Source: Microbotryomycetes sp. JL201
Taxonomy: Eukaryota; Basidiomycota; Microbotryomycetes
Reading direction: 5' to 3'
NCBI GenBank assembly: GCA_033819885.1
Contig: JAQYUZ010000016.1
Coordinates: 1-64,000, forward strand
DNA: 64,000 nt
Shown here: positions 1-64,000 of the stretch, in pieces
How the letters are laid out: the number at the start of each line of letters is the position of its first letter
Position numbering within the stretch: position 1 is the first letter of the stretch
Notes under the pieces: model-generated
What the model saw: only the letters and a program-made list of their open reading frames with translations
Database searches by the model: none
Told to the model about the DNA's origin: nothing
Made by a program: the position numbers and the translations under genes

Positions 1-167
1 TTCGATGACCTCGCAACCGGCTGCTGCTCGTGCATGTAGTACTCGTCGAGCATGTGTTCGGTCAGGAAATCGTCAGACGCGCCGCCGAGCGCCTGGCGCT
101 TTGGGCGCCCCGTCGACGTCGTCGTCGTCGCGCCGCCATGAGATGCATCGTCAAACTGCGATCGCAT
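1..167 (-). CDS. 5' end of an unrecognised gene, cut by the window edge
   Basis: An open frame starts at the ATG whose complement lies at 165-167 and runs off the left end of the window. It begins MRSQFDDASHGG, passes through a run of threonines and ends in an acidic-aromatic stretch containing DDFLTEHMLDEYYMHEQQ. The composition reads as genuine protein. The other frames here are low in information, and the upstream side (168-420) has no open continuation, so this looks like the N-terminus of a minus-strand gene. I do not recognise the family. The basic patch GRPKRQ followed by an acidic segment would suit a nucleic-acid-associated protein, but that is only an impression. An upstream exon or a different start cannot be excluded. 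Confidence 0.5.
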   Translation of the reverse strand, partial: MRSQFDDASHGGATTTTSTGRPKRQALGGASDDFLTEHMLDEYYMHEQQPVARSS

Positions 168-803
168 CACACCACACACGAAACAGAGTGGTACAAGTAC
201 AGGCGTGAAGCGCGAGTGGTCGAGGTCGTCAAGTGGAGAGGCCGACCCCTTGGGAGCTCACAGAGTCGAAATGCGCAATTCGCTCACCACCAAAGGGGGC
301 CGCAACACCGAGCAGCGCAACATCAACATCAAGCATATCATCAATACACGATTTCAACTAGGCTTTACTCTTCCTTTTTTTTTTCCAATGGAGCGTATGC
401 TAGCACTATGATCTAGGTGTATGCACTCATGGATGACCAGCAAAATGCTTTGCAACTTGACAGAAACGATCTCACAAACGCCTCCCGAGGTCAGGAAAAT
501 CTTCCGGAGAGTCGCAAGAGTGACGAAGTTTACACGTGGGACATGAGCGCATCTTTCCGGCTCGCTCCTCGAATGACGTGATGCCTATCACTGCAACTCA
601 CTTTCACTCTCAATTTGCATGTTTGCGAATGATTTGCAAATATTATAACCGTTTGTAGTGACTGTCGCTACCGTCTTCGGTGCGAGAGTCGTTTGCGGTC
701 GAAGGAATACGATAGGATAGATACAGCAAGCAGATAGTACACAGGACACACCTAACAAAGCAACACGTCACTAAGAAATACATGTTCATTGTCTACGAAA
801 TGC
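168..803. other. intergenic, no gene seen
   Basis: This gap separates the upstream side of the partial gene at the left edge from the 3' end of MCM5. It contains a T-rich run near 375-385 and AT-rich stretches around 600-660, as expected for promoter and 3' flanking DNA. Small open frames at 205-416 overlap each other in different phases and have no recognisable content. I found no tRNA or repeat. Confidence 0.6.
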
Positions 804-3740
<2,937 letters not shown>

Positions 3741-3762
3741 GTCGTCGGGCGAGTGAGAGCGG

Positions 3763-3803
3763 ACGCGTCGTGACGCGTCTCGATAAAGGGAACTCGGACG
3801 CGT
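3763..3803. promoter_or_regulatory. three MluI cell-cycle boxes (MCB, ACGCGT) upstream of MCM5
   Basis: The palindrome ACGCGT occurs at 3763-3768, 3773-3778 and 3798-3803, which is 23 to 63 bp upstream of the MCM5 start codon. It is rare in the other promoters of the window. In ascomycete yeasts, MBF (Mbp1/Res-Swi6/Cdc10) binds this box to drive G1/S transcription of replication genes including MCMs. The same role here is inferred. Confidence 0.75.
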
Positions 3804-3976
3804 GGCAATAACTACAACAACCTTCCTGTCGGTGCACCCACGCTCTCTCATCAATTCTACAGACCCTCTGCAACTTTCCAAGCTACCAGGCAGGTGACAA
3901 CTCCTGTCTGAGGCACGTGACAGACAATGCAAGAGCTACAACAACAAGCGAGGCAATGCAGATAGTCGGCAAACCA

Positions 3977-5694
3977 TTACTCTTCCTTCTTGAAGAAATT
4001 CGTCACCATGGCGTTGCCGTTGTCGTCCGTCTCGAGCTTTCCCTTTTTGCGTCCGGCGGGGCTTTTCGACGGCGCCACGTGTGTCCTAGACTTGGTATGC
4101 ACCTTTGCACCCGTCTTGTTCTTCTTCTTCGGTGGAGCTCGAGCGCCTTCGTCGTCGTCGTCAGAATCGAGCTGCAAGACTTCTGTGTCTGGCGCTGATG
4201 ATGCCTTGCGCTTCGCCTCCGACTCTCTCTTGACTTCCGAAGCATCCTTCTTGAGTTTAAGCTTGGCAGATGACGAATCAGAGGCACCTGAGAACTGAAA
4301 TTCCTCGTGCTCATCCTTTTTTGGAGAAGCACCGTCGGATTGCCCCTTGGCAGAAGGAGATGACGCCGACGTTTGAGCGGCAAACATGTTGGCGATCGTT
4401 CCCTTTTTGTTCGCGAGCGGGACGATGAACGAGGGATCATCGTTTCTGACGTTGCCGACCTCGGGCGTCACTTGATAACACGTCAACTCGTCTTCGTAAG
4501 GGCGCAAGAGTTGAGACAGCTGATCGTCCCATGGCTTGTCACTCAACCACGCTTCAACTTCTTCTGGGTTTTCGAGAATGGCCGGCATGCGATTGTGGAG
4601 CTATCTCAGGTTCGTTAGCACAGCCTTAAAAGGCAGGTGTGCTGTCCATCGCTTACAAAGCGAAGCTGCTTCGACACCGGAACAGTGATGATTGTAAATG
4701 TGCGCAACTCGTCAAACTCTCCACCGAACCTGTAATGAAACCTTTTCAGGATCAGACCAAGATTCGGTACGCCCTGCAGGGCCCGCTCACGTCGCGATGT
4801 CCCACAGTCCAGCCATCAGCATGAGACCGTTTTTGGGCTTGACAAAATGTGCGCGCTTCTGGTGACCGGTCGCCTGCCACTCGTAGAACCTGGCAACCAT
4901 GAGCTTCAATGGTCAGCGCAACGTCTCGTAGCGGTTTGTTGGTAGGCTAATTACCCTTCTGCCACAACAATGCACCTCTTCTTGTCCCGCATCGATGCCC
5001 ACATACTTGAACGCTCTCGCACTTTCTCGCACGTCGCGTTGATCGTGTGCTGTGGCGACTGAGGTGGCTCCTTGGCCCAGTGAGGCGTCAAGCCCCATTG
5101 AAAGCCTTCAAGCAAATAGTGTGCGGGATTGTTTGGATCCCGGCGTATGATTGGAGAGTAGCACCGTGGGGCCACCTGGATAGCGAATTTCAGCCCAGAT
5201 TCAGCGCAGAGAGTGGAAGGTATGTTTACGTTGTATCTCTTTTTGTACTTGGACTTGGCAATGTCGTCAGCCCAATCCACTGTGTGCACCTGATCTGCCT
5301 CAGAGCTGTTAGTTGTTCGTGGTGGCGAGTAATGCGAACTGTGGTCGTTGCCCGTCAATCCTCGTCCTTCAGCCTCGGCGAGAGCCTCGCTAGCATCCCC
5401 GTCATCTCGCTCCTCCTGGTGTGCGTCGTTGCTGCTCTGCTGCTCATCAGTTCCGGAATGCCGCTGCCGCTGACCACCGCCAGCACGCCTCGTGTTGTTG
5501 CGGCCTCGCATCAATTGTGAGTTGACATTGTTGACGAGATTGCTTAGTTGGTGGGGTCAGCCGGACGCATCTGATGCATCGTCAAGTCGGGACTGACTCG
5601 GGGTCACGTGCCAGCGCGAATCGTCCGCACCTGGCCGCAGGCAATGCGACATCAGACGACTGTGTCCAGCGAGACAGGGGTGGTTGACTCACAT
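3977..5694 (-). CDS. HMCES: SRAP-domain abasic-site DNA-protein crosslinking protein (HMCES/YedK family)
   Basis: HMCES/YedK proteins use Cys2 to form a stable thiazolidine crosslink with abasic sites in single-stranded DNA and so shield stalled forks. All four catalytic positions are visible: Cys2 in M-CGRFALARD, Asn in TINATCE, Glu in GFYEWQ, and His in LHNRMPAIL. The start codon is split: AT at 5694-5693, a 62-nt intron (5631-5692, gtgagt...ccag), then G TGC GGA at 5630. The middle part has YN-VAPRCYSPIIRR spliced across a short intron, then FQWGLTPHWAKE. The C-terminal 100 or so residues are acidic and lysine-rich, low complexity and probably disordered, ending NFFKKEE. About six introns are present. 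It lies just downstream of the MCM5 promoter on the same strand and is divergent from the WD40 gene at 5956. Family assignment is firm; the first exon is inferred. Confidence 0.9.
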
Positions 5695-5955
5695 CACTGA
5701 ATCTAGTTGGCGGGCTGCCACAGAAGCAGCAATGACGTAACCGTTTCGAGGCGAATGTGGGGGCGGGCTCGGGCGCGCGTGCAAGAACGGCAGGCAAACC
5801 TTGTTAGACCGAGAAGCTCTACAAGCTGCGAATGTTCGTGCTGAAAGGTGTGCGCCGCTCAGTATCTTCGTCGAAAGATAAGGAACAAGGGACAGGAGAG
5901 GGCAGCCTTTGCCTTCGATTTCTTGTTGGCAACGCCGCAAAACACACCATTCCCA

Positions 5956-7918
5956 ATGTCACCGAATGACATGTCATACCCATCGGCTCCGTCAATAAAA
6001 GCACTCGGCAAGCGGCGCGCTCACCTTGACGATGATGCGCTCTCTCACCCAGCTCGACGAGGACAAGCTGGCAGCAGCAGAACATCATCTCTGTACGAAG
6101 GCTCCTGGAAATACCATCACCCCTGGCTTAAGCACACGAGCTGTGTCAACGCGCTGTCCTGCTCGAATGGCTCGGGTCAGTGGCTAGCGTCTGCCGGTGA
6201 CGACTCGGTCGTGATGCTCTGGAACACGTTTGGAGATATCAGCAACGAGCTACCGAAAGCCAAGTACAGAGGTCCGAAGGTATGTTCTCGCTCGTGCGGT
6301 TCGCGAGCACGGTGGCAATTTTCGGACAACGAGAGCCTGAGTATCCCTTTCTGCAGAGGAACATTTTGAGCGTGACCTTCACGTGTGATAACGAGAAGCT
6401 TCTCAGCACTGGTGCCGACACATTGGTGTACCTGTACGACGTCGAGAAAGAAACTTTACTCTCGCCAGAGCGCTGGTACAAGTCGGACACTGCCATCGAT
6501 CTCTGGGCGGCGCACGACGTAGGCCTGGCGATTTGTCCATGTGCGAGCCGTGACTCTGACATCAAAGCTCTCAGGACTCGGTCAATTCTGTACAAGCCCA
6601 TCCGCACAACCCTTCGCTCTTCATGACAGCAGCGTATGGCCAAGCGATCATGAGGCTTTTTCATATTGTGCGCTGAAATTATTGGTTTGAGCAGATACGA
6701 TGGGATCATTGCAACGTATGACACGAGGGCAGAGATCGGTGTCGTTGCCACCCTAGCTGAGCGAGCTGGATTCAACGATATAAAATATCACCCAAACATG
6801 CCAGAACTATTTGTCACTGCAGATGAAAAGGGGCGCGTGACTTTGCAAGATGCAAGAGTTGCGTTCGAGGACAAAACGAGAGTGGACCAGACAGCACTCG
6901 AGAGAGCTGTGCGAATCGTAAGTATCCTAGAGCGCTACTGCGCTACTGGACGGCTAGCTGAAGCACATGTATCGCGTGTAGTTTGACACGAAAAGATACC
7001 GCACATCATCAACAAGAAAACAGACGCCTGCCGCGTCATCGATCACCTTTTCTCGCGATGGGTCCGTCTTTTGCACTACATTTTCAGAATCCACGCCAGC
7101 CTTGTACGAAACATCTAGCATCGAGCCGTTGGCGTGCTTCTACACTGCTCATGAAGCGGACGGGCATGGATACCGCAATACGACAACGACAAAACACAGC
7201 TCGTTTTCCGGAGGCGCCGGAAACGATCTGTTCTTGGCTGCGGGCAGCGACGACTTTAACGCGTACATTTGGAAAGTACCTTCAGTACAGCTTCTGAAGG
7301 ATCGACGTCAATCGCGACCGGCTAGATTATCCGGATCGCCTGTTGTGGTGGAAGCAGGATCAGAATGCTGTAAGCTTGCTCGCAAAGAGCTCTTATTCGG
7401 CTCGGGCATACGTTGACGGATCATTTGAATCTTTCGCAGTCCCAAGCTCAGCGGATCCAACGCAGTGCACGGAGCCCTACTCGGTCACCGTTCCCACCGC
7501 CGTTTTGTCTGCTCACCGCAGCATCGTCAACACGGCTTTGTTTCATCCTACTCTTCCGCTCGTGTTCACGTGTGGTATTGAAAAGATGGTCCAAGTGCAC
7601 TCGTCGACGCCATTCTCGCCGAGGTCAAAAGACCTGCATGCCATTCCCAGGTTTGTGCCTCGCAAGCCGAAACCAGGCAACCCCTTATTGTTGTGGCTAG
7701 GCGAGTCTGAAGCCGAAGACGACGAGGAAGAATACATGGATGCGCCCAATCAACCGAACGAGGTCGGTGTCGAGAAAGAGTGCCGTGAATCTCGCAAGGT
7801 GCTAGAGCACTTTGACTTGCTGCTGGCTCCTTCTTTCCCGGATTCGAGCTCTGTCGATTTCACTGAAAGCGATGAAGAGAGCGGGAACGAACGCCATTCG
7901 AGTGAGGGAGCCCGCTAA
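5956..7918 (+). CDS. WD40-repeat protein, DCAF5-like (CUL4-DDB1 substrate receptor type)
   Basis: Beta-propeller protein with about seven WD40 repeats. The order and wording follow the DCAF5/WDR22 family: HTSCVNALSCSNGSGQWLAS, GDDSVVMLW, NILSVTF...STGADTLVYLYDVE, VNSVQAHPHNPSLFMTA, NDIKYHPNMPELFVTAD, AAGSDDFNAYIWKVP, then LSAHRSIVNTALFHPTLPLV and FTCGIEK. DCAF5 proteins dock substrates on CUL4-DDB1 ubiquitin ligase; that role here is inferred. The start at 5956 (MSPNDMSYPS) is chosen over an in-frame ATG at 5848 because the upstream residues look like leader. Introns include one that joins MTAA to YDGIIATYDTR (gtatgg...gagcag). The tail is acidic (SEAEDDEEEYMD) and probably unstructured. It is divergent from HMCES, with 261 bp between the starts. 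Confidence 0.85.
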
Positions 7919-8038
7919 TCCTCCCCTGACCTTGTCAGCGATGTCCTCGAACGGTCGTAGACAGAGGTGCACTATGTCTAGCGCTGGAATGCCAAGAAAA
8001 GAAAGGTACAACGATATCAAGAACACAGATCTGTACAA

Positions 8039-9289
8039 TCATGCCTGTGTGCATGGTGCAGGACGATCTCCAGTCCAGATCCAGCTGCCCAAGATGAGAA
8101 CGAGGAGCGCCTGGCCTGTGAGCCAACTTGCTAGAAAGTAGATGTAGCTGTGCTTCCTACCAAGACTGCGCAGCTCAACAACAAAAGTAGATACCGTGCT
8201 CAGGCTGCCACAGAATCCGTCTAATGCGCCTTGTAGCGCGGCGCAACCGGTTGGGGTCACGGCTTGTCGTCGTTGAAGGACGGCAAAGACGGCAAACAGC
8301 ATATCGGACGTTGCATTTGCTGCAAATGTGCCCCAGAGAAAATTTGGCGAGAGCGTGTTGAGTCGTCTTGCGAGGTACCACCGCAAGAGCGTTCCTGGCG
8401 GTCCGAGCACAATCGCAAACGTGGCTCGGATTCGCCACTCGCGAGGGCCGAGGGCTAAAAGTAAGGCTGAACCGATCCAGAGGAGCGGTCCTAAAGCCGA
8501 GACTGCGGCATGGAACGGCAGACTTCGAGGCAGTGGGCGAACTGGGACGATGGGCAGCGCACCGGCAGTCTGGACGCCAAAATGGAGGGAAGCGAAGGAC
8601 AGGCCAATTGTGACGACCGAATTGGCAACTCCACTCATGAACTGACTCATCACTCGTCAGAGGTGGTGTTTGTTCCAAAGCCACTGGACCTACCCCGTGA
8701 AACCGGCCCAGTTCTGGGTTGCCATCGTTTGCGAATGCCAGGAAAACCTGAGCCATCCACCCGCTGAATGTCGTGAGTGACCCGCAAAAGCCAGTCCCAC
8801 ATGCAACGAATAGTGGCGAGTACCTAGGCTTATGAGGTTAGCGAAAGATCACGCCGGTCAGCTGCTCGCCACTGACATTCGTTCGATGCCCTTCTTTTTT
8901 TCGACGACAAGTCCCATGATCAAACACCCAATGATCTGGGCCCAGACGAGGGGAAACACCTCGCTTTGACCGAACGAGCCTATCCACTCGAGTCCAAGGC
9001 GCGCAAGCACGCCCCAAATTGTTGCAAATACGAGCAATGACATTGTTGCTGCTGTTACGGCCTGGTCTTGGCGAGGAGGAGGGTGTTGGACGTGCTTCGG
9101 TTCGGACGGCAGGCGAGTTGCATCGTTCGACCGTAACGGAGGCGAGTGCTCCGGTGACGAGCGCTCGGAAGCGACTGTGGGTTCTTGTCGTTGCGTAAGC
9201 GCTTGCTGATCTTGATCCTTAGCGAAGTGGCTGCGCGACGTAAAGCCATTGCGAGCCGCGTGCGAGTCGTGCTGAGGGGCCAGTGTCAT
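8039..9289 (-). CDS. FEX1: fluoride export protein, fused two-domain CrcB/Fex type
   Basis: Membrane protein that passively exports fluoride through the plasma membrane. Eukaryotic Fex proteins are a fusion of two CrcB-like halves, and both are visible. The first half has WGVLARLGLEWIG and, after an intron, GTGFCGSLTTFSGWM. The second half has LDGFCGSLSTVSTFV. The two GFCGS pore motifs are the family hallmark. About eight hydrophobic segments are spread over the protein, ending WIWTGDRPAPCTQA. The roughly 80-residue N-terminus before the first membrane segment is polar and low complexity. I chose the ATG at 9289 (MTLAPQHDSH); an in-frame ATG exists at 9316. The gene is divergent from the sphingolipid reductase at 9449, with about 160 bp between starts. 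No riboswitch-like element was recognised; none is expected in fungi. Confidence 0.92.
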
Positions 9290-9448
9290 CTTCGTCGAGC
9301 ACAGATCATGGCACAAAGCTAATCAAGTTGCCAGTGCCGCGGGAGATGCAGCGCAGAGCAACGTGCGCTCGGACGTTAGACAACAAGCAAGGCGCGCCGC
9401 GACGCGTTGCTTTTTCACCCAAAGCCGCCTCCATTGCCATCCCCTCGC

Positions 9449-10801
9449 ATGCCCAGCTGGTCTCCTGAGCTAGTCAGCAGCTCAAGCAGCTCTCACGCCT
9501 TGTACATTACAGCTCTCGTCGTCTTGATATCTCTCGCTCGGTCGTTCGGGATGCTCGGCTTTGGACGCAAACAATTCCAAGTCAAGGATAAGGTGGGCAT
9601 CGGAAGCATGGTAAGCGTATTGAACGTATACCGTGTTGACCACGTCGAGCTCGCGAACAGCATTGCTACATCGGCGGCGGTTCAGAGGGCCTCGGTTTGG
9701 CCCTTGCTTGCCAACTTGCCGAGCGTGGTGCACACGTCACTATTGTGTCGAGGAGCGCAAGCAAGCTAGAGAAGGCTCTGAATCAAGTCGAGGTGAGCGT
9801 GACGCCTCTAGCGTCTGTTCGACTCGTCTTGCCGCCACCGGATTCTAACTCCCTTCGCTTTCGCAGCAACACCGACAATCACCTAATCAAAAGCTCGCAT
9901 CATACTCTTGCGACTTGACCTCTGCCAAAGATGCGGCCGAGACGGTCACGCGAGCATGTCAAGCCCACCACAACTTGGCACCGGATTATATCTTTGCTTG
10001 CGCCGGCGGATGCACGCCTCGTATGTTCTTGGAAGCAGAAGTCGACGATCACATGAAAGCTTTGGAATGGAACTTTAAAACGGCTTTGTGCACGGTGCAC
10101 GAAGGCGTCAAAATGATGAAGGAGCAAGGCCGGAAAGGCAAGATTGTATTTACGACGAGTGTGCTGAGCATGTTTGGGTTTGCGGGATACTCCACGTATT
10201 GTCCAAGCAAGTTTGCCATTCGAGGTAAGTGTATGTCGAGGTCAGGGGTTCTACAATGCGCTGAAAGAGCCTGTTGCCTCGATCGCAGGTCTGGCTGACG
10301 CTCTTCGAAACGAACTGATCATGTACGATATCGACGTGTCTGTCTTCATACCTGCGTCCATCTTCTCTCCCGGCTTCGAGAACGAGCAAGCGATGAAATC
10401 CGACATTACCAAACGGATCGAAGGTCCAGACGACGGTGTCAAGCCGGAGCAGGCGGCACGGTACATGATCAAAGGTGCGCACGGTCTGCAACTCTTGACA
10501 ATGTGCTGAATTTATGGGTGCACAGGCTTGGAGCGCAACGAATACTACATCACATACGAGCCCGTCGGACACATGTTGCGCACGTCTAGAGGAGGAATAC
10601 CCGGCAATAATTACTTCCTCGACGTCTTTTGGGGCTTTGCGGGCAACGTAAGTCAGCATAAATAGCGGTTCAAAGCAAAAAGCAAAAGGGGGTTTGGACT
10701 GATTTGCTTCGTTGCAGATCGTTATGCCCTTGTGGAGATTTTTCCTTGCCGACTCCCAAGTCAGAAAAGAGCGGGCAAAGCTACGCAAGAGGGCGTCATG
10801 A
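9449..10801 (+). CDS. TSC10: 3-ketodihydrosphingosine reductase (KDSR/Tsc10)
   Basis: Short-chain dehydrogenase that reduces 3-ketodihydrosphingosine to dihydrosphingosine with NADPH, the second step of sphingolipid synthesis at the ER membrane. An N-terminal membrane segment (ALYITALVVLISLA) precedes the Rossmann fold. The cofactor loop GGGSEGLGLALA starts an exon at about 9662. Catalytic residues are Ser in TTSVLSMFGFAG and the YCPSK Tyr/Lys pair. Later conserved parts are PGFENEQAMK, EYYITYEPVGHMLR and a hydrophobic C-terminus ending in a lysine/arginine-rich tail, consistent with ER retention. Five introns have clean GT-AG ends; for example gtaagt...gatcgcag splits the segment after the YxxxK motif. 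An in-frame upstream ATG at 9407 would add 14 residues; the ATG at 9449 (MPSWSPELV) is preferred. Divergent from FEX1. Confidence 0.93.
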
Positions 10802-10928
10802 TTGCCGCTTGTCGCTTGAAAAACAGGTGTGATCATTTGTTGCAATGGAAATACAATCAACTCGTAAGACACAACGTGCTTGAGGGGAAGAAAACGAGAA
10901 GCCGAGTCGGATTCTGTCGGGACAGGAA

Positions 10929-13311
10929 CTAGTGATACAATTTGAGACCTTCAAGTCTGCCAGTGACATCTGCGGTCGACGCGCCAGCGCGCCCTGCTTG
11001 ACTCTTGCTGGGTGGTTCAGGAGCTGGTCTCCGTTGCCCCGGAGCCGGACTTCGCGGTGGATGAATGGGAGAGTCGCGGCCGGGAGCGTTTACAGAGGGA
11101 GTGTGTGGTCTCGACGGAACATCTGAGGGCGGCGGCGGTGGACGCCTTCGTCGCCCTGTACTTGTGGCCGGCAACTCCACAGACGAAGACAAGGAAGACG
11201 GCGTTGTCGGCGGCGACTCGGACAGGGTCGGTGCCGTGAGGTGCGGGAGTGTTGTTTGCAGCGACGGAAGCACGGCGACAGTCCCTTCGGCAACTGTCCC
11301 TTCGGCGACAGGCTCGAGCACGACAGAGTTTGTTAAAGGTGAAGCGTTGCCCGTCGAAGCTCGACTTCGGTCATCCGAAGTGTTGAAGGAGATGGACGGC
11401 GATCCGTCTGACGCTTTATTATGGTGGACACGATGGCGCCTCGTGTGACCATGATGTCCGGGATGTCCGTGTTTCCTGCGGACGGGGTCTCGTACTAGTG
11501 CCTCATCTTCTGCTTGTGCAACGGCATCGATACTCAGAGAGCTCGCTGTCCCTTCGTGTATCCTGTTCCGAAGCAAATCTGCTTGAGGCGGTGGCGGAGG
11601 ACTATTCAACAGGCTCGATAAGCTGTCTTTAGGGCCCGAAGCACTGCAATCGCTGTCGTCACTGCCCAAGCCCTCGCACCAGCTGCCGCGCAGGTTGCGC
11701 TCGACAAGCCTTCTCGTGGTCGGGTCACATCGACGGTAATGCGAGTCAGCAATCAAGGATCTCAGCAAGCGCCGCAATTGAGGCCGCTTGTAAGGGTAGT
11801 ATCGAAGTTGAGTGTTGGTCAAAAGCGGATGCAGAACGCGTAAATAGGTGTGCCGAAGCTACAAGCGCTACATGTGATCAGTGACGCGCCTGCCTAGCCG
11901 TAAGAAAGTAAGCACTCACGCCTTCGCTCTCGTCTCCCAGATCATTCAGCTCGCGGATAAAGACGTCGACGAGCACGCATAGGTCGTTGGTATAAAAGTA
12001 TTCCTGTGTGCCTGCCGTCGTGAACAGCAGATACAAGATCTTGAGGATCAGCAGAGAAACGCAAAGCGAATCTGGCGTGTTGTCTAGCCGAACAAGCTGT
12101 CAGATTGCTGTCGGACAGTCGTGTTCTGCAAACTCACTGCCGCGATTGAGGATAAATATGATGTTTTCGCAAAAAGTCTTGCTCTCGCCTTCCTTCTCGC
12201 GCAAGACTTCGAGAACGAGGTTGTGGCCGCGTGTCTTGTCGCGTTTGCCAACAATGGTTGGCAGAATGGGAGGCGGGAGATGCGCTCCACCGTCGCCTTG
12301 CCCTGGAGGAGGCAGGGCTGTGACCATGAATTGCTCGTTCAGCGCAATGATGAGCTTGATCAGGGTGTAGTTGAATGTCTCGTCCACTGCGTCTCGCGTG
12401 CGCTCCACCAGCATGAATAGGTGTGCCACAAATTCAAAGGAAAAAATTGCTGTGCGTCAGGTCGAATTCAGCTTCCACGTGCGCAACTACGTTTGAGGAG
12501 CAGCAACGCACCCAATTCGTCGGGACTCAATTTCTGCACACGGCAGACTTCGTATAGGACAGCCGTTGCAGCCGTTCCGACGCGCTCTTCCCAACCTTCG
12601 GCTGGCATAACGTTGTGCTCGACGACTCGCTGCGCTTCCTCTGCCGTGCCTGCGTATCCTGGCATCGGTGCGTCCCTGACTACCGCGGCGTCCCACGCCC
12701 ACTTCATCAGAATGGGAACGACGTCGGACCACCTCTTGCGCATCAGGCGGAATACCTTGGGCCCTCCGACCGATACTGGCTTGTGTGCATACGAGGACAA
12801 GGGATTCGTTTGACCAAGGTGCAGGATCAACATGAGCACGACGATGAGCTTGGACGACGGGATCGTCGGAGTAATAAGCGCAATCGTGTTCGACATCATC
12901 CGGTCTCCATGTGACGTAAACAGATTCGACTCGAGTAAAGCATAAAGGGCATGGTCAAGGTCGACCGGATCCGAAAGATACTCGTCTGCGAAGCATTAAG
13001 TAAAGCGTGAGCGAGGTGAAATATGGGAGGCAGTAGCTGAGAATCACCCATGTAGGCACTAATCATGTCGACATAGCTTCGCAGGGCGAAATCGAGCTCG
13101 TCGAGCGAAGCCAAGGGCGATACGGCAACGACATCTTCGAGTTCTGCGGAGGGAGTCCAGAAGGTGATGAGAGAGTCAGTTCAGAAGAAGAGAACGTGTA
13201 TGACTGCAGCTCTTGCAGCGACAAATGCGGCGCCTTTGCCGGTCGGTTGGACGACTGACCGCTCCAGAACTGTGTGGCCGACGTGAACGTATACTCTGCC
13301 CCGAGCTCCAT
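10929..13311 (-). CDS. Ldb17/Dip1/SPIN90-family Arp2/3 regulator with proline-rich tail
   Basis: Members of this family (budding yeast Ldb17, fission yeast Dip1, animal SPIN90/WISH) activate Arp2/3 complex to seed linear actin filaments at endocytic sites. The helical leucine-rich domain is seen in FNYTLIKLIIALNEQFMV, NLVLEVLREKEGES and KTFCENIIFILNRG, the last being the strongest family signature. The N-terminus starts MELGAEYTFTSATQFW at 13311. The last exon (11822-10929) is a long low-complexity segment with PPPPPQADLL, histidine-rich patches and repeated Pro-x-x-Pro motifs ending GRLEGLKLYH. Such tails bind SH3 domains in Ldb17. A short internal duplication (VAEGT twice) lies near 11275-11310. 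About six introns. Divergent from MYG1 across about 330 bp. Family assignment rests on motif memory and is fairly secure. Confidence 0.8.
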
Positions 13312-13641
13312 GACTTAATTCAGTGTCGGCATGCGCTCTTTTGCTGCGAGCTTGTCCTCTGGCGAGGATACGAGGACGGCGCGAGTCGGACGACCAATGA
13401 CGCCAGCGTGCACGCGGTGTCGAAATGGATCAGCCGAGCTAGTAGGCCCTTCGGTCGGGTTGCGTGAGCACAGAAAGCGGCCTAGATAAGTATGATACGG
13501 GCGCGGAATTTGACAGCGGAATGCCAAGAGAGCCGGCGCGCACGGGCCGCGTGCTATCTGACTTTCTGTAAATGAGTTACAGCCGCATTCAAGGAATGCT
13601 TTCCAATTCAGCTCACACTTGATGGGTGTAGCCTGCCTGCT
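13312..13641. other. shared promoter region between the Ldb17-like gene and MYG1
   Basis: 330 bp between two divergent starts. It contains no frame with recognisable protein content. Open frames on both strands here are shadows of the adjoining exons. No TATA box or repeat stands out. Confidence 0.5.
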
Positions 13642-15033
13642 ATGCCGAGGATTTCCTCGATTTTCGTGCATGGCGAGTCTTTCATGTTCGGACGGGTGCG
13701 AGGGCGTCTGTTTACCGCTGCACCGCTGTTGAGATCGAATCGCTCCCTGCTATCGCCGTCTAGCATCATGTCTGCGTCCACCGCTGCCGCTGCGCCGTCT
13801 GCGCCAAAAAAGGCCCGCGCGACGCCCCTGATTGGCACACACTCTGGCACGTTCCATGCCGACGAGGCGCTCGCAGTATTCTTGCTCAAGCTGTTGCCAG
13901 ACTACAAGCAGGCAGACCTGGTGAGGACGCGTGACCCGGGCGTGCTCGACGAGTGCACTGTCGTCGTCGATGTTGGCGGCGTATATGACCCGCAAACGCT
14001 GCGTTTTGACCATCACCAACGCGGATTCAATGAAAACTTTGGCAATGGCTTCGTCACCAAGCTGAGCTCGGCTGGCCTCGTTTACAAGTCAGGCTTTTGG
14101 CCACTGCGGATTTTCAACTGCCTGCTTACACTGTCCCCCCTCGGTTGCACAGACATTTTGGTAAAAACATTCTCGCTCAAGTGCTCAACGTGCCGGTTTC
14201 CGACCCGACAGTCGAGTCACTGTACCTCAAAATGTACGCGGACTTTGTCGAAGCTTTTGACGGCATCGACAACGGTATCTCGGCCCAACAAGGTCCGGCT
14301 CTGTACAAGTCCCGGACAGACATCTCATCGCGCATTGGGCACCTCAATCCCCGTTGGAACGAGCCTTCCAACGACCAGATTCTAGACGAGAGATTCCAGC
14401 AAGCGAGTGCTCTCGCCGGCAAAGAGTTCTTGGAGCGAGTCGACTATACTGCAAAGGCATGGTTGCCGGCTCGCGACATCGTCGTCAAGGCGATTGAAGA
14501 GCGCAAGCAAGTGCACTCGAGTGGCAAGATTCTTGTCTTTGAGACGTTCTCGCCATGGAAGGTGAGTCGGTACAAATTGGCCAATCGCGACCTGACAGCT
14601 GACCCTCGAGCGAAAAAGGAACACTTGCACATCCTCGAGAACGAGCTCAACATTCCAGAAGACGAACGACCTCTGTACGTGCTCTATCCAGAGAACGAGA
14701 CGTCGGGCAAGTGGCGCGTCCAAGCCGTGCCCGTCTCGCAAGAATCCTTCGAGTCACGCAAAGCTTTGCCGGAAGCGTGAGTCATCGGCTCGGGCTCGCC
14801 AAGACGGACGCTAATGGCTTCCGGTCGTGATTTAGGTGGCGAGGCGTTCGCGACAGCGCACTCGATGAGGTGTCTGGCATTCCAGGTTGCGTCTTTGTAC
14901 ATGCTGCAGGTTTCATCGGAGGTAAGCTTCGCGTCAGGTGATCAGCGCCGAATGAAAGCTGACATTCCGGGCGTTAGGCAACCAATCCAAGGACGGCGCA
15001 ATGCAAATGGCCGTCAAAGCCCTCGACATGTAG
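13642..15033 (+). CDS. MYG1: MYG1 exonuclease (DHH superfamily, UPF0160)
   Basis: MYG1 is a 3'-5' RNA exonuclease found in nucleus and mitochondria that coordinates nuclear and organellar RNA processing. The family start motif [18 protein letters not shown] is present, followed by [19 protein letters not shown] and [10 protein letters not shown], which carry the metal-binding DHH-type residues. Further conserved parts are DNGISAQ, NPRWNEP and, near the C-terminus, [18 protein letters not shown]. Four introns are seen; the one at about 14095-14150 joins LVYK to [11 protein letters not shown]. The residues before the domain ([20 protein letters not shown]) form an arginine-rich presequence, so mitochondrial import is likely from the first ATG. 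Starts at 13687 or 13769 (MSASTAAA) would remove it, and dual targeting by alternative starts is possible. Confidence 0.94.
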
Positions 15034-15252
15034 TTTTCTCTTATCGCAATAGATCAGATCTCTTTTCAAAATGGTAGTCGCCCAGACTGCGGCTTGTACG
15101 TGTAACATTTAGACGTTTCATCACGATTGCACGCCTCCCAAACTCGAGGACCGCTTGGTCTGATATGACCGAGCTTGGACTATTTATGAACAAGTATTTC
15201 ACAAAGCTGCAGATCAATCCTCAGCTACGAACAAGCAAATCAGTGTGCGAAG

Positions 15253-15674
15253 CTAGCGCTTGACGCCCTCTTTGACGAGGTCCACTTGATGGCGACCGGT
15301 CTGCAGGCAGTAACAAGAGGGTTTAAGCATGTGATGAGTTAGTGCATATACGACCGAGGCCTGACAGATTGATGTGCGCCACTCGCCGACGTGCGGTTCA
15401 TCCACCAGTACGCGCCTCCGAGCAGAACGACGCTTCCCGCTACGATCATCATGCCACGACGTTGGTCTGGGTCGTTGATGCGTTTCGAGGCCGAAGAACC
15501 GGTCGTCTCGTGACGGCGACTGATGGTGGGCACGCCACCGTAAGTGCAGGCAGTGCGAGGGGTTGCCGAAGGAAGCAGGCGAAAAGATCGAGTCTTATTG
15601 TTCAGCTTCATGCTTGCGCTTTTGGTAGAGAGTGGCGCGAGGATAGCCTCCGAATCGGAAGTTGCAGACGTCAA
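15253..15674 (-). CDS. small single-pass membrane protein, unknown
   Basis: Two exons: 15674-15366 and 15300-15253, joined across a 65-nt intron (gtcagg...ctgcag). The protein is about 118 residues. Its first two thirds are serine, threonine and arginine-rich and probably disordered. One clear hydrophobic helix follows (GMMIVAGSVVLLGGAYWWM), then a short basic tail ending VDLVKEGVKR. I do not recognise a family. The small size, basic N-terminal half and single helix would suit a mitochondrial inner-membrane or ER accessory protein. If translation starts at the second methionine (about 15611), the N-terminus MKLNNKTRSFRLLP could be a presequence. It is divergent from the PHAF1-like gene, with about 155 bp between starts. 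Confidence 0.6.
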
Positions 15675-15828
15675 GTCGGCATGGGGCTGCGGCTCGGAAA
15701 AAGCCGCTCGGTGACACTAAGACCTCATCATTTCTCTATGTGTCAACTTTTCTTTTTTTGAACCGATTCGCAAATTTATACAGTGTCCTGCGCCGGGCTC
15801 GGGCGAGCACTCCCCCCACATCCGAGTC

Positions 15829-17591
15829 ATGGTCCATCCGCTGGGCATTGTCCCCGGCGACAGCTTAGGTGACTTCAAGACAGGTCAGTTCGAGCGCTTG
15901 AGGTCCTCTTGAGTGGCAGTAGGAGCTTCTGTCACGTAGCCATGAGCTCACTCTCGACTCGTCTGTCTCTGGCCCATCGGGTTGACTGCGTCAATCATAG
16001 GATCCGACTTGTTCCATGTCATCAACGTACTACGAACAGCTCCTCGAGAGTACCCGCAAGTCAACGTGGCGTGGAATGACGAAGTCAGTCGCGCTGCTTG
16101 CTGGCGGCTGCGCGCGACGCTCACGAGTGCCCTGATCAGACCCCGACGACATCAGATATGCACTTGTACGTGTCAAGACCCCCACTCGTCTTGACTTTCG
16201 AGCCGGCGTTTCAAAGATTGTTACGGATCGAGCTGTCCAACCCAGAGCCAGCCGAAGCCACAGTAGCGCTCACTCATTGGATTCAGTACAAGGGCAAAAG
16301 ATTTACAGATGCTGGCGAAAGCAACATGGATGTTGATGAAGAGGATGTCGTAAAGTCGATCAGAAGGGTCATGGGCCCAACGTACGGGTCAAGCCAAGCC
16401 TCGACGAGTGGCGGGAGCAGAGAGCTGCTCGCGTACCCAGGAGTCGCCTTTGAAGTCGAGCGGCAAAGCAAGAGTGAGTCTCATCAATCGTAGGGGAGCG
16501 TCATCGTTGACAATCTACGGTCGCAGGCCGGTCGCAGCTGCGGCGGGTCGTGCTCACCCCATTGCCGCCGCCCGCCGGCATACCCATCGATCAGGCATGG
16601 CTACACCCTCAATTATTCGAGCACTCAGATTTTATGTCTTTGTCTGTTGAAATGGTGGTCATCCAGGTCAGTCAGGGCGGCAGAAATAGAAACGTTCTCC
16701 CCGGCGCCCAATTTATGCCTGTGTCTTGGTAGCTTGATGCAGCTGGCAAGCCGGCGTCAATCGACATCAAGATCCGACCAAGAAGTGCACAAGCGGAGCC
16801 GCCAGCGGCGGTTCGGATAACTCTAGGACACACCTCTACCGAAGACTTGCTGTGCGATCTAGGCAGTCCTAATCGATCGTTTTGGAAGGAAGATGTGTGC
16901 TCACAATGCCTGTCAAAGTGTTTCTTCCGCTGATGATTTTGCATAGGAGCGCATGTCGATTCATTCAACACCTACCGATGTGGATCAAAACCTACTCCGT
17001 GACTCGCTATCGTTCCTCCTGTGTTCGTAACGTCGCTGACCGTCTGCGTCCGTAGCGAATGCCTACTTCTGGTCATACCCTCAACATGGCCTGACGTTTA
17101 TGCTCGACCCAGTTCACCACGTAGTCATCAAACTCGTGCTTCACTCCAACTTGCCCGGACAAGTTCAGTTCTGCAAGACAGCCAAATGTCATTGGCAAAT
17201 TATCAGACCTCTCTCTGAACGATCCACTGAGTTGGATTCTACAAACTCACAGAAAGGTCGAACAGAATGCTCTTGTCAGGACGATTTCGAGACTGTGAAG
17301 CGCGTTTTGTGTGCGTCAATGCCGAGCACAGGAAATGGTGCGAATCGCCAGTCGGTTTCACCACAGGATCGCTCTGCCGCTCTTGTTGAAAAGCCAATGA
17401 TCCTCGACAGGACTGTCGACGGCCTCGAGCTTGGCGTCAAAGGTCGTACGACCGGTCAGTCTGAAAGCTTGTGACGAGCGATAGATTGACGTTGTTGAAC
17501 TTTTTACGCTCGAGCAGAGATACACGGATACCCCGGCATCGCATTTGAAGTAACGACAACCCGAAACATCGAGACAGTGTGGCTGTTCTGA
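15829..17591 (+). CDS. UPF0183/PHAF1 (C16orf70-like) protein
   Basis: PHAF1 works with BCAS3 at autophagosome assembly sites in animals; the fungal role is not established. The start MVHPLGIVPGDSLGDFKTG matches the family's N-terminal strand. Family signatures follow: VINVLRTAPREYPQVNV, MGPTYGSS, YPGVAFEVE, then IDQAWLHPQLFEH, TFMLDPVHHVVIKLVLHSN and the terminal GYPGIAFEVTTTRNIETVWLF. The two YPG-(V/I)-AFEV repeats are typical of the family. Eight or more short introns interrupt it, including a short exon around 16950 (RMSIHSTPTDVD). The insert between the last two conserved blocks (17220-17450) is longer and more polar than I remember for animal members. The stop is TGA at 17589-17591. Confidence 0.88.
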
Positions 17592-17756
17592 GAAGTTTTT
17601 TTTTTTCGGACACGTTTTGCAGAGTTATGGTAACTTTCCATCTCGTCATTCCTCATCGGTCATCAACATGTGTTTACAATAATGCTATATACGCAGCCAG
17701 GATACAAGCCCGGCCATGAGCATTTGTCACAAGTGTCTTTGCAAGCCCGGTCGTGA

Positions 17757-18926
17757 TCAAGGCCGGAGCGTCGGGAAAGACACTTCGACAGGACCGATTG
17801 TCAATGTGACGTAGCCCGTCAACGTGCCGATAGTCGCTCCAATAGGGTTGATTATCGGTCTCGTCGTAAATACGAACGTTCCACCGGCTGCGTCTGTCGA
17901 AAATGTTGGCGACGCGCTCACATCGGACGCGGATGTTGGCGAAGCAGATTCAGAGGTTGTCGTCGTAGATGTCGTTGTTGACAAACTGCTCGCGGTACTT
18001 GCTGTACCTGAAGTTGAAAGACGATCAAGATCAGTTCAAATTGCCGCCTAATGGCAGACAAAAGACGGACTCGATGGCTCTACCACCGTCGAGCTTGAGC
18101 TCGGCTGGCTCTCGACGGAGGAAGAAGACACAGTCGAGCTGCTTGAAGGCTCACTTGATGTTGTCGTGAGAGATGTTGTCGAGTCTGTTGTAGAATCTAC
18201 CGTCGTGGTTGAGCTTGACGACAGTGGCGCTTCAGTAGTGGTGGATGAGGGTGGCTCGCTAGTGGTCGTCGTTGTTGTTGTTGTTGTAGCCTCTGTGGTT
18301 GTCGAAGATGTGGTACTCGGAACTGGGACAGAAGTTGTCGATTCCTGGGTAACGAGAGAAGTAATCGAGCTAGAGATGGTGCTGACGCTTGTCAACGTGA
18401 ACACGCTTTCTGACACGGCGTTTGTCCTGGTTGCAGCAGATGCGCTGCTTCGCGATGCGGCTTCCGACAGCGATGACAGGCGATCTGCCTCGCTTTGGGT
18501 GTTGCCATTGCCCTTTTTGAGGCCGACTCCGAGGCCGACGCCCAATCCGATTGCGAGGGCGACGATAATGCCGATGATGAGTGCGAGCACAGGCCATCGC
18601 CTCTTCCACCAAGGCAGACCGTCGCCGTATTCGCCTTCCCAATCGCCGAGATCATTCGGTCCGGCGCTTGACCGATGCTCATTAGGGTTCCAGTACGATC
18701 CGCCGTGCTCGCCTCCTGCTCCCGTGCTGAACCTGTTGCTCGATAGATCTACCATATCTGGGTCGTGCTCGTGAGATAGCGGCATGGCGCTGTACGGCTG
18801 CTGCTGCTGCTGGCCAGCGTAATGCCCGGCTGCAAACGGGTCCGAGTGGTAGGCAGATCCGCCGTCGCCGTAGCCGAACTGTCCTGGGTTGTTTTGATAG
18901 TACTGTCCATGCGACATGTTGGACAT
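17757..18926 (-). CDS. mucin-like Ser/Thr-rich single-pass membrane protein
   Basis: Two exons separated by a 60-odd-nt intron near 18030. The N-terminal 110 residues are Gly, Tyr and Gln-rich (a run of five Gln) with no signal peptide. A basic-tryptophan patch (LPWWKRRWP) leads into a glycine-rich transmembrane helix (VLALIIGIIVALAIGLGVGL). The remaining roughly 230 residues are almost entirely Ser, Thr, Val, Glu and Pro with runs such as TTTTTTTTTS, as in O-mannosylated ectodomains. A more ordered tail follows (GTFVFTTRPIINPIG...YVTLTIGPVEVSF). This matches the general plan of basidiomycete surface sensors, type II with a cytoplasmic N-terminus. No catalytic domain is seen. Length polymorphism in the (GTT)n/(GTC)n tract is likely. 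Function unknown. Confidence 0.75.
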
Positions 18927-19266
18927 GGCGGTATGCTAAAGAGCTCGGGCGAAGGTGCGAAGGCGGTGCACGAGCCACACCAGCAGAAAGCAGGCCGAGG
19001 TCGTTGTCCGAGACAGCAAATCGTTTCCCGAAGGTGATGGACTAACCTCTGGCGTCGGACGAGAGCAGTCGTGTAGGCGGTGGAAATCACAGAACGGGCG
19101 AGCGCAGCTTTTTAATTCACAAGCGCGAAGTCCGCAGTCCTGGCACCACAATCGCTGCCTGCACAGAGCTGCTTGCTCAGGTATGAACTGCTTCCTTCCC
19201 TCGGACAGTCATCATCTCCTGTCGCCTGCATCACGTGCAAGCTGCCATGGCGAGCGGTCAATCTCG
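18927..19266. other. shared 5' region between the mucin-like gene and the Bqt4-like gene
   Basis: 340 bp between divergent starts. Frames cross the region on both strands but none has a conserved motif. A CACGTG E-box lies near 19233. An ATGATGA followed by CTGA on the minus strand near 19180-19220 is too closely spaced for a box C/D snoRNA. Confidence 0.5.
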
Positions 19267-20801
19267 ATGACGTCACAGCCTGCGCACAACAGCACAGCAG
19301 TGTGGGCACCGCGAGCGATACGGAAACGCTTGATTGGACCAGGGGTCAGCGGTGCGCAACGGTGGACGTCGTGCGCCTGCTCGACCCAGAGCCGAGGTGT
19401 GTTCACTCAAGCGTGGAGGGACCACTGTCAGCACACTCAGAAACTTCGCTTCGGCGTGCAGAGAACCATTCGTGTCTTTGGCCCGAATCCTTGCCGCGTC
19501 AGGCTTGACACCACTTCAAGGCATGCTCCTGTTTCCCGAACTCAAGCGACCAGTGTTCGACACGACCCTGGCAGGTCTTGCGCCTTGTAAGGCTCCTCCA
19601 AGGCTCGCACAAAGTGAGCCTTCACTGACGCGAGTCGCTTCCCTTCTCAGTCCTCGACATGTGGGTGCCGCTTAAAGAGGCGCGCGCAGTGGCGAAAAAA
19701 CTCGGAAGGCTGGACGAGCTTGCAGGGCTTCTGGAGTGGGAGACGCGCAAAGCGTTTTCAATACACGATAAAGAAGAGTCTGGTTTGGTGCACAACTGGC
19801 GAATTGCCAGCGACCGATTGGACCCGCAACGATACTCCACAAAAGCGATGCTGTCGTGAGTCTTGGGACACTGTTCAGCGTCCGGAGCTGCTGTCATTGA
19901 AGTAAAAAATTTTGATAGCGTCACATTTCCACGCTTGCATATGCTCCAGCCATCGACGCAAGTACGAACCTTGATGCCAGAAGTTTTGCCAAGTCTCGAC
20001 ACGGCGACAACGTCCGAATCTTTCTCCGCACTGCTGTCCCACCTGACAAACTGGAGTGTTCTTGAGTACGAGACGTTCCTCGACGACACTGAGGGCGACG
20101 CTCAGACACCAAATGGATTGCTCGCTCTTCAAGGCTCCAAGGCAGATCAGGCGGAAATGACGTTCACAGCTTCGCTGCTTTTCACGACCTTGACGTCTTT
20201 TCTGGGCTTGACCGGCTTGATTCCACACAGCGACATTGCTTCGGGCTACGATCTTGCGCCTGGGTTCCGACTTGAACGGCACCACGTCAGCACAGCAAGT
20301 GTCGAGCCCGTTGCAGCGCTCAAGTGCCGATTAGCACTCGTCGACAGTCTCAGTCGCATTATTTTGCGCGAATGGATATTGCAGCAAGAACGATCATTCA
20401 CCCTCGAGCCAGTGGAAAATAAAGTCGAGCTCGGTGAAGTTGATACGAAAGCCGTGTCTCTCGAAGACAAGTTGAACGGGCTCACGAGTAGTGTCGAAAC
20501 GCTTCAAGCCCGTCTTAACTCGTTGGAGAGTAGTTCACACCACGATGGCGGATACGAAACTCGGCTGCGAGCAATGGAGGAGCAGCTGAAGGCCATCCTT
20601 GGCATGTCTGACGCGCCAAAAGCCGAAGACAGCGGAGGAGAGTCGACAAATAAATCTGCCAATGCCTCAGAAACCTCGATGGACTGGCCAGCGTTTCCAA
20701 GGGACGGCTTGATGGTCTTGTTCGTCCACGTGTGCCTTCTTTTTGCGGGATTTGGTTTTCTTGCGAGGTTTGTTGTTCAGTTCATGTCGTTGTTCATGTA
20801 A
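19267..20801 (+). CDS. APSES/KilA-N-like protein with C-terminal membrane anchor (Bqt4-like)
   Basis: The proposed start MTSQPAHNSTAVWAPRAIRK splices (gtcagc...gccgag) to VCSLKRGGTTVSTLRNF. Then come REPFVSLARILAASGLTP, FDTTLA-VLDMWVPLKEARAVA and KKLGRLDELAGLLEWE, with the WVPL-x-x-AR motif of APSES/KilA-N DNA-binding folds. Downstream is a long acidic and helical region with a coiled-coil-like stretch (VSLEDKLNGLTSSVETLQARLNS is part of a continuous heptad-like run near 20460-20530). A single hydrophobic helix lies at the very C-terminus (LMVLFVHVCLLFAGFGFL). An APSES-like domain plus a terminal anchor is the plan of Bqt4, the inner-nuclear-membrane protein that tethers telomeres in fission yeast. 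That function is inferred. The 5' exons are less certain than the rest. Confidence 0.6.
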
Positions 20802-20939
20802 TGAAAACTTTGTCAGCGAATGCTGCTAACCACGCCAACGTGCATCCACTGCGCAGTCGCTCCCGACGTCATTGGCAGGAGCTGACGGAAAATTAGCTTG
20901 GAACTCCTTGGTCCATCTCTCCTCCCAGAAAGCATCATC

Positions 20940-22846
20940 ATGTTGCGACAATGCGGACGATCTGCGACGCCTGTGATGGGATACATGTCTCGTGCAGGTG
21001 CTTCGTCGCCTCGGACTGCATTCGCACGCTCGGCCGCGTTGCAACAGCGCCTCTTATCAACGTCTGGCCCGCTTGCGGCCTCGGCCGGACCTCTGAAGAG
21101 AGGTGGACGTGCCCTCAAGCTGCGTGGGATCACTAGCACGCCCGTAGTCGAGGGAGAGGGCGAGCCGACGCACGCGGCGATTGACGAAACGATCGTGCAC
21201 GAATACCCCGACGAGAGAGAGTTTGACGAGACAGACTTGGGTCAGTACCTGCGCGTGTTTGCACTCTCGCCTCACCGGAGCTAATAAATGCCGACCTGTA
21301 GGCCATTCGACGTGAGTTTCTAATGCGCGGACCGAGAATCCTCCAGAGCGCGCCACCTGAGCCCGAGCGCCACCTCAACCCGTGTTCTCTATTTGGTAGA
21401 ATGCAACGCTAACCAAGCTCTATATGCTCAAAGTGATGGTCCAGATGTGCCCGTTGGATCTCACTCTCAGCGAACACTCGCTTCGTTCTCGATGGAAGGA
21501 AAGGTGCGTTATCGCCATCACGTTCTCGTCAGCAACTCAGCTCACTTCGCTTCCTTACCGCCCTTGTCCTCAGGTTTGCGTCGTGACCGGTGCTGCCCGT
21601 GGCGTGAGTGCTCCGGAGGCGCAAAACAGCATCAAGTCCAAAAAATTGCTGACCTGACCACCTCTTCAGCTCGGCAACTTGATGGCGCGCACGTTCGCCG
21701 AGTCAGGTTCGAATGCCGTCGTCATCATGGACTTGGACGGCGAACTGGCCAAGAAGGCCGCGACAGACTTGGTCGAGTGGGCGGAAGAACACGTCGGAGC
21801 AAAGAAAGGCGAGGTCTCAGCGATCGGTATGGGCTGCGACGTCGGCAACGAGGAACAAGTCAAGGAGTGCTTTAATGAGATTGTCAAAAAGTATGGAAGG
21901 GTTGATTGCTTGGTCACGGCTGCCGGTATCGTCGGTCAGTCATGTTGGCGTCACTCGCAATCTGCCCATGCTGATGTCGACGAGCTTGCAGAGAACTTCC
22001 CAGCTACCGAGTATCCGGCCGACAAGTTCCGCAAGCTGATGTCTATCAATGTCGAGGGGTGAGCTTGTGCCGTTCAAATTGAACTGGGCGACAGCTGATC
22101 CTCGCTTGACAGGTCTTTCTTCTGCGCCCGTGAAGCAGCAAAGGACATGATGAGACGCAACGCTCCTGGCGTAAGCGGAGGCGCCAGCCTTGGTCGTTGC
22201 TCACCCTTCTGACCGCCCTGTTGAACCCAGTCCATCGTCATGATCGGATCCATGTCTGGTGCCACCGTCAATGTGCCTCAGGCACAAGCCCCTTACAACG
22301 CGTCAAAGGCGGCCGTCAGGCACATGTGCTCTTCTCTAGCCGTGGAGTGGGCGACTAAAAACATTCGCGTCAATACGATCTCGCCAGGTGAGTCAAAGGT
22401 CCGAGGAAAGGCAAGCTTGAACAAAAGCTTACTACAGACATGCGGCTTTGAAACATAGGTTACATGGCCGTGAGTCTCTCTCGATCTCGATTTGAAAGGT
22501 ATGAAGCATGCTGACCTGTTATTTTGGCTCGCAGACTGCCTTGACTCGTGTTATTCTCGAGCGTGACCCCGCTTTGCATGACACATGGGTCAATTTGACC
22601 CCGATGGGCCGGATCGGCGAGCCTGAAGATCTCAAGGGTGAGTGTATATTGATCACAAAGGGCGACATTCGTTCGCTTATGAGCCGGCTCGACTCTCGTA
22701 AGGTGCCGTCATCTACTTTGCTTCGGACGCTTCGGCATTCACCACCGGAGCAGAACTCCTCGTCGACGGCGGCTACACTCTGGTGAGCTCTCATCATTAC
22801 CTGAGCTCCGCTGACATGCTAATTTTGTTTCTCGGCGTAGACTTAA
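20940..22846 (+). CDS. short-chain dehydrogenase, D-arabinitol/polyol dehydrogenase type, mitochondrial
   Basis: NAD(P)-dependent oxidoreductase. The cofactor motif VCVVTGAARG-LGNLMA spans an intron. The active-site Ser is in MIGSMSGATV and the Tyr/Lys pair in PYNASKAAVRH. The substrate-side segment is VNTISPGYMATALTR and the end GAELLVDGGYTLT. The preceding residues RTLASFSMEGK and the overall wording resemble D-arabinitol 2-dehydrogenases and Sou1-type sorbitol dehydrogenases; the exact polyol cannot be told from sequence. The N-terminus (MLRQCGRSATPVMGYMSRAG ... RLLST) is arginine-rich without acids, a likely mitochondrial presequence. An in-frame ATG at 20898 would add 14 residues. About nine introns. 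The final exon encodes one residue: ACT TAA at 22841-22846. The junctions between 21240 and 21480 are ambiguous. Confidence 0.85.
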
Positions 22847-23069
22847 AAATAAAATTGCCAGTGACCCGAAGAATCAAGCAGCGTCACGCGACTTCAGAGC
22901 CCTCTACAGTTGACGCTTCATGGATATGCATAAATTACATTTTCATCTTATGTGTTCGTTTGTTGCAATGTGCAGCATCGCGTCCTGCCACCTTCTTATT
23001 CTATTCAACGAAGAGACAAAACTGCTTCATACAACATGACTCGACCCTACTCTCATTACCTGATACCCT

Positions 23070-24295
23070 TTAATGCCCGTTCAATCCGTTGTGCGTCACA
23101 GACGCAAACATTTCTCGCCAAACTTGTCTCAAATCTAATGCCGCCCACCAAAAATGGAAACGCAAAGTAAGTGCGGTGCGTATGTACGTCCCAAGAGCAA
23201 CGTACCTGACATTTTGTTGATGACGCTCACTCTTGGTTGATTTGCTTCTACGTCGCGCTCGTGCAAGCCTTCAAGTTTCAGAGCTTGGTCGCCGTGCTCA
23301 TCAAACAAGACGCAATGGCCCCACCCGAGCGAATGCGCGCCTTTGATGTTTAAAGCAGAATCGTCTACGAAGTAAAGTTTTGAAACGTCCGTTTGACCGC
23401 AAGCTTGAACCGCTTGATTAAAGTATGCTATGCAGGGAAGCCGGACGAAATGCTTTGCATGAGCGATCTGACGCGCACAGGCCTACGCACAACTCTGGTT
23501 CTCGACTCACGCTCCTCGGGCTTGCATGAAAACTCTTTGGCACCGTAGTCGCACGACACGACTCCTTCAAAAAACTCTTCGAGCTCGAGCAATCGCAAGA
23601 CGCGAGTGGCGTGCTTCAAGATCAAGGTCAGCTGAAGAGTCACGTGTCCACAAAGGCAGGCAAATCGAAATCACGTTATAATAAGCGTTGGTGAGCGCCC
23701 AGACTCGAAATTGAGATCTGTCAATGTCTCTGAGCAAATGCTTCATGTCGTTTGATGGTTTAAGCACGGTCTCGAGTGGCAAGGCCGCATCACATTGTCT
23801 ATCGTAGTCCAAAGCTTCGATGATCGTGGGCAGATATCAGTCTCGGCCGCGAATCGGTTGAAAACGTGGATGAGCTCACGATCGACTTTGTGATGGCGAA
23901 CGAGTCCTCTGATCGCGAGGCCGTATTCTGTATAGTATCTCTGCGCGTGTGGAATTCACCCTGTCAGCTTGCCTCCAGACTTTTACGCAAGAAAGGCAGA
24001 CACAAAGCTCTCTGTGCGTGGCACTGACATGTCTCAGTTCCTTTGCCTCGTCGAGCGGCAAGCCGAGCTTGACAAAGTACGCCTCTATCTTTTCCTTCAT
24101 CAGCCCGTCCACGCCGGCGTCTTTTGAATATAGGCAGTTGTCAATATCGTAAAAGACGATTTTGCGGCCATCGTCATGTGCAGGCGGCCGTGGCGAACCA
24201 TCAGGCAAGGTGATTTTGACTGCAAAGGCACATTGCATGGGCGACGAGCAGGTGTATGACCCATAACATGTCCGTTGGTCACGCGCAGACAGCAA
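23070..24295 (-). CDS. HAD-superfamily pyrimidine 5'-nucleotidase (Sdt1/Phm8 type)
   Basis: Sdt1 and Phm8 dephosphorylate nucleoside monophosphates; Phm8 also acts on lysophosphatidic acid. All HAD motifs are present: nucleophile DxD in IVFYDIDNCLYSK, motif II in VWALTNAY, motif III Lys in SCKPEERLYF, and motif IV in LYFVDDSALNIKGA. Cap-region wording LRHRYYTEYGLAIRGL and FFEGVVSCDY is typical of this subfamily. The C-terminus continues over an intron as SDLRQVWREMF and ends NGLNGH, with the stop at 23070-23072. The start is uncertain. The frame is open to an ATG at 24295, with an internal Met at about 24238. An upstream ATG at 24467 opens a plausible frame (MASASKSPRLRSLERQLSQ) but joins in phase only through a splice right after MA. 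Confidence 0.85.
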
Positions 24296-24867
24296 TGCCG
24301 TGTTGTTGGGCAGTGAAGAGCCGCGATACAGTCATCCAAGCAGGCACGATCGTCGTTTGAGGCAATGCAGAGCAGATATAGCAAACGAACGGGTCAGCTT
24401 GTTCGTCTGTCTGTGAGAGTTGCCGTTCGAGTGATCGAAGGCGCGGCGATTTAGACGCACTGGCCATGTGTGGAATAGCGGCAAGGGGCGAACGATGTCA
24501 CGGCGTGCCCGGCCCGTCGGCCCTGCCCTGATCGCTTGATATCCGGCGCACGCGTAGGAGGTGCTTGGGTGTAAGAGCATCGAGTGTGGGCACCAGTGCA
24601 CGACCTAGTCCCTGTCGCGACGCTGAAGGGTAAACACGTGCGCGGCTCCTGTTGAGCTCGGGCCCCTCGCGCGCCCCGAAAGAAACGCGCGTGGCGGCGT
24701 GGCAGTTTGTTCCTGCCACACACGCCAGTCTGTGAGCTCTTTCGCGCCAAGACAGCGCGCGCGCGATACACACCAAGCCTGTTGCTGACTCGTTGTATCT
24801 GGTCTCTTGCGCACCGCTGTTGCGTCGACGTGTTGTCTCCTTTGTGCGCGCGCCAGCAGAAAAAAAA
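24296..24867. other. 5' region shared by the nucleotidase and eEF1B-beta genes
   Basis: 570 bp rich in GC dinucleotides (for example a GCGCGCGC run near 24755-24765). It may hold a 5' exon of the nucleotidase (24467) and certainly the 5' leader of the translation factor. The long minus-strand frames at 24451-25019 read through simple sequence and look non-coding. Confidence 0.45.
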
Positions 24868-25993
24868 ATGGGATTCGCAGAGTTCACCACGCCCGCCGCC
24901 TTCAAGGCTCTTGAGGACCACTTGACCCACGTCTCATACATCGAAGGGTAAGCCCACGCCAGCCTCTTGTCGTCTTCGTCTCCCGTTCGTGGTCCGACCT
25001 TCCGCGCGCGTGTGCGCATTGTCGCGCGTACCTCGCCGTGCTTGCGGCATCACACATGATGAAACCGATACTGGTCCGTGTTGCTTAGTAAGGGATTAAG
25101 ACCCCCGACATACACGATGCAGACGACCAATTCATATCAGTAATCCTGACTCGCCGCCTGCGCCTCACTTTGGCAACGACAAGCACTGCTCGCGAACCAA
25201 AAGCTGCGAGAACAACTTGCTGACATTTAATTTGCGCATGGACTGATAGTTACACCCCTTCGCAAGCCGACGTTGCCGTCTTCAAGGCGATCCCCTCTGC
25301 CCCCGACGCCGCCACCTACCCTCACTCGGCCCGCTGGTACTCGCACATTCAATCATACGAGACCGAGCACGCCACCTTGCCCGGTGACGCTTCCAAGCCC
25401 GCCTCGGCTTACGGTCCTTCGACCTCGGCTCCTGCCCCTGCCGCTGCCGCTGCTGCTGAGGACGACGATGACGACATTGACTTGTTCGGCTCGGACGATG
25501 AGGTTGACGAGGAGGCAGAGAGGATCAAGGAGCAGCGTCTCAAGGAGTACCACGAGCGCAAGGCCGCAAAGGGCCCGGCCGCTGTCGGCAAGTCAATCGT
25601 CACGCTCGACGTCAAGCCTTGTGAGCACCTTTTAATCCTGCGCAGACGCTCATAACACAGTCTTGCTGACTCTGCGGCGTGTGCGCTCTCCTTTTTTGAA
25701 AGGGGATGACGAGACCGACATGAAGGCCATGGAGGCAGCCGTCCGCAGCATCGAGAAGCCTGGTCTCGTTTGGGGTCTCTCCAAGCTCGGTCAGTAGTCA
25801 CTTTCCTTTATTCGTCGCCTTATCAGAGCCTGACTCGTCTCTGGCCGCAGTTCCGGTTGGCTACGGTGTTTCCAAGCTCCAGATGACCCTTGTCGTCGAG
25901 GACAGCGTCTCAACCGACGAACTCCAAGAAGAAATCCAAGAGTTCGAGGACTATGTCCAGTCGACCGATGTTGCTGCCATGCAAAAGCTCTAA
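24868..25993 (+). CDS. EFB1: translation elongation factor eEF1B-beta (EF-1 beta), GDP-GTP exchange subunit
   Basis: Guanine-nucleotide exchange factor for eEF1A in the cytosol. The N-terminal GST-like part starts [19 protein letters not shown] and, after the first intron, continues [14 protein letters not shown]. The acidic hinge has [18 protein letters not shown]. The catalytic C-terminal domain has [30 protein letters not shown] and [11 protein letters not shown], ending [10 protein letters not shown], all family hallmarks. Three introns: the first, 24948-25249 (302 nt), is far longer than the usual 50-70 nt here because it hosts a box C/D snoRNA. The remaining introns lie near 25620-25703 and 25791-25850. 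The start is the only ATG before the conserved N-terminus. High expression is expected. Confidence 0.97.
25044..25157 (+). ncRNA. snR18: U18 (snR18) box C/D snoRNA inside the first intron of eEF1B-beta
   Basis: Box C ATGATGA is at 25056-25062 and box D CTGA at 25146-25149. They are flanked by a five-base terminal stem (GCGGC at 25044-25048 with GCCGC at 25153-25157). Between them, TGGTCCGTGTT (25072-25082) is complementary to the conserved large-subunit rRNA segment AACACGGACCA, the known target of U18, and is followed by CTTA as a degenerate D' box. From established knowledge, budding yeast snR18 also lies in the EFB1 intron, whereas vertebrate U18 lies in RPL4 introns. The host gene, antisense element and boxes therefore agree. 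The exact ends after exonucleolytic trimming are inferred. Confidence 0.9.
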
Positions 25994-26321
25994 GTATCGA
26001 GACGCGATCTCCGTTCAGAGCGAAACTAGCCCGATCCTTTTTTTTCACCTTCATTCCCTTTGTGTTGGTTTCTCTTTCTTTCTCTTTGGTGTTGACAAGG
26101 TAGTTTTACAATTCAATGATGCATTGAGAAAATCATTCATTCATGTATCACGGATGTTATAGTGACGTGTCAGTTTGCAAACATGCTCTTTAGCAAAAAG
26201 AGCTTTCTGGGACTTGGGTATGTCGAATTTGCTTTGCAGGCCAAATGGGGTATCTTGAAACGACAAAAGATTGACACTTGTGTTGGTTGTACAGGTAAGA
26301 AGAGAGAGTGAGGATGGGTAC

Positions 26322-28038
26322 TTATGCCGGAACGGTTGCGGCGGCGCCATTTGTACCTTTGGCTAGCAGGGCTTCGCACCGAGCGGCGATCGTCTCTGTC
26401 AACTGGAGCGTCCTCCTGACGTGTAAATCAAACTTTACTGTCGCCGGCGCCGTTGCTTGCTCGTCTTGACCAGTCGCGTTCGCACCATCTTCTCCGTTAC
26501 TGCCACCACCAACACCGTCCGCGTTGATCGCTGTACCGGCGGCTGCCATCATTTTTTGTGCCACGTTTGAGACAACTCCATCATTTTCTCTTGCATCGAC
26601 TTCAAACACGATCAACTGTTCGATTTGATCGATCGTCGCCTTGAGCCTTCCTTGTTGGTTCATCGTTCTCGCCATACTTTCTGCCGCCGAGGGTTTCAGA
26701 TCGAGCAAAGCACCCAGACCTTTGAACGTGATGTTGTTGTACACTTTTGAAGCAGACAAGACGTTGTGCTCCATGACTGCTCTGTCTAAAACAGTCTCTG
26801 GTCCGGTCTTGCCTTGCTCCAGTTCAGCGTCCGGAGCGAGCTTGATGGCGATCGGAGTTGCCAATTTGGCAAGTTGGTGACGGCGCAAGGACGATGCAAA
26901 GTCTTTTACTTCGTCGGGCCGGATCATTTGGTCGAGGAACATTTTCGATAGAATGTTGAAGTGAGGAGTTGAAGCCGCTCGTTCGTCACGGTACAAAGAC
27001 GATAGAACCCGAGAGCGGTGTGGACCGGCCGGTGCCAAGATGGCGCACTGGATAGCGACATTACTGTCATGGGAAACATCATGTCAGAATGCCTGCGGCC
27101 TCTAAAGAACTCTGTCGAAAGGCGGGAATTGCGGTGAAGGAGACTGACAGCGTGTGCATGCGTTCGTCGTCGCCAATCATCTGATTGTAACTGATGTCGT
27201 GGTACTTTGATGCAGCCTCGACAAATTTGCGATTATAGTCAAACATGCGTGCCTGGGACAACTTGTAATGTAGCTGGAGCTCGGCGTCCTTGGTTTGGTG
27301 CGAGATGAGCGACGCTCGATTAAAGTATGTCTCTGCCGCTGTCGAATTCTCCTCTTCTAGGTATAAGCGAACGATACGAATGTAAATGCGCAACTTGTCT
27401 TCGACCGAGCTGTCGACACGTGCACGTGTCAGTGGCGTTGTGGATCCACGCGCGCGCTCGTTCAGCCACAAACTGACCGGGAATCGAGAGGGATGCCGAT
27501 CAGGGTGCGAGCTGCTTGCTCGTATTCTTCGTCTTGCTCGAGCATGTCAGCGTACTGTTCTCGCAGCGCTGAGATCTGTTGAACCGGAGTACGGGTCAGT
27601 TGGCGATCGCTGTCCTGAGCGCGCCAGTCACTAACCTGCTCTTCGTATTGGGTCGCTCTTGTGTGCGTCCTGTCCAAAGCGTCTTTCAACAGTTGTTTCC
27701 TAGTGTCGTGGTCGGATACGAGCTTGATGTGCGCGACGAGCTCGGCGAGTGCCTGCTGCGCGACAATCTGTGCAAAGTCGGGCTGCAGCACGTGGTCTAG
27801 CAGCGCTGCGACGTCGCTGACGAGGTTCGTCGATTTCTTGAACGTGTCATCGATGGTACCGATGTACGCCTGCGTCTGTGAGTGCTTGCAGTGTCAGCGC
27901 AGAGGCCACAACCGCAAGGCAGGTGGGGGGAAACGGCACAGCGCCGGCGTCACACAGCAGTACACGTCACGACGGAGTGAGCGCACTCACTCGTTCCTTC
28001 TGTGGCAGAGACGCGAGCTTCTGCAGCTGGGCGTCCAT
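26322..28038 (-). CDS. CSN4: COP9 signalosome subunit 4
   Basis: PCI-domain subunit of the COP9 signalosome, which removes Nedd8 from cullins. It starts MDAQLQKLASLPQKER (28038) and continues over introns with ISALREQYADMLEQDEEYEQAA, YNRKFVEAASKYHDISY and the strongly conserved CAILAPAGPHRSRVLSSLYRDERA. The PCI/winged-helix part has EHNVLSASKVYNNITF and LGALLDLKPSAAESMA, then GRLKATIDQIEQLIVFE. The C-terminal tail carries a Gly, Asn and Asp-rich insert (near 26470-26560) that looks disordered, before a final helix ending GAAATVPA. About four introns. Only 93 bp separate its start from that of the divergent CCDC47 gene, so the two must share a promoter. Confidence 0.94.
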
Positions 28039-28131
28039 GACGGGCAGTGCGAGCTTTGGAAATGTGGCGACCAGCTGAAAGCGGCGCGGCCTCGTTCCGC
28101 TTTCAACCTCTCGCGCGCGAGAACAAGCTCA

Positions 28132-29674
28132 ATGCGCGCGCGAACAGTGTGCCTCGTCGCGAGCGTGCTTTGCATCGTGGGTTCGCCCGGTGTTCAAGCA
28201 GCGTGGGGTCGCAAGGACGCAGGTGCGTGGGCTGGTCTGTCTTTCGCACAGCAGATACTCACGCACATCCGACAGCGCCCGCCAAGCCAGCGACTCCGGT
28301 GGATGCAGCTGCGCCTCCTCTGCCTGCTGCAGACCCGATCGACGGCAGCGGATTCGTCGAGGCGAGCATCCTCAGCGGCACGGCCAATGCACCGCCTGTC
28401 ACTTCTACACATGAACCGGCATTTCAAGGCACAGAGTACACGTGGGGGCCGTACAAGGTCAGACCGTCGGAATTCAAGGTTGAAGCATACCTTGCCGCGC
28501 TCGTCGCCGCGTACGTCGTCGCGTCCGTCATCGGCCAGCAAGCCAACAAGCGCAGCGCCAGGCAATGGTTCAACGCGAATCTTCCAGCGCTCCAACGCGA
28601 ATTCGCGGGCGTAGGCTTCGGCGACGCCAACAAGCAGTTTGTAAATGACGGCGGTGACGAGTACCTTACGTACGCGACAGGCAGGCGCGCTGTTCACCAC
28701 GCTTGGATCAAACTGCAGACGAGCGCCAGCCACGACCCTATCTCGGCGCTGTACTTTGCACTGCGCAAAGTCGCGGATTACAATTACGACTCGGGCGAGG
28801 GACGCATCACGATCGACTTTAAACTCAACCAGCCCGAAGGCACACCTGGAGCAAACTTTTGCTTTGCCGTCGTCGACCGCAGACTCTTGCGCAAGATCAG
28901 GGAGAGGTGGGATTTGGCAACGTTCACCAACACGTCAGAGACGACCGGCGTCGATCAATCGATGATCATCAACTCGGAAAACGGCGAGGTGACACGCGCC
29001 ATGATGAGCCCAGAAACAGGGTTGGCAGACGCCATCAAGCCTGGCTCGGAGCACTTGCAGTACTTTGAGAGCCTCGTCGTGACTGATATGGGACCCAACA
29101 AGCTCGACGACGAGTGAGCTTGCTCTGTCTTGCCCTTTGCTAGTCACGTGCTCTCGCTGACCGTTTGCCTCTCCTCTCGACCCACCATTTTCCAGGAAGC
29201 CAAAGTTGCCTGAGGACGACTTGCATTTGATCCTGACTCTGCGCGTGCCGCCCGGTGGCAAAGCTGCTCTGACGAGCTTCTGGCTGACACTCGCTTGCAA
29301 CATTGCCGACGTCCTCAACAAGAAAGAACAATTTTTGCCTCAGATCCAGGTCAACAAACTCAAAAAACGGAGGCAAGACGTGTTGCAAGCAGCACTCGAC
29401 GAAATCAAAAAGTCGAGACAGGACGAGCAATTGGAAAAGAAGGAGGACGCGATGGCTATGAAACGCAAGCTAGAACGAGAGCGAGAAGATGTAAAGGTGG
29501 CGGCCATGTCAAAAGCTGACCGTATCAAGTATCAGGTCAGTTGTTCGGTGCTTCGAGCACGTTTGAACCTCGCAACTGATCCGTCGAACTGGAAAATTTC
29601 AGGAAAAGAAGAGGCTTGAAGAGCAAAAAGCCTTGCAACGCAAGATGGCAAAGACCCAAATCAAGCGAGCTTGA
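28132..29674 (+). CDS. CCDC47-like ER membrane protein (PAT complex, DUF1682)
   Basis: CCDC47 is an ER membrane protein of the PAT complex that helps multipass proteins fold at the translocon. The ATG at 28132 gives a signal peptide (MRARTVCLVASVLCIVGSPG then VQA-AW). A 32-nt intron (28223-28254) then joins GRKDA to DTHAHPTAPAKPA. A transmembrane helix follows (YLAALVAAYVVASVIG). The conserved luminal/cytosolic domain has ANKRSARQWFNANLPALQREF, VADYNYDSGEGRI and LRKIRERWDLATFT. The C-terminus is a highly charged coiled coil (KKRRQDVLQAALDEIKK) ending KMAKTQIKRA. Without the tiny intron an alternative ATG at 28047 keeps the frame but loses the signal peptide, so the spliced form is preferred. 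Confidence 0.88.
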
Positions 29675-29827
29675 GTGGTTCTTCTGAGGGAAAGGACAAA
29701 AATTGAGCTTGTCGACAACAGCAACATGCAAATGAGCCTGAAAGCTGCAACAAAATCGCATCGTGCAATATCAACACAAGTCATACATTCGTTCGAGGAC
29801 ATTCTGCTGGTGCGAAGGATTCTGCCC

Positions 29828-31411
29828 TCACACCATCGTTCGCTCTTTGCCAAACTTGATTTGTGGCGTTTCTGTCGTAGGTGAAAGCGTCGGACTGCTC
29901 CTTTGAGCATGCAATCCCTCTCCACTGTTAGCGCCATACTTTTGAGCTGCCAATGAACCAGGCGTCACGGGAGGTATGATCCGGAACAACGGAAACAAGG
30001 CCCAAATGATGAGCGAGAGCGCAACTGGTGCGAAATCGAGGCAGCCAAACAAGATTTCGGACGTGAACGCATAGCCAAAAACGCCTGTTGAATGCGTTCC
30101 CGGGTTAGAACGTCACAGCGCCTATGCGAGATACTGAATCGAGCGAGCTGACTTGCCTTCAGCCGTCTCTGCGAGACGGTACACGGTACGCAAAAAGACC
30201 AGGAAGGATGTGACCGACAAGACGATCTCGAATGTCAATGAAAAGGGTCGGGCGGGCAATCTGCGACTTCGTACGAGCGCAAGGGTCAACAAGGCCAAAA
30301 AGGCCAGGAATGAAACGACCTGGACGCGTGGCCTGATTCAGCTTTCGCCCAAGGCAAATGAAATCGTATGGAATGCACGGACCTGAACTGCGAGACCCGC
30401 CATGAGGATACGGTTTGCCTCTTGTGACGTAATGTTCGGGCCATCGCCATCGTTCCTGACGCTGGCAGACTCTGCGACGCCGACGAGAGCAGCACCGCTG
30501 CGCCGTGCAAGACGAAGTCAAACTTAGGCTGTCCTGATAAGGATTCCCGGTCGCACGCACGCAATTTGCACGATCGTCGTCACCACGTCAAAGACGATGA
30601 AGATGATGACAAAAATCTTGGACTTGAAAGGAATCAATGTCCGCTTCGTGTCGGGCGGTAGGCGGTTAAGGCCGTCCGACAAAGCTAGGTACTGTACGAG
30701 GTGTTTCGTCAACCAGGGGTCGAGGGGATTTCTTGATTGCCCTCAGTGCGCTTACGAATGCTGCGCTGATGAAGACGGGCGCCTGTCAAACGAAGTGGTG
30801 TCGTCAGTCTCACTGCGAAAAGACCGGGATGATGTGGTCCGAGCTGAGCACGACTTACGACGACAATCAAAAAGTACTGCACCACAAAGTAGTTGACTAT
30901 GAACGGGTTGCCTGCACGACGGGAACAATTTCCGCGTCAGATCTGTCGGCCGAGAGAGCTTCGCCACCCTTTGCACAAGCCCACCATTACTGAGTGACCT
31001 GACTGCGTAGCCGGCAACCTCGAGCAGCGCTCCAAACCACAGCAAACCTTGGAACCATCTTGTGCCTCGAGCTCGTCTCAGGCAAAAGTAACCAAAGTGG
31101 ACGAGCATGAAGACTCCGTAAACAATGCAGGCTGTGATTGCTAGGCCGAGTGATGGCACGTAACCATAAATGACAATTGAAGCTCTGTCATCAAGTGTCA
31201 GTGCTTCTGGTCGATCGAGGTCAGAGGCTGCTGCGCCGCCTCACTCGTTGTCTCTGTCGTTCGCGACGTATGCAGCGACTTGGTTAGCTTTGCCATGGGT
31301 CTGCTCACGTCGTCAGGCTCACGCGGGATTTGGATTGAACGGCGCATCGTAGTTTGGGTACCGTTGCCGGAACGCGTTTCCGTTGAATTCGCCAGCTGGT
31401 CGTCCGCTCAT
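29828..31411 (-). CDS. RTA1-like seven-transmembrane protein
   Basis: RTA1-family proteins are fungal 7-TM proteins linked to lipid export and resistance to lipid-active drugs. The start MSGRPAGEFNGNAFRQRYPN (31411) joins over an intron to SIVIYGYVPSLGLAITACIV, whose YGYVPS motif opens the family. Then come FQGLLWFGALLEVAGYAVRS, NPFIVNYFVVQYFLIVV, KIFVIIFIVFDVVTTIVQ and the last helix LDFAPVALSLIIWALFPLFR followed by IIPPVTPGS. The cytoplasmic tail is polar and ends KFGKERTMV. At least six introns; the loop exons around 30150-30560 are the least certain. Some hydrophobic segments are interrupted by introns of ordinary length. Substrate unknown. Confidence 0.85.
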
Positions 31412-33483
31412 CTTCCTTTCGCTGCGGAGATCGACCCGCGAATGAGTGTTGTGTGACTCGTGGCTTTGAGGGACGAAGGCGACAGAAAGCTGGCGAACGC
31501 TCAATTGAGCAACCGCAACCAAGACAGCAGCCGATCGCGACGTCGTTTGCAAACGGAGAGATCGCGCGCGAGCCGAGTCGGAGCCGACGAATAGCTTGGC
31601 GCGATGACATCACCTCGCTTGATCAGCCAAAGACCCAAATGGCAGCGATTGCAGTACAATTCGTGGAAAAGCACGCCGAAGTCCGTCAACATTCCACGCG
31701 CGTACACTTTATGGGTTGGCGCACATCACGGAGCTTCCAGAGACGGTCAAGATCCGCGGCTTGCAGCAATCCATCGAGAGGAATTTCTCTTATCAAACTG
31801 TTCGCAAGCGAGTAATACTGATTTGATCAGGAGGTGGCACCATCCATCCTCGAGCGTGCACGTCATATGATCTATTGCAGGCAAGCTTTTTCCAGAGACT
31901 TAATTTATGAGGGCGAGTTATCAAATCCATGGCAAAAGATGGGTATTTTCGCCAATCCTCGACAAGAGTCACCTGAACCCACACCCACCGACCCGATGCA
32001 GTGCCGTGCAGCATTTGTCGTGTGTGTCATTGAACTGGCCACAAATGTCGTTCAACCCCGGCAGCGTGATGTCTGGCGCGGAAAGTGGCGCGTCCAGAGG
32101 ACCTTACTACAATCACTTACGAACCAGATCGCCTTGTCGCCCGATCCAGAGCCGCTTCTCCAATATAATTCCTCCTTCTTCCCCTTGCCACGTAGATTGT
32201 CATAGCTGACTCAGTTTGCCACTTTCGCAGACTGAGATGAACGCCTAGATGCCTCCTGGAACTAGTTATAGTCGGTGTCGCCGCCAAATTTGCTGACTAA
32301 CTACGCGAAAATGAGTGATTCAGGCGCGAGTATCGCGCCGTACATCGGCGTTTCAGGCCAAATGGTGCTATACCACGCCAGCGCAACTAGCGAGACATCT
32401 TAGATATGTGACGGGCCCAGCCTGGCTTGAAGCCGAAATACTATGGCAGCACAGAGGTCTAGCTCTCACATGCGTGCACTGAGACTGCAACCAGAAATCA
32501 TGAGACCAGCAGCCTCCCGTCAAATCCTGATAGAATTCAGTGGCGAAAAGTGGGTTGCTTTCTGCATGGCTGCCACAAAGCCCATTCCTCTTGTTATAGA
32601 GCACACAGACTCATTTGATTTCTCGGATAGTGAGATACATCACAAAAGGGACCGAGTCGCCACCGGTTGCGTTGGTGGCGCGCGGCGTTGACTTGCTTTC
32701 GCCCCCGCTCGAGGTCTGGACCTTCTGCTTCACACACGCTCGTTTCTGTACATCCATCTACAGATCTGACAAAGCCTCTTGTGAGTGTGACTGCTCGTCG
32801 TGCTTTGGCGCCTGATGAAGCGCAGGTTGCGTGGCGCTCAATGTCGCTCGCGTTCGAGCTATCACGACGTTGTTGGCAATGACAAGCTTCGACAAGCTTG
32901 TGCTGACGCGGAATTCTTTGGTCTTGCTGCAGTGTCGCACAAGCTCTTGGTCGGCGTCAGCTGTGACTTGGGTTCAGTCCCCTCCACGCCGAAGCTTGGT
33001 CACTCAGCGGGTATTGCCGGCTGTCGTAAGTCAGAGCTTCTTAGACAGGTGAAGCTAGCACAATGCTGCTACCGCCACAGCGCTCGCTCGCTCGCGATGC
33101 AGCGCCATCTTCGGCGGGTGTCGTCACTGCGCGCGGGCGAAGGTGCAGACCGTCTCCGTTCGGCCAGTGTGCGTACAGCTCAAGTCGACTGCTCAAGCAG
33201 CAGCTTTCAGGTGCACGTGGGCGCAGATTCGACTGTTGCTGGCCTAAATCTACGTGGCCGGTATGCACGGCTTGTTCCGCGCTGTTCCGAGCTACACGGC
33301 ATCAGAGACTACGACAAAGGCGCAGCCCCAGACTGACATTTATTTGCAGATTGCTTGCCCGGATCAAGCTGTCTAGCCAGCTCGTGAATGTCATCGACGC
33401 CACCACGCCGGTCGAGCATCAGCGAACCACCCTTCTTACAACACACGCGCACGTCTGTAGAAAATCCCAATAGTCACCCGGCT
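31412..33483. other. two kilobases without a convincing gene; probable 5' leader of SSD1 at the right end
   Basis: This is the longest gene-poor stretch in the window. Several overlapping short frames occur (for example + 31604-31870 starting MTSPRLISQRPKW, + 31907-32209, + 32443-32691, + 32800-33336), but none shows a family motif or consistent splice phases. The right part likely contains the SSD1 leader. A strong donor GTAAGT at 33026 and acceptor TTTGCAG ending at 33349 could bound a 324-nt 5' UTR intron. A CACGTG lies near 33213. Possible contents are an unrecognised fast-evolving gene, a non-coding RNA, or relic sequence; I cannot tell which. Confidence 0.4.
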
Positions 33484-36400
33484 ATGGCAGAGTCGCCTCA
33501 TCGTGACGAATCGGGCTACGGAACTCCGGAGAGAAAAGGCCACGGCCGCCACGGCTCCAAATCAGGCGGCGCACGTCGACACAGTGCTGGCTCTGCAACC
33601 GCTTTCAGACGTGAAGACACGTCTGGTTCTGATAATTTCTCTCCGTCCAAGCCATCTTCGACCGCGTCAGCGTCGCCGTCCCGCAGCCGAGCCAGTCCGC
33701 AGCCTCACCGCCGCATGCCTTCAACAGGCCAAACGAACACGCAACCTGTTCAGCAAGCTCAACCGGGCGCGCCGCCATCGGCTCTGAACCCTGCAGCTGG
33801 CGGTTTTCAACCTGGCACTCTCGGAGCGATCCCCGACATGATGAACGAGGGCCTCGTCACTCCTACCGCATCGCACTTTGATCTCATGGCCGGAATACCG
33901 CGGTCTCCCCCGGTCGCTGGCAGCCAAATAGGTTCCCAACATTCATTCGCACATCTTCAACAGGATCAGGCTCTGGCTTCGTCTCAACAGCAGCACTTTT
34001 TGCAATTGCAGCAACAGCAGCAAGCGTTCCAGATGCAGCAGCTCGCAAATTTGAATGCAGTCAATGCAGCAAGTCAGCAACGCTTCGGACAGGGCAACAA
34101 TCCCAATGCGCTCGTCCATGAGGCCAATGAGCTAATGGCAGAACAGCTCGCCATTCAGCAACAGCTTGCGAGCTTGCGCATTCAGCAGGAAAGCTTGTTG
34201 GCTCGGTTTGGCGACATGCAAGCCGCAAGTCTTGGTCAGATCAACACGACTGCCGGTGTCAGCGCGCCGCCTGGTTCTGCCGCTAGCGCTCCGGCAGCTG
34301 TTTCTGCGCAAGGGGCGGCTCCTGGCCGTCACAGGCGTGGCCAAAGCTCAACTCAGCAAGTTGGTGGTACCATGGGTCAATTTGGCCAAGGCGGCTTGGG
34401 CAATTTCGGCACGAACAGTATTTCCGGAACGTCCACCAAGTCGCACTCAAGACGCCATTCTGCCACGCTCAAGAATACTAGCACGCCTTCGGCGCAAGCT
34501 GGGTTCTCTGGATCGCCAAACTTTTCGTTTGGCACTGGAGGCTCTTTTCCGTCAACGTATTCGACGTCTGGAGCTGGCTTGCAGCAGCCCGCGCCCATCG
34601 ACGTGCCCGGAGACGGAATCGATGGCTCGTCCGGTAAGAGCCACCATCGTCGCACGAGTGGAAGCCTGTCAAGTCTCGGTGGCTGGAATGCTATGAGTAC
34701 GCTTCTCGATAGCACTGTTCGTGGCTCGCGCTGACGTTTTCGTCTCAGGCCAACAAGGTCAAGCCAATTTGGCCGAAGCACAAGCGCATCTGCAACAACT
34801 GGCAGTTTACCGAGCCTCGTCAGGTCATGGTCGCGTCCCTTCCTTCGGCATGTCCAACCTCGGCAACGGACCCGGACAGTTGGCCATGGCCAGCTACGGT
34901 GGCGGCTTGCCGACGCCAGGTCATGGCAACCAGCCTCAACGCAAAAGTTTATTCGCTCCGTACTTGCCCCAAGCAAGCATTCCTCCGTTACTTGCAGCAG
35001 GCAAACTTGTCGTCGGCGTTCTTCGCGTCAACAAGCGCAACAGGTCCGATGCATACGTTGCGACTGACGTTCTTGACTCTGACATCTACATTTGCGGTTC
35101 AAAAGATCGCAACCGAGCTTTGGAAGGCGATGTCGTTGCCGTCGAGCTCCTGCCTGTAGACGATGTCTGGGGCACGAAGAAGGACAAGGAAGAAAAGAAA
35201 CGCAAAAAGGAAGAGTCGACCTCGTACGATCCCAGAGCGACCCGCGACCTGCGCAAGCAAGACAAGAAAAAGGATGATGTCGAAGTCGAAGGACAGGGAT
35301 TACTCTTGTTCGACGACGAGGAAGTAAATGACGAGCAAAAGCCGCAATATGCCGGACACGTCGTTGCCGTCGTTGAGCGCGCCCCGGGCCAAATGTTCAG
35401 CGGAATGCTTGGGGTCCTGCGTCCAAGCAGCGCCGCTACGCAGCAGAAGCAAGACGCGGAACGCCGAGAGAGGGAAGGTAACGACGGTCGACGAGACGAT
35501 AACGGTCGTTCACAGCCGCCGCCGAAAATCATTTGGTTCCGTCCGACAGACAAGCGCGTGCCCCTCATCGCCATACGTGAGTCTGACAGTCTGCATGAAC
35601 TGTACCGCTTGGACTCAACTTTTCCATTTTCAGCTACCGAGCAAGCACCCGCGGATTTTATTGACGATGCGGAAAAGTATGCCAACAGGCTGTTTGTGGC
35701 CTCAATTAAGCGCTGGCCTATCACGTCTCTGCATCCATTTGGCACGCTCGTTGAAGAGCTTGGCGTCATCGGCGACATTGAAACCGAGACTAACGCGTTG
35801 CTCAAGGACTGTAACTTTACCGCTGAAGGTCTGTTCGGATGCCTTCGTTTTTCTGCCCGTCGGCTGACAATGCGTCGCCGCATGACAGATTTTTCCGAGG
35901 CCGTCACAAAGTGTTTACCGCCGATTCCGTGGTCGATCCCCGAGCGCGAGTACAATGAGAGCGTCCGTCGCGACATGCGCTCACGTCGCGTATTTACTAT
36001 CGATCCTGAAACGGCCAAAGATCTGGACGACGCTTTGCATATTGTCAGGAACGAAGACGGTACTTTCGAAGTGGGTGTGCACATTGCCGACGTGTCGTAC
36101 TTTGTAAAGCAAAACACGGCCCTTGATCGCGAAGCGCGCAAGCGAGCTACGACCGTGTATCTCGTTCAACGCGCCGTCCCCATGTTGCCGCACGTGCTCA
36201 GCGAGACGCTTTGCAGTCTTAACACAGGCTCGGACAAATTAACGTTCAGTGTCATTTTTACAATGACACACGAGGGCAAGATCGTTTCGACTTGGTTTGG
36301 CCGCACGATTATCAAGCGAGTGCATCTGCTATGACTCTCTTATCTCAAAGCCTGACACCTCTCGACCCGCAGCTCGTGCGCCAAACTTGCCTACAGCGAC

Positions 36401-38230
36401 GCACAAGAAGTCATCGAAGGTCGGCCTCTGCCAGCTCACCGCGTCGAGGATGCATCGTTACGTTCCGAGATTGAGCGAGATATTCTCGCTTTGAATGTGC
36501 GTCTCAGATCTGGATCTGATGCTGGAACGAAAACGACAGCAATCTGACATTTTCGACGCAGAGTATTGCGAGACATTTGCGCAAGCGACGATTCGATGGC
36601 GGTGCTTTGCGCATCGACAACGTCAAGGTTTCGTTCAAACTTGACGAGAACGGTTTGCCCGAAGACTGTGATTCTTATGAGCGCAAAGAGGCGAATGAGT
36701 TGATTGAAGAGGTGAGAAACTGAGTCGGAAACCCCAGTTCCGAAACTCAATGACTTTGCTTGCAGTTCATGCTCTTGGCCAACATGTCTGTCGCTGGCAA
36801 GATTGCAGCGGGTTTGCCGGATCAGGCGTTGTTGCGTCGTCACGAGTCGCCTATCGAACGTCGGTTTGAAGCATTCCTGGGCCGCATGAGTCGTCTCGGC
36901 CTGGATCTCGACGGCAGCAGCGCCGGCGCCCTGATGAAGTCTATCCAACAAGTGCAAGACGAAACGGCGAGACAAACGCTGCAGCACCTCTGTGAGACCG
37001 CTGATGTGCTGACGTTTGACGCGCTAGCCACTGACGAGAGCTTTGTACACCAGGTACCAAGTCAATGTTGCGCGCCAAGTACTTCTGCACTGGCATGCTC
37101 GACATTTCAAAGTACGGTCACTACGCTCTGAATGTGCCTCTGTATACGCACTTTACATCACCCATTCGTCGTTACGCCGACGTCATGGTGCACCGTCAGC
37201 TCGAGGCCGTCTTGGCCGGTCCGGCAGATTCCAAGTTTACCTTGGACACTGAAGCCGTGTCCAAAGTTGCTCAACAATGCAATATCAAAAAAGATGCCGC
37301 GCGTATGGCTCAGGAGCAGTCGGCGCACTTGTTCTTGTGCGTGCTGATTTCGACATTGACAACAAAGTATGGACCTGTCATACGACCTGCCAAGGTCATT
37401 GGTGTGCTTGATCAGGCTTTTGACGTCATGGTTCCCGAATTCGGGATCGAGAAACGTAAGTGGTTGGATTCGGAGAGGCACACCGCGCTTGATTGGATTC
37501 GCTGATGCATTTGTTGCAGGCGTGCATGTCGATCAAATGCCGACAGAGGTGAGTCGTTGGTATCTCGAGAGTGGCAATGTTGCTCAACTTTCTTGCTGCT
37601 GCAGACGACTGTTCACGATGAGGATGCCAACACGCTAGCGATCTACTGGAAGAAGGGCGTTGACGTCCTCGCATGGCTCGCTGATGCCCAAAAGGACAGT
37701 CACTTGCAAAGCATTCGCGAGCAAGATGAGCGCCGTCGCCGCAATGGCAGCAGTGGCGCCTCGGCAAGCGATCCTGATGTGACGATCTCGGACGCGAATG
37801 CTGTGAGCGCCTTGTTTAACGATGAGGGTGAAGGAGACAGAGACACGGAAATGAGATCCAAGCAGCGTGCGAGGTCAAAGAGCGTGAGTGTTTGGTTCGT
37901 TGCGGTTGGAACTGGGGCAATTCCTAACGATCAAACCTGGATCACAGACCAAGCCGCTCGTGTTTGAGAGGCTCGAGCAACGCGACGGACATTTAATTCA
38001 GCATGTCAAGGAATTGCAGACAGTGCCTGTTATTGTCACGGTCTGTCGTTACGAGGTCCTCCAGCTTTGCTTCATACAGCCTGACACAGTTTCCCCTACT
38101 CAGGCGGACATGACCAAGTCTCCTCCTGTGTTGAAGGTCGTGTGAGTGCAAATGCTGGCTATTACCGTGTATTCGCTTGCTGACACAGAGCAACTGGGGC
38201 GAGCGCAGTGCCGTCAACCCATATGCTTAG
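33484..38230 (+). CDS. SSD1: Ssd1/Dis3L2-family RNA-binding protein with RNase II domain
   Basis: Ssd1 binds mRNAs for cell-wall and septation proteins and represses them; it descends from the Dis3L2 nuclease. The N-terminal 480 residues are disordered: Ser, Pro and His-rich patches, a polyglutamine segment near 33960-34060, and a [12 protein letters not shown] block after an intron. The cold-shock region starts [18 protein letters not shown] and has FICGSKDRN-like wording ([20 protein letters not shown]). The RNB domain has [16 protein letters not shown] with acidic spacing D-x5-D-x-[13 protein letters not shown], and [20 protein letters not shown]. It ends SAVNPYA. About nine introns; one (36316-36372) appears to start with GC. 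An apparent frame change near 37060 is resolved by an intron joining QHLC to [11 protein letters not shown]. An in-frame ATG at 33388 would add 32 residues. Confidence 0.93.
36316..36372 (+). other. probable GC-AG intron in SSD1
   Basis: The coding frames [12 protein letters not shown] meet only if splicing starts at GCGAGT (36316) and ends after CCCGCAG (36372). The obvious GT three bases further on gives the wrong phase. It is 57 nt long. Confidence 0.6.
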
Positions 38231-38404
38231 CATTGTGCACTGGTGTGTGGCTTTGTGATGAATGACAATGTACCTATTTGTACTATGTACCCTTTTAAAT
38301 GCGCCGGTCATATCACGTGAGTTACGCGCTGCGCGTCGATCGCCCGCTTGCCATGTTGAGCGCGCAACTTGGGAATTGTCCTTTGTCCTCACCATACGCG
38401 TTCA

Positions 38405-40143
38405 ATGGCGACTGATCCAGCGACGGAGCACGAAACGGTCAAGCAGAATGACCAGCCTTGGACGATTACGAAAGCGACGACGGCTGTGCGAATGGCGTGA
38501 GTGATCGGCCCCACAAGGTTGCCGGAGTTTGCGCGTGCCGTGCTGACCGCGCACGAGAAACGCGCATCTCGCTCTCGACTGACTTGAAACGGTTCCAGAT
38601 GGACATACAAGAGCGTGATCGGCAGCGTGGCAGCTACGGGGGTCAAGTACTATACCGTAGGACGTCAGTCGAGCGACTGAAACGCGCGGACATCCGATCG
38701 AGCTCAACTAACATGTCACATTCGCATCCACGCAGCGCCGCAAGAGTCGTGGTCGATCGAGACTGCCTTGTTCATTGCTGCGGTCAGGTCACTGAACCAG
38801 CACAGAGCCGCAAACTCGAACGTGCCTCCGCACGAGATTGATGAATTCAAGGCGGCAAAAGCGTCGAGGAAGAGGCTCGCCATGGCAGAGACGCACAACC
38901 CAAAGAACGGTGCATGTGCTGACGTGGCCATTCCGGTCAGGAAACGAGCAGGCCTGCAAGGCATCTTGAAAGACTTTGACGAACAAGAATCCGGCACAAG
39001 GACGATCGAGGCAGAGTGGCAACTGCACAATGATGCCCGCGCCAGTCCAAGTGACCGCGTGGTGCTCTACTTGCACGGCGGTGGCTATTTCCTGCTCAAC
39101 AGGAGATGCCAGAGGCCAATCACGTTGCTTGTCAGCAAAATGCTCAACTGCCGCATCTTGAGCGTCGACTACCGCCTCTGCCCCGAGACGAGATTTCCAG
39201 GAGGATTGCACGACGCAGTCAGCGCCTACTTGTACCTGACGCAGGACCTTGGCGTACCACCAGAAAACATCATCGTCGCCGGAGACTCCGCCGGTGGCGG
39301 TCTGTCCCTCGCGCTCATGCTGTATCTGCGCGACACAGAGATGCCCATGATCGGAGGCGCGTACCTGTTGTCGCCTTACTGCGATGGCACGAGCTCGCTC
39401 GGATCGTGGAAGTCGAACGAGCTTTCCGACTACTTGGCCATGCCAGACAGGAAACATCCCATGTTTCCAATGAATTTGTACCTTGGCGACAAGTGTGACG
39501 AGCTCATTCTGCATCCATACGTCACATCGAGTCTGGCCGACCTATCGGGCCTGCCTCCGATGTTGATACAGGCCGGTGGCGCAGAGACTCTGCGGGACGA
39601 AGTGACAGTGCTAGCGCATCGAGCCGCTCAGGCAGGCGTGCGCGTCAGGCACGAAGGCAAGCTTGATGTTAGACTCTGTCTCGGGTTTAGCTAAACATTG
39701 GGTCGCATACAGTGTTCGAAGGAGGGATTCACGTGTTTCAAGCTTTCGTCAAGACAGACGCGGCCGTCGCGGCGTACAAAGCACTGCGAGAATGGTATTC
39801 GTCGGATGTACCTTCTTCAAAGGCTGGAGGTGACTTTGGACGAGCAAATCAACTGCTTGACAACGCCTTTGCGGTACGCGACGGTAAATTGGCCAAGGAG
39901 TCCAAAGGCAAACCAAAATCTACACAGCAAAGGGTTGCGCGCGAGCCGAGATTCGTATTTGAGGCTGTACAGAAGCCTGCGCCCACCGTTGCGGGACACG
40001 ACGGCGCGTTTGCAGAATTGCGAAAGGCGGCAGAAGCCATGCAATCGGAAGGCGACCAGAATGTGACTTTTATCTATGAAGCGAGGAGAAACGAGAAAGC
40101 CGTTGGTATTGTAGGCAAGGTTAGAGGTATTCTGCACTTGTAA
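38405..40143 (+). CDS. alpha/beta hydrolase, hormone-sensitive-lipase/steryl-acetyl-hydrolase group (copy A)
   Basis: Serine hydrolase with the oxyanion-hole motif LYLHGGGYFLLNRR, nucleophile elbow VAGDSAGGGLSLALM, an acidic residue in GGAETLRDE and the catalytic His in FEGGIHVFQAF. The start is MATDPATEHETVKQND, followed over introns by an N-terminal helix-rich part with AWTYKSVIGSVAATGVKYYT and PPQESWSIETALFIAAV. A GC-AG intron (39657-39712) joins RHE to VFEGGIHVF. The C-terminal 100 residues are basic and polar (LAKESKGKPKSTQQR) and end RGILHL. The natural ester is unknown; related yeast enzymes deacetylate sterols. It is a tandem paralogue of the gene at 40248, 105 bp downstream. Confidence 0.85.
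39657..39712 (+). other. GC-AG intron in hydrolase copy A
   Basis: The donor is GAAG then GCAAGC, the acceptor CATACAG. Splicing here restores HEVFEGGIHVF, which aligns with HEVYENGVHSF of the neighbouring paralogue. No GT donor nearby gives this phase. Confidence 0.8.
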
Positions 40144-40247
40144 TTCATAGCAAAATTTGCCGTCACGTGATCCGTTCATCCTCTTCCGAGCGACATTGAA
40201 GAGTCGTCTCTTTCTTCCATCTGCGCCGCCTGCAAAGCCATCGAGAG

Positions 40248-41962
40248 ATGTATGTCGAGCTCTCAGTTTTGTACGGCCCCTTTGAGAGGTCCCGCGCACG
40301 CCATGCTGTACAGCTCGAGCGAAGCGAACTAACACTTTCACGAGACGACTCTGCAGGGCGGCAGCAGTTCCGGCAATCTTGAAAACGTTGTATAGGCACT
40401 TTACGTCCGGGCGTGAGCTACACACCATGTGCACCTCCCTCGTGCAGGCTGTTGCTCGGCCGTATGACATCATCTCAACTTGGCTGAACAAAGCTGACAA
40501 AACTTGATGCATCTTCCAAAACGCCAGCGCCAAGTCAATACGAATCATTGTCGTTGAAGCTGCAACTCGTCACTGCCATCATGCGGACGACGGACGAAGC
40601 AGAAGCTCGAAAAGCGATGGCGAACCCAGACAAGATTGATGTGACCAAGGAGACACGGAGCAAAAGGTCTCGCCTGGAAAAGCTTGGTGCACAAAAGCCA
40701 AAGCAAGCTGTCGTATTGGAAGTGGATATTCCTGTGAAACATCAAGGTTTCGTAGGAGAATTGCACACTCGGCCTGAAGACGGGTCCAGGCGAATAGATG
40801 TCTGTCTGTCATGAACGTTGACCATTACGTTGCTTTACTTACTTCTCTGATCTGCAAACAGGCCGAATGGGAACTGCATGACCAGGTCACGGAGCCTCGC
40901 ACAGACCGAATGGTCTTGTACGTGCACGGCGTGAGTTCCGGTGGACTTCCGCCAGATTTGGTTCAATTACCTGACACAGCACTGCAGGGCGGATACTCAA
41001 TCTTGTCCCGGAAGGTGTACAGACCCGTGTCGGTCCAGCTCAGCGCAGTGCTCAATTGCCCCGTGCTCAGCACGAACTACAGTCTCGCCCCAGAGAACCC
41101 TTATCCCGCGGCGATTCGGGACATTGTCTCTGTATACCTGCATCTGACCCGGGACCTCGAGATTCCAGCGTCTTCAATTATCGTCGCTGGTGACTCTTCA
41201 GGAGCGGCAATGTGTCTTGCCTTGATGTTGTACTTGCGCGACAACGACATGGCCATGGTCTCGAGCTCGATCCTGTTTTCACCTTCATGCGATCTGACAA
41301 GAAGCTTTAAATCATTAGACGACAACGCCGCATGGGACGCTTTGCACGAACCTCCAAACTCTTGCAAAACTTGTCCAGGCAGGTTGTACTTGTCTCAACA
41401 AGATCAAGAGTTTGATAGGTTGTCGGTCAAGCCTTACGTGTCTGCTTCAATCTCGGCAGATTTCAAGGGTTTACCTCGACTGCTAGTTGTGACGGGATCG
41501 AACGAAGTTTTAAGGGATGAAAGCGTCTTGTTGAGCCAGAGAGCAGCTCATGATGGTGTAGACGTTACTCACGAGGTGTACGAGAACGGTGTACACTCTT
41601 TCGTCGTATTCACGGACGAAGACGTCGCCGTCGCAGCTTATGCAAACATCGCCGAGTGGGCAGCCGAGAGAGAAGAAGGCGACAGGGACAGCATCGGACT
41701 GCGTGACATCATCGACAGGCTCATTGAAAAGAGACGCGCCAAAGGATGGAACGCGAACCAAGCCAAACGAAAAGAGATCACGCCAAAATGGGTGTTTGAG
41801 CGAGACGACAGCAAGCAAGTACAAAGGGTGAGATGCAGAGATGAAGCGCACCCGAAAGCAAAAGAAACTCTGGAAGGGCTGGAGAGACAGGGTTACCTTG
41901 AAAATGTGACAACCGTCTACTCGCCGAGGCGAAATCATGGTGGCAAGACAATCTTGTTGTAA
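40248..41962 (+). CDS. alpha/beta hydrolase, paralogue of the preceding gene (copy B)
   Basis: Same fold and order as copy A: HG-GGYSILSRKVY (split by an intron at 40931-40987), PVLSTNYSLAPENPYPAAI, nucleophile motif VAGDSSGAAMCLALM, acidic LRDESVLL and catalytic His in YENGVHSFVVF. The proposed start MYVELSVLAAAVPAILKTLY uses a first intron ending at the CTGCAG near 40358. A second intron (gtgagc...acgccag) then yields TSGPPSQYESLSLKLQ, at the same GP-P codon position and phase as in copy A. A further intron separates RRID from AEWELHD, absent in copy A. The C-terminal tail is basic, ending NHGGKTILL. Substrate unknown. The 5' exons are inferred by analogy with copy A. Confidence 0.82.
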
Positions 41963-42110
41963 TTTGGCGCTTGCATGCGGAATTTCTGAGAAAGATTTTC
42001 TTTACAATGTATGGGATAAGGTAACGGTCAAGCCCTGCACTGAGCGACTACGATTCTAGAGACGACTTTTTGACAGAGCTGCGATGGTTTGGGGAGAGGT
42101 CCGCGCTTGC

Positions 42111-44467
42111 TCACAAGACCGTGTTTGGCCAGCTGTCAAGATGTTTCGCTCAGCCTCAAGTTCACAAAGACAGGCATTGCACACTCACGTGTAAGGCTTC
42201 TCCGAACGGTGGTACTTGCCATGCTTTGTTACAAAGTCGTCCAAGCCAGCCGGACCGCGCGTGCCGTACTCGTAGGACTCGGGCTTGGGCTTATTGTCTA
42301 AAAAGACAGAGAGGGACAAGCGAGCCGTCAGCTCAGCTGTCACACGGGCTTCGTCATACTGGGGCACAGCGCACTATCAATGTGGTGCAGCAGAGGCGTA
42401 AAGATCTTCCAGGCAATGTCAAGTTCATCGTCACGGACAAAGTTGGAGTGGTCGCCCTTGATGGCGTCCAGAATCAATGCTCTGTGGGTATCAGTCGTCA
42501 ATGTCACAGCTCTTGTGGCTGCACACCAGATCGAGGACCCACTCGTAAGCCTCTGGGATTTTGAGGTCAGAGAAACGTCGCTTGTAGGTCAAATCCATTT
42601 CCGTTGGTACCGTTCGCATGGCCAAGCCCGGCGCTTTCGAGTTCATCTTCAAGTAGACGGCCTCGTTAGGCTGCACACGGATGACAAGCTCGTTGCGTGT
42701 AATCTCGGCAAAGATGCCTTGTGTAACGTCCTTGTACTGAATGCGAATCTCGGTCTTTTGTTCGTTAAGGGCTGGAAATGGACGAGTTGATGAGACTAAA
42801 GGCACTCCCCGATGGCAAGACAATCATGATTCACTCACCCTTGCCGGCCTTGAGGATAAACGGTACGCCCTCCCATCGGGGCGAGTTTATGTGAACAACG
42901 CAGGCGGCAAATGTCGGGCAAATTGAGCCTTTTGGCACAGTCTCATCCTCGAGGTAGCCCGGCTTCTTGCCGTCCTTGGTCTCTGCACCAACGTACTGAC
43001 CCAACAATGATTCTTCGAATTTGAGCGGTGGGATGTAGCGCAAAACCTTGACCTTTTCGTCGCGAATGTCTTCGGACGAAAACGATACGGGCCGCTCCAT
43101 CGTCAGGATACTCAAAACCTGAAGCAAGTCTGCGGAGCCAATTCACGGTGAGCTAGCATGTGGCGTTTTTAGTCAGAGGACCGCTCACGGTTCTGCATGA
43201 CGTCGCGAATGATGCCAAATTCGTCAAAGTAACCGCCCCGGCCCTCTGTACCGAACGGCTCCTTGAACGTGATTTGCACGTTGGAAATCAAGTTCTTGTT
43301 GAACGACGCATCAAGCATGACGTTGGCAAAGCGGAGCACGAGCAAGTTCTTGACCATCTCTTTGCCGAGGTAGTGATCGATACGGAAGATCTATCAACGG
43401 TACGTGACGGTCAGAGTGGAAGCCTGTGTGTCAACAAATTTGCGCACGCACCTCCTCCTCTTTCCATTCCTTTTTCAATGCAGTCTGCATCTCGCGTGAG
43501 CTCTCGAGATCCTTGCCGAAGGGCTTTTCGACAATGATTCGGTTGATTCCGCCCTCTGAGTAGTTGTTCTTGCGCAAGTGCGCCGCGACGGTTGTAAATA
43601 CGCTCGGCGGCAGAGCCATGTAGAAGATCCTGTTCTTTGCCGCGTTGGCGTCGGCGTAACCTTTTTCGATCTCTGCCAATGACTTTTCAAGGTTCTGGAA
43701 CGACTCGTCCTCGTCGTATTGACCTGAAACGTATGTGCAGATTTTAAGGAACTCTTTCAACTTTTCCTTCATTGCCGGGATCGGCGCCTTGATGTACTGG
43801 CTGACACGCTTGTGATACTCCTGTGAGACGAGTCGATGTTCTCGGTTAGCGAATCCAGCACAAGGCTTGGAGCGGAATTGTAGTTCATGTTTGCCAATGC
43901 GTATCATGAACGAAGTAGGGCCTGCTGGCCTCTCGATGTGAACAAAGTCTCGTCGCGAGGGTGGGTCCGTCGATGAGATCATGACTGTTGAGCCCGGAAG
44001 TGCTCGGATATGAACGTGGGCCAGGCTGTGCGTGCCGAGCCAGCTGGCTGCTGCACAAAGAATCGCTCGTCTGTGATGATTACGGCGAGACTAACCTCTT
44101 CGTCCATCTTTGTGCGCGCATACCCGACAATCTTGATGCCTTTGGGCAGGAAGCCATTGTTGTACAAGCCAAACAAGGCCGGGAATGTCTGTTTCAGTGA
44201 TGATTCTTGTGTCAGCTGCAAGTGTCTGTGGTGCGTTGCACGTGCATGGGCTGGTTAACGGGTGCGTTCGTCATCGACGGCGAGCGACAGCCGAGTGCCG
44301 TCGTCGCCCATCGCCGCATGCTCATCCGCTTCGTCCGGTACCAGCGACGGACTGACCTTTTTCTTTGCCAAGTCTCCCGAGGCGCCGAGTACGACGATGA
44401 GCGTGTTGCTCTCGAGCGACTCTGTGCCGGCCCCACCGCTCGACGGAATCTCGCCGGTCGCAGACAT
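42111..44467 (-). CDS. ZWF1: glucose-6-phosphate 1-dehydrogenase
   Basis: Cytosolic NADP-dependent enzyme of the oxidative pentose phosphate pathway. It begins [18 protein letters not shown]. The cofactor motif is [13 protein letters not shown], spliced to [15 protein letters not shown]. Conserved blocks follow: [27 protein letters not shown], the active-site [47 protein letters not shown], and the C-terminal [14 protein letters not shown]. The frame would stop at 42185, but an intron there (gtgagt...cttgacag) leads to a last exon encoding WPNTVL and stop at 42111-42113. This restores the YTWP ending usual in fungal enzymes. About eight introns. No disruption seen. Confidence 0.95.
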
Positions 44468-45207
44468 GTTTGCCGTGAGGGTAACCTAGTGTTGGTGTAT
44501 AGGCTTTGAACCTCTGTGGATATCGCACAGACAAAGAGGCGCGCGTATCGAGCGAAACGAAAGCCGCAGGCGCGTTGACCGAAGCTGCGACGTCGGTCAT
44601 CCACAAACCTCTCACTATTGTCGCACGGCTGGCGCACACTGACAAGCGCACAATACACATTCAAGAATTGTCGACCACGATCCGCTACAATCTACAAATT
44701 ACCCGAACGCCATCCGTCCAGCTCCTCGATCACGACATTGGCGTTGCATCGACCCGCGCGCTCTTAAACAAATCGTTCAACTAGTACTCTAGGCTCTCTT
44801 CCACACGACGAATTGAAAATTCACACCCATCAGAGACGGAAAGTGGCCGTCAGCACACGGTGCCAGTCAACCATGCACCTTTTATCGTCAGGCTGCCTCA
44901 CAATGAGGACAGCCCGCGCGTAGAAAGACTCTGAAGGACACCACAGTTGCATCCGCCCCACAGCTATTTCTGAAGCGCACACTTTGATTTAGCCTTGCTA
45001 CAATAGTTCCTCTGCAACAGAGAGCGGTCCTAGCGCACAACTGACTACGACACTTGCCAAGGCAATTTTGTAATGCCAATGCAACAAGCGCTACTCTCCA
45101 CTTCACATTTGCCGAGGAACCCCCTTCGCTTACGAGTGCTAAGCGTTTGCACTTGCTGCGAGCAAGGCAATGTGATTACCAAGCAGTCGTGGTCAACAAT
45201 GCAAGCC
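44468..45207. other. intergenic, no gene seen
   Basis: 740 bp between the start of glucose-6-phosphate dehydrogenase and the end of the CsbD-like gene. A short plus frame (44506-44784) has no recognisable motif. The segment near 45130-45160 may hold an alternative last exon of the CsbD-like gene. Confidence 0.5.
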
Positions 45208-45826
45208 TCAGATTCCGAATGAGATAAAGTGTACAAGACCCTCACCTTGAGCTTTGCCGGCTGCTTCTCTCTGCTCGCCTTGACGTTCAAGCTCTTTATC
45301 ACCGGTCACAATGCCCATGAGCCTATCCGTCTGAGTCGAATTGTCAGTTGTCGAACATTTCGACATAGTATGTTGATGAGAACACTCGAGCTCCGGATTG
45401 ACACTGACCTTGCCACCAATGCGGTCTGTCACACCTTCCACGAAAGCTTGCGTTTGCACCGCTTTTTGCTCGACCTGTCCCTGAGCAGCTTGATCTCGAC
45501 CTGCGTCCTCCAGGTACTTTGATCCGACAGCTGCACCATACGTCTCTTTCAAGCCTGTTGTACGAACAACGATTAATCATCCACTTAGCTGCGTGTCGCA
45601 CTACTAGTGAAACGAGCAGAAACACACCTCCAACAATCTCGTTGTACTTTCCACGGGCCTGCAGTCGTTGTACGTATGTAGGTGCACGTGTGTGAGTATG
45701 CGTATGCGCGTGCGCGAGCAAGCAGTAGCGCCAGAGCACAAGGTATATCGAGGCAGGCGTCAGGACGGCATGTCTTGCTCCTAAATCACATATTCGACTG
45801 ACTGCTGAAGGTTGATCGTCTGTCAT
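45208..45826 (-). CDS. CsbD-like stress-response protein
   Basis: Small hydrophilic helical protein of the CsbD family, abundant in fungal stress transcriptomes but without known activity. The exons read MTDDQPSA, then ARGKYNEIVGG, then LKETYGAAVGSKYLEDAGRDQ...AFVEGVTDRIGGK, then TDRLMGIVTGDKELERQGEQ with REAAGKAQGEG. The (L/I)KE-x-x-G and TGDKELERQG wording is the family repeat, so there are about two copies. The first intron (about 140 nt) contains a (CA/TG)-rich simple sequence. The frame as written stops at 45208. A GT-AG intron after KAQ would instead lead to SANA and stop at 45139-45141, so the last few residues are uncertain. Probably cytosolic. Confidence 0.82.
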
Positions 45827-46231
45827 GGGGCTGATGTACGGGAAAGCAAGGCCAGAGCAGGATCATTGGACGCGCGCGCTTCGATGACGTCGGCGACTCG
45901 CGGCACGTGACTTGGCTCACTCCAGGTCGACAACAGAGTGCACCTTCGTCTTCGAGCGTGGCGAAATTGGTGATTGCGCTTGAGAGCCTATTATTAATAA
46001 GCGAGACGTTTCTCCCGATCCCTTACGAAACGTCCGATGGCGAATTAGCACTGCTCATGGGCGCCATGTGCTTGCTATAGATCAAACCACACCACGACAA
46101 GTCGTGACGTTCAGCAAGAATGGAGGACTGCTATTACACAACAAAAGCCAATGTAACAAATGAAAACCTAAGATGCACCAAGCTGAAACGTCAATCCAGT
46201 TGCAGCTTTTGCAGGCCCACAAAAATCGGCA
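45827..46231. other. intergenic, no gene seen
   Basis: 405 bp between the CsbD-like start and the alternative oxidase stop. It has a CACGTG near 45904 and an AT-rich TTATTAATAAG near 45990. No frame is convincing. Confidence 0.5.
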
Positions 46232-47699
46232 TCACTGCGATTTCTTCTGGTCATGGTCACGTTCAAGTTGATTGCGAATCTCTTGCTCTGCTTCTTTCGC
46301 CCACTTTAAACTGCGCTCGCGATCAAAGCCAGGGACAGTCCCTTGGAGCAACGGGTCGGGATGCTTGATCGCGAACGGGTTCACATCGTCTTTACGCAAG
46401 TTGGCGAGCGTGTGCTGCAATAGTCAGGTTGTCAGCATCGGCTCGGAGATTAGCACTCCGCGAATGCACTCACATTGACGAACCGGTGTCCCGCTTCGTC
46501 GGCTCGAATAGCTTCGACAAGTTCTGTCATGGTGGCCGTCTGTGGCATTCGCCAGTAGTCCTTTGCAATCTGGGGCACCTCGAGCTTGTCCCACTCTGGA
46601 AGATGTCCACGCCGCATCTCGTCAAGAATCTGCGTATAAGTCAGGCACGCCTCTTCTTCCAAGCAACCAACGAAGCGATGCGCTGCGCGGGGTGACATGA
46701 GGTAGGTCAAGAAGAACGCGTTGAAAAAGACGCTGGCGGAGAACAATATATCAGAACCGTGGTCGAGCCAGTAAAGACGCTTCGGGCAGCTGACCCTTGA
46801 GCGAGGATGATCATGACTCGCATGAACAGTCCCGGCTTGGCAATCTTGAGCCAAGTCAGCAGGTGCATGCGCTCGTTTTCGGCTTCTTGCAGGAGGGTGG
46901 CGATCCAGCCTCCGTCTCGCTTGAGTGCACGGATGCTTCGCAGGTGGCGAAGGACGCCTGCTGTGAAGCCGGGAACGCCTGCGATAGATTCGAGGAACAG
47001 GATGCGGACATTCCATTGGTCGGGCGTCATGAGGAACCCTTCCTTCCTCAGTTCGGCCAGGGACTGGGTTTGAAATAGGTCAGACACCGACATGGTACCT
47101 TTCGTGTCGAAAAAGCTCACTAGATCCGTTTTGCCCTGCTTCTTCAAAGCTTCGATGGCAGCTTCAGGCGAGGCGTGCTGCGCAAGCCAAGAGCTCGGTC
47201 AGCCAATGTGCGAATTCAAAATTTCGTCGAGACATACTTTGTAGCGCGTCACAAAATCAAACAGACGCCTTGAAAGCTTGACGAGTCCTGTTGATATTAT
47301 TTGTTAGTTGCGGAGCACGTACGATGTGGAGCCCACGCCAGTTCCCGGCGACGGCAGAGTCAGCACTGACCGGCAGCGAGCTTATCCGAGGGTGTGTTGA
47401 GTGGTGCTCGGACGACTTTGACTGTTTGGGTGTCTTCAGGTGTGTCTACAAGTGGCGAGAGTTCAGCGAAGGCAGCACTCCTCAGGTTGCATGCGCTCAC
47501 AGACAGCATGACGCATGACCCAGTCCTCGTGTGGCCGAGAGTGCTTCCATGTCGCGGTTTTTGCGTCGAGATGGTGGGGCTGGAACGCGTTGCGCGCGTC
47601 AGATGCTTGTGCCGAGAGTAGGCTTGACGACGTGAGCAGACGAGCGCCGAGCAGGCGTGGTGGATGGCGGGAAGCAAGCGTGGCTAGTCGAATTGACAT
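46232..47699 (-). CDS. AOX1: mitochondrial alternative oxidase
   Basis: Di-iron ubiquinol oxidase of the inner mitochondrial membrane that passes electrons to oxygen without proton pumping. The N-terminus [20 protein letters not shown] is a clear mitochondrial presequence. Next come [19 protein letters not shown] (restored by a splice at gtgagc) and [12 protein letters not shown]. All iron ligands are present: Glu in LESIAGVPG, Glu and His in NERMHLLTW, Glu in LEEEACLTY, and Glu and His in [11 protein letters not shown]. The QDC-type fungal insertion is modest. It ends [12 protein letters not shown]. About five introns. A CACGTG lies at 47812-47817, about 115 bp upstream of the start. AOX genes are usually induced when the cytochrome chain is blocked; no specific site for this is seen. 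Confidence 0.96.
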
Positions 47700-48415
47700 T
47701 TTCTTATGTTTGCGAGGAAAGAAAGAGCTCGGTCGAGTGAAACTGCTGTGACGCAGCGGCTAGCGAATCGATCCGACTTTGAACGGTCGGACTCGGCGTC
47801 GGAAGCGAGCGCACGTGACCGTCTTATAAGTCTCAACTTGGGGCGGAACCGATGACGACTCATGCATTTGAAGCATCTATGGGGTAGACAGACGTCTCTT
47901 CGCTCAGCAAAGCACATCCGTGTCGCTGGACCGGCCGGCTGGCGGCGCGTCGGCCGCTGCTCTGATCTGTCGGGAGTTCATGGAATTTTGCGACGAGCTT
48001 GATGCTCAAAATCAGGATGTAGGGTGCAAAGAAGTACAATTCAATGCTCAAACGAGCCCACTGATGGAACCCATTCATCTTACAATTATCAGTCCCAAGC
48101 AGGTTTGCAGGTGACGCTACGTGGGTGCAGGCCCTGTCTCGAAACACAAGACAATTCATGACCCAATGTCGAATGAGCAAGCCATTCAAGGGCTCATGCT
48201 ATCGCCGCCCACGCTTTGATCGACGCTGCCGCCGCGCCCGCGCGCGGGGGACGGAATCTCCCACCAGCGAACGCTCCAAAAATGTACAGGTCGTTTCGAG
48301 CAGCACCCCTGCCAAACGAATCGCCTTGCAAGAAGCTGCGCGCGTCAACGTTTTGCTCGACTCGAAAACATTCGGTTGCGTGCTGCGGACGACAGTCTTT
48401 CTTTCGTGCTCTCAA
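47700..48415. other. divergent promoter region between AOX and the Zn2Cys6 gene
   Basis: 716 bp with a CACGTG at 47812-47817 and a TTATAA near 47824. A minus frame (47860-48189) includes a hydrophobic stretch (LYFFAPYILILSIKLVAKF) that could be a tiny membrane protein, but it shows no homology that I recognise and no codon structure beyond chance. Confidence 0.4.
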
Positions 48416-50108
48416 ATGGCCAAGACGCAGGGCGGAGCGAGCGGCAGCGCGCGCGCTGGCCGAACGATTGTTAGAATCAACAGCTTGCCTCGTGGCCTGA
48501 GCTGCCAGCCATGTCAGTCATTTGTGCATGACCGAACTTTGGCTGTTCGCTGACGTCGTTGCGCGAAATGGCTCAATACGTGCTGTCGACGGTTGCAGGC
48601 CGCGACAGACGAGTGAGATGTGATGCACAGAAACCTGCATGTGGTGCATGCCTCAGGAAAGCGAAATGGGACGGCAGGAACGTCGACGCGGAACATGGTT
48701 GCGTCTACGTTCAAGACTCGTCAACGCCGTTGGGACAGGCTCGGCGCGGCTCGAAGGCACGCACAGCATCATCAAAGCTAAAGCTACCTCGACGTGAGCT
48801 TGACTTTTGCAAACGATATGCCAGTGGTGCTCTGACTGGCGCGCAAACTGACCCGCTCACGGATCGCAGTGTCCGAGATCGATGACACCGCAGCCATTCC
48901 ACTATCGAAAGCGACAAATAGAAAACAACGGCAACTACCGGCTCACACGTCATTCAATGAACTTATTGTCGGCGTCGACCGGTTACCGACTTCCACCGTC
49001 CGCTCAGCAAGCGAAACCTCGAAAGCCTCTGTCGCAATGAACTCGAAAGGTCCTCTTCAGAAAGGTAGGCAGCATCGCGCTATATGCCATTTTCGTTCTA
49101 ATTGTTTGCCCTCAGGCCTTGCCTGCTTGTCTTGCAAGATTCGCAGAGTCAAATGCGACGGCTTGAAACCAAGCTGTTCTAGTTGTATTCGCAACGCGCG
49201 CTGGCAAGGCCGCGACCCAGAGACCGAGCACGGATGTATCTATGTTCCGTGTTCCGCCGTCAGTATTCCGTCGTATGCAAAGCGAAAAGCACACGCGACC
49301 CCGACCTTATCCGCGACATCCGCGCCGGCTTCCTCTTCAGGCGACAGCTCCGGTAAGCACCGGATGGGCCTGAAGTCTCGTGGATCCCAAGCTCACAGTT
49401 TAACCTGCAGCAGGACAATCATCATCTGAAGCACCCGCATCGCCAGAACTTTTAGCCGCCAGCCTGCCGCCGCTGCCGACAGACGATCTGCTTCAGATGT
49501 CGTCGGTCGCTGCACGCCCGTTCAAACATGCGCCTGAATCGCCCCGTTCGGTCCCGTCCTTGACATCATCGAACGAGACGGTCGCGTCACCGTTGCCTTC
49601 GCCGCTCATGTCGCCACACGGCACGCCTCATGTGTTCTTCGGACATGACCTGCTACCTGTCAGTTACCCTCCTGTTCCATATCCTCCGACAGACTTTTGG
49701 GATGGCGACGACTTCCAATTGCCCGGGCCAGCTTTCGACTTTTCGACCGTCAAGCAATTCAAGCGCGGAGCGAGCGATGGATACTTGTGGGAGAGTGACT
49801 CGACGAGTTTTGCGCCATCGAGCTCGGGTCTGAGTTTGAGCCTGTCTGGCATGAATTTGGTGGTGCCGGAGCACAGCGAAGACCCCGAGGAGGATGACTT
49901 GAGGTCAGGATCGGTTCAGGACGATGCTGCGCTGCGGAAACGACAACGGGTCACGTCGCCCATGCCTAGCTGCGCAGTGAACCAAGGCTTTGTGAGCTCT
50001 TTCAGTCTCGAAGGACAAAAGCACGACTCTGTGGAAGAGCAGGCCTGGAAGATCGAACTTGGAGGATGTTTGTCGGATGAGCTTACGGTTGGCTGGGGCT
50101 TGTCGTAA
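48416..50108 (+). CDS. transcription factor with two complete Zn(II)2Cys6 clusters
   Basis: Probable nuclear DNA-binding regulator. Residues about 27-69 form one binuclear cluster: SCQPC-RDRRVRC-DAQKPAC-GAC and a final Cys in EHGCVY. Residues about 163-205 form a second: ACLSC-KIRRVKC-DGLKPSC-SSC and a final Cys in EHGCIY. Both have the spacing C-x2-C-x6-C-x6-C-x2-C-x16-C and share W-x-GR and EHGC-x-Y, so one looks like a copy of the other. Splice phases hold throughout: T|GC within the fourth residue of the first CxxC, then gtgagc...gatcgcag, then gtaggc...ccctcag. A single reading frame therefore covers both. The remaining 350 residues are Ser and Pro-rich with an aromatic-acidic patch (FWDGDDFQLPGPAFDF) that may activate. 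No fungal-specific regulatory domain is seen. Target genes unknown. Confidence 0.82.
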
Positions 50109-50357
50109 GCCGACATCTGATATCCCTCGTCTGCTCAACACTTGTTCGGGCGGACGAATAGACACTCTTTTAGACGTACAAAAAAGTCCTGACACTGGGG
50201 TCGCAGCACCTGTTCGCTCCCCCTTCGGACATGGAATGTTGTATGCATTTGTTGTGAATATACAAACCTTCCGGGAAAATGCGCACATGCGCCCCACGAG
50301 ATTTCATTTTCGTTGTCGCACAGACGGCAGACGGTCCGCGTCTTGAGGGCACCGGCC

Positions 50358-51330
50358 ATGTCTTTCATGATGCGCCGCTCGCCGCTAGCTCCTTGCCTGA
50401 GAGCATTCTCGACGTCCAGAGCGCGATTGTCGTCGAACGGTGCAGGCGTGCCCGTCAAGAAGGATGGTCAATCAGGTCAGGACGTTGCTGTACGACCAGA
50501 AGGCAGCGTCGTGCAAGCCGGCGTCGTCAGTGGTGCACCTGGTACGTCTGTTCTGCTCGTATATCCGATCTTGTGAGCAAGGAAGGCAGTCGGTGCGGCG
50601 TAAGCACCGTGGCGACGGTGCCGGCAGCAGAGTGCTGGTCTCTGTACCTTCACTTGCGATCCTTGCGGTCGAATGATCTGTGCCGCTCCGATTCAAGGAT
50701 ATTGGCTGTTCGCTGACGTCCGATCTGGGGTACTGTGCCCGCGCGCGTGCTTAGATGAGGTGTTTCATCGACCGGTGCGCGTCTACCGCCCTTCACCGCC
50801 CTCGACACAGTCTGCCATGTCAACGAGTCATCACTGGCGCGTCGATTGGGACATTCTGCCCCAGTCTGGCAGATGGGAGAACCCGCTGATGGGCTGGGCT
50901 TCAAGGTGAGACGGCGGCAGCCATACTGAGCTGTACAGAGCATACGCGCGATGGGTCTCCCCCTTCTGTGAACACTACTGACAGTGGATCACTTATCCGT
51001 ATGCGCTTTGTCTGCCGTATACGTGCTCGGTGGTCGCGACAATCAATAGTGGCGACTACCTTCAAGGCACGAACCTCAAGTTTGATTCAAAGGAGGCTGC
51101 CATCCAGTTCTGCGAGAAGCAAGGCTACGAGTACTATGTGCAAGAGCCGCACGTTGCCAAATTCAAGCCAAAGAGCTATTCGACGTGAGTAGAATGTCGG
51201 CCGAAGACGCTCGAGAGCGGAGGGACCTTGCGGACGAGCTGACATGAACATGCGGGATTACGTGCGTTCTGTGCTATGCAGCAACTACAAGTACACACCA
51301 AAGCCGTTGCGTATCGTTCACACAAAGTAA
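50358..51330 (+). CDS. NDUFS4: complex I subunit NDUFS4 (18/21-kDa, NUYM type)
   Basis: Accessory subunit of the peripheral arm of mitochondrial NADH dehydrogenase, needed for stability of the N-module. The start MSFMMRRSPLAPCLRAFSTS is a mitochondrial presequence. After an intron of about 210 nt come DEVFHRPVRVYRPSPPSTQS, HHWRVDWDILPQSGRWENPL, MGWASS, YLQGTNLKFDSKEAAIQFC, EKQGYEYYVQEP and FKPKSYS, ending NYKYTPKPLRIVHTK. This is the complete canonical domain with its usual C-terminus. Three or four introns. It lies head to tail with the IVD gene, both mitochondrial, about 530 bp apart. Confidence 0.95.
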
Positions 51331-51863
51331 ACGGGTTTGTTACTTCCTACGCGAGCTGTAGCAATGATTGGATTGTCGTCGGATCTGTGAATGATTTGGT
51401 GCAATCTATGGTAGTGAGACAGCGCCGGTGCTGCAGTTCGCTGTTATTTGCACGGTTTCATCTCGAGCTTGGGCTCACGCCGCGAGATGCTTCCTGTGCT
51501 TCACAGTACCGAGCGGCGACGTGACTTGCGAGAGGATTCTGGATGTCTTTTCCATCCCATAATGAAAGCGGTTGTTTGTCAACTCGTACAAGAAGCGTTC
51601 GGCGTGATCTGACCTTGCCGATTGAGTGGCAAAGGCTCTGTGCAAGGACAACCGACATTTGAATCAGGTCTGCTCCGACGTTCCGATTATATTGATGTGG
51701 CGAGGTATGTATTGCTTCCTCGGACGGTGCGAAAAGTGTACATGGCGCCGGTCCGACGGATGGCCGCCGTTGCCGAGCGTTTTAAACTGCGCGGCAGCGG
51801 GGCCCTTCCTTGCCTTTGCCTTTCTTTCCCCTTGCATCCCCCTTTTCCCACGACGACGGAAAC
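51331..51863. other. intergenic between NDUFS4 and IVD, no gene seen
   Basis: 533 bp. The right end is pyrimidine-rich (CCTTTTCCCACG just before the IVD start), as in many basidiomycete promoters. The minus frame at 51458-51658 has no motif. Confidence 0.5.
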
Positions 51864-53862
51864 ATGCAATTTGCGACACGTTCACTTTTGCGGCAGACGG
51901 CGGGTGCGGCACGGCGTCGCAGCGCTGCTGCCGTGCAGACGGGTCCGAGCCGTCGCGCGTTCAGCGGCTACAGCGCAGACTTGGCAGGCTTGACGGACGA
52001 GCAGGCAGAGGTACGCACCCGCGATGCCAGCACGTGACATTCCAGCAACCGATCTGATCAACGCGCCCGTCTCACAGTTGCGCGAGAGCATCGCATCGTT
52101 CGCCGACAAGCAAGTGGCGCCGTTGGCCGAACAAACAGACAAGGACAATGCGTTCCCCATGCAGCTGTGGGAAAAATTCGGTGAAATGGGCTTGCTTGGC
52201 TTGACCGTCCCAGAAGAGTTCGGAGGTCTCGGCAAGGGTTACTTGGACCATGTGCTCGTAATGGAGGAGGCAAGTATTCCGCTACTTTCGCTCGATCTGT
52301 TGCTTTCTTCAGCGTTTTGACAATCCGCCTCGCCTCGACATTAGATTTCACGTGCATCTGGCTCGATCGCACTGTCGTACGGCGCACACTCCAACTTGTG
52401 CGTCAACCAGGTCAGTCCTTTCCCGGCGCCGCCAAGACGGCAATGCTTGCGTACGGCATCATTGACAGAGCTTGTCATCAGCTCAATCGATGGGGTACAA
52501 AGGCGCAAAAGGAAAAGTACCTGCCAGACCTCATCTCTGGCAAAAAGATTGGCTCGCTCGCAATGTCGGAGCCTGGTTCGGGTACGCTCTTCAATACCAT
52601 GCAGCGCTGCTCGCCTCTGTCGACTTATTTCGTGCTCTTCAGGCTCAGACGTTGTCAGCATGAAGCTCAAGGCTGATAAGAAAGAAGGCCGCTGGGTTCT
52701 CAACGGCAACAAATTCTGGTAAGAGGTTGCGTTCATGCCAGGGGCCATCTCCGCGATCTCATAGGATGAATCTGCAGGATCACCAATGGACCTGATGCAT
52801 CCACCTTGCTCGTCTACGCAAAAACCGAGCCGGAGAAGGGATCCAAGGGCATTACGACTTTCATGTGAGCTCAAATCGAAGAAATGGATATGCCAAGCTT
52901 GAACTTACCCTCCCGTACAAACAGCATTGAGAAGGGCTTCAAGGGTTTCTCGACACATCAAAAGCTCGACAAGTTTGGTATGCGCGGCAGCAATACGTGC
53001 GAGGTGTGTGAAGACTGTTATTGCTACGTTTCAGAGAGAGACCACCAACTAACGGCGATCGCCCAGCTCGTCTTTGAGGACTGCGAGGTACCGGAGGAGA
53101 ACGTCCTCGGCCCGTTGAACGGTGGCGCGAAAGTACTCATGTCTGGTCTTGACCTCGAGCGCTTGGTCTTGTCCGGTGGCCCGCTCGGCTTGATGCAAGC
53201 TGCATTCGATGTCAGTCGACTTTTGCGATGTTGTCGAGGACCTTTGACGAACTGACAATACTCCGTTTCGCAGCTCGCTGTGCCTTATGTGCACGATCGG
53301 CATCAATTCGGCGTCCCAGTCGGCACATTCCAACTCATGCAAGGCAAGATTGCAGACATGTACACAAAGTTGTCTGCGACAAGATCATACGTTTACTCTG
53401 TCGGTCGTGCATGTGACGCCGGCAAGGTTTCGCGTAGGGTGAGTTTCTTCTGAGGCTTCATGTGCCGATGAAAAGGAATTTGACGGGGAGATTTTTTTTT
53501 CTTCTCATGGTTGTAGGATTGCGCTGGCGCGATCCTGTATTCTTCCGACCGAGCTGTCGAAATGGGTCTCGAGGCTATGCAAATGCTCGGCGGCAACGGC
53601 TGTGAGTTGATTACGTTGACCATGTTACCGAGTGTCATTCTCACTTGAGTGCCATGTAGATATCAACGATTACCCTGCTGGTCGCATCATGAGGGACTCG
53701 CAGTTGTATCGCGTTGGCGCTGGTACTCAAGAGATCAGGAGGTCAGTTTCGTCACGTGTGCGCGCTTGGCGCTCGATCCAATTTGCTGATGAGAGACAAC
53801 GTCTTTGCAGGATGCTCATCGGTCGCGAGTTCAACGAGGACTTTGCCAAGGGCCGAGTGTAG
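51864..53862 (+). CDS. IVD: isovaleryl-CoA dehydrogenase, mitochondrial
   Basis: FAD enzyme of leucine breakdown that oxidises isovaleryl-CoA in the mitochondrial matrix and passes electrons to ETF. The start [20 protein letters not shown] is a presequence. Conserved blocks are [69 protein letters not shown] and LGMLQ-like wording later ([19 protein letters not shown]). The segment [21 protein letters not shown] holds the catalytic Glu position that distinguishes IVD from other acyl-CoA dehydrogenases. It ends [13 protein letters not shown]. About ten introns, one of which (52270-52344) begins GC. Confidence 0.95.
52270..52344 (+). other. GC-AG intron in IVD
   Basis: The donor is GAG then GCAAGT, the best possible GC donor; the acceptor is GACATTAG. 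Splicing joins VMEE to [13 protein letters not shown] exactly as in the protein family. The length is 75 nt. Confidence 0.88.
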
Positions 53863-54140
53863 ATCAAGTTTGTTGGGCACTGCATTTCATTCCATTTCAA
53901 ACATTGAACTACATCACATCCGTCGGTCAGGTCGCACATAGCGATCGAGGTCAAGAAGAACAGGCGAAAAGAGGGAAACGCGCTTCAACGACGAGAAACG
54001 ATGTGCGATGCTATCTTGTGTAGAGACCAGACATCTATAAACTCGAGATCTGAGAAGAAAACAATCCCCCATCCTGCTTGAACGTCCTCGTCAAGCCCTG
54101 TTCGCTGTTACTCGATGCTCTTGCGCGACCTTGGGCGCGA

Positions 54141-55459
54141 TCAGGCGAATGCGCTTGCCAGACCTTCTGGCAAGCCCTGAATGCCACCGGACCGTTCAAA
54201 CAGCTCGAGTTTGCCACTTTTGCAAACGAGAGCGGCCTTTGCATTGTCGCCGAGGCCCTTCATGGCTTGCGTCAAGTCATCGAGTAACGCACCGAGCTTC
54301 ATCAGAGCTGGTTGAGCCTTCTTTTCCTCGACACGCATCTCGCGCAGCTTGACGTCTTCGTATGAGCCAAAAGAGCCCTTGGAGTGACGTGACAGGTACA
54401 ACGAGGGAGTTTGGGAGAAGAACATTTGCTCCATGGCCGACAAACGATCAAACTTGGCCGTCTTTGACATGAGCGACAGCTCGACCAAGCTCGATTGCGG
54501 CACAAGACCACCCGCAGTGTGGATTGTAAGGCCCGAGGCGATGTCTTGCATCGGTGGCAAGTCGGCATTGTCGTTCTGAGGTGACAAAGTGCCTTGAGTA
54601 GAAGTAGAAAGTGATCGTTGCCGCGCTTCTGCAAGGCATGCATCGACAGGGAAGCGAACGAGCATCTTTTTGCCCAAAAAGCTCTGTCATTTGGCTCGCG
54701 GTTAGTGTTTGGCTCAACAAAATGATGAGTTCGCGGACTTGCCAGCTCGACAATGCGGTGGTGCGACCCGACTTCTTTATCTTCGGGGTAGCACGTCGGG
54801 TCACTGAGAGCCTCTTTTCTGAAAGCCTGCTCAATAGCAGCCTTGCTGCCCTCGTTGGTCGGCTCCCACCGAGTCATGAAAACAGTGTCGCCGATCCGGT
54901 CGACATCAATCCTGAAATCTTTTAGGTCTGCAGCGTGCTCAGGAGACGCCCAGTTGATGAGCCGTCTCAGATTGATCCTGTCGGTGACGACGTTGATGGA
55001 CTTGAAGTCGTAATTCGGCTCGATCGTCTTGATGGCGGCCACGAGCGGCGCTAGAGGCGCATCAGGGGCGTGTGCTGCATTCGCGTCGACGACGCTTGCT
55101 TTCGCGTCCTTGTCCTTTTCAGGGGACATGGGCAGCTCTGGGTTTGCCCAGATTGGCGGTGAGCCTGCATTCGCGCGAAACGACGTGTCAGCTCGCCGCC
55201 TCGAATTGCGGGGCAGCCGAGACCGAAATTGGCTGTATGCACGGAACCCAGAGGGCTGAGCGAACAAGAACGCATACTCACCAGGAACGAGAATGCTTGC
55301 AGGCGAGTCTTCGATCCAGTTGTAGCTCGAAACGGCCTTGAATCCGCCGAGAGCGATTGGATCGTCTCCCGGTGCGGCCCCACCTTTCGCCTCGAGTGTC
55401 TGGACGGCCTTGCCGAGGTTCTCGTCGAGTGGACGAGTGACTGTCTTTGTTCTCACCAT
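54141..55459 (-). CDS. conserved fungal protein of unknown function (often labelled geranylgeranyl pyrophosphate synthetase)
   Basis: The exons read MVRTKTVTRPLDENLGKAVQ, AVSSYNWIEDSPASILVPG, then SPPIWANPELPMSPEK, IEPNYDFKSINVVTDRINLR, FRIDVDRIGDTVFMTRWE, HHRIVEL-SFLGKKMLVRFPVD, LVELSLMSKTAKF and FFSQTPSLYLSRHSKG. I remember this order (SSYNW, VPG-x-PP-x-W, D-x-VTDRNNLRKL, HHRI, LVR-x-x-x-DA, SQTP) from a family present in most fungi. Databases often call it a prenyl synthase, yet it has none of the DDxxD motifs of prenyl synthases. A beta-rich fold with scattered acidic residues is plausible; activity unknown. The intron at 54684-54742 starts GC. The C-terminal 60 residues are a charged helix followed by GGIQGLPEGLASAFA. 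No signal peptide. Confidence 0.75.
54684..54742 (-). other. GC-AG intron in the conserved unknown gene
   Basis: Donor CTG then GCAAGT, acceptor AATGACAG. Only this choice links HHRIVEL to SFLGKKMLVRF in phase. The length is 59 nt. Confidence 0.8.
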
Positions 55460-55876
55460 ATCAAAGTGTGTTCGAGCCTAGTTCGATTGGGTGATGGAGT
55501 GCGAAGGAGAGACGGGGAATCTCCACCCCACATCGGTTCGTGTTCGCCTCGCCCAGTGCTCACGCGACCACGCCGCTTCTCGGTGATGACCCGATAATGC
55601 AGAACCTACTTGTGTCAGCTTTTCGGAAGGACGTCGTACTGGTCTCTCGCTACGAGAGCATGTCGCAGTTGCCAAGATAGGGGCTTGATCACTATCCGCG
55701 TCGAATTCAAATTCTGAAACTACAAGAAATCATCGATCGAGCAAGTGAAATGTTGATAGGAGAAGCAGCCTTTGACCTCTCGGTCAAACACTTTGATCCA
55801 AGTTGCAAGCAAAGAGCTAAAGTCTCCCCAAATTTTACAAGGTGTACAGGTGAGTGACGCCGGGACGAGCGATCAC

Positions 55877-57268
55877 TCAAGCCGACAACAAAGTCTCCTT
55901 GAATCCCTTGGATGCGCGAATGACCTCGGTCTTGTGGCCAGGAACCTTCTTGCCAGCCTTGGCCGCCTTCTCGGCGTTGTGGGCCTGTCGGATGGCGGTC
56001 TTGGCGTACGGGTTGAGGCGGAACAAGACGGCACGGTTGCGCAGAGGGTCTGTTGAGAGGGGGTATACAGGTCAGTGATTGTAATAGAGAGAACAAGCAC
56101 GAGCGGAACGCACTCTTCTTCTGCGTGAATGGTCGCTTGTGAACAGCTGATTGGGCCTCACGGACAACAGACTGGATCTCATCGGACTGGATGATGCGCG
56201 AGATGTCGGGGTTGGAAATCTTGGAGAGAGGAAGGCTGCAAGAATACCAAATTAGCTCTACGCTGCGCGGTGGGGGCTGACAGGCGTGCACTCACTTGTA
56301 GCCCTTCTTCAAGGCGGCGCCCTTCTCGTACGTGCCGTAAACCTCATCGAGAAGACCGAATGCGCCCTCAGTCCAGATAACGAAGCGGCCAAGGTGGCCA
56401 CCTGGGGCGAGCTGGAGCAAGTTCAACGAGCGAACGTTGCAGGTCTCAACACCAGGAATGTTGCGGAACGCCTTGACGATACCGTTGTCCTCGTTGTAAA
56501 CAACGAGAGGACCACGGCGCTGGCGGTGCCTGCGGCCACGGGTCTTGCCACGGCCGGCGCGGACCTTCTTCGAGGCGATGACCTTGGTGACATCGGCATG
56601 GGCTTGAAGGCCCTGAAGAGCAGCGACAGCAGCCTTGGTCTTCTTGACCGACTCGATCGAAGACGAGACGACCAACGGGATCTCGGAGACGGACTCGATG
56701 CGGTGGCCGCGGGCGAGAACGAGCGAAGGAACGGCAGTGGCGGCGACGGCAGAAACGGTAGCGAATCGCTTTTGGTTCTGGTTCACCTTGACGTGCCACT
56801 TGCGCCAGATCTTGGTAGGCGCGAACATGCGACCACCGCGGCACATGTTACCGAAGGCGGCCTGTTTGAAAATCGCGCGCGCGCGCGCGCAAGTCAGCTG
56901 CCTGTGCCTTGAGCCGAATTCTTTACGTCTCTCATGAGCTTACCTGTCCAGAGCGGTGCGTTCCACCACCACCGACACGGGGGATACGGGCGACGGCACG
57001 ACCGGTACCCCATGACTCTGCCGAGGTCTGGTGACCGGCGTTCTCGGCAACGGAGTAAGGCTGGCGACGGTTCTTGTTGACGCTCTTGTGGACCTGAGCG
57101 ACAACGTCGTTGCGGATCGGCGCCTTGAAGACGGCGGCTGCGCGCGACGAGCGTGAGCAAAACCAGAAAGCTCAGGCTGCGCAGAGACGATGTAGACGTA
57201 CGAAGGGGAAGAGTCGAAGTCGACTCGCCCTCAAGGCTGCGAACCTGAACGACGGGGCGGGATGCCAT
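55877..57268 (-). CDS. RPL4: 60S ribosomal protein L4 (uL4)
   Basis: Component of the large ribosomal subunit whose loop lines the exit tunnel. It starts [20 protein letters not shown], then [93 protein letters not shown] and [20 protein letters not shown]. It ends over two further introns with [18 protein letters not shown] and FKETLLSA. The C-terminal extension is shorter than in animals. Four introns of 58-85 nt; none holds a snoRNA, although vertebrate RPL4 introns host U16 and U18. A (CG)n run sits in the intron near 56875-56890. Divergent from PRMT3. Confidence 0.97.
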
Positions 57269-57721
57269 TGTTGACTGCAGAATGATAAGGATAGCGGTCA
57301 GCGCACGCTGTCCACAGGAAAACCGCCCCAACCGCCTCGTGCAAGTGACCGAGACACCCCGTCAGCCGCCAGCAAAGACTTGATGTACGTCAAAGATGGT
57401 CTGAGCTCGTTGTTGCAGCGCTGCCGGGTAGCAGTCGCTGTGCAGACGCCCTTTTGCAAAATTCGCCGAGGCGCCTGCACTGGACTGCTGCGCTTGAATC
57501 TGGCATCGAGGGGTGTCTCGAGAGCAGCTTGACGTGTTGATGGTTTGGTTGCGCGTGCTGGCCAACGTACAGGGTGGTGCCGGCTTGTCGAAAGGGGGAC
57601 GACCTGAAAACGGCGCCGGGCGGGCTGCCGCGACTGAGGGCGGTGGCGCGCTCAGGCCTCTCGCGCCCGCCTCGGCGCAGCTCTTCGCCCGAGCACGCAC
57701 TTTTTCGCCAGAAAGCGAGCC
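57269..57721. other. shared promoter region of RPL4 and PRMT3
   Basis: 453 bp between divergent starts, GC-rich on the PRMT3 side. The minus frames 57362-57941 that cross it overlap the PRMT3 exon and are shadows. No recognised motif. Confidence 0.5.
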
Positions 57722-59964
<2,243 letters not shown>

Positions 59965-60151
59965 AATGTTCGTATGATTCGTACTATCAAATTGCATTTC
60001 GGATCTCCCTTCGCAACCCGATTAGTGCTGAGACTCCTCAGCTCCATTCCTTCACCTTCCGGGTCAATCCGCCATGATCGGCCGCCAGTGAAACACCATT
60101 GCTTGACGAGGGTGATCAGTTGCTCCTTGTGTGTTCCCAGATATCCTGGTC

Positions 60152-62817
60152 ATGGCCAGACGCGTCGACTTGGGCGCGGGCGCTGGCGCTGCAACAGACG
60201 CAGGTACCGACGACACGTCCGCTAAGCAATTCAGCACGTCTCTTCACCTAGAAGAGGAGCCGTCATTCTCGTCAGGTCACGTGTACACGTCTACGCCAAG
60301 CAAACAACGCGCTTCAACTTCGGCCGCCCACTCGGGCGCAAGCTACAGTGACGTTGAAGCTCTCAGAGATAGTGACACAGAAAGTATCGATGTGGACGAT
60401 CTAGATACCGGGCTGCAAAAGGCCACAAGGCTCCATGTCGGCCGCAGAGCGAGCGCACACTCGACCAACAACAACAGCTCCATTGACGCGTCAAACGCAA
60501 CAGTCAAGGTCAGCACGGGCACTCTGTTTGAATTATAATGTGCTTGTTGCTGACTTGTGGTTGTGTAGGGCTCGCGAAGGAGCGGCACACACTCGAAATT
60601 CGGTCGAGCCCCAAGCCCGAGCACGGGCAGCAGCACGTTGGTTGATGACCAGTATCAAGGATCCCGATTCAAAGGTCCACATATCCTTCACGAGCACGAG
60701 CGTAGCAAATCACGGATACCACATGCTCGGGACGGCGCCATCCTGACGGAAGAGGATGGAGACATCACGCCTGTTGAAGAGGATGGAACATCCTCGAGCT
60801 CCCCGAGGCCTTTGCGTGCTCGAAGGACACGAGACTTGACGTCTTATCTCGAGTCGAAGTCTGCCATCATTACAACGCCACCTCCAGCGGCAAATTTGCG
60901 TCGATCACTGCCGACATTGCAAACACCACATGCTCCGGGCGCTTTTCCCTCTGTCGATCAGGGACGGTCACTGCGGCGATCGGTGCCAGAAGCAATACAG
61001 ACGCCCGGTCGAGCTCATCTGGCGACCGCGGGCACCGGATCTGGCACCAAGCAAATTCAGGACGCGTTTCATCGCTTCATCCACGGTCCTGACGGGGCTT
61101 TGGCGCATTCAGCAGAGAAACGCGCCGCATTGGCAGCCGTACTCGCTTCGGCCGCCAAGTCGGCATCGAAGAGGGCGTCTCCAACCTCGGGAGCAGAACC
61201 AGACACGCCGCATCCAGTGGGCTATTATGGCTTCACGCCAACGCACTCTGTGCCAGTTGAAAAGGCGCGTGCCCAGTCTCAGCGACCTCCTCGAACCATG
61301 GCAGATCGGCGGAATGCTTCAGCCAGCTCAGAGGACGATGTTGTGCAAATGCGCGGCGACGTGTCGCCCTCCGCTCGAGCAAGAATACACAAAAGCAAGC
61401 TTGAGAAGACCCTCAGACACATCAGAGAACTTCAGAGGGAGACTGAGCAAAGACATCAACAAACTCAGGCGTATCCATTGCAGAGTTCGCCTTCAAAGCC
61501 TGAACGTGCGGCGGATTACGAGGGAGACTACTCTTCTTCGGCCGAGGAAATTGATCAGGATATAGAGCCGAGCCAGGCGCAACGGAGCGCTATCAAGTTT
61601 GCGATGGCGAGATCTTTCACCCTTCCGACAGGCGCCAGCCCAAACAGTCCGGTGCAAGTGCAACCATCTCGTGCCTCGCCCCCGCGACTGCCTATGCGAT
61701 CTTCTCCAAGTAAGGTTAGACGTGATCGACAAACGACACCTCCTTCTCCAGGGTTGCCCGACTTGCCTCCGTCGCCAACGCCGGAATCGTCACCAGCCAG
61801 GACCCGCGAGATGTCTAGGCCGTCGCCGCATTCTCGACAACCCTCTTGGCAACCTTCGTCACGCAACGCAACCGGGTCTCCAAGGAGAAGACAGCCTCAA
61901 GCCAAGATCGATCGAATAAGTCAAGATACAGTCACAGACGGTCCTTCCCAGGTATCAGCGAAGGTCGCGCCGACCGCTGCTGCTGATGAGCCAGACACGA
62001 CATCCGACGACATGTACGCGCTCTTGGCTGAGCTCGCGTCCGCTGTCAAAGCTTTGCAAGATCCAACTAAGGACGAGAACGGCTTGCTCGTTCAGGCCCG
62101 CGCCGACGATAGTTCTTTCACTCGCTCCATGGCCAAACGGCAGAAGTCCACGATCGTCTATCCCAGAAATTTGCAGAACGAGCTCGACAATATGGACGAA
62201 GATGCCCGAACAGCCATGGTCCGACGAGAAGAGATGCTCGACAAATTGCTGGACGCTCAGGGAGCTGAGGCATTATTGTCGGCCAGGATAGAACAGCTCA
62301 GAAAGAGTGTTGAGCAAATAGGATCGCAGGTTCGTCTGGCGTACACCTTGCCTCGCGACAATCATTGATCTTTCTCGTTTCCAGGCTGCGGACGTGGTCC
62401 GGGACACACTACGGACAGAGTCGCGCAAGCGGACGCAATGGTTCATCATTGCCGTCTTGATTCAGCTGTACTTGTTCGTTTGCATGCTCAGGCGAGTCAC
62501 GTAGCCGCGAACCCCATAAAGCAGCTTCGCTGACGTCAGAGTTTGTTTGCAGATATGCTCAAGCAAGGTCCGAATATTTATATGAAACACTATATTACGA
62601 CCCATTCAACCCGGCAATGCTGCCGTCGTCCGCGAATTGGGCAGCAGTAGAGCCCAATCTCGATCAGATCGGATCGCTTCTAGGCGCGGGGAGGCTAGAT
62701 GGGCATGTAGGATCATGGATAGGCTCGAAGCTTGCAAGAGCTGCCCGAGGACTGACTCGACGGGCGACTGCTGTCATGTCTGCCTCGAGCAGCGAGTCCG
62801 CCCGCGTGCCTGTCTGA
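60152..62817 (+). CDS. large disordered protein with C-terminal membrane segment, unknown
   Basis: The exons read MARRVDLGAGAGAATDAGTD ... NATVK, then GSRRSGTHSKFGRAPSPST through one long exon to EQIGSQ, then AADVVRDTLRTESRKRTQW, then YAQARSEYLYETLYYDPFNP. The first 650 residues are Ser, Pro, Arg and Gln-rich with many SP/TP sites. A short basic helix (KSKLEKTLRHIRELQRETEQ) and a later coiled coil (ARTAMVRREEMLDKLLDAQ) are the only ordered parts. One clear membrane helix follows (WFIIAVLIQLYLFVCML), with about 110 residues after it that are mostly helical. The plan resembles nuclear-envelope or ER-anchored tethers, but I recognise no family. The last intron (62492-62552) starts GC. Confidence 0.65.
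62492..62552 (+). other. GC-AG intron in the orphan membrane protein gene
   Basis: Donor CTCAG then GCGAGT, acceptor GTTTGCAG. It joins CMLR to YAQARSEYLYE. The nearby GT at 62496 gives a frame that stops at once. The length is 61 nt. Confidence 0.72.
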
Positions 62818-63137
62818 AGGAATAATTGGAATGGCCGTGTCCGGATCAGTATTTTGTGTTGTTGTCAAAATTGTATGAGTTTACTGTCCGATCACGTGGC
62901 ACCGTGGCACCGCGGCAAGCAGAATAGACTAAATTTCGGACATGCGCATTGCGCACGCATTGCAAGCGGAGGCGGCGTATCTGGAGAGCTATCCCGGGGA
63001 CTGCATGACACAATCAGTCTTGAAGCCTTGTGGTCAACATTACAGAGTCAGCTGAACGTTGCAGCGCACTTCCGTTAGCTGCATACTGTTTCAGTTATCA
63101 ACTGCCCCCTCTCATCGTCCTTCTCCTCGCTTTATTC
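62818..63137. other. intergenic, no gene seen
   Basis: 320 bp between the orphan gene and the transporter start. A TCACGTGGC box lies near 62893. No convincing frame. Confidence 0.5.
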
Positions 63138-64000
63138 ATGTCTTCGGCACGGACTCTGTCACCATCTTCGACATTACAAGACGACGCTCGCTTGGTGGAA
63201 GGGAGGTCAAAAATGCTCACAGCGGACTCTCGGTTGAAGGGGGCCGCCACTGACGACAAAAACGAGACTGTCCCGAATTCGACGACCGTCGCTGAGAGTG
63301 GTATCCTGCGAGGCAAACAGCTCGCATTTGTCTTCATCGCCCTGATGCTTTCCGTATTTCTCATCGCAATCGAGTCAGTTTATGGTCTTTTTCGTGATTG
63401 CAGGTTCGCGGCGCTGACCGCTGACATTTCTGCAGTCAAAGTTAGCACAATTCTTTGAGGCCCTCCTTTCTTCTCGCTCGTGCTTTCTGTTCATGATTTG
63501 CAGCAATCTTGGCTACCGCACTGCCTCGTCTCGCTAGCGACTTTCACGCCTTCGCTCTTCAAGGTTGGGTATCTAGCGCATTCATCCTTACTCGTAAGCA
63601 TGTCGTTGTATTGAAGGACGTCATCTGACGGATTCTCCCGTCAGAAACCAGCTTCCTCCTCATCTTCGGCCCACTGTTGCGCATTTTTTGCGCAAATTAC
63701 ACGCTCCTCGTCTCCGTCGTCATCTTCGATGTCGGAAGCGTCGTCTCGGGCGCTGCACCGAACGTCTACGCGCTGAACGTGGGCCGGGCTCTCAGTGGCG
63801 CCGCGGCTGCTGGCATTTTCACCTCGTCATTGCAAATTCTAGGACAGTGCACGAGGCTCGAGGACAGACCAAAGCTCTTTGGCCTGTTCGGGGCCGTGTT
63901 CGGCCTCAGCTCTGTTGTAGGCCCATTCATCGGCGGGGCCTTGACGGATTCCGGACCAAAGGGATAGCGGTACATCTTTTACTTGAACGTCCCAATTGGT
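63138..64000 (+). CDS. MFS transporter of the DHA2 (drug:H+ antiporter) type, 5' part, with an in-frame stop
   Basis: The polar N-terminus MSSARTLSPSSTLQDDARLV leads to helix 1 (QLAFVFIALMLSVFLIAI). Three splices then give DQTILATALPRLASDF, the DHA2 signature after helix 1. Next are WVSSAFILTQTSFLLIFGPL, VVSGAAPNVYALNVGRALSG and GLSSVVGPFIGGALTDSG (motif C of helix 5). The signature depends on a 5-nt exon, TCAAA at 63436-63440, between introns of 62 and 63 nt. A TAG at 63964-63966 falls where the family has Trp before RYIFYLNVPIG, a single-base change from TGG. The gene continues past the window. It may be a pseudogene, a null allele or an error in the sequence. Substrate unknown. Confidence 0.78.
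63436..63440 (+). other. 5-nt microexon of the MFS gene
   Basis: TCAAA is bounded by TTTCTGCAG on the left and GTTAGC on the right. With GA from the previous exon and CA from the next it encodes Asp-Gln-Thr, the invariant DQT of DHA2 transporters. Skipping it loses the motif and the frame. Confidence 0.75.

Follow-up and report, generated by a model that had tools for sequence, protein, structure and literature searches.

The stretch of DNA analysed here, referred to as the window, comprises 64,000 nucleotides from Microbotryomycetes sp. JL201 and lies on contig C8 of a 17.15 Mb assembly in 92 contigs. Between 46232 and 52900, genes for an alternative oxidase (AOX), a putative transcription factor with two Zn2Cys6 clusters, the complex I subunit NDUFS4 and an acyl-CoA dehydrogenase stand in a row, three of the four being respiration or fuel genes. 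The AOX gene (46232-47699, minus strand) was modelled with six exons and a product of 382 residues that matches PF01786 with an E-value of 6.2e-90; the deposited JL201 model of 363 residues is 95% identical to it and differs in exon details. A divergent intergenic region of 716 bp (47700-48415) separates it from the twin-cluster gene, whose downstream neighbour is the NDUFS4 gene (50358-51330, plus strand, outer limits approximate), recognised by two exons matching PF04800.

The twin-cluster gene occupies 48416-50108 on the plus strand and, in a spliced frame derived from the sequence alone, consists of five exons encoding 472 or 473 residues, the difference lying in intron 4, which has alternative in-frame acceptors at 49410 and 49413. 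Its four introns are of the GT-AG type and measure 51-86 bases, similar in size to the five introns of 55-83 bases in the AOX model next door. Exon 1 (48416-48512) holds the ATG, a start common to homologue P0001, together with a GRTI motif, the first cysteine of cluster 1 and the first base of the codon for the second, which is interrupted by intron 1 (48513-48598, GTCAGT..TTGCAG). The remainder of cluster 1 extends to 48702 within exon 2 (48599-48793), which continues into the first part of the linker and is followed by intron 2 (48794-48869, GTGAGC..TCGCAG). Exon 3 (48870-49064) encodes variable linker and ends in PLQK, and intron 3 (49065-49115, GTAGGC..CCTCAG) lies immediately 5′ of the GLAC of cluster 2, the whole of which (49124-49237) is contained in exon 4 (49116-49352). 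Finally, beyond intron 4 (49353-49410 or 49353-49413), exon 5 (49414-50108, or from 49411) encodes the C-terminal region up to the stop codon, predicted to be disordered and including a conserved core of residues 276-345 (49512-49721).

Splicing of the gene is supported by the end-to-end alignment of the product with one predicted protein of NB124-2 (479 residues, 73%). Because intron 1 splits the second cysteine codon of cluster 1, single-frame scans miss this cluster, and both the unspliced window scan and the Pfam scan of the JL201 genome list cluster 2 only. The start codon is the least certain part of the model: the NB124-2 protein starts at the same methionine, and the open frame continues upstream of the ATG at 48416 as far as 48065, so that the true start could be located further upstream. 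No JL201 protein for this gene appeared in the homologue search, though the JL201 AOX was found in the AOX search, and in the deposited annotation the twin-cluster gene may be missing or misread.

Architecture and origin of the cluster pair

Cluster 1 (residues 30-67) and cluster 2 (residues 166-203) both follow the pattern C-x2-C-x6-C-x6-C-x2-C-x16-C, have W-x-G-R and E-H-G-C-x-Y in common and are identical at 24 of 44 positions. In the Pfam scan of the product, Zn_clus (PF00172) reached 48.2 bits (cut-off 21, E 1.1e-12), with two stretches that are each within the E-value limit by themselves. The first-pass annotation had claimed two full clusters in one spliced frame, about 136 residues apart, with identical cysteine spacing and shared motifs. 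The five-exon model, the two Zn_clus stretches and the NB124-2 alignment bear out the single frame, the first cysteines at residues 30 and 166 give exactly the proposed distance, and spacing and motifs hold in the spliced product. Besides Zn_clus, the scan (E up to 10) returned only two families under their cut-offs; there was no match to Fungal_trans (PF04082), nor to PAS_13 (PF24990), with the HMMER filters dropping most weak matches. The x16 gap before the last cysteine, which had been placed at the edge of the usual range, does not stand out within this genome, where at least four genes with a single cluster have a long last loop as well (x15 in L028, x15/x16 in L053, x13 in L033 and x11/x12 in L040).

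The protein shares with the GAL4-type family (PF00172) the six-cysteine cluster, two short helices per cluster and basic residues after the second cysteine, and, of the proteins with solved structures, it is related by sequence or fold to HAP1, PUT3, GAL4, PPR1 and Pho7, among others. It differs from the usual members in having two clusters per chain and a long last loop (x12-x16 among its homologues), and in the lack of a Fungal_trans match. Two clusters in one predicted protein are described, in the portions of the sources available, for CCG_02279 and CCM_00582, which differ by x6 last loops and DUF3468 (PMC6471507), for PoZCP55 of Pleurotus, where they are located at the C-terminus and accompanied by septin domains (PMC7295025), and for an Alternaria factor mentioned in PMC10305253. 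Neither a binding test of the two clusters nor an AOX linkage is reported for these proteins in the same portions. PMC5988728 and PMC9292093, in their available parts, concern two separate factors and zinc ions in a crystal. In the open-licence literature, a scope outside which most subscription papers lie, no description of the twin-cluster family was found by searching, and open-licence literature on AOX or Rhodotorula yielded nothing on the gene among the matches listed.

In regard to the origin of the pair, an internal duplication had been suggested in the first-pass annotation. Compared with each other, clusters 1 and 2 score 164, in contrast to a best score of 124 for either of them against 23 other clusters of the genome and of 133 among the 253 pairs of those 23, which are the clusters readable in a single exon among 36 fetched sites (the other 13 gave no readable pattern). 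Being each other's best match among the readable clusters of the genome, they are likely to share common ancestry as a pair, which would probably have arisen by duplication. While the duplication itself is upheld in this way, a recent event can be rejected, and its age has to be corrected to old, because the cluster DNA is identical at 73 of 132 positions, with only 17 of 44 third codon positions retained, and because the same plan is found in other genera. Tandem Repeats Finder reported no row within 47000-51500. A tree of clusters (33 rows, 43 columns) is unresolved, with three of 29 inner branches well supported, and its split between cluster 1 and cluster 2 (support 32/0, 68% of 200 bootstrap trees) decides nothing.

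Two adjacent single-cluster genes on the minus strand of the same contig (L033 and L040, C8:228-232 kb) may show how a single-cluster ancestor could have looked. By eye, they resemble the twin-cluster gene in the GR[KT]I motif upstream, the long last loop (x13 and x11/x12) and the pre-cluster intron placed right before G-x-A-C, as at cluster 2, and differ from it in carrying one cluster each. The surrounding region (L017, C8:226500-234500) had been a candidate for a second double-cluster gene; inspection by eye suggests instead these two genes, about 3 kb apart and with their own starts.

Conservation and predicted structure

Two homologue searches retrieved 17 proteins, the second one (alignment as query, E up to 0.01) adding only P0016 and P0017. 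Twelve of them come from NB124-2, JL221, Rhodotorula, Rhodosporidiobolus and Sporobolomyces, all Microbotryomycetes, and the R. toruloides homologue is JCM10296v2_005557; the search scores only candidates sharing short words with the query (7991), and absence outside this class is accordingly weak evidence. Both clusters are complete in ten of the 17, and the remaining seven are truncated or partial: P0002 (JL221) and P0015, the latter a shorter model of R. nylandii P0007, begin within cluster 1, P0003 and P0004 begin inside cluster 2, and P0005, P0006 and P0017 consist of the tail only. The homologous part of P0002 starts, after four unrelated residues, at the point matching the boundary of intron 1 and exon 2. 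None of the 17 combines an intact start with a single cluster. The same architecture is present in proteins of Rhodotorula, Rhodosporidiobolus and Sporobolomyces.

In the 11 complete proteins (the window product and ten homologues) all six cysteines are kept in both clusters, and each cluster has RR or RK between its second and third cysteine. Spacing is more relaxed, as the last-cysteine loop ranges from x12 to x16 across the family and, in Sporidiobolales, the third and fourth cysteines are separated by x5 in one cluster and x6 in the other (clusters 1 and 2, respectively). Measured against the NB124-2 protein, cluster 1 is identical throughout (43/43), and cluster 2 plus lead-in (46/48) and the C-terminal core (69/70) are nearly so, while the linker agrees at 34/88 positions; JL221 gives 29/43 for cluster 1 (start missing), 43/48 for cluster 2 plus lead-in, 57/70 for the core and 29/88 for the linker. 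Both clusters are constrained while the linker is free, a pattern expected of two working units. The alignment of the family had 11 rows: besides the window product, it took in ten of the 15 proteins from the first homologue search (P0003-P0006 and P0015 were left out, and P0016 and P0017 came only with the second search). A genuine two-cluster form of this very widespread factor family, conserved in related genera, is well supported, and its conservation, together with the AOX linkage discussed below, is more interesting than the cysteine spacing.

The C-terminal core is rich in SP sites and contains HAPESPRSVPSL and SPLPSPLMSPHGTPHVFFGHDLLPVSYPPVPYPPTD. It is without a Pfam match and recurs in five metagenomic fragments (P0003-P0006 and P0017).

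In the predicted structure of the NB124-2 protein, high confidence is confined to the clusters (block pLDDT 85-93 and 80-94), the rest being mostly predicted as disordered. Each cluster has the two short helices of the binuclear-cluster fold, and no helix follows either of them. The R. toruloides model contains both clusters and, directly after cluster 2, a helix of 21 residues (153-173, mostly in blocks of pLDDT 85-90) that could dimerise the protein. A Foldseek search against the PDB gave 21 matches, all of which we take to be Zn2Cys6 chains; the best E-value is 0.16 and none is below 0.001, as expected for small domains in a long chain; families not listed are not thereby excluded. Judging from these models, the protein of JL201 and its close relatives could read DNA as a monomer, and the Rhodotorula relatives may also dimerise.

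The alternative oxidase neighbourhood

AOX and the twin-cluster gene lie on one contig in seven of the nine assemblies where both could be placed, considering the best 120 of 1261 AOX matches, among which R. toruloides, R. graminis and R. glutinis were not placeable. Placement relied on locus tags or on contigs of equal size in bases, the latter being indirect. The tags of the two genes are consecutive in NB124-2 (ACM66B_005442 and ACM66B_005443) and nine apart in R. babjevae, on a contig of 89,875 bases, and the genes share a contig in JL221 (180,031 bases), S. koalae (265,460 bases), R. kratochvilovae (1,091,042 bases) and R. nylandii (1,323,042 bases). In R. odoratus and S. blumeae they are found on different, short contigs. 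Three of the seven linked assemblies (JL201, NB124-2 and JL221) belong to close kin. Such linkage, on which the first-pass annotation is silent, is suggestive, and control of AOX by the twin-cluster factor could be considered a lead, with AOX as a candidate target only.

A known mechanism of AOX control offers a point of comparison. According to the available part of PMC5295593, Neurospora AOX is controlled by AOD2 and AOD5, a Zn2Cys6 heterodimer that binds CGG-N7-CGG upstream of it, and homologous pairs are used by Aspergillus (AcuM/AcuK) and Candida (Cwt1/Zcf11), as stated in the portions available of PMC12719309 and PMC10374912. The likeness of these pairs to the twin-cluster factor is one of analogy only, that is, paired units at CGG sites and AOX as a target; in each pair the two clusters sit on different proteins, one per chain, and AcuK and AcuM, as far as these sources go, carry PAS domains, whereas the twin-cluster product gave no PAS match.

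The AOX promoter lends no support to a reading of paired sites at this gene. The intergenic region contains 27 CGG/CCG triplets, as many as chance would give (shuffle mean 26.9), and CGG-N7-CGG is present there once, at 47784-47796, which 178 of 500 shuffles equal. The densest 25-bp window of the region has six triplets, a value reached by 19 of 500 shuffles; this stretch was examined several times and is not evidence. Across the whole 64-kb window, CGG-N7-CGG occurs 51 times, where shuffles average 36.45 and 3 of 100 get that high, including the one in the intergenic region, and this count is not informative.

A possible two-headed reader of DNA

In Zn2Cys6 factors, the choice of target depends largely on the spacing of the two clusters within the dimer, and a coiled-coil dimerisation element behind the cluster is usual, but not universal. 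Against this background, the explanation we moderately favour is a single transcription factor with two working units of old duplicate origin, which reads paired sites and has AOX as its first candidate target. The chain would comprise two Zn2Cys6 DNA-binding units with 98 residues of flexible linker between them and, after them, a disordered regulatory tail rich in SP and YPP. Both units would go back to a long-loop cluster that was duplicated long ago, before the lineages diverged. Most likely, one chain would read either a pair of CGG-type half-sites or two sites apart from each other, whether or not it dimerises in addition, and its first candidate targets would be AOX, named because of the conserved linkage, and the factor's own promoter. 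The analysis shows the gene structure, as far as sequence allows, the presence and conservation of the two clusters, their predicted folds and the linkage; from these we infer that each cluster binds DNA, how the two would divide it between them and which gene is the target. Bivalent reading by such a factor seems likely, and tethered reading of paired sites by a monomer, as had been proposed in the first place, plausible.

Several other explanations have to be weighed against it. Two genes, or a misjoined model in which cluster 1 is a short separate protein ending at 48885, appear highly improbable. Retention of intron 2 would lead to a stop at 48883-48885 and hence to a cluster-1-only product, the homologue search returned no JL201 protein and P0002 has no start; however, the NB124-2 alignment runs across the intron 2 junction, and ten complete homologues have both clusters in one predicted chain. 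These models are not fully independent, since they are predictions and, according to the available text of a paper on Sporidiobolales genomes, from which several of the JCM models among them probably come, proteins of R. toruloides NP11 were used as hints (PMC12093110). It is also conceivable, if unlikely, that one cluster alone reads DNA, the other being a protein-contact or structural unit, and that the protein acts as an ordinary dimer, perhaps via the helix after cluster 2. The R. toruloides helix at 153-173 and the x5 versus x6 spacing of the Sporidiobolales clusters fit this possibility; on the other hand, both clusters of all 11 complete proteins retain six cysteines and RR or RK between the second and third, and the NB124-2 model is devoid of the helix.

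As to the target, the matter is evenly poised, as the AOX linkage could equally be inherited gene order only, with the factor controlling something else. The promoter test was null, the linked assemblies include three from the closest relatives, and a large contig can carry both genes by chance, with odds of about 5-7% in R. kratochvilovae and likewise in R. nylandii (assuming genomes of about 20 Mb); the R. nylandii tags are far apart (JCM10213_004759 and JCM10213_009005), though draft tag order says little. Mere gene order accounts less well for the consecutive tags in NB124-2, the short gap in R. babjevae and the shared S. koalae contig. Another explanation, a fusion of AOD2 and AOD5 (AcuM, AcuK) into one chain, is disfavoured and scarcely credible. 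The product has no PAS_13 match, and the genome still holds single-cluster loci that, from their motifs and one PAS_13 match, we take to be AcuK/AcuM-like. The PAS_13 match, by a model that also fires in one of 14 control genomes, an archaeon, is at C45:402285, in a locus that has a ACAACQKAHLTC frame upstream of it; the other locus, at C45:479123, has a cluster reading CKFCRRSHMSC. Retained genes of this known kind of AOX regulator would also count against AOX control by the twin-cluster factor. What speaks for a fusion is that the heterodimer binds CGG-N7-CGG near AOX, in the part of PMC5295593 available, and that the twin-cluster gene adjoins AOX.

Returning to the single factor with two working units, its most far-reaching version, which we hold to be quite doubtful, is that Microbotryomycetes possess an AOX-linked two-headed factor that needs no partner to read paired half-sites and that governs alternative respiration, as a separately evolved one-protein counterpart of AOD2/AOD5. 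Should AOX be the target, alternative respiration would, in organisms that serve for making lipids and carotenoids, be under a regulator different from the PAS-domain pair described so far. Independently of the target, a natural tethered double cluster, kept across genera including the oleaginous R. toruloides, lets the question of tethering in place of dimerisation be tested directly.

Elsewhere in the window, two adjacent Abhydrolase_3 genes are located at 38681-41959 on the plus strand and are possibly tandem duplicates.
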